A stretch of 40,139 bases of DNA, taken from positions 1 to 40,139 of the forward strand of contig JAAZNF010000049.1 of NCBI GenBank assembly GCA_012798435.1, given 5' to 3'. Source of the DNA: Myxococcales bacterium (GTDB lineage Bacteria; Myxococcota; B64-G9). Positions 1-40,139 of the stretch are shown here, piece after piece; position 1 is the stretch's first letter; every line of letters begins with the position of its first letter. A program made the position numbers and the translations under genes. The notes under the pieces are model-generated. The model saw only the letters and a list, made by a program, of their open reading frames with translations, made no database searches and had not been told where the DNA came from.

Positions 1-321
1 GCGACGATGAGGTACATCGACCTGAACCCGGTGCGTGCGGGGATGGTGGATGGTGCGCACAAGTACGCCTGGAGCTCGTACCGGCACTACGCGTTCGGGG
101 AGAAGGACGAGCTTCTGGACGAGGCGCCGGAGTACCTGGGGTTGTCGAAGAACGATGCGCTGCGGCGAAAGCACTACCGGGAGCTCGTGACGGGACTCGT
201 GAACGGAGGGCTCGCCCGGATGGGTGAGCTGACGGGCTGGTACTACATCGGGGAGCGGTGGTGGGTGGAGGAGAAGATGGTGGCGGGGGGCTTCTGGCGG
301 CGGCGGCGGGCGCCGGGGTAA
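1..321 (+). CDS. IS200-like / REP-associated tyrosine transposase, C-terminal fragment
   Basis: This is the 3' end of a Y1-type (HUH) transposase of the TnpA_REP/RAYT kind; its 5' part lies outside the window and the frame is open from base 1. The sequence YIDLNPVRAGMV followed by YAWSSYRHY matches the family hallmark (YI-x-LNPVRAG-x-V then a W-SSY segment). After that comes a basic tail ending in WRRRRAPG and a TAA stop. The metal-binding HUH motif is not in view, so activity cannot be judged. RAYTs are single-copy enzymes that act on dispersed palindromic REP elements in their host genome; several identical palindromes lie in this window (1438, 30415, 30446, 33949, 37292, 39293), though the pairing is my inference. 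Confidence 0.8.
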   Translation, partial: ATMRYIDLNPVRAGMVDGAHKYAWSSYRHYAFGEKDELLDEAPEYLGLSKNDALRRKHYRELVTGLVNGGLARMGELTGWYYIGERWWVEEKMVAGGFWRRRRAPG

Positions 322-765
322 GCGGCGGGGCGCGGCAAGCATAAAAGCGAGCGGCGGGGCGGGGGCCAGGGGGGGATCTTTGTCCGGGGAGCGCAGGAGC
401 TAATTTTCTGCGGTGGAGCCAGGGTCCTCAAGAGTGTTTTCGTCTGTCTGGCAGGAAAACCAGAACAGCTGAAATTCAAAATCCGAAAAAGAGGCGCGGC
501 TGGGGATGGTCTGCCCTCTTGAAAGCGGGCCTGAAATTCGCCCGGTGCGATTCGGCAGCAAAAACCAAACCAAAGGGGCTGTCCCTGATGGGGTCTTCGC
601 CTCATCCAATCCAAACTGCTCGGCCCCTCCAACCTCAAGGTCGCCGCATGACCCCTGCTGACATTTTCCTGCTGCAACTAGCCGACTTTTTGATGTGGCA
701 AAGACACCAACGCGATGCAAACAATCAGACCAGATGAGGCGAAGAAAAGGTCGTACCGCTCGGGC
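322..765. other. Gene-poor intergenic region
   Basis: I find no convincing gene here: the short open frames on both strands lack Shine-Dalgarno sequences, signal peptides or recognisable motifs. The stretch starts with an 11-base direct repeat GCGGCGGGGCG (322-332 and 351-361) directly after the transposase stop. It also holds a degraded relative of the dispersed palindrome, GGGGCTGTCCCTG, at 575-587. The base composition is lower in GC than in the flanking genes. Confidence 0.5.
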
Positions 766-1308
766 TCAGTCCTCGCAGAAGAAGATGATGCCGCAGCCGC
801 AGCCGCAGGTGGCCGAGGCGGCCTGGATGTCCGCACCGAGCTGTTCGCAGGTCTTGTCGCTCACGCATTTCCCCATGCAGTTCAGGGTCGCATCGTTGAA
901 GGCTCGCAGGAACTGGATGTCATTGTCCGTCATGAATTCGGTCTTGCATGTGTCCACGTTCACCTGGTTGTCGCACTCGTTCGCCTTGGTGCACAACGTG
1001 GCGGCGAGCCCCGAGAGCACGCTCGCCGGGACGTCCGGCAGCCCCGAAAGCAGACAGGTATCCGGGCTGAAACTCGCCCCACAAGGGGTGTCCAGGATGC
1101 ACGAGGCCGCCTTGTCGAAGACGGAGCTGCGCATGGTGTCCTTCATAACCGGGCAGCTCTGGAGGCATTCCGTCCTGTCGCTCGGCGTCAGGCACTCCCC
1201 GACCTTGCCGCACACGGAATCGCAGCTCGCGCTCGAGCTGCCCGACCCGCAGGCCGGAACCATCGCGACAAAAAGGATTGCCATCAAATACAGTGCACAT
1301 TTTCTCAC
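766..1308 (-). CDS. Small cysteine-containing lipoprotein, unknown function
   Basis: A 180-residue exported protein of unknown function. The GTG start at 1306-1308 is chosen because AAGGAGGA lies five bases upstream and the residues that follow (VRKCALYLMAILFVAMVPAC) form a short signal peptide ending in a possible lipobox with Cys20. Longer in-frame extensions have no such features. The mature part carries many cysteines in pairs (CDSVCGKVGEC, CGCGC near the C-terminus), which suggests a disulfide-stabilised extracytoplasmic domain. A pattern of this kind is common in hypothetical lipoproteins of Myxococcota. It stands alone on its strand. The lipobox is imperfect (V-P-A-C), so a periplasmic soluble form is also possible. 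Confidence 0.75.
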   Translation of the reverse strand: MRKCALYLMAILFVAMVPACGSGSSSASCDSVCGKVGECLTPSDRTECLQSCPVMKDTMRSSVFDKAASCILDTPCGASFSPDTCLLSGLPDVPASVLSGLAATLCTKANECDNQVNVDTCKTEFMTDNDIQFLRAFNDATLNCMGKCVSDKTCEQLGADIQAASATCGCGCGIIFFCED

Positions 1309-1312
1309 GGGT

Positions 1313-1320
1313 TCCTCCTT
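1313..1320 (-). promoter_or_regulatory. Shine-Dalgarno site fixing a GTG start
   Basis: On the minus strand the site reads AAGGAGGA, five bases before the GTG at 1306-1308. It decides the start of the small lipoprotein gene in favour of the GTG over upstream ATG codons. Confidence 0.7.
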
Positions 1321-1437
1321 CTCTGCCCAGACGAAGCCAACCGGGCAAAACGTGATACACGGAACCTGCCACATTTGGTCTCCGACCTCAAGATGAATGG
1401 CGTGGCCGTAACATGTCGGAACCAAAGTGGAATCAAT

Positions 1438-1450
1438 GGGGACAGGCCCC
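1438..1450 (-). repeat. Dispersed REP-like palindrome, copy A
   Basis: GGGGACAGGCCCC, the reverse complement of the GGGGCCTGTCCCC core seen at 30415, 30446, 33949 and (shortened) 37292. It is intergenic, between the divergent lipoprotein and phosphoesterase genes. A GGGG/CCCC stem with a 5-base loop can form. Confidence 0.7.
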
Positions 1451-1486
1451 TTCGTTCCCCCTTCGTCGTTCCCCTCGGTTCTCAGA

Positions 1487-1516
1487 TTGCGCGACCGATG
1501 CGAATTGTTCTATACC
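1487..1516 (+). promoter_or_regulatory. Weak candidate promoter of the phosphoesterase/SecY-like pair
   Basis: TTGCGC (1487-1492), an 18-base spacer and TATACC (1511-1516) resemble a housekeeping -35/-10 pair, with three and four matches to consensus. The -10 lies 16 bases before the ATG at 1533. The spacing is good but the hexamers are weak, so this is only a suggestion. Confidence 0.25.
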
Positions 1517-1532
1517 AGTGGCAGGAGGAGAA

Positions 1533-2720
1533 ATGTTCGCTCGACGCTCGCTCCTGTGGTTTAGCGTGGCGTATCTAGCCTCCGCCTGCGGCGGGGAGAG
1601 CAGCCCGCTCACGCCCGTGTTCTTTGCGCCAGACGAGACCTTCTACGTCGGCCCCTACCTCGGCCACACCGGCGAGACGTTCGTCCACATCGGCTGGGAG
1701 ACCGAGAGCGCCGGGACCACCCGGGTGTACTGGGGGAACACCGACACCTACGATCACGCCGCGGTCGGCCCGGACGGGACCATGCACCAGGTGCGCATCG
1801 ACGGCCTCGCCCCCGGGCGGCGCTACCACTACCGGGCCTGCACCGGGACCCGCTGCACCCGAGACCTCACCTTCGACACCGCGCCGCGGCCCGGGACCCC
1901 GTTCACCTTCGGGGTGTACGGCGACTGCCAGGACAATCCCGAAGTGCACCAGAAGGTGTCAAACCTCCTCGTCGAGCACGGAGCCTGGCTGGGCGTCGTC
2001 GTCGGTGACCTGGTCTCGGACGGACAGGAGCGCTGGCAGTACAAGGAGCGCTACTTCGACCCGGCCCGCGCCTTCGCCCAGGTGCGGCCGCGCTACGCCG
2101 CCATCGGCAACCACGACCGAAAGGACTTCGAGGGCACGTACTTTCGCGAATACAACATCTTCCCCGAAGACCCGGCCGTGCCGCAGACGGAGGTGTCGTA
2201 CTCGTTCTCCTACGGCGACGCCTTCTTCCTGGTGCTCGACAACACCGTCGATCACTTCGACGTGTTCTTCCCCGTCGGCGACTGGGAGCCGCCGCTGTGG
2301 CTGTGGTTCAAGGAACGCGTGGCGAGCCCCGAGGCCCAGGCCGCGCGCTGGCGCTTCGCCTTCGCCCACTACCCGCCCGGCTCCGATTGCTACCCCGAGG
2401 GCCACGAGTACGGCATGCCGGAGAGCGCGGTAAAGGACTTCTTGCTGCCGCTGCTACGGGAAAACCACTTCCAGGCGTACTTCGCCGGCCACATGCACTG
2501 CTACGAACGCTTCGACTACGACGGCATGCTGGCCATCACCACCGGCGGTGGTGGTGGCGGCCTGGAGGATCCCGCCCAGTGCGACGACGGCTTGCCCGAG
2601 GCGAGGATGCACGACTGCACCCACCACGCCGTCCTGGTCGACCTCACCGAGAACGCGGCGCGCCTTTCCGTCCAGGACATCGACGGGCGGGTGATCGAGC
2701 AGTTCGACGTCGCGCCCTGA
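1533..2720 (+). CDS. Purple-acid-phosphatase-like metallophosphoesterase lipoprotein
   Basis: A 395-residue exported phosphoesterase of the calcineurin-like/purple acid phosphatase superfamily. The ATG at 1533 follows a GGAGGAG site; the N-terminus (MFARRSLLWFSVAYLASAC) is a lipoprotein signal peptide with Cys19. Next comes a fibronectin-III-like N-domain (through PGRRYHYRACTGTRC) typical of plant-type purple acid phosphatases, then the metal-binding blocks in order: FGVYGDCQD, VVGDLVSDG, AIGNHD, FAFAHYPPG and AGHMHCYER. These are the expected GD, GD..., GNHD, H and GHxH ligands of a dinuclear centre. A Gly-rich loop (GGGGGGLED) follows, as in the family. It likely hydrolyses phosphoesters at the cell surface; the substrate is unknown. 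The next gene starts 12 nt after its stop, which implies cotranscription. Confidence 0.88.
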   Translation: MFARRSLLWFSVAYLASACGGESSPLTPVFFAPDETFYVGPYLGHTGETFVHIGWETESAGTTRVYWGNTDTYDHAAVGPDGTMHQVRIDGLAPGRRYHYRACTGTRCTRDLTFDTAPRPGTPFTFGVYGDCQDNPEVHQKVSNLLVEHGAWLGVVVGDLVSDGQERWQYKERYFDPARAFAQVRPRYAAIGNHDRKDFEGTYFREYNIFPEDPAVPQTEVSYSFSYGDAFFLVLDNTVDHFDVFFPVGDWEPPLWLWFKERVASPEAQAARWRFAFAHYPPGSDCYPEGHEYGMPESAVKDFLLPLLRENHFQAYFAGHMHCYERFDYDGMLAITTGGGGGGLEDPAQCDDGLPEARMHDCTHHAVLVDLTENAARLSVQDIDGRVIEQFDVAP

Positions 2721-2732
2721 CCCGGGGGAGAA

Positions 2733-4202
2733 ATGCCCTTCTGCCCCAACCTGGATTGCCCGCACCGCGCCCGCACCGGCCGGCCGGCCGAGTTCGAAGC
2801 GGGCCGGTCTCTCTGCGCGGATTGCAAGACGCCGCTCGTGGACGAGAACCCTCAACCTTCCGAGCGGTTGCCGCCGATTTCCGCCGCCCTGAAGAAGCGC
2901 CTGCTGTGGACGCTGGCCCCGCTGGCCTTTCTGTGGCTCGGCATGCTGTGCCCCATGCCCTTCCTGAATTCGCAAATCATCTCCGACGGCCAGCGCGAGA
3001 TGACCCCCGAGGCGGTGCGGTTCGGGCCGCTCAGCCTGGGCATCACCCCGTTCCTGATCGGCTTCATTCTGGTGGAGATCTTTGCCCTGGGCGTCCCCGC
3101 GCTGCGCCGGCGACGGCTCAACGATCCAGTGCTTCGCCGCAAGCTCTGGCGGGCATCTCTTTCGGTGGGAGTGGCCCTGGGCCTGCTTCAGTCGCTCCTC
3201 GCCGCCTGGACGCTCGAGGGCCTTGGCTGGAACCTGCGCGAGCTGGGCCAGCCGGAATTCGTCGCCGATCCCGGCTGGTGGTTCCGTATCCGCTTCGCGC
3301 TCGCCCAGACCGCAGGGAGCAGCCTCTTCGTGCTCGCCGCCGGAATCATCTCGCTGCGGGGAGTCGGCAACGGCTTCGCGGTCGTTGTCCTGGCCGATGT
3401 GGGCGCCTCGCTGCCGAGTCACCTGCGCGCCATCCTGTTTCATTTCGAGATGGGTCAGCTCACTCCGCTGGTCGCGGTGCTGGGTGCCGCGCTCGTGCTC
3501 GCCGGGGCTTTTGCGCTGTGGCGCTTCTTTTCGCACCAGGAGCGCCGTCCCTGGAACCTTCCCCTGGTCGCGCCCACCTGCGGGCTGCTGCCGCTGGAGG
3601 TGGCCTGGCTGCTGTGCATGCTGCCCGCGCTGCTCAACAACTTCTTGTGGCTGCCCTGGTTGCAGGCTTTCAACACCCGCTTCTATCCCGGCAGCACGCC
3701 GTTTCTGGTCCTGGAGATCGCGCTGTGCCTGGTATTCCTGCCGCTGGCCTCCGCCATGTACTACTGGCGCCACCGCAAGGGCTTTGCGGCACAGGATCCG
3801 CGCGAGTGGCGGCGCGCGTGGGTCTTCTCGGGGCTCCTGCTCCTCGGCATGGTGGCCTACGGCGAGCTCGCCGCGCGCTACCTGGGCGGCCCGGCGGTCT
3901 TGCTCCCCACCCCGCTCGTGCTGGTCGGTGTCGTGGCGGTGGCGTTCGACCTTGCGCGCGAGTACCGCTTCCGCCGGCGCCTCACCACCGAACCGGCGGC
4001 GCTGGGGACGTACCAGGACGTCTCGGACGCCTTGCGGGCGGCACGGGGAGCGGCCGCTCCGGTGCTGATCCAGGGCCTGCGCTACCGGAGCCTGGGGTAC
4101 TTCTTCATGCCGTACCTGCCGCTGGTCGTACTTGCTCCAGGCGAAGCCGGGCACCCGCCGGGCGAGCCACCGGCCGGCGCGTCATTCGCGCTCAAGGCAT
4201 GA
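2733..4202 (+). CDS. Divergent SecY-family membrane protein with N-terminal zinc ribbon
   Basis: A 489-residue polytopic protein that aligns end to end with the SecY translocase channel but is clearly not the housekeeping copy. Residues 1-35 carry Cys4, Cys9, Cys28 and Cys31, a probable zinc ribbon that SecY lacks. From residue 50 the SecY order is recognisable: AALKKRLLWTLAPLAFLWLG (TM1), GPLSLGITPF (like GIMPY before TM2), LRRKLWRASLSVGVALGLLQS (TM3), SLRGVGNGF (like the GIGNG motif) followed by LPSHLR, LPLVAPTCGLLPLEVAW (like LPLKVNMAGVIP) and FYPGSTPFLVLEIAL. The cytosolic loops that contact SecA and ribosomes (C4 before LPLVAP, C5 around 345-362) look much shorter than in SecY. The last ~70 residues are soluble; a DUF2007-like fold is possible but unproven. 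It is probably cotranscribed with the upstream phosphoesterase, and its 3' end overlaps the convergent gene by 11 nt. Confidence 0.8.
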   Translation: MPFCPNLDCPHRARTGRPAEFEAGRSLCADCKTPLVDENPQPSERLPPISAALKKRLLWTLAPLAFLWLGMLCPMPFLNSQIISDGQREMTPEAVRFGPLSLGITPFLIGFILVEIFALGVPALRRRRLNDPVLRRKLWRASLSVGVALGLLQSLLAAWTLEGLGWNLRELGQPEFVADPGWWFRIRFALAQTAGSSLFVLAAGIISLRGVGNGFAVVVLADVGASLPSHLRAILFHFEMGQLTPLVAVLGAALVLAGAFALWRFFSHQERRPWNLPLVAPTCGLLPLEVAWLLCMLPALLNNFLWLPWLQAFNTRFYPGSTPFLVLEIALCLVFLPLASAMYYWRHRKGFAAQDPREWRRAWVFSGLLLLGMVAYGELAARYLGGPAVLLPTPLVLVGVVAVAFDLAREYRFRRRLTTEPAALGTYQDVSDALRAARGAAAPVLIQGLRYRSLGYFFMPYLPLVVLAPGEAGHPPGEPPAGASFALKA

Positions 4203-6747
4203 ACCAGATCGAGTCGGCGGCGGTACCCGCGAGCGCCGCGTGGGTGCAGCGGATCCGGGCGGTGAGCTGCCGGCTCCCCACGTCGGTCGCGGAGAAAGTG
4301 TAGCTTCCCCCGCCGCCGCCGGTCACCGGCGACAGGGCGAGCACCGCCGCGGCAGCGGAGCAGTGCGATACACCGCGGACCGTGACACCATACAGCCCGA
4401 TGGTTCCGTCGCCGGACACATCGAAGCGAAGCTGCAGGGCGGGGTTGTTGTTTACCAGAGGATCGAGCTCGCTCAGGTTGACACAGGTCTCCCGGCAGGT
4501 GTTGTCCGTCCCCAGCGGCCCGCTCTGGGACCAGGCCGTGAGCCAGCCGCCGCCGGCGTTGAACTGGAGCGCAAGCGAATCCGCGGGCTGGGCCAGGTTG
4601 CTGCCCGCCCGGAAGCACACCTCCACCCGCTCGTCGAGGGCACTGGCGTCGACCTCGGCACTGGCCGAGAAGGCCACCCCTTGGGCGAACAGGCCCGGCC
4701 GCCAGGCGGTATGGTCGGTGCAGCCCGTGTTCAGGCACTGGTGCGCGCCGCCGCCGAAGGTCCACCCGCCGGTGTTGCAGGAGGCGAAGTTCTCGTCCAG
4801 CGCCGTCCGCGGGCTCAGGGTGCAGCCGCCGCCCGTTCCCCGTACCAGCACGTCGGCGAGGAACACCGTCTCGCTGGCGGTCTCGGAGTGCAGGACGAAC
4901 ATGATCGTCACCTGGGCGTTGTCGGCCGCCCAGGCCGGCAGGTTCACGCACACCGGGTACAGCACATTGTCCACCTCGGGCTGCGGGCCACCGTTGATAC
5001 ACCACACTTGCGTCTGCCCGTGGGAGGGGTCCTGGACGTAGGCCTGGACGCTGGAGTTCGCCGTGGCGCCGGCGTCGCCCACCGAAAAACACAGCTCGGG
5101 AGCGGCGATCCCGGAGAGGTCGATGGTCTTCTGCAACCGCCATTGTTTCTCGGTGCCGGTGCAGTTGGTGTTGAGCCGGGAGCGCAGCACCGGCCTGCCA
5201 AAGGTCGCGGTGTCGCAGATGCTCGGCAAGTTGTCGCAGCAAGCGCGCGGGCCACCGCCGAGCGTGCAGGCGTCGGCCTTGTCGCGGCAATTGTTGCCGC
5301 TTGCGCTGACCAGCGACCAGCCGTCGAGATCGCAGCCGCCGGCGTTTGCAAAATCCGCCCGCTCGACGACCGTCTCGGCGATTTCGCCCTGGCAGGCGAT
5401 GCATCCTTCTTGCCCGGACGCATCGCCTCCCGTGAGGGACAGGGCACAGGCGGAGACATTGCCGCCGCTCAGGGCCACCGGGCTCTGGCAGTCGAGGACC
5501 ATCGCCGTCGGCGGCAGGACACAACCGCTGGCGTCCGCGGCACACTCCGGCAGGCACCGACTTCCCGGCCGGCTGGCGGCGCAGAAAGCGTCGTCGGGCG
5601 TGCCCCGGCATTCGCCGGCGCCGTCACAGGCGTCGTTCGTGGTGCAGTCGATTCCATCGCCCGCGCAAGGCGTGCCCTGGGTGCTGAAGGTGCAGCGCCG
5701 GTTGGCCTCGTCGCAACCCGACTGGCACTCGGAGGTGCAGGGAGACTGGCCGCCGACACACTGCCCGTTGGCGTCACAGGCCTCGCCCTGGGTGCAGAAC
5801 TTGCCGTCGTCGCACGGCGTCGATGGCGGCTTGGGCGCGGCCACGCAACGCCCGGCGTCCTCGTCGCATACGCCGTCCTGGCACTGCCCGGAGAGGTGGC
5901 TGCAGTCGCGGGCGGAGCCGCCGCACACCCCGCCGGTGCAACGGTCGGGATCGGTACAGTACCGTCCGTCGTCGCACGGCGCGCCGTCGCCGACCGCCGT
6001 GTTGGAGCAGTGACCGCCCGCGCAGGCGTCCGTGGTGCAGGCGTTGCCGTCGTCGCACTCGGCGTCCTGGGTGCAGGACATGCAGCCGGTGTCGGCCATG
6101 TCGGTCTGGCCGTCGCAGTCGTTGTCCACGTTGTCCGTGCAGCTCGCGTCGCCCGGCGGGCCCTCGGCGGGAGGATTGGAGAGCGGTAGGTGATCGCAGC
6201 GATCCAGGCTCTCGTTGCAGGAGTCCTCGGTGCAACGGTCGTTGTCGTTGCAGTCGCGGCCGGGCGAGGCGCAGGCGCCGTCCAGGCAGACCTCGAGGCC
6301 GTTGCACCACCGGGAGTCGTCGCAATCCTCCGCCTGGCTGCACGCCTGGATCCGTTGCAAGGCGATGGTCACCTCCCGGGGGCCATCCTTGTCCACCGCG
6401 GCCGCGGTGCAGCCGTGCAGGAGAATCGCCTCGGCCGAATCGTGCCCCTGAGCGAAGAAGAGCCGGTTCCCAGGTTCGCCGAGCTTCAGCGGCCCGCCCG
6501 CGGCGCCCCCCACCGTCAGAGACACCTGGGCTTCGATGGGGTACTCCGGATCCCCGGGGGCGGCGGAGCGGCCGAGCAGAGCGGCGCAGGAGGCGGAACC
6601 CGCGGGGCGGATGACCATCACCTCGACCCGCCGGGTCTGTTGGCGTGCGTCCTCGTCGGGAAAGGTGACGTTCAGGGTGAAGGGCCCGGTGCCGCCGCCG
6701 CAGGCTGCGGCAGAACAAGAAAGCACAACCAGAAACAGACGACGCAT
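4192..6747 (-). CDS. Large cysteine-rich lipoprotein with two beta-sandwich-like modules
   Basis: An 851-residue surface lipoprotein of unknown function. The start is fixed by AAGGAG seven bases upstream, and a short signal peptide (MRRLFLVVLSCSAAAC) leads to Cys16. Residues ~20-130 form a conserved-looking N-domain. Residues ~135-410 are repeats of the type C-DDG-x-C-T-x-D-x-C-x-G-x-C (for example CDDGNACTTDAC and CDDGKFCTQGEAC), as in myxobacterial disulfide-rich stalks. They include a NVDNDCDG segment of the MopE-like putative metal-binding type. Two similar modules of ~150 residues follow, each starting with an aromatic GGW/DGW motif and containing a CFxxG strand, perhaps carbohydrate-binding-like beta sandwiches. 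It is the second gene of an operon with the TPR protein (15 nt gap). It is likely a cell-surface adhesin or sensor; the function is not demonstrated. Confidence 0.8.
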   Translation of the reverse strand: MRRLFLVVLSCSAAACGGGTGPFTLNVTFPDEDARQQTRRVEVMVIRPAGSASCAALLGRSAAPGDPEYPIEAQVSLTVGGAAGGPLKLGEPGNRLFFAQGHDSAEAILLHGCTAAAVDKDGPREVTIALQRIQACSQAEDCDDSRWCNGLEVCLDGACASPGRDCNDNDRCTEDSCNESLDRCDHLPLSNPPAEGPPGDASCTDNVDNDCDGQTDMADTGCMSCTQDAECDDGNACTTDACAGGHCSNTAVGDGAPCDDGRYCTDPDRCTGGVCGGSARDCSHLSGQCQDGVCDEDAGRCVAAPKPPSTPCDDGKFCTQGEACDANGQCVGGQSPCTSECQSGCDEANRRCTFSTQGTPCAGDGIDCTTNDACDGAGECRGTPDDAFCAASRPGSRCLPECAADASGCVLPPTAMVLDCQSPVALSGGNVSACALSLTGGDASGQEGCIACQGEIAETVVERADFANAGGCDLDGWSLVSASGNNCRDKADACTLGGGPRACCDNLPSICDTATFGRPVLRSRLNTNCTGTEKQWRLQKTIDLSGIAAPELCFSVGDAGATANSSVQAYVQDPSHGQTQVWCINGGPQPEVDNVLYPVCVNLPAWAADNAQVTIMFVLHSETASETVFLADVLVRGTGGGCTLSPRTALDENFASCNTGGWTFGGGAHQCLNTGCTDHTAWRPGLFAQGVAFSASAEVDASALDERVEVCFRAGSNLAQPADSLALQFNAGGGWLTAWSQSGPLGTDNTCRETCVNLSELDPLVNNNPALQLRFDVSGDGTIGLYGVTVRGVSHCSAAAAVLALSPVTGGGGGSYTFSATDVGSRQLTARIRCTHAALAGTAADSIWFMP

Positions 6748-6762
6748 TTCGGGCTCCTTGAG

Positions 6763-7785
6763 TTACTTGAGGACCACCTGGTACCGGATGCCGCCGTCCG
6801 CGCCACCCTGGGTGGCGGCGACCACGCCGCCGGCCACGGCGCCCGCGGCCAGGATCCCCACACCGGTCCAGAACCACCAGGTGCGGTACCAGGGAGTCAC
6901 CGCCTCGCGGCGCTCGTCGCGCTGCTCCTCGCCATCATTGCGCGCCGGCGTCACGTCGGGCCCGGCGCCGACCTCGGGAGGGGGTGTTTCCAGCGCAGCG
7001 GCGGAGGTCTTGCCTTCACTCGACGAAGCGGTGGAGGCGCCCGTTCCCTTTCCAGCGCCAGGATCGCCGGGGACGTCCAGCTCCAATCCTCCCGTTCCCT
7101 CTCCAGCGGCGGACGGTGCCGCGGCCACCGCGGCGGCCGACGCGCCAAGCACCAGGGGCTCCGCCTCGCTCCCCAGCCGGGCCAGCGTGGCGCCGTAGCG
7201 GTTGGTGGCTTCGATCCGGTAGCGCGCCGAGCGAGCCTTCAGGCTCGAGGGAAGCTTGATGGTGACCGGCCCGAGGGTCTTCACCGGCGTACTGAGCACC
7301 TGCTCCACTCCTCCCTCCGGTGTAAGGCGCACCCGGATGCCGCTGACCAGATGACTGGGATCAGAGTCGAGGCGCACCTTCAGGACGAGCCCAGCGAGCG
7401 ACTCGACCTTGCTCGGGGGCTCGTGCCGCAGCGTGATCGGTTTCTTCGCTTTGGAAGTTTTCAGCGCCTCCTCGAACGGCGCACCGATCTTGGGCGAGAC
7501 GTCGTCGGGCAACCGGAAGTCCGGTTGGATCGAGAGCGCCCGCCGGAAGGACTCGACGGCCCGGCTCTCCTTGCCCTGAGCCGCCAGGCACGTTCCCTCG
7601 ATGGCATAGGCTCGGGCCAGCTGCTCCGGCTCGGCGTCGGGGGCGCGGATGATCTTCTTGGCGATCTCGAGCGCCTGGGGGAACTTCATCTCCCGGGACA
7701 GGCGGGAGGCCTGATCCAGCGCATCATCTCCCAGGGCGAGCGGCGAGAGCAACAGAAGCCCACAACACACGAGACGGTTTGGCAT
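6763..7785 (-). CDS. TPR-containing protein with signal peptide and C-terminal membrane anchor
   Basis: A 340-residue protein. A cleavable or anchor-type signal (MPNRLVCCGLLLLSPLALG) is followed by two TPR-like helical hairpins at ~25-100 (EQLARAYAIEGTCLAAQG and SRAVESFRRALSIQPDF). A beta-rich domain (~120-215) and a low-complexity Ala/Gly/Ser/Pro linker (~220-290) come next. A single transmembrane helix after WYRTWWFWTGVGILAAGAV (~303-323) is followed by a short tail. This layout (TPR, interdomain, linker, TM) recurs in myxobacterial loci next to PEGA or kinase genes. The gene heads an operon with the Cys-rich lipoprotein and is divergent from the pseudokinase gene; its own promoter is at 7818-7846. 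A scaffolding role at the inner membrane is inferred from architecture only. Confidence 0.8.
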   Translation of the reverse strand: MPNRLVCCGLLLLSPLALGDDALDQASRLSREMKFPQALEIAKKIIRAPDAEPEQLARAYAIEGTCLAAQGKESRAVESFRRALSIQPDFRLPDDVSPKIGAPFEEALKTSKAKKPITLRHEPPSKVESLAGLVLKVRLDSDPSHLVSGIRVRLTPEGGVEQVLSTPVKTLGPVTIKLPSSLKARSARYRIEATNRYGATLARLGSEAEPLVLGASAAAVAAAPSAAGEGTGGLELDVPGDPGAGKGTGASTASSSEGKTSAAALETPPPEVGAGPDVTPARNDGEEQRDERREAVTPWYRTWWFWTGVGILAAGAVAGGVVAATQGGADGGIRYQVVLK

Positions 7786-7817
7786 GTCCGGCTCCGAGGG
7801 GTTTCTTCCCAGCGAAC

Positions 7818-7846
7818 ATTATGAAGCAGCGGGTCATCCATCTCAA
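7818..7846 (-). promoter_or_regulatory. Promoter of the TPR/Cys-rich lipoprotein operon
   Basis: On the minus strand TTGAGA (7846-7841), exactly 17 bases and CATAAT (7823-7818) form a good sigma-70-type promoter with five of six matches in each hexamer. The predicted start of transcription is about 25 bases before the ATG of the TPR gene. Confidence 0.55.
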
Positions 7847-7873
7847 GATTTGTCATGAAGCAATGCGAAAATC

Positions 7874-7902
7874 TTGCCCATTTCTCGGGACTTTCCTACA
7901 CT
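7874..7902 (+). promoter_or_regulatory. Promoter of the pseudokinase gene
   Basis: TTGCCC (7874-7879), a 17-base spacer and TACACT (7897-7902) form a plausible housekeeping promoter (four of six matches each). The predicted start near 7909 lies downstream of the ATG at 7855 and upstream of the ATG at 7921, which favours the later start codon. Confidence 0.45.
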
Positions 7903-7920
7903 CGTGCCTCGAAGATCGTC

Positions 7921-10065
7921 ATGCCAAGGTCCAAGACACATTATGAACCGCTGGCGGTGCTGGCCACCGGCAAGACCTCGAAGATCCTGCTTTCCCGAGA
8001 GAACTTGCCGGACGGCTCGTCCCGCCTGGTGGTGCTGAAAAAGGTAAACCCCGAGCTGACCCAGCGGCCCGAGGCACGCCAGGGCTTTCTGAGTGAGGCG
8101 CAGGCCGGCAGCCTGTGCAATCACGCCAACCTCACGCGGGTGTGGAGCGTCGGCACGGCCAAGGGCAACTACTTTGCGGTGCTGGAGTTTTTGCTGGGAG
8201 ACGGGCTCGGCCTGGTGATGAGCGAGGCGCACAAGCGCGGCCGCCGGCTGCTGCCCGAGATGGCCGCGGGCCTGATGGCCCGGGTGTGCGATGCCTTGCA
8301 CCATTTGCACCAGCTCCGCGACCCGAAGGGCATGCCGCTCCACCGGGTGCACCGCGCCGTGTGCCCGGAGAACATCCTGGTGCTGTACGACGGTGGGGTG
8401 AAGCTCTTGGGCTTCGGGGGCGGCGACGGCCCGGAGGCCTACCGCTCGCCCGAACAGGCGCGCGGCCAGCCCACCGATCTTCGTTCCGACGTCTTCTCCT
8501 CCGGGGTGGTACTGTGGGAGCTCCTGTCCGGCCGGAGGCTGTTCGCGAAGAAGACCCCCGAGGAGAGCCTGCGGGCCATCGCCGCCTGCGACATTCCTCC
8601 GGTGCGAAAGTTCAGCCCCGAGGTGCCGTCTCCGCTCGAGACGGTGGTACGCCGGGCGCTGCAAAAGAACCCGGCCTCCCGTTTCGCCTCCGCCGGGCAG
8701 ATGGCCATGGAGCTTCGGGATTTCTTCTCGCGCGCGGTGAAGAAATCCGGTGAGGCGGCCATCGCCGAGTTCGCATCCGCCGCGATGGGCGAGCGCATCC
8801 AGCGCAAGCGGGAGTTGGTGAAGGAGATCCAGAGCGGCCGGGCGAAACCAACCGACATGGTGCTGCTCGCCCCCGACACCTCCACGGCGCTGCCTTTCCC
8901 GGCGCTGGAAGAGAGAGGCGCCGCCCCCTCCGCCCCGGAAGCTGCCCGCCCGCAACCGCCCCCGCCCGAAAAACCGAGGACGCCGCCCCCCACGCAGGGG
9001 CCTCCGCCGTTGCCCGGCAACGATGAGGAGCGCACCAGCGAGTTCCTCCAGCCCACGCGCCCCATCCAGGTGCCTCGCATCGCCCCGGCCACCGGAGAGG
9101 CACGCCCGTCTCCTCCAGTGAAAACCACACCCCCGGCTCCGGAGCCGCCACCGCCGCCGGCGCCCGCGGTCCCGGCCGCGTCCCCGGAAAATGGTGGAGA
9201 TGACGAGGCCGAAAAATTCAACGTGCCCACCATCCCCGTGGTGGCCCTGCCCATCACCCGCCCGCCGGGGACGCCGCCGCTCCTTGCGCTGCCTGAAACG
9301 ACCTCTCCGGGAAAGACCGGCTCCTTCGACACACCCTCGACGCTCCCGCCGCATCCCGGCCCGCCCCCGATGCCCGTGGCCGAGACGCCGGCCGAGGCTG
9401 GCACCGGCGCTACTGCTGCCGAACGCGACGACAGCGCGGCGAAGGGGGCCGCTCCCGTCGCCATCCATTCGTTCGAGACCCGGCGCCTGCGGCACAAGAA
9501 TCGCCTGCTCCTCATCGGCGCCTCCGGCGGGATGCTGGTCCTGCTGGCCGTGTTGGCCATCGTGCTCTCCTCTACCGGAAAGGATGACACCACCCGGGCT
9601 CCCATCCCGCCACCCGTCGTCGAGGCGGCCGCCCTGGCCGCCGACGCGGGAGCCCCCGAACAGGAACCCAACGCCGAGTCGGACGCGGGCCCGCCGGCCG
9701 GGGCGCTCGACGCGGGCTCGGCCATCGCGATGGATGCCGGGGCTCGTCCCGACGCCGGGCCTCCCGTCGCCGAAGCCGACGCGGGGCAGAGCGAAGCCGA
9801 CGCGGCGCCGCGAGCTCTGACAACGGCCGTCGGCACGCCGCGGCCGGCCCCCCAGACCGGCTTTCTGCGCCTCAACACCGAGCCCTGGAGCGAGGTCTAC
9901 CTCAAGGGGAAGAAACTCGGCGTGACCCCCCTGGTGGACGTGAAACTCCCGGCCGGGACCCACGCGCTCTCGCTGGTGAACCCCAAGAAGGGCATCAACA
10001 CCACGCTGAGCGTGACCATCAAGCCCGGCAAGACCACCAGCCTGGTCAAGGAACTCTCCGAGTGA
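7921..10065 (+). CDS. Membrane-anchored pseudokinase with C-terminal PEGA domain
   Basis: A 714-residue protein with a Ser/Thr-kinase fold (~8-270), a Pro-rich linker, a transmembrane helix near 530-552 (LLLIGASGGMLVLLAVLAIV), an Asp/Ala/Gly-rich periplasmic linker and a PEGA domain at the C-terminus (GFLRLNTEPWSEVYLKGKK onward). The kinase keeps the beta3 Lys (VVLKKV), the helix-C Glu (FLSEAQ) and the activation-loop YRSPEQARG. The catalytic-loop HRD is HRA (HRAVCPEN) and the metal-binding DFG is GFG (KLLGFGGG), so both key Asp residues are lost and phosphotransfer is unlikely. The ATG at 7921 is preferred because the candidate promoter lies between it and the in-frame ATG at 7855, although its ribosome site is weak. 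It is probably a signalling scaffold that links envelope sensing to cytoplasmic partners. Confidence 0.85.
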   Translation: MPRSKTHYEPLAVLATGKTSKILLSRENLPDGSSRLVVLKKVNPELTQRPEARQGFLSEAQAGSLCNHANLTRVWSVGTAKGNYFAVLEFLLGDGLGLVMSEAHKRGRRLLPEMAAGLMARVCDALHHLHQLRDPKGMPLHRVHRAVCPENILVLYDGGVKLLGFGGGDGPEAYRSPEQARGQPTDLRSDVFSSGVVLWELLSGRRLFAKKTPEESLRAIAACDIPPVRKFSPEVPSPLETVVRRALQKNPASRFASAGQMAMELRDFFSRAVKKSGEAAIAEFASAAMGERIQRKRELVKEIQSGRAKPTDMVLLAPDTSTALPFPALEERGAAPSAPEAARPQPPPPEKPRTPPPTQGPPPLPGNDEERTSEFLQPTRPIQVPRIAPATGEARPSPPVKTTPPAPEPPPPPAPAVPAASPENGGDDEAEKFNVPTIPVVALPITRPPGTPPLLALPETTSPGKTGSFDTPSTLPPHPGPPPMPVAETPAEAGTGATAAERDDSAAKGAAPVAIHSFETRRLRHKNRLLLIGASGGMLVLLAVLAIVLSSTGKDDTTRAPIPPPVVEAAALAADAGAPEQEPNAESDAGPPAGALDAGSAIAMDAGARPDAGPPVAEADAGQSEADAAPRALTTAVGTPRPAPQTGFLRLNTEPWSEVYLKGKKLGVTPLVDVKLPAGTHALSLVNPKKGINTTLSVTIKPGKTTSLVKELSE

Positions 10066-10077
10066 CGTGTCCTGGAT

Positions 10078-10098
10078 GGAGGCTCGTCCCGTGCCTCC
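10078..10098. terminator. Hairpin between convergent genes, possible terminator
   Basis: GGAGGC (10078-10083) and GCCTCC (10093-10098) can pair around a 9-base loop, 13 bases after the pseudokinase stop. There is no T-run, so factor-independent termination is doubtful; the position between two convergent genes is the main argument. Confidence 0.25.
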
Positions 10099-10116
10099 GC
10101 GCAAACGAGCGACGCA

Positions 10117-10917
10117 CTATTTCCTCGGCAGCGAGCGCAGGTAGGCCTTGTCCTCCCGGTCCTGCGGGGTCACCAGGCGGTCGATGGCCTCGGCGGGGTT
10201 GCGGCGCGTCCCCTGCGCCCAGGCATAGCGATCGCCGAGTTCCACGAACGCCTCCACGTCGCCGTGGGCGGCGGCCTTGGCGAACCACTCCCTGGCCAGC
10301 ACGAAGCTCTGCTTCGCGCCCCGCTCGCCCTTGAGGTAGGCCATGCCGATGTCGAAGGCGTGCTCCTTTTCGCCCCGTTGGTAGGCCGCGACGCGCTCCT
10401 CGACCTCGCTCTTGCCGACGGCGTCGCCCGGCGCGGCGGTTCCCTGAAGCATGTTCTCCACCGCCCGCTCCAGGCTGGTGACGATGTCCTCCGGGGCGCA
10501 GCCGCCGCTGTGGGTCCCCGCCTTCTCGCTGGTGGCGCGCAGAAGGTCGTAGAGGTTGACCGTCACCTTGCAACTCTTGCCGAAGCGCAGCACCTGGCTG
10601 GCCAGCGACTTCTGCGCGGCCAGCTCGCGGCCGAGCTCGATCTGGCAACTCTCGTCGAAGCAGGCCCTGTAGGAGCCCTGTTTCTCGTCCCGCAGGCGCT
10701 CCCTGAGCTGCGCGCGCGGCACCACCGCATAGCCGTTCTGCGTGAGCAGCGAGCCCAGGTAGTCGGTAAGCTGCTCCCGCTGGGCGCCGCTCATCTTGTT
10801 GCCCTTGTCTTGGATCTCGAACACGGCCACGATCGCTTTTCCGTCCTCCGCCCGCGTCCCGCTCCAGGCTCCGGCGACCAACCCAACCACCCACGCGAGT
10901 GTTTGCCGTGCCCTCAT
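10117..10917 (-). CDS. Periplasmic CsgG/TolB-N-like protein with Sel1-type repeats
   Basis: A 266-residue exported protein. A signal peptide (MRARQTLAWVVGLVAGAWSG...RAE) precedes an alpha/beta domain that begins AIVAVFEIQDKG. It continues with a helix, LTDYLGSLLTQNGYAVVPR and CFDESCQIELGRELAAQKSLAS. That succession (strand, 'which opens/closes' helix, polar cap with CxxxxC) is typical of CsgG-like/TolB-N-like domains that are common in myxobacterial lipoprotein loci. The C-terminal ~90 residues resemble two Sel1/TPR-like repeats (AFDIGMAYLKGERG and AREWFAKAAAHGDVEAF). It lies convergent to the pseudokinase gene, 51 nt away. The conserved pair of Cys in DESC/FDESC could form a disulfide. Its partner is unknown. 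Confidence 0.75.
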   Translation of the reverse strand: MRARQTLAWVVGLVAGAWSGTRAEDGKAIVAVFEIQDKGNKMSGAQREQLTDYLGSLLTQNGYAVVPRAQLRERLRDEKQGSYRACFDESCQIELGRELAAQKSLASQVLRFGKSCKVTVNLYDLLRATSEKAGTHSGGCAPEDIVTSLERAVENMLQGTAAPGDAVGKSEVEERVAAYQRGEKEHAFDIGMAYLKGERGAKQSFVLAREWFAKAAAHGDVEAFVELGDRYAWAQGTRRNPAEAIDRLVTPQDREDKAYLRSLPRK

Positions 10918-11013
10918 GGGAAACCGCCTTTCACCGCCCGCCTGGATCCTATCTAAACCCCGGCGCCGGCGGGGGCAATGGCAAAACGGTGAAAACCCGT
11001 GCAGGCCGACGAA

Positions 11014-14000
11014 CTATGGAGCTCCGCGACGATGAGGACCGTTTTCGCCCAGGCAGGGGTGATCCGCGGGCGGCGAGCGCACCACCGGCCGACCGTCGCG
11101 CCACACCACGGGGACGTCCTGCCAGATTCGTCGCAGCAGCCGACAGCGCTCCGTGTCGAGGACCTCGAGATCCAGCCCGGTCACGTCCCCCAACTCGCTG
11201 GCCAGCCACAGCCGGCCTCCCTCCCGGGCAACATGCGTCACCGCGCCGTGCAGCCGGGCCAGGTGCATGCGCTCCCCCGAGGAAAGATCCCACAACCCAT
11301 ACCGGCCGTCGGCGAACGCCACCAGCGCCGTCCCCATCGGCAGCGGCTCGATGCGCGCAACCGGGCTGGGGGGCGTGTCCACCAACTCGAACGCGCGCTG
11401 GGGCTTGCCGAGCGTACGCACGCTCACCGCGCCACGGGCGCTGCCCAGCACGAGCCGCCCTTCCGAGCGGGCCACCGCCGAGGGGTCGCGCACGCCCGGC
11501 AGCGACGCGGGCGCGCTCCCGTCCGGGGCGAACGCCAGCACTCGCTCCGTTTGGGCCACCAGCAACCCGTCGCCATCGGCGAAGATGGCTTTCGCGCCCT
11601 CGGCCAGCAGGCGAGGCGAAGATTCGCCGTTGGTCCACAACGCCCGGTCGCCCGCCAGCGTAAGGCACCCCCGGCTCGTCGCCCACAACGCCTGCACCGG
11701 GCCCACGTCGCCCGAGAACCGTCTGGCGTCGGCCCGTACATCCCATTGTTCCAGAACTCCGCGTGCATCGACCAGGCACAGGCACCCGCCCTCTGGATCC
11801 GCGAAGGCCCGGCGGGAACCCTCGACCGCCCGCGCCCAGGCTCCCGGCGGCGCCGGCGCCGGGTTTTCCACCCCGTTTGAGAGCCGTGCCCAGCCACGCT
11901 GGGTCAGCAACAGAGGTGCGCCGGGCATCAGCAGGCGTGAAGTCCACAACGCCGCGCCGCTCTCGGCGTCCCACAACCGCACCGTGTCGTCGGTGCCGGC
12001 CGAGACCAGACGCCTGCCCTGTGCATCGTAACGCAGCGAGGTGACCTCTCCGCGGTGCGCGTCGATGCGGAGCACCTCTGCGCCGGAAAGATCCCAGATC
12101 CGGATCACACCGTCCGCGCAGGCAGCGGCCAGCCGATCCGCGCCGGGCTGGAAGGCGAGCGCCCACACGCTGGCACCCGCCTCGACCAGGATCCGAAATG
12201 AGCCGTCGCGAACATCCCCCAGCCGGACCCGGCCCGCCTCGTCCGCCCAGGCGAACCGGGGGCTATCCCGGTGCCATGCCAGCGCCGTGTTCGGGGATTC
12301 GCCACGCAGGACCCGCGGCGCACCGAGCGGCAGGGGCCACAGGCGCACGCTGTGATCCCGCCCCGCCGAGGCCAGCCAACGCCCATCGGGCGAGAAGGTG
12401 GCCGCGAGCACCTGGTTGGCGTGACCGGGCTCGAGCCGCCGGTCCCGCCGGGTGGCCAGGTCCCATACCACCAGCGGCGTGTTGACGTACCCCGCGGCCA
12501 CCTGCCCGCCGCCGGGCGCGAAGGCCACGCTGGCGACCGGCCCGTAGTCGGGGGCCATGAGCAGCGTGCGGCGCCCCGAGCCGAGATCCCAGATTGAAAC
12601 CGAATGGTCCCAGCTCCCGGACGCCAGCCGCTGGCCGCCGGGAGAAAAATCGAGAGAGGTCACCATGGCGCGGTGGCCCGACAGGCGCTGCATCACAAGG
12701 CCCGAGGCGGCGTCCCGGATCAAGATCAGCCCGTCCTGCCCCGCCGAGGCGATGCGCTCGCCCTGCGGCGAAAAGGCCACCGCCTGGACCGGCTCGGAAT
12801 GGCCCTGCGGCGGGCGCTCCAGCGGATCCCCCAGGTGGTGCCATATCCGCAGGATCCCATCCTGGCTGGCGCTGGCCAGCAGGCGGCCCCGCGGGTCCGC
12901 GTCCAGCCCGTCCACCGAGTCGGGCTGGGCGGAGAGCTGCGAGAGCAGGCTGCCGCCCACCGGATCATACCTGCGCAGGGACCCGTCGAAGCAGCCCGTG
13001 ATCAGGCTCCCGTCGGGCGAGAAGGCGAGCTCGGTGACGTAGGCCGGGTGTTGCAACACGTGAGAGAATTGACCGCGAGCGACATCGAGGAGCCGCACCG
13101 TCTGATCGGCGCTCCCGGAGGCCAGCCAGCGGCCATCCGGGCTGAAGGACAGACAGGAGCCGAAGCCCTGGTGCCCCGGGTACAACCCCAGCCGGCTTCC
13201 GTCGCGCGCGTCCCACAGGGCCAGCGTGGCGCGCAACCCGTGCAGCGAGGCCAGCCGCGAGCCGTCGGGGCTGTAGGCGAGCGCGCTGACGATCCCCGCC
13301 GCCTCCGGCCCCTCCAGCGCGAGCGTGCGTTCGATCTCCATCTCCGGGAAGCGCCACAACCGCACCTGCCGGTCCTCTCCCGCGCTGGCCAGCTGGCGGG
13401 CGCCGGGGTGGAACCGCACCCGCCACAACCGGGCCCCGCTCCCGGCCAGGACCCTCTCCGGGGTGGGGTTCGGGATCCGCCACAGGATCACCTCGCCGCG
13501 CTCCGAGCCGCCGGCCACCCAGCCGCCGTCGGACGAGACGTCCAGGGTGACGATCGGCGCTGGCGCCTCCAGCGTGAGACGCTCCATGGCCTGGAGCTCG
13601 AGCAGCGCCACCGAGCGGTCCTGCGAGGCCACCGCCAGGTAGCGGCCGTCCGGAGAGAAGCGCACGTCGTAGAGGATGGCGCCGAGATCCCGCGACCACC
13701 ACAGGGGCTCGCGTTCCAGGCGCCACCACAGCGCGCGCCCCGGCGCCGAGTCCAGGATCTCCAGCGAGGCGCGCAGCTTGGCGCGGGCCTCGAGCAGGCT
13801 GCCGCGCGCCGCCGCGGCCGCCGCGCCCTCGCGCTCGGCCTGCGCCCAGCGCTGCTCCTCCCGTAAAAGCGCCCGGCTCTCGGCCCGGTGGGCCGCCGCC
13901 TCCTCGCGGTAGGCGATGGTGGTGGCCACCAGGGCGGCCACGATCACCAAGAGCACGGCGAGCGTGGCGACCAGGGCGATCTTGTGCCGCAGGGCGAAGC

Positions 14001-15108
14001 GCTGCAAGAGATCCCAGGCGCTGTAGTTGTAGGCGCTCACGCGCCGGCCGGTGAGGAAGGCCTGGATCTCGGCGGCCAGGCTCTCCGCCGAGGGGAATCG
14101 CCCGGCGCGGTTGGAAGACATGGCCTTCTCCGCGATGGCCGCCAGCTCCGCTGGCGCGTCCGGTGAGATCTCCAGCACCCGGGGCCGGCTGCCGTTGCGG
14201 GCCGCCTCCAGGGTGTCGCGCCCCCCCTGGCCCAGGAAGGGGGGGCGGCCGGTGAGGAGCTCGAACAGCACGGCGCCGAGGCCGAAGACGTCCGACAGCT
14301 CGTCCACCTCCTCCGGGCGGCCACCGGCCTGTTCCGGGCTCATGTAGGCGGGCGTGCCGATCGATGCCCCCGCCATGGTGAGCTGGGCCGGGGCCGCCGC
14401 CGCGTCGCCGGCTCCCTCCGCCGGCGGGAGGTCGGCCTGGCCCCGCACCTTGGCCAGCCCCCAGTCCAGCACCACCGTCTCGCCGAAGCGGCCGATCATC
14501 ACGTTGGCCGGCTTGATGTCGCGGTGGATGACGCCCCGGCTGTGCGCGTAGGCGATGGTGTGGCACAGCGCCAGGAACCGGTCCAGCAAGCTAAGCCGCT
14601 CATCCAGGGTGGCTCTCTCTGCCAGGGCCTGGGCCAGCGTCTGGCCGCGGATGAGCCGCATGCTGTAGTACAGCTTGCCCTCGGGGGTGCGGCCCAGCTC
14701 GTACACCGGGACGCTGCCCGGGTGCTGTAGCTGCCCTGCGACGCGCGCCTCGCGCAGAAAGCGGGCCCGGGCGGACTCTCCGGGTCGGGAGTGGGAGCCG
14801 GGGGCCTCCTCGGCCCGGGGAAGCAGCTCCTTGATGGCCACCTCGCGCCCGAGCACGTCGTCCACACCCAGCCAGATGCGGGCCTGACCACCGCGGGCGT
14901 ACTCGCGAAGCAGGGTGTAGTGGAACTCGGCTGGCGCGGGCAGGTGCGGCCCGGTGTCCGCTCCGCCAGGCGCAGAACGAACACCGGCCGCCAGCAACTC
15001 CCGGCAGGCGGCGCACTCGTCGAGGTGCGCGCGGATCTGCTCCTCCTGTGCGGGAGGCAGGGTGCCCTCCAGGTAGGCGGCGACCAGGTTGTCGTCCGGA
15101 CAGTCCAC
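11014..15108 (-). CDS. Zinc-finger / Ser-Thr kinase / transmembrane / WD40 protein
   Basis: A 1364-residue signalling protein. The GTG start at 15106-15108 has AAGGAG six bases upstream and opens directly into an anti-sigma-type zinc finger: Cys3, His28, Cys32 and Cys35 (AHLDECAACRELL). A complete kinase domain follows (~60-330). It has AIKELLP, HRDIKPANVM near 194, VLDWGLAKV (DWG in place of DFG, common in this kinase class), GTPAYMSPEQAGG and a C-lobe. A transmembrane helix (KIALVATLAVLLVIVAALV, ~374-400) and a short coiled coil come next. The rest is about 20 WD40 repeats, 14 of them clear (RLASGSWDHSVSIWDLGSG) and the last ~6 degenerate. They are enough for about three seven-bladed propellers outside the membrane. 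It is divergent from the sigma-factor gene, which suggests that the kinase controls the sigma factor. Confidence 0.9.
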   Translation of the reverse strand: MDCPDDNLVAAYLEGTLPPAQEEQIRAHLDECAACRELLAAGVRSAPGGADTGPHLPAPAEFHYTLLREYARGGQARIWLGVDDVLGREVAIKELLPRAEEAPGSHSRPGESARARFLREARVAGQLQHPGSVPVYELGRTPEGKLYYSMRLIRGQTLAQALAERATLDERLSLLDRFLALCHTIAYAHSRGVIHRDIKPANVMIGRFGETVVLDWGLAKVRGQADLPPAEGAGDAAAAPAQLTMAGASIGTPAYMSPEQAGGRPEEVDELSDVFGLGAVLFELLTGRPPFLGQGGRDTLEAARNGSRPRVLEISPDAPAELAAIAEKAMSSNRAGRFPSAESLAAEIQAFLTGRRVSAYNYSAWDLLQRFALRHKIALVATLAVLLVIVAALVATTIAYREEAAAHRAESRALLREEQRWAQAEREGAAAAAARGSLLEARAKLRASLEILDSAPGRALWWRLEREPLWWSRDLGAILYDVRFSPDGRYLAVASQDRSVALLELQAMERLTLEAPAPIVTLDVSSDGGWVAGGSERGEVILWRIPNPTPERVLAGSGARLWRVRFHPGARQLASAGEDRQVRLWRFPEMEIERTLALEGPEAAGIVSALAYSPDGSRLASLHGLRATLALWDARDGSRLGLYPGHQGFGSCLSFSPDGRWLASGSADQTVRLLDVARGQFSHVLQHPAYVTELAFSPDGSLITGCFDGSLRRYDPVGGSLLSQLSAQPDSVDGLDADPRGRLLASASQDGILRIWHHLGDPLERPPQGHSEPVQAVAFSPQGERIASAGQDGLILIRDAASGLVMQRLSGHRAMVTSLDFSPGGQRLASGSWDHSVSIWDLGSGRRTLLMAPDYGPVASVAFAPGGGQVAAGYVNTPLVVWDLATRRDRRLEPGHANQVLAATFSPDGRWLASAGRDHSVRLWPLPLGAPRVLRGESPNTALAWHRDSPRFAWADEAGRVRLGDVRDGSFRILVEAGASVWALAFQPGADRLAAACADGVIRIWDLSGAEVLRIDAHRGEVTSLRYDAQGRRLVSAGTDDTVRLWDAESGAALWTSRLLMPGAPLLLTQRGWARLSNGVENPAPAPPGAWARAVEGSRRAFADPEGGCLCLVDARGVLEQWDVRADARRFSGDVGPVQALWATSRGCLTLAGDRALWTNGESSPRLLAEGAKAIFADGDGLLVAQTERVLAFAPDGSAPASLPGVRDPSAVARSEGRLVLGSARGAVSVRTLGKPQRAFELVDTPPSPVARIEPLPMGTALVAFADGRYGLWDLSSGERMHLARLHGAVTHVAREGGRLWLASELGDVTGLDLEVLDTERCRLLRRIWQDVPVVWRDGRPVVRSPPADHPCLGENGPHRRGAP

Positions 15109-15397
15109 GTCCCGCTCCTTGTGGCGCTGGCAGGCGCCGCCATCTTCGAGGAACCGACGGCCGGGGTCAAGCGGCGGCGGCGGGGCCCCGATCCTCGGAT
15201 CACGCGAACGGGTGCTGCCGCCTCTTCCCCCGGCTCTCTCCCGAAAGATCGTTCGCCGGCCCCCCCTCGGCGTCACCCCTTCGCGTAAAAATTCTATCGC
15301 GCAATCAGTGGGGCCGAGTTTTGTCCGGGGATTCGGGCAGGGAAAGGCTTTTTTTTTCGGACGGGTCGGACTAGATTCCGCCTCGGAGACAAGCGGC
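15109..15397. promoter_or_regulatory. Divergent intergenic region, kinase and sigma factor
   Basis: This 289-bp gap separates the two divergent start codons. The Shine-Dalgarno of the kinase gene (AAGGAG, minus strand, 15120-15115) is at its left end. A nine-T run at 15349-15357 and a TAGATT at 15372-15377, 20 bases before the sigma-factor ATG, could be part of a sigma-gene promoter, but no good -35 accompanies it. On the minus strand, TAGAAT inside AAATTCTAT near 15290-15296 is a -10-like hexamer without a clear -35. If the sigma factor is autoregulated, its own recognition elements would lie here. Confidence 0.35.
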
Positions 15398-16303
15398 ATG
15401 GCCACGCCAGGTCTGGTGGAGTCGTTCTTTTCGCTCCTTCCCGGGGGCGCGCCCGAGGAGCCGGAAAGACGCGCAAACCTCGCGCGTGGATTGGAGGCGG
15501 CCTGGCAGGCGGCGCGGCAGGCCTGGCCGGGGATCGAGCTATCGAGCGAGGAGTTCGCCGCCTACCTCCTTTCACGCCTGACAAGATCTGAGCCCGTCGA
15601 GGACGAGATCATCCGGCTCCACGCCGCCGACCTGTACCTGGCCTGCGCCTGCCAGAGAGGCGACGCAGAGGCGCAGAAAGCCCTGGAGGGGCTGTGCCAA
15701 CAGGCCGCCGCCGCGGCGCTGCGCGGCCAGGATCCGTCCGGCGCGCTCTCGGCCGAGGTGGCGCAGGGACTGCTCACGCGGCTTTTATCCGGCGGCGCGG
15801 ACGGCGCGGGCAAGCTCGGGCAATTCCAGGGGAGAGCGGCGTTCAGGGCGTTTCTGCGCGTGGCCGCGTCGCGGGAAGCCCTCAACCTGCGCCGCGCCCG
15901 GCGGCGCGAGTGCCCGCTGGCGGAGGATCTGCTGCTGCGCCTGGTCTCGGAGGAGGATCCGGAGCTGGCGCTGTGGAAGCAGCGCTACCGGCAGGAGTTC
16001 AAGCTCGCATTTCAAGAGGTGCTGCGCTCGCTCTCCCCCCGTGAGCGCAACCTGCTCTCCCACCAGGTCGTCGAGGACCTCACCCTGGACCAGATCGGTG
16101 CCATGTACCATGTCAACCGCTCCACGGTGTGCCGCTGGCTCCAGAGCATCCGGGAACGGCTGCACCAAGCGACTCGCGCAGCCCTGGCCGAGCGCTTGTC
16201 CGTGACCCCGCAAGACGTCGACAGCATCCTGCGCCTGGTGCTGAGCCGCATCGACACCAGCCTGGAGCGGGTGCTGGCGAGCCCCGTCTCCAAAGAGACC
16301 TGA
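15398..16303 (+). CDS. Sigma-70-family (ECF-like) RNA polymerase sigma factor
   Basis: A 301-residue sigma factor. The ATG at 15398 opens a ~140-residue N-terminal helical region. Next is a region-2-like segment (FQGRAAFRAFLRVAASREALNLRRARRR, about 142-170). Region 4 is a good helix-turn-helix: LRSLSPRERNLLSHQVVEDLTLDQIGAMYHVNRSTVCRWLQSIRERL (about 207-255). The long N-terminus and the region-4 sequence resemble the Myxococcales-specific sigma-70 family 1 rather than a minimal ECF. No -35 region is evident upstream, only a TAGATT. The gene faces away from the zinc-finger kinase, the presumed regulator. It is followed after 87 bases by the secreted-protein gene at 16391, possibly a target or cotranscribed. 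DNA targets are unknown. Confidence 0.88.
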   Translation: MATPGLVESFFSLLPGGAPEEPERRANLARGLEAAWQAARQAWPGIELSSEEFAAYLLSRLTRSEPVEDEIIRLHAADLYLACACQRGDAEAQKALEGLCQQAAAAALRGQDPSGALSAEVAQGLLTRLLSGGADGAGKLGQFQGRAAFRAFLRVAASREALNLRRARRRECPLAEDLLLRLVSEEDPELALWKQRYRQEFKLAFQEVLRSLSPRERNLLSHQVVEDLTLDQIGAMYHVNRSTVCRWLQSIRERLHQATRAALAERLSVTPQDVDSILRLVLSRIDTSLERVLASPVSKET

Positions 16304-16390
16304 CGTACTCTCCGGCCCCCTCTGCAACAAAGCCCACCGAGCCGTGTCTCCTGGTCGGACGATTCCACCCGAAAGGGAGGCCATACCCCC

Positions 16391-18694
16391 ATGAGTGACG
16401 AGAACTACACTGAAAACCGCAAGGATACGGCCGTCAGCCGCATGGACATCGCCAAGCGCGACCGGCCGCGGGGCCCACGCAGCCCGCGCGGGCGGGCGCG
16501 CGGATGGACTGCCACGAAGGCTCCCACCGTCAGCCTTCTCGGCATGCTACTGTTGGCGCTTGCCGCCACTGGTCTTGCGGCTTGCGGATCGGGCTCGAGC
16601 TGCGTGCCGGACTGCACCGGCCGCGCCTGCGGGCCCGACCCGGTGTGCGGTCAAAGCTGTGGAAGCTGCACGGGCGGCGCCGAGTGCCGCGACGGAGTGT
16701 GCGGGGGCGGAACCTGCCAGACCGACGCGGACTGCGGCCCGGATGAGAACTGCTCAGGCACCGGCGAATGCCAGTGCCGCTACGGAAGCTGCCAGACCGG
16801 CTGCTGCCACCCGGCGCAGGCGGTGCTCCAGGCCGGCGGGGTGTTGCTCGCAGACGGCGCGCTCTCGGTCGAGATCACCGTCGCCGTCTCCAGCCAGGAC
16901 GGCACGCCGCTCGCGGGCGTACCCGTGGCGCTCGAGAGCGATCCCGTCATCAGCGACATCCAGCCGGCCGAGGGAGCCACGCTCGCGGACGGGCGCTTCA
17001 CCTTCACCGCCCGCGCGAATGTGGCCGGAGGGGTCGGCTTCACGGCCAAGGCGGGAAAACCGCTCGAACCGCTGGGCCAGCAGCTCCAGGTCATGTTCGG
17101 CGCCAATCTCGAAGTGGCCTTCGGCGAGCTGCACTACGTCTATCCCGGGGCGCTGCTCGAGATCACGGCCACGGCGCAGGACGCCGCGGGGCCGGTGGGC
17201 GGAGTGGCGCTCGCGCTCGAAAGCTCCCGCGGCGCGACCGACCGCGTCGCCGCCCTGACGGAGAAGACCGGCGACGACGGGAAGATGCGCTTCGTGGTCC
17301 AGACGGAAGAAAGCGGCCCGGCGGTGTTCTCGCTTTCGGTGGCGGGGATCTCCGCTCTCGCGGTCTCGAGCGAGCCGTACCTCTTCGGCGGCCCGCGTCT
17401 GTCCGGCCTGGTCGGGTTCCCGCAACCGGACGGCCTGCCGACCCCGACCCGCGTGGCGCTGGCCTGGATCAACCGGCCGGCCCTGGAGGCCGGCACGCTG
17501 GCCGCACGCGAGGCAACTTCGATCTCGCTGGGCGAGCTGGTGCCGGAGGATCAGGTCCCGTTCGCTCTGGAGGCGCCTTTCGTCCCGCCGGAGACCGACT
17601 TCTACCGGCCGGCGCCGTCCGATCCTACGCTGCCCGCGACCTTCGAGATCGCCACCTACGCGCCCCTGCTCTACGCCGACGTGGACGGAAGCGGCTCCTT
17701 CTCGGCGACGGACAAGATCGTCGGCTGGCGCGAGGATCGCGACCTGATGCTCTTGTACGCGCGCGGCGAGCTGCCGCCCGAAGCCGTCATTCCGGGTCTC
17801 GTCCCCGGCTACCAGTTCATCCGCTGGACCGACGAGGAAAAGACCATCCTGCCGCTCGCCGGGCACCTCGACGACCACCCGCTGTGGCTGCGCGGGGCCG
17901 ACTGTCCCTCCGCCACGCTCCGCGGATCGATCCGCTGCATCGGCGCGCCGCCCGCCCAGCCGACGTACGCCTGCGCCATGATGATCGCCCCGTCCGTCCT
18001 GGACAACGTGGCGGTGTGGTGGAACCGGGGCAACCAGCTCATCCTCGCCTGCCAGCGCGTCACCCTGGCCGCGGACCAGGAGACCCCCTACCAGCTCGTG
18101 CTGCCGGCACCGGCCACCGTCGACCCCGGCTACACCGCCTTCCTGGCCCGGCCGGCCGCGGGCTGGCCCCTGGTCGGGGCGCTCATGGGGTTCGTGTTCG
18201 CCGATGCCGACGCGGACGGCGCGTACACCAACATGGACGACAACATCAACACCGGGGACCGGCTGCTCGGCGTGGCCGACTTTCCGCTGGGCTACGGCAT
18301 CCCGTGGCTGGAGTGGGTGCAGGAGGCCATCCCGCTCGCGCTCCAGTTCGCCTACCAGGACGTCAACCGCGGCTACAACCTGGCGCTGGCGCCGCTGGAC
18401 GTCGGCATCCAGACGGTGGTGGACGACTACACCCTGGAACTCGCGCGCAACCTGAACCCGGGCGGGCGCGATCTCTGCTTCCGCATCGTCCGGCGCGCCA
18501 GCGGGACGCAGACCGAGATCATGCGCGGCGACGACCTCGCCACGGGCTCGGTGACGGCGGGCAACCGGGTGACCTCGGCCGCGGGCGGCTTTGCCGGCCG
18601 GGTCCAGCCCAACGACCGGCTCATCTTCTGCAACCAGATCGAGAAGACCACCTTCTTCGATCTCGACACGGACTATCCCATGACGGCGCGCTGA
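16391..18694 (+). CDS. Exported Ig-like domain lipoprotein, unknown function
   Basis: A 767-residue secreted protein, probably a lipoprotein. AAAGGGAGG is upstream of the ATG at 16391, at a somewhat long distance. This start gives an unusually long basic n-region (~45 residues) before the hydrophobic core (SLLGMLLLALAATGLAAC) with lipobox LAAC and Cys65; an internal ATG at codon 18 is an alternative. Residues ~66-135 are Cys-rich (CGQSCGSCTGGAECRDGVC). Next come two Ig-like (Big-1/invasin-type) strands-and-loops domains (~140-330), followed by a large domain of unknown type. It contains Asp-rich loops (DVDGSGSFS and DADADGAYTNMDD) that could bind calcium. It follows the sigma-factor gene and precedes the M4 protease gene by 36 nt, so the three may be cotranscribed. 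Confidence 0.8.
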   Translation: MSDENYTENRKDTAVSRMDIAKRDRPRGPRSPRGRARGWTATKAPTVSLLGMLLLALAATGLAACGSGSSCVPDCTGRACGPDPVCGQSCGSCTGGAECRDGVCGGGTCQTDADCGPDENCSGTGECQCRYGSCQTGCCHPAQAVLQAGGVLLADGALSVEITVAVSSQDGTPLAGVPVALESDPVISDIQPAEGATLADGRFTFTARANVAGGVGFTAKAGKPLEPLGQQLQVMFGANLEVAFGELHYVYPGALLEITATAQDAAGPVGGVALALESSRGATDRVAALTEKTGDDGKMRFVVQTEESGPAVFSLSVAGISALAVSSEPYLFGGPRLSGLVGFPQPDGLPTPTRVALAWINRPALEAGTLAAREATSISLGELVPEDQVPFALEAPFVPPETDFYRPAPSDPTLPATFEIATYAPLLYADVDGSGSFSATDKIVGWREDRDLMLLYARGELPPEAVIPGLVPGYQFIRWTDEEKTILPLAGHLDDHPLWLRGADCPSATLRGSIRCIGAPPAQPTYACAMMIAPSVLDNVAVWWNRGNQLILACQRVTLAADQETPYQLVLPAPATVDPGYTAFLARPAAGWPLVGALMGFVFADADADGAYTNMDDNINTGDRLLGVADFPLGYGIPWLEWVQEAIPLALQFAYQDVNRGYNLALAPLDVGIQTVVDDYTLELARNLNPGGRDLCFRIVRRASGTQTEIMRGDDLATGSVTAGNRVTSAAGGFAGRVQPNDRLIFCNQIEKTTFFDLDTDYPMTAR

Positions 18695-18730
18695 AGCTGG
18701 CGCACCATTCACCTCCCCGGAGGAAGAACC

Positions 18731-21700
18731 ATGCCCCGCATCATGTGTCCTGGTAATGTTTTTGTTTTTTTCGTGGCCGTCCTGGCCTTCTTCGGCTGCG
18801 GCGGCGACGGGACGCAGAGCAACCCCGACTCCGGCCAGCCCGATCCGACCGAGGTGAAGCTGACCCTGTCCCCCGCGAACGCGCGCCTGCGGCCGTCAGA
18901 CACCATCGAGATCGAGCTGGAGCTGTCACCGGTGAAGGGCAAGAGCCCCGTGGACCTGTACGTGTTCTACGAGGAGGAGGGCCGGCGGCGCTTCTTCGCG
19001 CCGGGAGACGACCTGTTCGAACCCTCGCCGCGCCCGCTGGCACGCGCCGTGTCGTCGGACCGTTCTTCTTCCGAGGTCGTCTATGCCGGGACGGCCTCGG
19101 CGCTCCCCGCCGGCCGCCCCATTTCCTACCAGGCGCTGGCCATGCTCTCGGGCGCGCCCTTCGACCCGGCGCGGGCCGCCAGCGCGCCGGCGGCGGCCCA
19201 GCTCACGGTGGTGGCCGACGCGGCGAACCCCGCTGACGCGGCGCAGGTGACGCACGTCCAGGCCTTGAAGGAAAAGAGCGCCAAGCCGCTCCGCCTCGAG
19301 CTCGCGCAAGGCGCCGTGTGGCACATGGAGGGCGACCTGGCGGCGGCGGACATCGCCCCGGGGGCGAACCCGCAGGACGCCGACGCCGTGGCCCTGGCCT
19401 TCTTGGAGCGGTACTCGGAGCTGCTGCGCGTGCCCGCGGCCCACCGCGCCATGCGCATGATGGGCCGGCGACAGGAGCTCTCGGACGTGCTGCTCTTCCA
19501 CCAGACGATCGACGAGATCCCGGTGTACGGCTCGGCCCTGCAGCTCGTGCTGCGCTCCGGCGCCGGCGGCAAGCGCCTGTGGCAGGTGAACGGCCGCTAC
19601 CTGCCAAATCCGGAACGCTACCCCCTCACGGGCGCCCTGGGCCCGGAGGCGATCCGGGCCGAGGTGGCCCGCCGGCTCGACATCGAGCCGAGCGCGCTGC
19701 GGCTGATCGCCCCTCTCCGGCAGTGGGTGGTCGATCCCACCCTGTTCGCGCCGGCCTGCCCTTCCTGCCCCGTCGTTCCCCACGCGCCCCGGCTGGCCTG
19801 GCGGGTGCTCTACCTCGAGCCGGTCGGCGGCGGCGTGGCGGACGAGTTCTGGGACGCGTCTCGCGGGGAGCGGATCCTCGCCCGGGCCCGGGCGTTCGAG
19901 CGCGACTACCGCATCTACGACGCCAACGGCGAGGGGCCGGACAGCTGCTTCATCGGCAACGTCCACTGCGACGCCGAGTACGACGAGGGTGGGGTGTGCC
20001 GTTACGAGGTCGGCTGCCCGGCTCTCTCCGATTGTTGCAACAACGCATGCCTGTGGGGTCACTGGCGCTGCGCCTCCCCCGACGCCGAGGAGGACGCGGC
20101 CTTCGAATACACCAACGACATCTACAACTTTTTGCGCGAGGTCTTCGGGCGGGACTCGTACGATGGCCACGACGGCATCTTACGCATGTACCTGCACGCC
20201 GGCTCTTCCTGGGTGAACGCCATGTCGAAGGACTGCGGGGCCTACCAGGTCCACATCTTCGGCGACGACGTGGCCAGCCTCAACGTCATGGCCCACGAGG
20301 TGGGGCACTCCTATCACGGTTCGGAAGCAGACTACGACTACCAGGACGAACCCGGCGCGGTGGCCGAGCACATCGCCGACGCCATCGGCCACTTCGTGGG
20401 GTTCTGGACCGGCAAGGACCCGAACTGGATCATCGGCGACAGCTCGGTGGTAGGCAACCGCGACATGAGCAATCCTCCAGCCGATGAATACGCCACCGGC
20501 GATCCCTACCCGGACCACTACCGAGACTATCTGAACACCCGCGGCACCAGCGAACCCAGCCGCTCCAATGACCGGGGCGGAGTGCACCGCAACCACATGA
20601 TCCTGAGCAAGGCGCTCTACCTCTTCACCGACGGCGGGAGTTTCGAGGGCTTCGACATCCGCGGCATCGGCGAGGAGAAGGCCCGCCGCCTGTACCAGCG
20701 CGCCATCGACAACTACCTGGCCGACAACGCCAACTTCTCCTGGTTCGTGCGGGCGGTACGCTCGGCCTGCGACGACTCCGTCGGCCGTGACGGCTTCAGC
20801 GCAAACGATTGCTGCCAGGTACAGAACGCCTTTGCCGCGGTGGGCATCGGCGACCCCGACCGGGACTGCGACGGCACCCTGGACGCCGCCGACACGGACG
20901 ACGATGGCGATGGGGTCCGTGACACGCGCGACAACTGCCCGCAGGCCGTCAACCCGGACCAGGCCAACGCCGATGGCGACGGGGAGGGGGACGCCTGCGA
21001 CCCCGACGCCGACAACGACGGCCTTCCCAATGAAGCCGACAACTGCCCGCTCGTCGCCAACCCGGGCCAGGCCGATCGCAACGCAGACTCCCAGGGCGAC
21101 GCCTGCGACGACAGCGACGGCGATGGAGTCATGGACGACAGCGACAACTGCCCCAATACGCGCAACCTCGATCAAGCGAACCTCGACCGCGACGGCGAGG
21201 GCAACGCCTGCGACGACGACGACGACAACGACGGCCGGGCCGACCGCTACGACAACTGTCCTCTCTTCTACAACGTGGCCCAGGATGATGGCGACGGGGA
21301 CGGGCACGGTGATCCCTGCGACAACTGCTCCACCACGGCCAACCACGATCAGGCCGACCTGGACGAGGACCAGCATGGGGACGCCTGTGACGACGACATG
21401 GACAACGACGGCGTCGCCAACGAAGACGACAACTGCCCGCGGGAAGCGCACGAGGAGATGGAGTTCGCCCTCTGCCCGCCGAACACCTCTTGCCGCTATG
21501 GCTGTCCGTCCACTCCGCTGCTGCCCAATTTCGGCCTGCGCCTCCAGGCGGAGGCCCTGCTGGGCGCGGACCCAACCGTGCTCCAACCGCTGGCCCGCTT
21601 CTCGCTCGAGCCCTGCAACGTGCTGGACTGCGGCGACGGTCGGCTGATGGCCCCGGGCGCGGGAATGTCGGTGGCGCTCACCATGCAACTCGCGGCCGCG

Positions 21701-22009
21701 CAGGTGCCGCCCATGGAGCAACCCATGATCATCCATGCCGTGATCTTCGACCAGTCGGGCCGCGCGCTGGGAAAGCGGGACGCGCTCTTCTACACCAACC
21801 TGGGCGGCAAGCCGGAGCAGAAGCAGTTGCAACTCGACTTCGCTCCCGCACCCTCGTACGCCTGGGGCCGCGAAGTCGGCGCCGGCCTCCCCGCCCGCCC
21901 CGCCTACCAGCTGGCGCTGTCGATCGAGGTGGGCTCGCAGCAGAACGCCGAGCTCCTGCGCGACCACGGCCTGATCGTCCAGTCGAGCGCCACCGCCGCC
22001 ATCCCCTGA
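18731..22009 (+). CDS. M4 (thermolysin-family) metalloprotease with TSP3 repeats
   Basis: A 1092-residue extracellular zinc protease, probably a lipoprotein (signal core VFFVAVLAFFGC). After a ~150-residue N-domain comes an FTP/PepSY-like propeptide (~205-350). The catalytic domain has HEVGH (His522, Glu523, His526) and the third zinc ligand Glu546 in EPGAVAEHIAD; the 24-residue spacing from His522 equals that of thermolysin (142 to 166). RDMSNP and GGVHRNHMILSKALYLFTDGG (catalytic His619) also match the M4 family. About six thrombospondin type-3 repeats with DNCP motifs and DxDxDG loops (~712-903), calcium-binding in other proteins, precede a C-terminal beta-rich domain. A Cys-rich insertion lies before the active site. 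It likely digests extracellular protein in predation or nutrient uptake. Confidence 0.92.
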   Translation: MPRIMCPGNVFVFFVAVLAFFGCGGDGTQSNPDSGQPDPTEVKLTLSPANARLRPSDTIEIELELSPVKGKSPVDLYVFYEEEGRRRFFAPGDDLFEPSPRPLARAVSSDRSSSEVVYAGTASALPAGRPISYQALAMLSGAPFDPARAASAPAAAQLTVVADAANPADAAQVTHVQALKEKSAKPLRLELAQGAVWHMEGDLAAADIAPGANPQDADAVALAFLERYSELLRVPAAHRAMRMMGRRQELSDVLLFHQTIDEIPVYGSALQLVLRSGAGGKRLWQVNGRYLPNPERYPLTGALGPEAIRAEVARRLDIEPSALRLIAPLRQWVVDPTLFAPACPSCPVVPHAPRLAWRVLYLEPVGGGVADEFWDASRGERILARARAFERDYRIYDANGEGPDSCFIGNVHCDAEYDEGGVCRYEVGCPALSDCCNNACLWGHWRCASPDAEEDAAFEYTNDIYNFLREVFGRDSYDGHDGILRMYLHAGSSWVNAMSKDCGAYQVHIFGDDVASLNVMAHEVGHSYHGSEADYDYQDEPGAVAEHIADAIGHFVGFWTGKDPNWIIGDSSVVGNRDMSNPPADEYATGDPYPDHYRDYLNTRGTSEPSRSNDRGGVHRNHMILSKALYLFTDGGSFEGFDIRGIGEEKARRLYQRAIDNYLADNANFSWFVRAVRSACDDSVGRDGFSANDCCQVQNAFAAVGIGDPDRDCDGTLDAADTDDDGDGVRDTRDNCPQAVNPDQANADGDGEGDACDPDADNDGLPNEADNCPLVANPGQADRNADSQGDACDDSDGDGVMDDSDNCPNTRNLDQANLDRDGEGNACDDDDDNDGRADRYDNCPLFYNVAQDDGDGDGHGDPCDNCSTTANHDQADLDEDQHGDACDDDMDNDGVANEDDNCPREAHEEMEFALCPPNTSCRYGCPSTPLLPNFGLRLQAEALLGADPTVLQPLARFSLEPCNVLDCGDGRLMAPGAGMSVALTMQLAAAQVPPMEQPMIIHAVIFDQSGRALGKRDALFYTNLGGKPEQKQLQLDFAPAPSYAWGREVGAGLPARPAYQLALSIEVGSQQNAELLRDHGLIVQSSATAAIP

Positions 22010-22094
22010 GCGCCCTTTCCTCCGCAGCCCCTCTTTTGCTACTCTGGAAGCGGGCAAAACGATTCTAATTCTTGCCGCACCAGGGGTTGCATCA

Positions 22095-23630
22095 ATGAAA
22101 AATCCACTCGCGTTCATTCTGGTGATCTCGCTGGCCGTGTCTGGTTGTTCGTCCGGCTCCGTCTCCGGCCCGGACGGCGCGCCGGAGGAGCCGGGAGCGG
22201 AGCCCGACGCCGGGCTTCCGGATGGCGGCGGGGATCCCTTGGCGCCGGACGGGGGCGACGTCGGCGGCGCGGACCCGGCGGGAGATTCCGGCGACGCGGG
22301 CCAGGACGCCGGGGCGGACGCGGCGGACGGCGGCGACGCGGGGCCAGCGGCCTGCGGGGAGATCGCGACCTTCGAGAGCGGCAAGACGCCCGCCCGGTTC
22401 GTCCACGTCGCAGAAGACGGCTCCGACAGCACCGGCGACGGCAGCGCCGAGCGGCCCTTCGCCACCATCGGCCGGGCCGCGCGCGGGATCGCCCCGGGCA
22501 CGGCGGTGGTGATCCACGCCGGCACCTACCCCGGCGGGGCCTACCTCGAGAACCTGCGCGGCAGCGCCAATTCTCCCATCTGGATCGGCGGGGCGGCGGG
22601 CGAGGCCCGCCCGGTCATCGAGGGTGGCGGCGAGGCCATGCACCTCGTCGGGCCGCGCTACCTGGTGCTCCACGATCTCGAGGTGCGAAACACCACCGCC
22701 AACGGCATCAACTGCGACGACGGGGGAGAGGTCGCGGACCCCGAGGCGGCCCGCTTCCTCGTGTTTCGCAACCTCGACGTCCACGACGTGGGCGGCGACG
22801 GCAACCAGGACTGCCTGAAGCTCTCGGGCCTCAACGACTACTGGGTGCTGTCGAGCCGCTTCGCCCGCTGCGGCGGGGCCATGTCCGGCTCGGGCATCGA
22901 CCACGTCGGTTGCCACCGCGGGCTCATCGCCAACTGCCGCTTCGAGGAGAACTCGGGCAACGCCGTGCAGTGCAAGGGCGGCTCGACGGACATCGACATC
23001 GTGCGCTGCGTGTTCGACCGGCCCGGCGAACGGGCGGTGAACATGGGCGGCTCGACCGGTTTCGAGTACTTCCGCCCCCCGCTCAGCCCGGACGCGCCCA
23101 ACGCCGAGGCGCGCCGCATCCGGGTGCAGGCGAACCTCGTGCTGGGCGGCACCGCGGCCCTGGCCTTCGTCGGCTGCGTGGACTGCCTGGCGGCGCACAA
23201 CACCATCGTCGGCCCCGGGCGCTGGCTCATCCGCATCCTGCAAGAGACGGTGAGCGCGAGCGGCTACGTCTTCGAGCCCTGCCGCGACAACGCGGTGGTG
23301 AACAACATCTTCTTCTTCGAGCGCGCGGTCATCTCCACCCACGTCAACATCGGCGCGAACACCAGCCCCGAGACCTTCTCCTTCGCCGGCAACCTGTGGT
23401 TCGCTCACGACGATCCGGCCCGCTCGGCGCCATCGCTGCCCTCAGTGGAAGACGCTGGCCTCAGCGGCCAGGACCCGGCCTTTGAAAACCCCTCGGGCGG
23501 CGACTACCACATCGGCGCCGAGAGCCCGGCCGCCGGCTCGGGCGTGTCCTGGCCTGGTGCAGCCGACGCCGACCTCGCCGGGCGCTGCTACCGCGCGCCG
23601 CCGAGCCGCGGGGCGTACGAGGTCCGGTGA
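22095..23630 (+). CDS. Right-handed beta-helix lipoprotein
   Basis: A 511-residue lipoprotein. The signal peptide ends in VSGC with Cys18, followed by a ~70-residue Asp/Gly/Ala/Pro linker. From residue ~101 the sequence starts with the entry motif of parallel beta-helix proteins (FVHVAEDGSDSTGDG, then RPFATIGRA). It continues with short repeating strands rich in N, G, D and C (NGINCDDGG, NCRFEENSGNAVQC, DIVRCVFDR), as in pectate-lyase-like or DUF1565 proteins. The helix closes near the C-terminus with DPAFENPSGGDYHI and a short tail. An AGGGG ribosome site sits upstream of the ATG. A polysaccharide-binding or -degrading surface role is likely, but catalytic residues cannot be assigned from the sequence. 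The microprotein at 26248-26493 starts with a version of the same entry motif. Confidence 0.85.
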   Translation: MKNPLAFILVISLAVSGCSSGSVSGPDGAPEEPGAEPDAGLPDGGGDPLAPDGGDVGGADPAGDSGDAGQDAGADAADGGDAGPAACGEIATFESGKTPARFVHVAEDGSDSTGDGSAERPFATIGRAARGIAPGTAVVIHAGTYPGGAYLENLRGSANSPIWIGGAAGEARPVIEGGGEAMHLVGPRYLVLHDLEVRNTTANGINCDDGGEVADPEAARFLVFRNLDVHDVGGDGNQDCLKLSGLNDYWVLSSRFARCGGAMSGSGIDHVGCHRGLIANCRFEENSGNAVQCKGGSTDIDIVRCVFDRPGERAVNMGGSTGFEYFRPPLSPDAPNAEARRIRVQANLVLGGTAALAFVGCVDCLAAHNTIVGPGRWLIRILQETVSASGYVFEPCRDNAVVNNIFFFERAVISTHVNIGANTSPETFSFAGNLWFAHDDPARSAPSLPSVEDAGLSGQDPAFENPSGGDYHIGAESPAAGSGVSWPGAADADLAGRCYRAPPSRGAYEVR

Positions 23631-23716
23631 GCGGAGAGACCACATCGTATGGCGCAAACCTTCGCCGCGGTTCCAGCGAAAGAGCCGCAGCGCTTCTTTG
23701 GGTTTCAGGAGGTGGG

Positions 23717-24301
23717 ATGGCCATGCTGAACTCCTCTGTTGATAAAATCCTCAACCTCGACTCGCAAGGGCGAGCGTCGGCGTTGACCGGACGGGTCCCG
23801 CGATCGGTCGGGTTCGCGATGTGTGCGGCTTGGCTGTGCCTTTCGCTCCTGAGCGGCTGCGGCACCGGGAGCGGAGGTTTTGCGGACGTGGGTCTCGGGG
23901 TCGACGGGGACGGAAGCGCGCTCACGGACGAATCGCCGGACGGCGGTGGCAATGGCGGCGGAGACGGCGTGCGCGCCTGGCCGGACGGCCGCTACATCAC
24001 CTGCGAACAGGTGTATGAATTCACGCAGGCCAAGGTGCCGGAGTTACTGCTTCTCAACGTCGCCGACGAGGAGTTTTACAACCTGGGAAGCATTGAAGGC
24101 TCCCTGAAGATCCCATGGGATGAACTCGCTGGCCGGCTTTCCGATGTCGACGCGCGCCGCTACGTCGTCATCTACTGCAGGCGCGGTGTGCGCTCCGAAT
24201 CGGCCTACGACACCCTGGATGGCGCCGGCTATGCCCACAAATGGATCATGGAAGGCGGCATCGAGCGCTGGAACTCGCTCGGCTACCCGACCGAACCCTG
24301 A
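23717..24301 (+). CDS. Rhodanese-domain lipoprotein
   Basis: A 194-residue exported rhodanese. AGGAGG lies four bases before the ATG at 23717 (a second ATG follows at 23723). The n-region is long; the hydrophobic core FAMCAAWLCLSLLSGC ends in a lipobox-like SGC. After a Gly/Asp-rich linker comes a single rhodanese fold (~90-190): VYEFTQAKVPELLLLNV, SLKIPWDELAGRL and the active-site loop IYCRRGVRS with Cys154, ending with GGIERWNSLGYP. The CRxGxRS loop is complete, so sulfurtransferase activity is plausible, but the location outside the cytoplasm makes the sulfur donor and acceptor unclear. It follows the beta-helix gene after 86 nt and precedes the hydrolase gene. Confidence 0.85.
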   Translation: MAMLNSSVDKILNLDSQGRASALTGRVPRSVGFAMCAAWLCLSLLSGCGTGSGGFADVGLGVDGDGSALTDESPDGGGNGGGDGVRAWPDGRYITCEQVYEFTQAKVPELLLLNVADEEFYNLGSIEGSLKIPWDELAGRLSDVDARRYVVIYCRRGVRSESAYDTLDGAGYAHKWIMEGGIERWNSLGYPTEP

Positions 24302-24331
24302 GCTGGAAGACCTCCTCACGAGTACGCCGGA

Positions 24332-24361
24332 TTGACCCCGGAGTGGCTGCTTGCCTACCAT
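24332..24361 (+). promoter_or_regulatory. Candidate promoter of a leaderless alpha/beta-hydrolase mRNA
   Basis: TTGACC (24332-24337), an 18-base spacer and TACCAT (24356-24361) match a sigma-70 promoter (five and four of six). Only six bases separate the -10 from the ATG at 24368, and there is no Shine-Dalgarno, so transcription would begin at or next to the start codon. Confidence 0.45.
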
Positions 24362-24367
24362 AGAGCC

Positions 24368-26257
24368 ATGACGAATCTGCCGCGGGTTTTCTTACGCGCG
24401 CTCCTGGCCGCGATCCTTTGCATGTTGGGATGCGGGCTGGCTTCGTGCAGCGCCTCATCGTCCCCACCGGACGCCGCGAGCGACGCCGCCGACGAGCCTC
24501 CCGACGCCGGGGCGGACGCCTTCGACGCCGGGGCCGATCCTGGAGACGAGGCCACCGCCGACGCTGACATCGACGCGGCGGACAGCGGCGACCCGGGCGC
24601 CACGGACGGCGCCGACGGTGAGGGAGCAGACGGCGGCACGGATGCCGGCACCGACACGGACTGCGGCGGCGGCGCCGACTTCGACTATCGCTGCGAGACG
24701 AGCCGGCCTGAGACCTGCCCCGGCGGGATGTGCCTGCTCGGGATGTGCATCGGCCCGGTGCGCGATCCCGATCGCTGGAGCGAGTGCGGCGACGGCTCGT
24801 GCGGCCCCTGCGAGTCGGCGCAGAGCTGCCCGGCCGACTGCGGCGCGCCGCCCACGACCAGCGGCAGGAAGGAGTACCACAACGCCACCACCATCACCGT
24901 GTGGCTGCACGGCTTCTACAACAAGAGCCCGGAGGAGATGGCCAACATGGTGTACGGCGAGTTCGGCTCGTGCGGCGGCATCCTCGGGCGCTTCTCGGCC
25001 CTGGGCATCAACCGCCCCTGCGGAAACGCCGCCCCCGGCGACACCGCCCCCGACCAGCTGGTCAAGGTCGAGTACTACGGCGGCCGGCCCGCCGCCTGGC
25101 TGTCTGCCGCGGACGTGGCCGAGATCGAGGCGCTGCCCTACGACGGCCCCGAGGCGCTGGAGCGCTTCGCCAGGATCGCCGCCAAGGCCATCCGCCACAA
25201 GCTCACGCTCTCGGGCGCCACGCACGTCAACATCGCCTGCCACTCCTTCGGCTGCCTCATCACGCGCTACCTCATCGAGCACGATCTCGAGTCGCTCGCC
25301 TCCGAGAACCGCCTTGTGCGCTGGTTCTCCTCGGCCGGGGTGATCGCCGGGGCGCGCCTGGCCCGGCTCTACGACAACCCCACCGTGCGCGACACCGCCG
25401 ACCTCATCGGGCTGGAGCTTTCCGACTTCGTGGTCATGCACCCGGACTTCGTGGCCGACCGGGTGTGCGCCTGGGATCACCGGCCATACCAGGGCAACCA
25501 CCCGCTGCTGGCCGGCATGATCATCCACCACGCCACCGCCACCGACCCGCGCATCCAGGAGGCCCTGAACATCGCCCTGCTCGATCTCCACAATCCCGGT
25601 GACGAGCCCAACGACGGCATCATGTTCACCGATGACGAGCGCTTTCACTCGGTCGCGCCCGAGGTGGCGTTGCTCACCCCCTCCGGTACGCGCCTCTCAC
25701 CCAGCGCCACCTGCCTGTACCTCGATCACATGCACCTGCCCGAGGACGACGGCACGGCGGCGTTGGCCACGGCCGCCCTGTTCCACAAGCGGCGGGTCAC
25801 CATCACCCTCGACTCGCTCGAGCTGCTCTTAGACCGCGAGAGCCACGCCATCGGCGACGGCGAGCACGGAACGCCCCCGGCGGAGATCGCCGCCGCGGTG
25901 GAGGTGCGTTTCAACCCCTACCTGCACGATCGCTTCGGCATCGACCGGGCCGTCCACCAGACCCGGGTCGAGCACCGCTCGGTGGGACATTTCGAACAGA
26001 GCCAGGGGAGCACGCTCCAGCCGGGGTACGTCCTCTTCGCCGGCCCGGTGTTCGACGAGATGAACGAGCTCGACCTCGACTTCGAGCTGCTCGAGCTCGA
26101 CTGGTACCCGCGCGGCAACGTCCGCGAGTGGTCCTTCGACCCCCACCAGGCGCTGTACCGCTTCCAGGAGAGCGTCCCCCTCCAGAACGCCGTCATCTCC
26201 CGCGAGAACGCCTACGTCCGCCTGGCCGTCCGCGTCGAGGTGGTCGATCAGTACTGA
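24368..26257 (+). CDS. Alpha/beta-hydrolase (lipase-like) lipoprotein
   Basis: A 629-residue lipoprotein; the ATG at 24368 gives a signal peptide with lipobox LASC (Cys27), followed by a ~70-residue Asp/Ala/Gly linker. Residues ~100-165 are Cys-rich (CPGGMCLLGMC and CGDGSCGPCESAQSC), a pattern of surface stalks. The catalytic domain starts at TVWLHGFYN (oxyanion-hole HGF) and carries the nucleophile elbow in ACHSFGCL (Ser293), then RYLIEHDLESLA as in lipase-family hydrolases. The catalytic Asp and His cannot be assigned with confidence. A C-terminal beta-rich domain (~470-629) is unrecognised. It probably hydrolyses esters or lipids outside the cell. Its 3' end overlaps the convergent microprotein gene by 10 nt. 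Confidence 0.85.
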   Translation: MTNLPRVFLRALLAAILCMLGCGLASCSASSSPPDAASDAADEPPDAGADAFDAGADPGDEATADADIDAADSGDPGATDGADGEGADGGTDAGTDTDCGGGADFDYRCETSRPETCPGGMCLLGMCIGPVRDPDRWSECGDGSCGPCESAQSCPADCGAPPTTSGRKEYHNATTITVWLHGFYNKSPEEMANMVYGEFGSCGGILGRFSALGINRPCGNAAPGDTAPDQLVKVEYYGGRPAAWLSAADVAEIEALPYDGPEALERFARIAAKAIRHKLTLSGATHVNIACHSFGCLITRYLIEHDLESLASENRLVRWFSSAGVIAGARLARLYDNPTVRDTADLIGLELSDFVVMHPDFVADRVCAWDHRPYQGNHPLLAGMIIHHATATDPRIQEALNIALLDLHNPGDEPNDGIMFTDDERFHSVAPEVALLTPSGTRLSPSATCLYLDHMHLPEDDGTAALATAALFHKRRVTITLDSLELLLDRESHAIGDGEHGTPPAEIAAAVEVRFNPYLHDRFGIDRAVHQTRVEHRSVGHFEQSQGSTLQPGYVLFAGPVFDEMNELDLDFELLELDWYPRGNVREWSFDPHQALYRFQESVPLQNAVISRENAYVRLAVRVEVVDQY

Positions 26258-26493
26258 CGGTCCTTGCCGCGACGCAAGCCTCTGAAGAATCGCCAGCGCA
26301 ACAAGAACAAGACCGCCACGCCCGGCGCGAACGCGACCGAGGCGTGCGCGCAGGAGCAACCCGCTCCGGTGACGTGGCCGTCGCCGTCGGGGCTTCCGTT
26401 CTGCGGATCGACGTAGAAGTCCCGGCCGGCACTGGTCAATGACAACGCCATGGAAACGAGAACGCCCACGAAAGCGACGGTCATGGCTCGCAT
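26248..26493 (-). CDS. MYXO-CTERM-like microprotein, apparent beta-helix remnant
   Basis: An 81-residue secreted peptide from the ATG at 26493 (a GTG 30 bases upstream extends the same frame). Its N-terminus is a signal sequence (MTVAFVGVLVSMALSLTSAG). A mature segment RDFYVDPQNGSPDGDG follows, which is the conserved entry of right-handed beta-helix proteins. Then, with no helix in between, comes GAGCSC, a hydrophobic stretch (APGVAVLFLLRW) and an Arg-rich end (FFRGLRRGKDRQY). That is the tripartite MYXO-CTERM-type sorting tag. It could be a natural small substrate of a sorting protease or the two ends of a deleted large gene. The ribosome site is weak and the gene overlaps its neighbour by 10 nt, so expression is unsure. 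Confidence 0.6.
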   Translation of the reverse strand: MRAMTVAFVGVLVSMALSLTSAGRDFYVDPQNGSPDGDGHVTGAGCSCAHASVAFAPGVAVLFLLRWRFFRGLRRGKDRQY

Positions 26494-26610
26494 CGGCACC
26501 TTCGGCACCACGCGCAAGGCCACAGAAAAATACCGCGACCCTGGGTCTGAATCAAATGCGCACCTCGCTTGACAAGGCTTCGCGGCTGTGGTTGAAGCTC
26601 GTCTCGGTGT

Positions 26611-26625
26611 TACGAATTATTATCA
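26611..26625 (+). promoter_or_regulatory. Candidate Fur box upstream of TonB-dependent receptor
   Basis: The 15-mer TACGAATTATTATCA matches the 7-1-7 Fur consensus TGATAATNATTATCA at 11 of 14 defined positions, with a perfect right half. It lies 24 bases before the receptor ATG, where repressor binding would overlap the promoter or the translation start. This stretch is strikingly AT-rich for the window. Confidence 0.45.
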
Positions 26626-26649
26626 TGTAATCACAGGAGAGAAACCATC

Positions 26650-28776
26650 ATGACGACTCGGTTCGCACCGTGCCCGTCGCTGCTGCTGGCTCTGATCTTC
26701 GCCCCGCCGCTGCTGGCGCAACAGGGCGAGGATCCGCCGCCCGGCGACGAAGCCCCCGCCAGCGAGCCCACCCCGGCCTCCGAACCCGCGCCCGCTCCGG
26801 TCGAGCCGGGCCAGCCGGCGCCGCTGCTCGTCGCCACCGGCGATGAGGAGGACGTGGAAACGGTGCTCGTCACCGGCAGCAAGATCGAGCAGCAGCCGAA
26901 AGAGATCACCCAGAGCGTGCGGGTGGTGGAGCAGTCCGCCTGGGAGCAGTACGCCACGCTGCCCTTCAACCTGTCTCTTTTGCTCCAGAACGAGCCCGGC
27001 CAGTTCGTAAACCCGCTCTCGCGCAACGACGCCAACTGGGGCTCGATTGGCGGGCTCGGCCCGAGCTACTCGAGCTACCTCATCGACGGCCTGCCGGTGG
27101 ACGCCTTCGTGGAAGGGATGAGCCTCGATCCCTGGGCGCTGGAGCGGGTCGAGCAGCAACGCGGCCCGGCCTCGGTGATGTACGGCAACTTCTACGGCAT
27201 GGACTTCGCCGGCAACCAGTCGCCATTGGCCGGCATCACCCAGTTCGTGACCAAGGACTTCATCGATCGCACCCGCACCCGTCTGCTGGTCGGCGGCGGC
27301 TCGTGGGGTACGGCGCACCTGCGCGCGTACCATCAGCTCCGCTCGGGCAACCTGCACGCCTTCCTGGGCGGCTCCTTCGAGCGCTCCGATTACACCGACT
27401 ACGGCAGCGCGGGCTCCTGGCTGCACATCTTGCAATCGCCCCGCTACGAGAAGGTGCGCCTGTACGGGCGGGCCACCTGGTTCTTCGACCGGCGCGACCA
27501 CCGCCTGTCGCTCATGTTCCACCACACCGACCACCACGGCCAGGTGGGCCGGCCCAACCGGGACTTCGACCACAGCTACAACCTGGCCGACCTCGCCTAC
27601 CGCAACCACCTCGGGCGCAGCCTGGAATTGCGCGCCAGGGCGGGGGTGCGCCTTCACGAGCGGCGCTGGGGCGAGGACAACTACCCCGATCTTTCGCTCC
27701 GCGAGCACGGCGGGGTGGAGCAACAGGTGGTGCCGGCGGACCTGTCGCTGGTGTGGCGGCACCTCGGGGAGAGCACGCTCACCTTCGGCCTCGACGGTCA
27801 GGCGGTGTGGTACCGCACCTATTCCGAGCCTTCCGGCCGGCGCACCACCGGCAACGAGGCCCGCGCCCTGTCGGGCGGCGTGTACGCCGAGGAGAAGCTC
27901 GCGCTCTCCGACTGGGTGCTGCGCGCCGGCGGCCGCCTGAACTACCTGCGCGCCGACTACGAGGTCATCGCCGGCACTGTCCCCGGCCTGGATCACCAGG
28001 GCTGGACCCGGGTGCTGTGGAGCGCCGGCGTGCGCTACAACGGCTTGTCGGCGGTGTCGCCGTACCTCAACGCCGGTTCGAGCTTCATGGCGCCGTCGGC
28101 CAAGGCCGTGGGCGGCACGCTACAGGCCTCGGACGAGGGTGTCCCCGGAAAGAACGGCCAGCTCCCCAACCCCGACCTGCGGCCCCAGAGCGGCATGGGC
28201 TTCGACGCCGGCGTCGATACCCGCTTCCTGCCGGGGCTGCGTCTCGGGGTGCGTGGCTTTTTGTACCTCGTCGACGACGTGATCGTGGACAACGTGGTGA
28301 GCCAGGATCCCTCGCAGACCCGCTCGGTGAACGCCGGCGACATGATCGCCTTCGGCGCCGAGCTCGCGGCCGAATACGCCCTGGGGCGCCGCCTGGAGGT
28401 CTTCGCCAACGCCACCTACACGAAAAGCCGCATCGGCAACTCGCTGGATGCCGACCAGGACGGGGCCGACACGCCCTTCGTGCCTCGCTTCGCCATCAAC
28501 GCCGGCGCCAGCGTGCATCTGCCCTGGGAGCTTTCGCTGTCGCCACGCGTCAACGTCACCGGCGCCTACAGCGACTCGAGCTCGAAATCCAACCACCGCG
28601 AGTTCGGGCCGTACTTCACCGTGTCGCTCAAGGCGGAGAAGATCGTCTCGTACCCGGGCTGCGATCTGGCCATCGGGCTGGATCTCGAGAACCTCACCGA
28701 CAACCGCTACGAGATGCCCTGGCAGTTTAGAAACCCCGGCTTCTACGCGCTGGCCACGCTGGAGATCCGGATCTGA
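26650..28776 (+). CDS. TonB-dependent outer-membrane receptor
   Basis: A 708-residue outer-membrane receptor for uptake of an iron chelate or another scarce nutrient. Its signal peptide (MTTRFAPCPSLLLALIFAPPLLAQ) and Pro/Glu/Ala-rich linker lead to a TonB box (ETVLVTG, ~70-76) and a plug domain (~85-200: PKEITQSVRVVEQSAW, IDGLPVDAF, RVEQQRGPASVMYG). A ~500-residue barrel of aromatic-rich strands follows and ends in FYALATLEIRI, a typical barrel-closing terminus. AGGAGA precedes the ATG, and the upstream Fur-like box suggests iron control. No tonB, exbB or exbD gene is nearby. Its stop TGA overlaps the ATG of the next gene by one base (TGATG), so the two are translationally coupled. The substrate is not evident. 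Confidence 0.9.
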   Translation: MTTRFAPCPSLLLALIFAPPLLAQQGEDPPPGDEAPASEPTPASEPAPAPVEPGQPAPLLVATGDEEDVETVLVTGSKIEQQPKEITQSVRVVEQSAWEQYATLPFNLSLLLQNEPGQFVNPLSRNDANWGSIGGLGPSYSSYLIDGLPVDAFVEGMSLDPWALERVEQQRGPASVMYGNFYGMDFAGNQSPLAGITQFVTKDFIDRTRTRLLVGGGSWGTAHLRAYHQLRSGNLHAFLGGSFERSDYTDYGSAGSWLHILQSPRYEKVRLYGRATWFFDRRDHRLSLMFHHTDHHGQVGRPNRDFDHSYNLADLAYRNHLGRSLELRARAGVRLHERRWGEDNYPDLSLREHGGVEQQVVPADLSLVWRHLGESTLTFGLDGQAVWYRTYSEPSGRRTTGNEARALSGGVYAEEKLALSDWVLRAGGRLNYLRADYEVIAGTVPGLDHQGWTRVLWSAGVRYNGLSAVSPYLNAGSSFMAPSAKAVGGTLQASDEGVPGKNGQLPNPDLRPQSGMGFDAGVDTRFLPGLRLGVRGFLYLVDDVIVDNVVSQDPSQTRSVNAGDMIAFGAELAAEYALGRRLEVFANATYTKSRIGNSLDADQDGADTPFVPRFAINAGASVHLPWELSLSPRVNVTGAYSDSSSKSNHREFGPYFTVSLKAEKIVSYPGCDLAIGLDLENLTDNRYEMPWQFRNPGFYALATLEIRI

Positions 28777-29408
28777 TGTTCCGCCAGAGGTGCCATCCCA
28801 GCGCCGGCGGCCGGGCGGCCACCTCCGCCGAGCGCAACAGGCGCACATCGGACTCTAATGCCTCCGTCTGCAATGCCGCCAGAGCGAGCGTGGTCAGGTG
28901 GACGTTTTCTTTGGGGCTCGTGTTCATGACCGCCGGATGCGCTCACACCGGTGCGCGCGTGGAGATCGAGGTCTTTTGCGTGGGGTTCGCCTCGGACGAC
29001 GGGCCGGCGCGCTATCTGCACCGCCTCGCGCCGCTTGGCCTGGACAACCCCGACGGGCCGGCGCGGTCCCTGGCAGAGGAGTCGGGCGCGCAGGTCGTCA
29101 TGCTCCACTCCACCAGCTGGCGCTGGGAGGAGGGCGGGCGCATCGTGCTCACCTACCTGGCCTGGGCCCGGGAGGGGACGCTGCCGCCAGCGGCCGAAGC
29201 CCTGCCCGAGACTCCCGCGCGCGCCTCCACCGATCCGTTGCGCCCACGCCCGAAGGAGATCGCCCGGCTCGATCCCCTGTTCCATGGCCTGCGCCACTTC
29301 GCCTTCTTGTTGCGAAACGACGAGAGCGGCGCGGTTCGTTTTGCGCTGGGCGAACGAGCGGCCGCGTTTCTCGCGCCGTTCGTGCCGGAGCCCGCCGGCC
29401 AGCGCTGA
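28776..29408 (+). CDS. Small lipoprotein coupled to the TonB-dependent receptor
   Basis: A 210-residue protein of unknown function that starts within the TGATG at the end of the receptor gene. The first 38 codons (SSAGGRAAT-type, basic) are not signal-like; an in-frame GTG at 28890 would give WTFSLGLVFMTAGC, a better signal peptide ending in TAGC. I list the longer frame because of the coupling. The mature part has a beta-strand-rich core (VEIEVFCVGF, QVVMLHSTSWRWEEGGRIVLTYLAW) that resembles unassigned myxobacterial lipoproteins, but I recognise no catalytic motif. The tight link with the receptor suggests a role in uptake of the same ligand. This is inference. Confidence 0.7.
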   Translation: MFRQRCHPSAGGRAATSAERNRRTSDSNASVCNAARASVVRWTFSLGLVFMTAGCAHTGARVEIEVFCVGFASDDGPARYLHRLAPLGLDNPDGPARSLAEESGAQVVMLHSTSWRWEEGGRIVLTYLAWAREGTLPPAAEALPETPARASTDPLRPRPKEIARLDPLFHGLRHFAFLLRNDESGAVRFALGERAAAFLAPFVPEPAGQR

Positions 29409-29481
29409 ACGCCGGACCGGATCGCCCTTTTCTTTTTTCACGAACCCGGGTAGAGAGCTGACAGTTTCGGCAAGGAGCGCC

Positions 29482-30393
29482 ATGGCCCCACCCAGGTTCC
29501 CAGAGTTCACTCCGGTGCGCATCGACGATCGCAACGAGTTCGAGGCACGTCTGGCCGCCTACCGGCCCGAGACGTCGGAGCTTTCCTTCACCAACCTCTT
29601 CCTGTGGCAAGAGCACTACGGCATCCAGTGGTCGATCCTGGACGAGTGGCTGGTCGTCATCTGCACCGCCGGCGGGCCACGTTGCCATGCCCTGCCGCCG
29701 GTGGGGCCGCCGAACCGCGCCGGTGTGTGCCGCAGGCTCCTCGAATACCTGCGCGCCGAGCGCGGCGCGGCCGATCCACAGATCGAGCGCGCGGATGAGC
29801 GGCTCGTCGCGGAGCTCGCCGGTGAGCCGGCCTTTGCCGTCGAGCCGGCGCGGGAGCACTTCGACTACCTGTACCGCCGGACGGACCTGGCCGAGCTTTC
29901 CGGCAAGAAGTACCACGGAAAGCGCAACCACATCGCGCAGTTCGAGCGCCGGCACGCCTTCCGCTACGAGTCGCTGGATGTCGTTCGCGCCGAGTCCTGC
30001 CGCGAGCTGGCCGCGCGCTGGTGCCAGGTGAAGCGCTGCCAGGAAGACCAGGGGCTCACCGGCGAAAGCCGCGCGGTAGAGAAGGCGCTGCTCCACATCG
30101 CGCCGCTCGAGCTGCGCTGCGGTAGTATCGTGGTGGATGGCCGCGTGGCGGCCTTCTGCCTGGGGGAGATGCTCAATCCGGAAACCGCGGTGATCCACAT
30201 CGAGAAGGCCGATCCGGAGATCCCTGGCCTCTACCCCCTCATCAACCGCGAATTCTGCCGCCGTGCCATCCCGGACGCGATCTTTGTCAACCGCGAGCAG
30301 GACCTGGGCGAGGAGGGCCTGCGCAAGGCCAAGCTCTCGTACCACCCCGTTCGTCTGGTAGAGAAGTTCCGCATACGGCTCGCGGCAACGTGA
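29482..30393 (+). CDS. DUF2156 (LPG-synthase-like, GNAT-fold) protein
   Basis: A 303-residue cytoplasmic protein of the DUF2156 family. AAGGAG lies four bases before the ATG at 29482. The hallmark segment is FDYLYRRTDLAELSGKKYHGKRNHI (split here as FDYLYRRTDLAE, LSGKKYHGKRNH), followed by FERRHAFRY and a conserved C-terminal block (VNREQDLGEEGLRKAKLSYHP). DUF2156 is the C-terminal, two-GNAT-like half of lysyl-phosphatidylglycerol synthase; free-standing copies are of unknown acceptor specificity but probably transfer acyl or aminoacyl groups. Here it stands alone, after a 73-nt gap from the receptor operon. Residues 1-100 contain the partner half-domain (ETSELSFTNLFLWQEHYGI). No membrane helices are present, so lipid modification would need a partner. 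Confidence 0.9.
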   Translation: MAPPRFPEFTPVRIDDRNEFEARLAAYRPETSELSFTNLFLWQEHYGIQWSILDEWLVVICTAGGPRCHALPPVGPPNRAGVCRRLLEYLRAERGAADPQIERADERLVAELAGEPAFAVEPAREHFDYLYRRTDLAELSGKKYHGKRNHIAQFERRHAFRYESLDVVRAESCRELAARWCQVKRCQEDQGLTGESRAVEKALLHIAPLELRCGSIVVDGRVAAFCLGEMLNPETAVIHIEKADPEIPGLYPLINREFCRRAIPDAIFVNREQDLGEEGLRKAKLSYHPVRLVEKFRIRLAAT

Positions 30394-30406
30394 CGCGCGA
30401 AACCCA

Positions 30407-30468
30407 CGGAACGCACGGGGCCTGTCCCCGTAGTTTCCGAAACGCACGGGGCCTGTCCCCGTAATTTC
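30407..30468. repeat. Tandem pair of REP-like palindromes, copies B and C
   Basis: Two 31-base units (30407-30437 and 30438-30468) differ at only two positions, and each holds ACGGGGCCTGTCCCCGT (30415-30431 and 30446-30462). They lie between the convergent DUF2156 and beta-propeller genes, where two adjacent hairpins could act as a bidirectional transcription stop or RNA-stabilising block. Confidence 0.8.
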
Positions 30469-30541
30469 CGCATAAATTTCAACAGGGTAGACGTTCAACG
30501 AACGTCCGGATGGCGGTGAGGCGCTACCTGCTCAGGCCAGC

Positions 30542-33500
30542 TCAGGGCGCAAGCAGGTTCTCCTCGTCAATGTCGAAGGCCAGCATGCCGAACGGCCCCG
30601 CCGGCACGAAGATGGTGCGGCCCTCGACCACCAGCCGGTTTGGCCAGCCCCAGATGGGGAAGTAGGCCTGGGCGTAGGGCGCGGTGGCGCGCTCCACGTT
30701 GACGACCAGCAGCCCGCCCGAGACCATGAACAGCGCCCGGCCGAGTTTCGCGTCCATGAGCGAGGCCCAGGAGTCGATGGGTGTGTCGGAGAGCGCCGCG
30801 AAGGTCGGGCTCGTGGTGTCGAGGATGGCCAGCTTGTCCTGGTAGTTCTGGTCGTAGCCGTACCAGGGCAGGTACCAGGAGCGCCCGTGCATGACCAGGA
30901 TGTGCCCCGCACCGTCGAGCAGCACCTTGCGCACGTCCTCGTCGACGAAGCGCCTTCGCGCCTGGAGGTAGGCGCGATCGCCTTGCCACAGGAGCTTGTT
31001 GACGGCGGTCTCCACGATGTTCTCGCCCCACACGAAGTCGCGGGTGTAGAGGGTCTGCCCCTCGACCGCCAGAAGCTCGCCGGGGATGTTGACCTTGCGG
31101 CTGACCGACGGGAGGTCCAGGTCTCCGAAGTCGACGACCTTGAAGTAGTAGCGGGCGTAGTCGCGGCCATCGCCCGGGACCGTGTACGGCTCGCGCAGGG
31201 TGACGAACACCCGCTGGCCGTCGAGCAAGAGCGCCACGTCGTCCTCGCCGCGCGGCATGGCCACTTCGTCGAGCAGGCGCGGCTGGTCCGGATCGCGCAG
31301 GTCGAGGGTCTCGAAGGTGAAGTGCTGCCAGTAGCGGCGCAGCTCGTAGTCGTAGCACGAGGTCTGGCTGGGGACGGACGACGGGTCCACCTCGCGGCAG
31401 GTCCAGTCGCCGTCCGCCTCGCGCTCACACAGCTCGAAGCGCCCCTCGCAGGAGGTCGGGCCGCCGTTCAGGCTGTGGCAGGCGATGGAGCCGGAATAGT
31501 AGTCGCAGCCCTCGGGCGGGGCCTCGGGACCCCAGCAGGCGTCGGATTCGTTCACCGGCCAGCGGTAGCACACGTGGTCGATGCCGAGGAGCTCGCTCTC
31601 CCAGGTTCCCTCGGGGAACACGAGCGCCCCGGAGAGCGCCAGCGCCGAGGAGCCATAGTATCCATAGTACCCGCAGCCGCGGCACATCCCGCCCATGTCG
31701 GCCTCGCCGTAGTACGGCGGGTAGTACCCGTAGTAGTAACCGTAGGGTTGGATGCGGTCGGTGGTGAGCGTGCCGCGCTCACGCGGGTGGAGCGGGTCAG
31801 AAAGATCGATCACGCGGATCTGGGTCAGGTACTGCGCCGGCTCGCTCCCCGAGACGTAGTCGGTGCGGACCGTGACCACCAGGTCGCCGACCTTGTGCAC
31901 CGCGGCGTACGGGTCGATGTCGATGGCGGCCGCGGGCTGGGCGGCGTCCACGTCGCCCGCGAGCGGAACGATCTCGAGGCGGTTGGGCCGCGCCACGGCA
32001 TTCGCTCCCCACCAGTAGTCGTAGAAGCCGGCGCCCTTCACCCGCGCACCGTACTCCCCGAAGATCAGAAAGTCGTTGTAGGCGGGCGCCAGATCCACTC
32101 GCCCGAGTGGCGCGGGTGCGCCGGGATCGCTGGTGTCGTGGAGCGAGAGCGAGGACTCCGACAGGTTGGCGGTGACGCCCGCTTGCGGCTGGAAGCTGCG
32201 GCGCACCTGGCTGTCGTGCTCGAGCAGGCCCCGCCGACTCAGCGTCGTATCCGAGAAGCTGAAGATCTGCACCGCGGTGGCGTACTGCTGCCAGTCGGCG
32301 CGATAGCCGGAGAAGGGGAGCAACAGCAGGCCGGTCTCTGTCGTGCCGTTGGCCGCGGTGACCGAGGTCGCATCCTCCAGCACCGACACCGCCCGGTCGT
32401 CCCACTGGGCCTCGGACCAGGCGTAGTCGAACTCCACCGCCTCGCGCGCGATGAAGGGGTTATGGTTGTCGAGGTTCGAGATGTCGTACAGGCTCACCGC
32501 CAACTGGCGGCCGCCCTGATCATCCACCCCCACTCCCAACATGCGGCTGCCACCGAACACGGGAAAGAAGTAGTCGTTCCAGCCCGAGATGACGTACTCG
32601 AACTTGGGGGTGATGCGGCCGGCGTCGTCGATGGCGAAGGCGTGCAGCGGATCGACCCGCCGGTAGGTCACCAGGAAGGCCCGGTTGTCGAGGAACAACG
32701 AGGCGTAGAGCTGCTCGCCGTCGCTGAAGGTGGCGTGGTCGATGGGCTGCGGGTTCTGGATGTCGCTCACGTCGAAGGTCTCGAGGTGGTTGGTGTTGTC
32801 ACCGCTCCAGCTCGTTCCGGAGCTTATCCGCAGGACGTTGCGGTAGAGATCCATGTTGAACTTGTTGCGGATCTGGCCGGCCACCTCCACCGCGGCGCCC
32901 TCGATCATCATGCCCTCGGGGCTGCTGATGTCGATGACGGAGACGTTGCAGGTCGAGGTCGACCCATCCCAGGACTGGCGCGCGACGAGCAGGGCCCGGG
33001 GCGTGGCCTGGATGTCGATGACGTATCCGCCGAGGTCGAGCGTGGTCTTCTCGACGAGCCTGCCACCGTCGGTGATGGCGAACGAACGCACCACGGTGCG
33101 TGACTCGGAGTTCCAGTTGGAGGCCGCCACGAACAGCGCCTCCTGGCCCCCGCCACGGGTGAGCCGGCTGGCCTGGATGTAGCCCGGCACCCGGGCGCGG
33201 TCGACGATGAGCGGATGCGCGCGGTCGGTGATGTCGATGGCGAGGACCAGTCCGCCCTGGTAGGGCTCGACGCGCACGTCCTCCCGGCTGCCGTAGTAGC
33301 CGGTCCAGTTGTTGAGGAGAACGATGGCGTAGTTGTCCACCGCGTACATCTCGACGGGTTGGCCGGAGATGGCGGCGCGGCCGGCCACCACGGGATGATT
33401 CAGGTCGGAGATGTCGATGACCTGGAAGCCCCGGTAGTAGTTGAGGTTGAGGACAGTGTTCGAGTCGAGCAGCCGGTAGATGTCACCCTGTTCCACGGTG

Positions 33501-33700
33501 CGCTGCTGGCCGCTCTTGTCCCCGCCGCCGGCCGCGGGGCCTTCGGCGTCGTAACCGTTGTCGCGGCTCTGCTGCCCGGCCTGGCCGTTGGCCGAGACGA
33601 ATTCGCTCGCGCCGATGGGCGGCTCGAAATCGATGTGCGTCGAGCAGGCATACAGGCCCCAGAGAAGAAACATCGAGAGAGCAAGCCATTTCATCCGCAT
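30542..33700 (-). CDS. Secreted beta-propeller lipoprotein
   Basis: A 1052-residue lipoprotein. AAGGAGG five bases before the ATG at 33698-33700 fixes the start, and the signal peptide (MKWLALSMFLLWGLYAC) gives Cys19 with lipobox LYAC. The mature protein belongs to the type known as secreted proteins with a C-terminal beta-propeller (PF09826-like). It has many blades of the form GYYRGFQVIDISDLNHP, LVLAIDITDRAHP, VSVIDISSP, ETFDVSDIQNPQPIDHA, VIDLSDPLHP and LDLRDPDQP. About two thirds along, a Gly/Tyr-rich insertion (31651-31746) interrupts a blade. A four-Cys segment (around 31350-31560) suggests disulfides. It likely binds a ligand or partner at the surface. Nothing identifies a catalytic site. 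Confidence 0.85.
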   Translation of the reverse strand: MRMKWLALSMFLLWGLYACSTHIDFEPPIGASEFVSANGQAGQQSRDNGYDAEGPAAGGGDKSGQQRTVEQGDIYRLLDSNTVLNLNYYRGFQVIDISDLNHPVVAGRAAISGQPVEMYAVDNYAIVLLNNWTGYYGSREDVRVEPYQGGLVLAIDITDRAHPLIVDRARVPGYIQASRLTRGGGQEALFVAASNWNSESRTVVRSFAITDGGRLVEKTTLDLGGYVIDIQATPRALLVARQSWDGSTSTCNVSVIDISSPEGMMIEGAAVEVAGQIRNKFNMDLYRNVLRISSGTSWSGDNTNHLETFDVSDIQNPQPIDHATFSDGEQLYASLFLDNRAFLVTYRRVDPLHAFAIDDAGRITPKFEYVISGWNDYFFPVFGGSRMLGVGVDDQGGRQLAVSLYDISNLDNHNPFIAREAVEFDYAWSEAQWDDRAVSVLEDATSVTAANGTTETGLLLLPFSGYRADWQQYATAVQIFSFSDTTLSRRGLLEHDSQVRRSFQPQAGVTANLSESSLSLHDTSDPGAPAPLGRVDLAPAYNDFLIFGEYGARVKGAGFYDYWWGANAVARPNRLEIVPLAGDVDAAQPAAAIDIDPYAAVHKVGDLVVTVRTDYVSGSEPAQYLTQIRVIDLSDPLHPRERGTLTTDRIQPYGYYYGYYPPYYGEADMGGMCRGCGYYGYYGSSALALSGALVFPEGTWESELLGIDHVCYRWPVNESDACWGPEAPPEGCDYYSGSIACHSLNGGPTSCEGRFELCEREADGDWTCREVDPSSVPSQTSCYDYELRRYWQHFTFETLDLRDPDQPRLLDEVAMPRGEDDVALLLDGQRVFVTLREPYTVPGDGRDYARYYFKVVDFGDLDLPSVSRKVNIPGELLAVEGQTLYTRDFVWGENIVETAVNKLLWQGDRAYLQARRRFVDEDVRKVLLDGAGHILVMHGRSWYLPWYGYDQNYQDKLAILDTTSPTFAALSDTPIDSWASLMDAKLGRALFMVSGGLLVVNVERATAPYAQAYFPIWGWPNRLVVEGRTIFVPAGPFGMLAFDIDEENLLAP

Positions 33701-33943
33701 GAATTCCTCCTTGAGAGGGGGTATTGGCGCACAGCATTCACCGACCGTGGCTTTTAGCAAGTTCGGTGCCGAAAACACCAAAACAATACACCATAAAAAT
33801 CAGGTAGTTGTGGCAGATCGACGCCAGAACAGCACCAGGTCAAACTGGTTTTTTGATAGCGCGGTCGCTCTTGCCTCAGATTTCTGTAGTCTGATTCATC
33901 CGCCAGCACGGTTTGTCGAATGTTAAAACGGCAGAAAATCGGC

Positions 33944-33971
33944 AAAAAACGGGGCCTGTCCCCGTGTTTTT
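33944..33971. repeat. REP-like palindrome copy D flanked by A and T runs
   Basis: ACGGGGCCTGTCCCCGT (33949-33965) is preceded by six A and followed by G and five T. The ACGGGG/CCCCGT stem with a 5-base loop plus a T-run gives a factor-independent terminator shape on both strands, but no gene ends here, since it lies between divergent genes. Confidence 0.7.
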
Positions 33972-34009
33972 GTATTATATTTCAAATGGCTACCGGTGAG
34001 GCTTCGGAA

Positions 34010-34038
34010 TTGTGATCTTGTCGGGTAAGTGGCATAGT
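34010..34038 (+). promoter_or_regulatory. Candidate promoter of a leaderless flavodoxin-ferredoxin mRNA
   Basis: TTGTGA (34010-34015), exactly 17 bases and CATAGT (34033-34038) form a plausible sigma-70 promoter (four of six each). The -10 ends six bases before the GTG at 34045, the same geometry as at 24356-24368, and no Shine-Dalgarno is present. Confidence 0.4.
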
Positions 34039-34044
34039 GATCGC

Positions 34045-34935
34045 GTGAAAATCCTGATTCTTTCGCACTCCAGCTCCGGCAATACCAGCCTTGTGACCCG
34101 GTTCGCCGAGCGGCGCCTTGCCCGTGATGGACACGAGATCATTACTGTAAAGCTTCCCGCTACGCCACCCGACCCAGCCACCTTTGACCTGGTCGGCGTG
34201 TTCAGCCCGACGATGTACTTTCGGCCCATGGTCGCCGTCGAGGCCTGGCTCGAACGCCTACAGGACCAATGCGAGGCCCGGATCCCGACCTTTCTAGTGG
34301 CCACCTGCGCTGGTGAGCCCGGAGCGCACTTCGAGATCCAGGCCACGCAGCTCGCACGCAAGGGCTTGCGAGTTTTCGCCGCGCACTTTATCCCCATGCC
34401 CAGCAACTGGCCGCCCCATCGAGTGCTCTCGGCGAAGATCGAGCCCGCGCTTCCCCTCGGGCGCCTCATGTGCCGGGGACCGCTTCGGCCGCTGCGGGTC
34501 GCGCTGGGGTTCTTGTGGACCGAGCTCACCGAACCGGATGAGCGCGACCGGCGAGAGTTCGAGGAGTTCCTCGATCGCCTCCCGAAAGAGGCTGCCGCGG
34601 CCTGCCCGGATGTTGCACGGCTCTACTCTGCCTGGCTTCCCGGCGCGAAGGCCCTCGGCCATCGTATGACCACTCGCGAGATGCGAAAGGCCACCGCGGT
34701 CCGCATCGATCCATCCACATGCAAACGCTGCGGAAGTTGCGCCAAGGCCTGCCCGTCGGGAACCATCACCTGGCCCGAGCGGGAGCAGCCACCCGTCATG
34801 GGGGCGGGCTGTACCGGCTGCTGGGCTTGCTACAACGCCTGCCCCCACGGCGCCATCGCGGGCTGGATGAGCCCTCCGGGCAAGGGCCGCTACCCCGGCC
34901 CGAGCCGGGAAACCTGCGCGCTCTTCAATCACTGA
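34045..34935 (+). CDS. Flavodoxin / 2[4Fe-4S] ferredoxin fusion (EFR1-like)
   Basis: A 296-residue cytoplasmic redox protein. Residues 1-150 are flavodoxin-like, opening with VKILILSHSSSGNTS; the SSSGNT loop binds FMN phosphate in such proteins. FSPTMYFRPM and an AHFIPMPSNW block follow. The C-terminus is a bacterial ferredoxin with two CxxCxxCxxxCP motifs, Cys226/229/232/236 (CKRCGSCAKACP) and Cys256/259/262/266 (CTGCWACYNACP), so two [4Fe-4S] clusters are expected. This is the EFR1-type flavodoxin-ferredoxin layout, an electron shuttle found mostly in anaerobes. I prefer the GTG at 34045 to the one 33 bases upstream because the promoter fits and the flavodoxin begins there. It is convergent with the lipase operon and alone on its strand, so its redox partner is not obvious. 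Confidence 0.9.
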   Translation: MKILILSHSSSGNTSLVTRFAERRLARDGHEIITVKLPATPPDPATFDLVGVFSPTMYFRPMVAVEAWLERLQDQCEARIPTFLVATCAGEPGAHFEIQATQLARKGLRVFAAHFIPMPSNWPPHRVLSAKIEPALPLGRLMCRGPLRPLRVALGFLWTELTEPDERDRREFEEFLDRLPKEAAAACPDVARLYSAWLPGAKALGHRMTTREMRKATAVRIDPSTCKRCGSCAKACPSGTITWPEREQPPVMGAGCTGCWACYNACPHGAIAGWMSPPGKGRYPGPSRETCALFNH

Positions 34936-35006
34936 AGCACAAGAAGCCCCGTCATTTCTCACCATTTCAGGGCATCAGCCGACGACGCACCGGACCACAG
35001 AGGCCG

Positions 35007-35870
35007 CTACGGCAGTACGGTCAGCCCGTCTATGACGTTTCCGGCAAAGACCTGGCCGCTGGCCGGCTCGTGGAGCAGGTGCCCGAAGTCGAAGGCCAGG
35101 TAGTAGCACGCCGGGACCCAGTTGCCTTCCGGATCGGTGTAGCCGCAAGTGTCGGGGGTGGTGGCGAACCACTCCGCGGTCAGCGGGTTGGGCGTGACGT
35201 AGTCGGTGTTCTCGAACCCGGCGTAGTAGCAGCGACCGCCCCGCAGGATGGGGCTCCAGCGGAACCGATCGCGGTACTCGGGATCGCTGCGCAGGCGCTC
35301 CGCGTCTGCATCATTTTTTGCCACCACGAAGTCGATCGAACCGCCGCCGTGTACGCCGAACGCGACGAGCGGCGGGTCTTCGAGCGCCGAGCTTGGATCG
35401 CAGGGCGCATCGGCGATCCAGGCGACCCCGGCCGTCGAGTCCCCGTAGGCGCTGACGCGACCCATGTAGGTGTTCTCCTCGAGCCGGATCTTGACTAGCC
35501 AGACCATCCCCCCGATCCGATTGAACCCCAGCCGCCAGGGCGCCTGACTGGCGAAGTAGGTTCCGTCCCCGGTGGCGCCGAGACTCCACTCCCGAAACAC
35601 CACCGAGCGTTCGAAACAGGTCGGCGGGATCGGCAGTTCTGGGCACGGGTCCTCGGGTCCGTGATCCGTGGCATCCGCCCCGGCGTCGCCCGAGTCCGAA
35701 TCGCCTGGTTCACCCCCTTCCGGGTCTCCCGCCTCGGCGGCGTCCGGGATGCCGTCCTGGTCGGCGTCTGGCCCGGCATCGGATTCCGTGATGCCGCCCG
35801 CCGAGCAGCCCAGTGCCCAGAGAACAAGCCCGGCCAGGATTCCCAGCAGTCTGAATCGAAATTTCATCAT
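35007..35870 (-). CDS. Lipoprotein, unknown function, second gene of lipase operon
   Basis: A 287-residue lipoprotein. The ATG at 35868-35870 follows GGGAGG at 11 bases; a second in-frame ATG is adjacent. The signal peptide MMKFRFRLLGILAGLVLWALGC ends in a lipobox (ALGC). A ~45-residue Asp/Gly/Ala/Glu/Pro linker leads to a globular domain that I do not recognise, beta-rich with WSLGATGDGTYF, VAWIADAPC and GGGSIDFVVAKND. It sits 44 nt downstream of the lipase gene in the same direction and shares its promoter region at 37204-37232. That suggests a partner, immunity or stability role for the lipase, but this is inference. Confidence 0.75.
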   Translation of the reverse strand: MMKFRFRLLGILAGLVLWALGCSAGGITESDAGPDADQDGIPDAAEAGDPEGGEPGDSDSGDAGADATDHGPEDPCPELPIPPTCFERSVVFREWSLGATGDGTYFASQAPWRLGFNRIGGMVWLVKIRLEENTYMGRVSAYGDSTAGVAWIADAPCDPSSALEDPPLVAFGVHGGGSIDFVVAKNDADAERLRSDPEYRDRFRWSPILRGGRCYYAGFENTDYVTPNPLTAEWFATTPDTCGYTDPEGNWVPACYYLAFDFGHLLHEPASGQVFAGNVIDGLTVLP

Positions 35871-35914
35871 GCAGAGCGCCGCCTCCCGGGTGAATTGACC
35901 ATGGTCACCGAGAT

Positions 35915-37123
35915 TCATGGCTTGTTCGGGTTGTGCCGCCGCACAAGCTGCAGGGTGAGCTCGAACACCGTCTGATCGGTAACCATGTCCATGTGGGAGA
36001 TGCCAGAGAACTTCACGTTCACCGGATCGCTGCAGTCCCCCCGGAAAGCCTGGTTCAGACAGCAGGTGTGCGGTGGGACGTCGATGCGATCGTCCTCGGT
36101 CCAAAGGGCGTGGTAGTACACGTTGCCTCCCTCCTCCACGCCGAAGGGGGTCTCGTCCACGTCGGCCGTGTCCGGATCGCCGTTCAGAATCCACTGCACC
36201 CCGTTGACGCTCTCGGATTCGCTTGCATAGACCGGGCACTGCTCGCGGGCGGCGTCGCCGGTCCACCCACCCAGACAGGCCAGCTCGGTGCCATGATGGG
36301 TGCCGGAGAGCGAGACGAAGTCGCGCACCGCTTCTTGGCCCCCGTACAGCTTGATCCACAGGCGCGCGGCCATGCCACCGGCGCTGTGGGCCACGATGTC
36401 GACCCGCGCCGCTCCGGTCTGCTGCAGCGCGGAGGCGACGTAGGGCGGGAGCTCGTCCCGGGCGTGGGAGACGTGGCTGTCCAGGGAGCTTTGAAAGTCG
36501 ATGGCGAAAAGCGCCTCCGCTGGATAGCCGGCATCGCGAAAGCGCTGGAGCATGGTGTTCCACTCGCTGGCGCTGACCATGTAGCCGTGGACGAACACCA
36601 CCGGGTCCTCGTCGAACAGGTACTCGAAGGCTTGCGGCAGTGTCGACTCCTGGCCGTCGAGGGCCAGGCGCACGTCCTTCTTTCCGCGCTCGGGAAGCGG
36701 CACCGGCGGGAAGATCGCCTGCGCCGTATCTGGAGTGAGAACCCTGACATCCGACGCCGTGATGCCGCCCACGGTCACCGAGAGCCCTGGCCCGAACCCC
36801 GAGCCAGCCAGGGTGACCCGAGAGGGCACCGAGGCCCCACCGCTGCTCGGTTCGACCCGGTACAGGACCAGGGGAGGCGCCTCCAGGTCACCGCCACCGT
36901 CCGCGCCGTCGCCTCCGTCGGGCCCGCTATCCGCCGGGAAGTCGCCCGGAGCCGCGTCTCCGTCCCCGCTCTCCGCGTCAAGGTCTTTATCGAAAAAGAT
37001 ATCGGCGTCGCCGTCGTTCCCGGAGTCGCGCGGCGGCCCGCCGCCTGCTCCCCCACACGCGGTGATCAGGACGACAAATGCCGCCAGCCACCCCGGAAAT
37101 CGCTTTCCGCGAAAAACCGTCAT
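35915..37123 (-). CDS. Secreted lipase-like lipoprotein with IPT/TIG domain
   Basis: A 402-residue lipoprotein. The ATG at 37121-37123 follows a GGGAG site; the signal core GWLAAFVVLITAC gives the lipidated Cys, then a Asp/Gly-rich linker (~30-80). An IPT/TIG (Ig-like) domain (~85-165: RVEPSSGGASVPSRVTLAGS...) precedes an alpha/beta-hydrolase of the triacylglycerol-lipase class. The oxyanion motif is VVFVHGYMV, the nucleophile elbow is DIVAHSAGGMAARLW (Ser247) and FVSLSGTHHG is the next block. A His in SGISHMDMV near the C-terminus is the likely catalytic base. The Asp is not assigned. It heads a two-gene operon with its own promoter at 37204-37232 and is the second lipase-like lipoprotein in the window, after the hydrolase at 24368. 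Confidence 0.88.
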   Translation of the reverse strand: MTVFRGKRFPGWLAAFVVLITACGGAGGGPPRDSGNDGDADIFFDKDLDAESGDGDAAPGDFPADSGPDGGDGADGGGDLEAPPLVLYRVEPSSGGASVPSRVTLAGSGFGPGLSVTVGGITASDVRVLTPDTAQAIFPPVPLPERGKKDVRLALDGQESTLPQAFEYLFDEDPVVFVHGYMVSASEWNTMLQRFRDAGYPAEALFAIDFQSSLDSHVSHARDELPPYVASALQQTGAARVDIVAHSAGGMAARLWIKLYGGQEAVRDFVSLSGTHHGTELACLGGWTGDAAREQCPVYASESESVNGVQWILNGDPDTADVDETPFGVEEGGNVYYHALWTEDDRIDVPPHTCCLNQAFRGDCSDPVNVKFSGISHMDMVTDQTVFELTLQLVRRHNPNKP

Positions 37124-37203
37124 GGCGTCTCCCGCCTGCCCGGCCCGGGCGAGCACCGCCCTGAACCGACCCGCGGCCACCTCTCGTGCGCAAGCCTATC
37201 GTG

Positions 37204-37232
37204 ATTCTAGTTCAGCCGGTGTCCTTCGGCAA
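37204..37232 (-). promoter_or_regulatory. Promoter of the lipase operon
   Basis: On the minus strand TTGCCG (37232-37227), exactly 17 bases and TAGAAT (37209-37204) form a sigma-70-type promoter with four and five of six matches. The predicted start is ~75 bases upstream of the ATG at 37123. Confidence 0.5.
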
Positions 37233-37242
37233 GGCACAGAGC

Positions 37243-37303
37243 GGAACACCGGATTTGCTGAACACCCCAGAACACCGGGGAGAACACCGGAGGGCCTGTC
37301 CCC
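37243..37303. repeat. GAACACC direct repeats and degenerate REP copy E
   Basis: GAACACC occurs four times (37244, 37260, 37270, 37282) at irregular 10-16 base steps. Immediately after comes GGGCCTGTCCCC (37292-37303), a slightly shortened copy of the dispersed palindrome. The region lies between the lipase promoter and the terminator of the neighbouring gene. Confidence 0.6.
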
Positions 37304-37348
37304 AATCTTTCTTCATAAAATACAGCAGGTTGTGTTTTGGAGTGGCAT

Positions 37349-37376
37349 AAAAAAACCCCGCCCGATCCGGGCGGGG
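37349..37376 (-). terminator. Strong rho-independent terminator of the Cys-rich repeat gene
   Basis: Arms CCCCGCCCG (37356-37364) and CGGGCGGGG (37368-37376) make a 9-bp GC stem with a 3-base loop. On the minus strand it is followed by seven T (37355-37349). It starts 33 bases after the stop of the gene at 37409. Confidence 0.85.
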
Positions 37377-37408
37377 CTCATGACCGGCGTGATGCCGGCA
37401 TCATCCGA

Positions 37409-39157
37409 TCACATGATCCCCCAGACGGTGAAGCCGAAGCGGTACAGAAGATCCATGTCGCGCTGGGTCACCAGCACAAACAGCTCGTTGCCGCGGGCGC
37501 AGCCGCAGGCCTGGCAGGTGTCGCCCATCTGGACGTTACGCGCGTCGTGGACTGTCACGCCCTGGTAGGACAGGAAGGTCTGTAGCACGCACAGCTCTTC
37601 CCAACCGGTGCCGCAGTCGGTGCCGCCAGCGCAATCCACCATGCAGCCGTAGTAGCGCTCGGGGAAGGTAGCCGCGTCAATCTCCCAGGCCGTCTGCTCG
37701 CACTGCACGGGGACGTTCACCATCCACACGCCGGGGACGCACACCCCGCCGCACCAGGCATCGCCGCCGCACCAGGCGTTGCCGAAGTCGCACACCTCGC
37801 CCGCGCGGCAATCCCCATCCGAGTAGCACTCGCCGCTCACCGGAACACACATGGCGGTGCATTCGCCGGTGCAGTCCATTCCCGGAGCACAGTCCGGGCA
37901 CACCACCTGGCACTCCTGGCCCTCGGGGCAGCCGGTCACGGTGCAATCCTGTTGCGCGGGGACGCAGGTGCCGCCCATCTCGCGGCACTTTTCGAAGCAG
38001 TCTGGATCGTTGTCGTAGCAGTCGCAGGGCATGAACTGGCAGATGTACCCGGCCGGGCAGTCAGCGTCGCTCTGGCAGCCCTGCTGGACCGGGACGCAGG
38101 TGCCGAAACAGCACTCGGGGGCGAACCCGGTCTCATCGCACCAATCCATGCATGTGACCTGGCACTCATAACCCTCGGGGCAACCGGTGTACTGGCAGTC
38201 TTGCTGCACGGGCACGCACTCGCTGACGCAGCCGCCCTGGCAGTCCTTGTTGTCCGGCGCGCAGTCCCAGCAGGTGGTCTGGCACTCGTAACCCTCGGGG
38301 CATCCGGTCACGGTGCAGTCCTGCTGCGCCGGGACGCACTGGCCCAGCACGTCGGCGCAGCAATCGGGGTACTCGGGGGCGCACTTGCAGACCGGGAGCT
38401 CGCACATGTACCCCGCGGGGCAATCCGCGTCGCTGCGGCAGTCGGTGATGCACTCGTACACGCACTGGCCCTCGATGCAACGGCCGACCATGTTGGGACA
38501 GTACATGTCGGCTTCACGGGCGGCGCCGTCCAGATACACCGCGCAGTCGGCATCGGTGCGGCACTGGGCGGCGATGCGCTGGCAACCGGTGTACCCGCCA
38601 CCATCCTTGCAAGGGTTCTCGGGATCGTACACGGCGCCGTTGGCCTCGACGCCGCAGCCCCAATCGTAGATGGGCTCGCAGATGGGGCGGCGCAGGCAGT
38701 CCTGCTCGGACAGGTTGGCGCAGGGATCGGCGTCCGCGTCCAGGCACTGGAGGAACACGTTCGGCTCGGAGATGCAGCGCGTCCCGGCGCACTGGGGGGC
38801 GGCGTCGCGGGTGCCGTCGTAGTTCATCCAATCTTCAGGGTAGCCGTACACCGCCTGGCATTCGGCCTCGGCCAGGCACTCCTGCTCGCCGAGATCCTCG
38901 CAATCCGGCTTGTCCTCGCAGTGGTCGAACACCGGCACGTCGATGCAGCGCGTGCCGAGCCCGCAGCGTAGCCCGTTATATTCTGCGCCCGAGTCGAGCC
39001 ACACCGCCCGGCACTCGGAGTTGGCCAGACATTGGACCTCGTCGAGCCCTTCACACTCGGAGGCCGGGGCGAAACATCCGTCCTTTGCGCCCGCGAGGGC
39101 GAGCCAACACAGCACGAGCCCGCAATACACCGCCCACCGATAAGCCCGCTGGGTCAT
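37409..39157 (-). CDS. Cysteine-rich repeat secreted protein
   Basis: A 582-residue exported protein. AAGGAAGGA upstream of the ATG at 39155-39157 fixes the start; the signal peptide (YRWAVYCGLVLCWLALAG) lacks a clear lipobox, so it may be soluble or held by other means. Nearly the whole mature part is disulfide-rich. In the first half are CxxLxxQxCLxxxxC units (CANLSEQDCLRRPIC and CEDLGEQECLAEAEC). In the second half about four near-identical modules follow, of the form CVPxQQ-DC-TVTGCPEGYEC-Q with a DADCPAGY variant. A final ~100-residue domain has paired cysteines (CQACGC). The modules resemble myxobacterial stalk repeats. Function is unknown; attachment or cell-surface structure is likely. 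Confidence 0.85.
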   Translation of the reverse strand: MTQRAYRWAVYCGLVLCWLALAGAKDGCFAPASECEGLDEVQCLANSECRAVWLDSGAEYNGLRCGLGTRCIDVPVFDHCEDKPDCEDLGEQECLAEAECQAVYGYPEDWMNYDGTRDAAPQCAGTRCISEPNVFLQCLDADADPCANLSEQDCLRRPICEPIYDWGCGVEANGAVYDPENPCKDGGGYTGCQRIAAQCRTDADCAVYLDGAAREADMYCPNMVGRCIEGQCVYECITDCRSDADCPAGYMCELPVCKCAPEYPDCCADVLGQCVPAQQDCTVTGCPEGYECQTTCWDCAPDNKDCQGGCVSECVPVQQDCQYTGCPEGYECQVTCMDWCDETGFAPECCFGTCVPVQQGCQSDADCPAGYICQFMPCDCYDNDPDCFEKCREMGGTCVPAQQDCTVTGCPEGQECQVVCPDCAPGMDCTGECTAMCVPVSGECYSDGDCRAGEVCDFGNAWCGGDAWCGGVCVPGVWMVNVPVQCEQTAWEIDAATFPERYYGCMVDCAGGTDCGTGWEELCVLQTFLSYQGVTVHDARNVQMGDTCQACGCARGNELFVLVTQRDMDLLYRFGFTVWGIM

Positions 39158-39292
39158 GGCAAATCCTTCCTTTCCATTGTTCATTTTTCGGTTCACGCCG
39201 GCCATATTTAGCAGGATGCGTGCCACTGGAACGACCGTCCCGGCCCCAACGAATAAAAATAGGCAAATCAAAGTGTTACCCGAAAAATCCAT

Positions 39293-39305
39293 GGGGACAG
39301 GCCCC
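39293..39305 (-). repeat. Dispersed REP-like palindrome, copy F
   Basis: GGGGACAGGCCCC, in the intergenic gap (39158-39389) between the Cys-rich repeat gene and lgt, and upstream of the former. It is identical to copy A at 1438. The rest of this gap contains no gene I can support. Confidence 0.7.
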
Positions 39306-39389
39306 GTGATTGGGCGGTGCGGAGGAATCAGAAACCTGATGTTTTGACCGGATTTTCTATCAAACCGGCGCTGCTGCGGGTGACCGCGA

Positions 39390-40139
39390 TCACGCCGGGG
39401 AAGGCGGGGCGGGAGGAGGCGGCTGAGGCGTTCCGGGTTCCGGTCCCGGCTGCAAGGGAACCTCTGGCGCGGGAGGAGTGGGTCGAGGCCACCGTCTCAA
39501 GAACACGAGCAAACCGATGCCGAAAGCCAAGAGGGCCAACGCCACGATCTGACTGGTAGAGAGGAACTGCGGGTACTTCGGGTTTCCGAAGAGCTCTATT
39601 CGGACGAGCACCCCTCGCTCGGTATCGCCGCGGAACATCTCCACCAGGAACCGGCCGAAACCGTACAGCATGAGCCACAACGCGATAAGCTCGCCGTGGA
39701 CGCGCTTGCGGTTGCGGTACAGGACGAGGAAGACGAAGATCGCGAGTTCCGCCGCCGCGTCGTAGAGCTGGGTGGGGTGGATGGGCGTGCCCAAAAGGTG
39801 GTTTCGCGCTACCACTGTGCCGTGGTCGTGGAAGACCGCGCCATACCATTCGCTCCCGGTGGGCATGCCGTGGCAGCAACCCGCGCTGTAGCACCCCAAC
39901 CGGCCCAGCACGTGGCCCAGCGCCACCGAGGGGATCATGATGTCGGCGATGCGGAAGAAGTCGATGTCGTGCCGCCGGCAGTAGTACCACGAGGCCAGCA
40001 CCGCTCCGATGAACCCGCCGTAGAACACCAGCCCGCCCTGCCAGATCTTGATGAGCGCCAGCGGATCCGCGATGTAGTCCTGGATGTTGACGATGATGAA
40101 CAGCACCCGCGAGCCGACCATGGCCGCGATCAGGATCCA
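39390..40139 (-). CDS. lgt: Prolipoprotein diacylglyceryl transferase, N-terminus outside window
   Basis: The C-terminal ~250 residues of Lgt, the inner-membrane enzyme that transfers diacylglyceryl from phosphatidylglycerol to the lipobox Cys of prolipoproteins. The frame runs off the window edge, so the first transmembrane segments are missing. Conserved parts are GGLVFYGGFIGA, GRLGCYSAGCCHG, HPTQLYDA and RFLVEMFRGD, spread over five to six membrane helices. A Pro-rich C-terminal tail (PAPEVPLQPGPEPGTP...) replaces the usual short end and is probably cytosolic and disordered. Its presence fits the unusually high density of lipoprotein genes in the window, although it is probably a housekeeping gene. 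The tail is an odd feature of this copy. Confidence 0.93.
   Translation of the reverse strand, partial: WILIAAMVGSRVLFIIVNIQDYIADPLALIKIWQGGLVFYGGFIGAVLASWYYCRRHDIDFFRIADIMIPSVALGHVLGRLGCYSAGCCHGMPTGSEWYGAVFHDHGTVVARNHLLGTPIHPTQLYDAAAELAIFVFLVLYRNRKRVHGELIALWLMLYGFGRFLVEMFRGDTERGVLVRIELFGNPKYPQFLSTSQIVALALLAFGIGLLVFLRRWPRPTPPAPEVPLQPGPEPGTPQPPPPAPPSPA

Follow-up and report, generated by a model that had tools for sequence, protein, structure and literature searches.

A conserved pairing of a zinc-finger receptor kinase with a TIGR03001 sigma factor in Myxococcota, and its probable role as a kinase-fused anti-sigma system

The window analyzed here, a 40,139-nucleotide stretch of a contig of a Myxococcales bacterium, carries the gene of a receptor-type Ser/Thr kinase and, divergently oriented, that of a sigma-70-family factor, as a first-pass annotation made from the DNA letters had described (Table 1). 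The translated kinase begins with MDCPDDN...HLDECAAC, in which the previously noted Cys3-His28-Cys32-Cys35 arrangement is exact, and this N-terminus scores 41.3 bits against the Pfam zf-HC2 profile (PF13490; cut-off, 22.2). Pfam also recognizes the protein kinase domain and, many times over, WD40. The VAIK Lys (K93), the HRD Asp (D197), and the Asp at the DFG position (D215, within DWG where DFG is expected) of Hanks-type Ser/Thr kinases are all present, and judging from these residues the kinase is catalytically intact. A single strong hydrophobic segment is consistent with the membrane crossing proposed earlier and, given one transmembrane (TM) helix and a cytoplasmic kinase, the WD40 part would lie outside the cell. 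WD40-like blades recur with a period of ~41 residues starting at ~489. The portion up to ~1050, which contains most of the clear motifs, has space for 14 blades, i.e., two 7-blade propellers, while a third, degenerate set seems to occupy the last ~275 residues (to ~1325). The earlier count of ~20 repeats in three propellers was therefore reasonable, but the third is weak. An AlphaFold model of the WD40 part alone, computed in single-sequence mode, had a pLDDT of 38.5.

Table 1. Position and character of the features found around the sigma/kinase pair of the window
Feature	Coordinates	Strand	Description
Second Ser/Thr kinase	7855..10065	+	C-terminal PEGA domain; no zinc finger
Sel1-repeat protein	10117..10917	-	~96 bases downstream of the zinc-finger kinase
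Zinc-finger receptor Ser/Thr kinase with WD40 repeats	11014..15108	-	1364 aa; GTG start at 15108; AAGGAG ribosome-binding site
WD40 repeats	11130..13700	-	~residues 470-1327; space for two clear sets of 7 blades plus a degenerate third one
Single transmembrane helix	13914..13992	-	~residues 373-398; hydropathy
Ser/Thr kinase domain	14022..14937	-	~residues 58-362; K93, E120, H195-R-D197, N202, D215 present
ZAS / zf-HC2 anti-sigma-type zinc finger	14962..15108	-	Residues 1-49; C3, H28, C32, C35
Candidate promoter CGCAAT-N15-TTGTC (weaker copy)	15300..15325	+	Upstream of the sigma gene
TIGR03001 ("Myxococcales family 1") sigma-70-family factor	15398..16303	+	301 aa; family-specific C-terminal extension
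Candidate sigma-dependent promoter TGCAAC-N15-GTGTC	16323..16348	+	Follows the sigma stop, precedes the lipoprotein start
Big_1 (Ig-like) lipoprotein, predicted target	16391..18694	+	767 aa; position behind the promoter; Pfam
M4 metallopeptidase with thrombospondin type 3 repeats, possible co-transcribed target	18731..22009	+	Pfam; 36-base gap

The sigma factor belongs to NCBIfam family TIGR03001, with 204.0 bits (205.2 in a whole-genome search) against a curated cut-off of 154.6; its start is most likely the ATG at 15398 and not 15089, where the open frame begins. Three serines of its C-terminal extension (Ser 276, 283, and 288) are conserved in 86 to 95% of the family members, which makes them candidates, on sequence grounds, for a regulatory or structural role. 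Two other genes lie close to the pair. One encodes a second Ser/Thr kinase lacking the zinc finger, and the other a Sel1-repeat protein on the same strand as the zinc-finger kinase, of which it is a possible operon partner. A reading of the locus as a defense system was discarded, as the PADLOC hits correspond to generic kinase and repeat matches and the sigma factor has none.

The 5.05-Mb genome from which the window comes contains one TIGR03001 sigma factor above the cut-off, 47 kinase matches, and 13 zf-HC2 matches. Among the matches listed, the window gene is the only one that fits the finger-plus-kinase profile at full length, and the only zinc-finger kinase found in the genome thus adjoins the only above-cut-off TIGR03001 sigma factor. 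More broadly, 11 of the 13 zf-HC2 matches, the window one included, are next to a sigma-like gene, although some of these sigma hits are weak; the two exceptions are L059 and L063. The presence of so many kinases in one genome could suggest that two abundant gene types became neighbors by chance. The neighborhoods of 126 TIGR03001 sigma factors from Myxococcota genomes were annotated with HMMs that started from the window proteins and were refined by iteration. A zinc-finger kinase was found near the sigma gene in 112 of them, in four gene orders (43 kinase-then-sigma, 34 divergent, 26 sigma-then-kinase, and 9 convergent), and a second set of loci from named genomes, including Myxococcus xanthus, Pyxidicoccus, Archangium, Kofleriaceae, and Nannocystaceae, was paired in 24 of 24 cases. 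This second set, which overlaps the first in some places, was obtained with an alignment query; a scan with the window sigma factor alone returned no relatives. Pairing that persists through four gene orders speaks for a functional link and against one inherited operon, and the survey refutes chance adjacency, to which we assign a negligible probability.

The survey also changes how the locus had been viewed. The combination is not a one-off: across Myxococcota, TIGR03001 sigma factors are as a rule paired with a zinc-finger kinase. The two genes are conserved side by side, so that the refutation specified in the first-pass annotation, part of which was the absence of such conservation, fails; the divergent orientation that it singled out is only one of four arrangements. 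Several of the 14 unpaired loci reach contig ends (e.g., L070, L094, and L101), and L118 is split between reading frames. In L050, a kinase (530-2437) does lie beside the sigma gene, with an anti-sigma-like N-terminus devoid of zinc ligands (DVDRLLMFLRGELS...) that, from its sequence, looks like a zinc-less version of the domain, as in non-zinc anti-sigma domains. The remainder are apparently lone sigma factors. Conversely, zinc-finger kinases also exist away from TIGR03001 sigma genes in the 24 genomes surveyed; for 20 of those checked, no sigma gene was detected in the fetched flanks, mostly ~6 kb per side, and a finger on a kinase thus does not always imply a neighboring sigma gene. Such orphans are common in some genomes and constitute the main evidence against a simple reading of the pair.

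The partner kinases vary in their sensor part. Among 51 partners, extra domains most often belong to TPR families (TPR_12 in 29), a few partners carry nSTAND1, FGE-sulfatase, SAF, or pilus-protein-N domains, and hydropathy places exactly one TM segment after the kinase in 46 of 60. WD40 is one sensor variant among several, and TPR is commoner. Two observations were made along the way: G007, a relative in the same family, has 110 matches to the kinase profile, a striking expansion far above its neighbors, and a record labeled Comamonas sp. KCTC 72670 (L193) contains a typical Myxococcaceae sigma/kinase locus, so that its label is probably wrong.

The N-terminal finger has the hallmarks of a class I zinc anti-sigma domain (ASDI), i.e., an H-x3-C-x2-C motif with an upstream Cys or His. 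Across 51 diverse partner kinases, H28, C32, and C35 are invariant together with the kinase catalytic residues, and the first zinc ligand is a Cys or, rarely, a His. When a finger-only profile was compared with all PDB sequences, it retrieved RslA (1.4e-6), DdvA, ChrR (two sequences), a CHAT-domain protein, and RsiW; with the window finger alone, the top matches were RsiW, ChrR, and DdvA, all weak. The closest solved relatives are accordingly anti-sigma factors, which agrees with the anti-sigma type attributed to the finger from the outset. In the CHAT-domain protein (PDB 8rot), the match to the finger profile is N-terminal (7.2e-4), which suggests that similar fingers are also fused to CHAT proteins. 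The fourth ASDI helix, which contacts sigma region 2, is apparently absent: the last Cys and the kinase are separated by a short linker (20 to 63 residues across the family, 27 in the window kinase), and the structural model built for a relative shows no such helix either. The title of the PDB entry for RslA describes a complex with the −35 promoter binding domain of the cognate sigma factor, a mode of binding that would fit a finger without the fourth helix.

Trees of the sigma factor, the finger, and the kinase domain were then built from 111 pairs and compared through their patristic distances. The correlation was 0.77 for sigma and finger, against 0.61 for sigma and kinase and 0.58 for finger and kinase. 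When partners were re-paired within genomes, which preserves species structure, the mean sigma-finger correlation was 0.22, and none of 1,000 trials reached the observed value. The finger kept its lead in every one of 1,000 genome bootstraps and also when compared with kinase windows of matched length (48 columns); the correlations dropped when close pairs were removed, with sigma-finger remaining at the top at every threshold. For comparison, known ECF/ASDI pairs gave an r of 0.82 and negative controls 0.5 to 0.6 (PMC7406223). The finger thus tracks the neighboring sigma gene more closely than its own kinase domain, for which direct contact would be the simplest explanation. Residue covariation between finger and sigma factor gave no localized signal at an effective N of ~50. 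An AlphaFold model of a natural in-frame sigma-finger read-through in L184, with the TGA read as Trp, showed good domains at a pTM of 0.46 and no confident interface.

A promoter-like motif of the ECF type accompanies some of the pairs. The dyad GCAA-N17-TGTC is strongly overrepresented just after the sigma stop, where it occurs in 12 of 21 nonredundant sigma-then-kinase loci, and the full TGCAAC-N15-GTGTC form follows the sigma gene in about one-third of sigma-then-kinase loci. The 126 loci contain 10 copies of the strict TGCAAC-N15/16-GTGTC pattern, all of them in sigma/kinase flanks, and about half of the 24 named loci have the motif directly after the sigma gene. What follows is either the kinase gene or a gene for a small secreted protein. 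In the window, the strict motif lies 43 bases ahead of the ATG of the lipoprotein gene, and the T-first pattern has only two copies in the whole genome, the other being inside a phosphofructokinase-like reading frame. The copy upstream of the sigma gene counts for less, since the pattern letters were relaxed after it had been seen. For most divergent or kinase-first loci, the search for a related motif was negative, and the dyads recovered from these two groups were only GC-rich or coding-like. We infer that the window sigma factor reads TGCAAC-N15-GTGTC. Co-transcription of the M4 metallopeptidase gene with that of the lipoprotein would follow from their shared strand and the short gap between them. 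In four loci (L147, L138, L126, and L183), a gene for a small secreted protein of the LKKGGQKDLSVPGMVRVAIDDPEVADV type sits between sigma and kinase genes, behind the predicted promoter; proteins of this type resemble the pilus protein N-terminal domain. M. xanthus strain AM003 (L191) has both the pair and the motif, which makes the system testable in a genetic model.

The reading that we favor, with a probability of about 0.6, is that the locus encodes a dedicated signaling pair in which a kinase-fused anti-sigma factor controls the local sigma factor. The N-terminal three-helix zinc domain of the kinase would bind the cognate TIGR03001 sigma factor, most likely via region 4, and thereby hold it at the membrane, while the extracytoplasmic WD40 part would sense a ligand or a partner protein. 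Sensing would alter kinase activity via the single TM helix, and phosphorylation of either the kinase itself or the docked sigma factor could then release or activate the sigma factor. Once free, the latter would transcribe a very local regulon from TGCAAC-N15-GTGTC promoters, consisting in the window of the gene just behind it, for the secreted Ig-like lipoprotein, and probably of the M4 protease and sigma genes as well; in some relatives, the kinase gene would also be a target.

Whether the finger inhibits the sigma factor or simply brings it to the kinase is the question on which the main alternative turns. The finger could be a docking site only, with the kinase acting as a positive regulator that activates the sigma factor by phosphorylation, as with EcfP and EcfK of ECF43. 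We consider this unlikely, even though active-site residues are intact in nearly all partners, the helix 4 required for full class I inhibition is apparently absent, and the extension serines are conserved. In ECF43, the acidic region 2.2 motif has been replaced by uncharged S/T residues, and phosphate restores the charge, leading to activation (PMC8999054, PMC8103513). TIGR03001 sigma factors do have the neighboring transmembrane Ser/Thr kinase of ECF43, but as a family not this replacement: at least two region 2.2 acids are kept in 116 of 126, so the family as a whole would not be expected to use the charge-supply mechanism. The window sigma factor is among ten members with a single acid (motif LSAE); this weak motif is compatible with the docking alternative, and the family-level argument is thus not binding for it. 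In addition, the text on the ECF43 kinase PknS does not mention a zinc finger. As almost all partner kinases are catalytically intact, catalysis probably matters, and this, taken together with the retained acids, favors sequestration with kinase-controlled release over docking and activation.

A further possibility is that the finger serves the kinase itself, in redox or zinc sensing or in dimerization, and that the pairing reflects mere co-regulation of neighbors. The orphan zinc-finger kinases would be readily explained in this way, but the finger co-evolves with the sigma factor more than with its own kinase and has anti-sigma factors as its closest solved relatives, which leaves this explanation improbable. 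By extension of the sequestration reading, and tentatively, at slightly less than even odds, the pairs may form a phylum-wide class in which the receptor Ser/Thr kinase contains its own anti-sigma domain. A single protein would then sense the signal, sequester the sigma factor, and release it by phosphorylation, with different sensor modules (WD40, TPR, and others) coupling the same switch to different signals, each of which drives a tiny neighboring regulon. If so, anti-sigma sequestration and kinase phosphorylation, usually listed apart, would be joined in one receptor, a set of myxobacterial receptor kinases would gain a likely substrate, and the predicted promoter would provide a direct readout.

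Kinase-linked sigma factors are already known (ECF43, 59, 61, 62, 217, and 283), as are WD40/TPR receptor kinases (PMC8999054, PMC11032199). Nothing in the literature searched names TIGR03001 or a fusion of an anti-sigma finger with a kinase beside a sigma gene; the main ECF classification lay outside this search, and the novelty is therefore provisional. The WD40/TPR receptor kinases of Planctomycetota and myxobacteria share the cytoplasmic kinase, the single TM helix, and the periplasmic WD40 or TPR array (PMC11032199), although the words zinc and anti-sigma are absent from the text that describes them, as is a sigma pairing. In the ECF43 pairs EcfP-PknT and EcfK-PknS, a sigma factor is similarly encoded next to a receptor kinase that has one TM helix and a periplasmic sensor of varying type, among them TPRs (PMC13147305, PMC8103513), but these sigma factors have lost the acids of the 2.2 motif and receive their charge from phosphate, whereas TIGR03001 factors mostly keep the acids and their kinases carry an anti-sigma-type finger. 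The class I zinc anti-sigma factors (RslA-SigL, ChrR-SigE, RsiW-SigW, and DdvA) likewise present an H-x3-C-x2-C three-helix domain beside a sigma factor, with sequence kinship at the profile level and co-evolution with the sigma factor. Unlike them, the window-type finger is fused to a Hanks-type kinase, and a short linker takes the place of helix 4.
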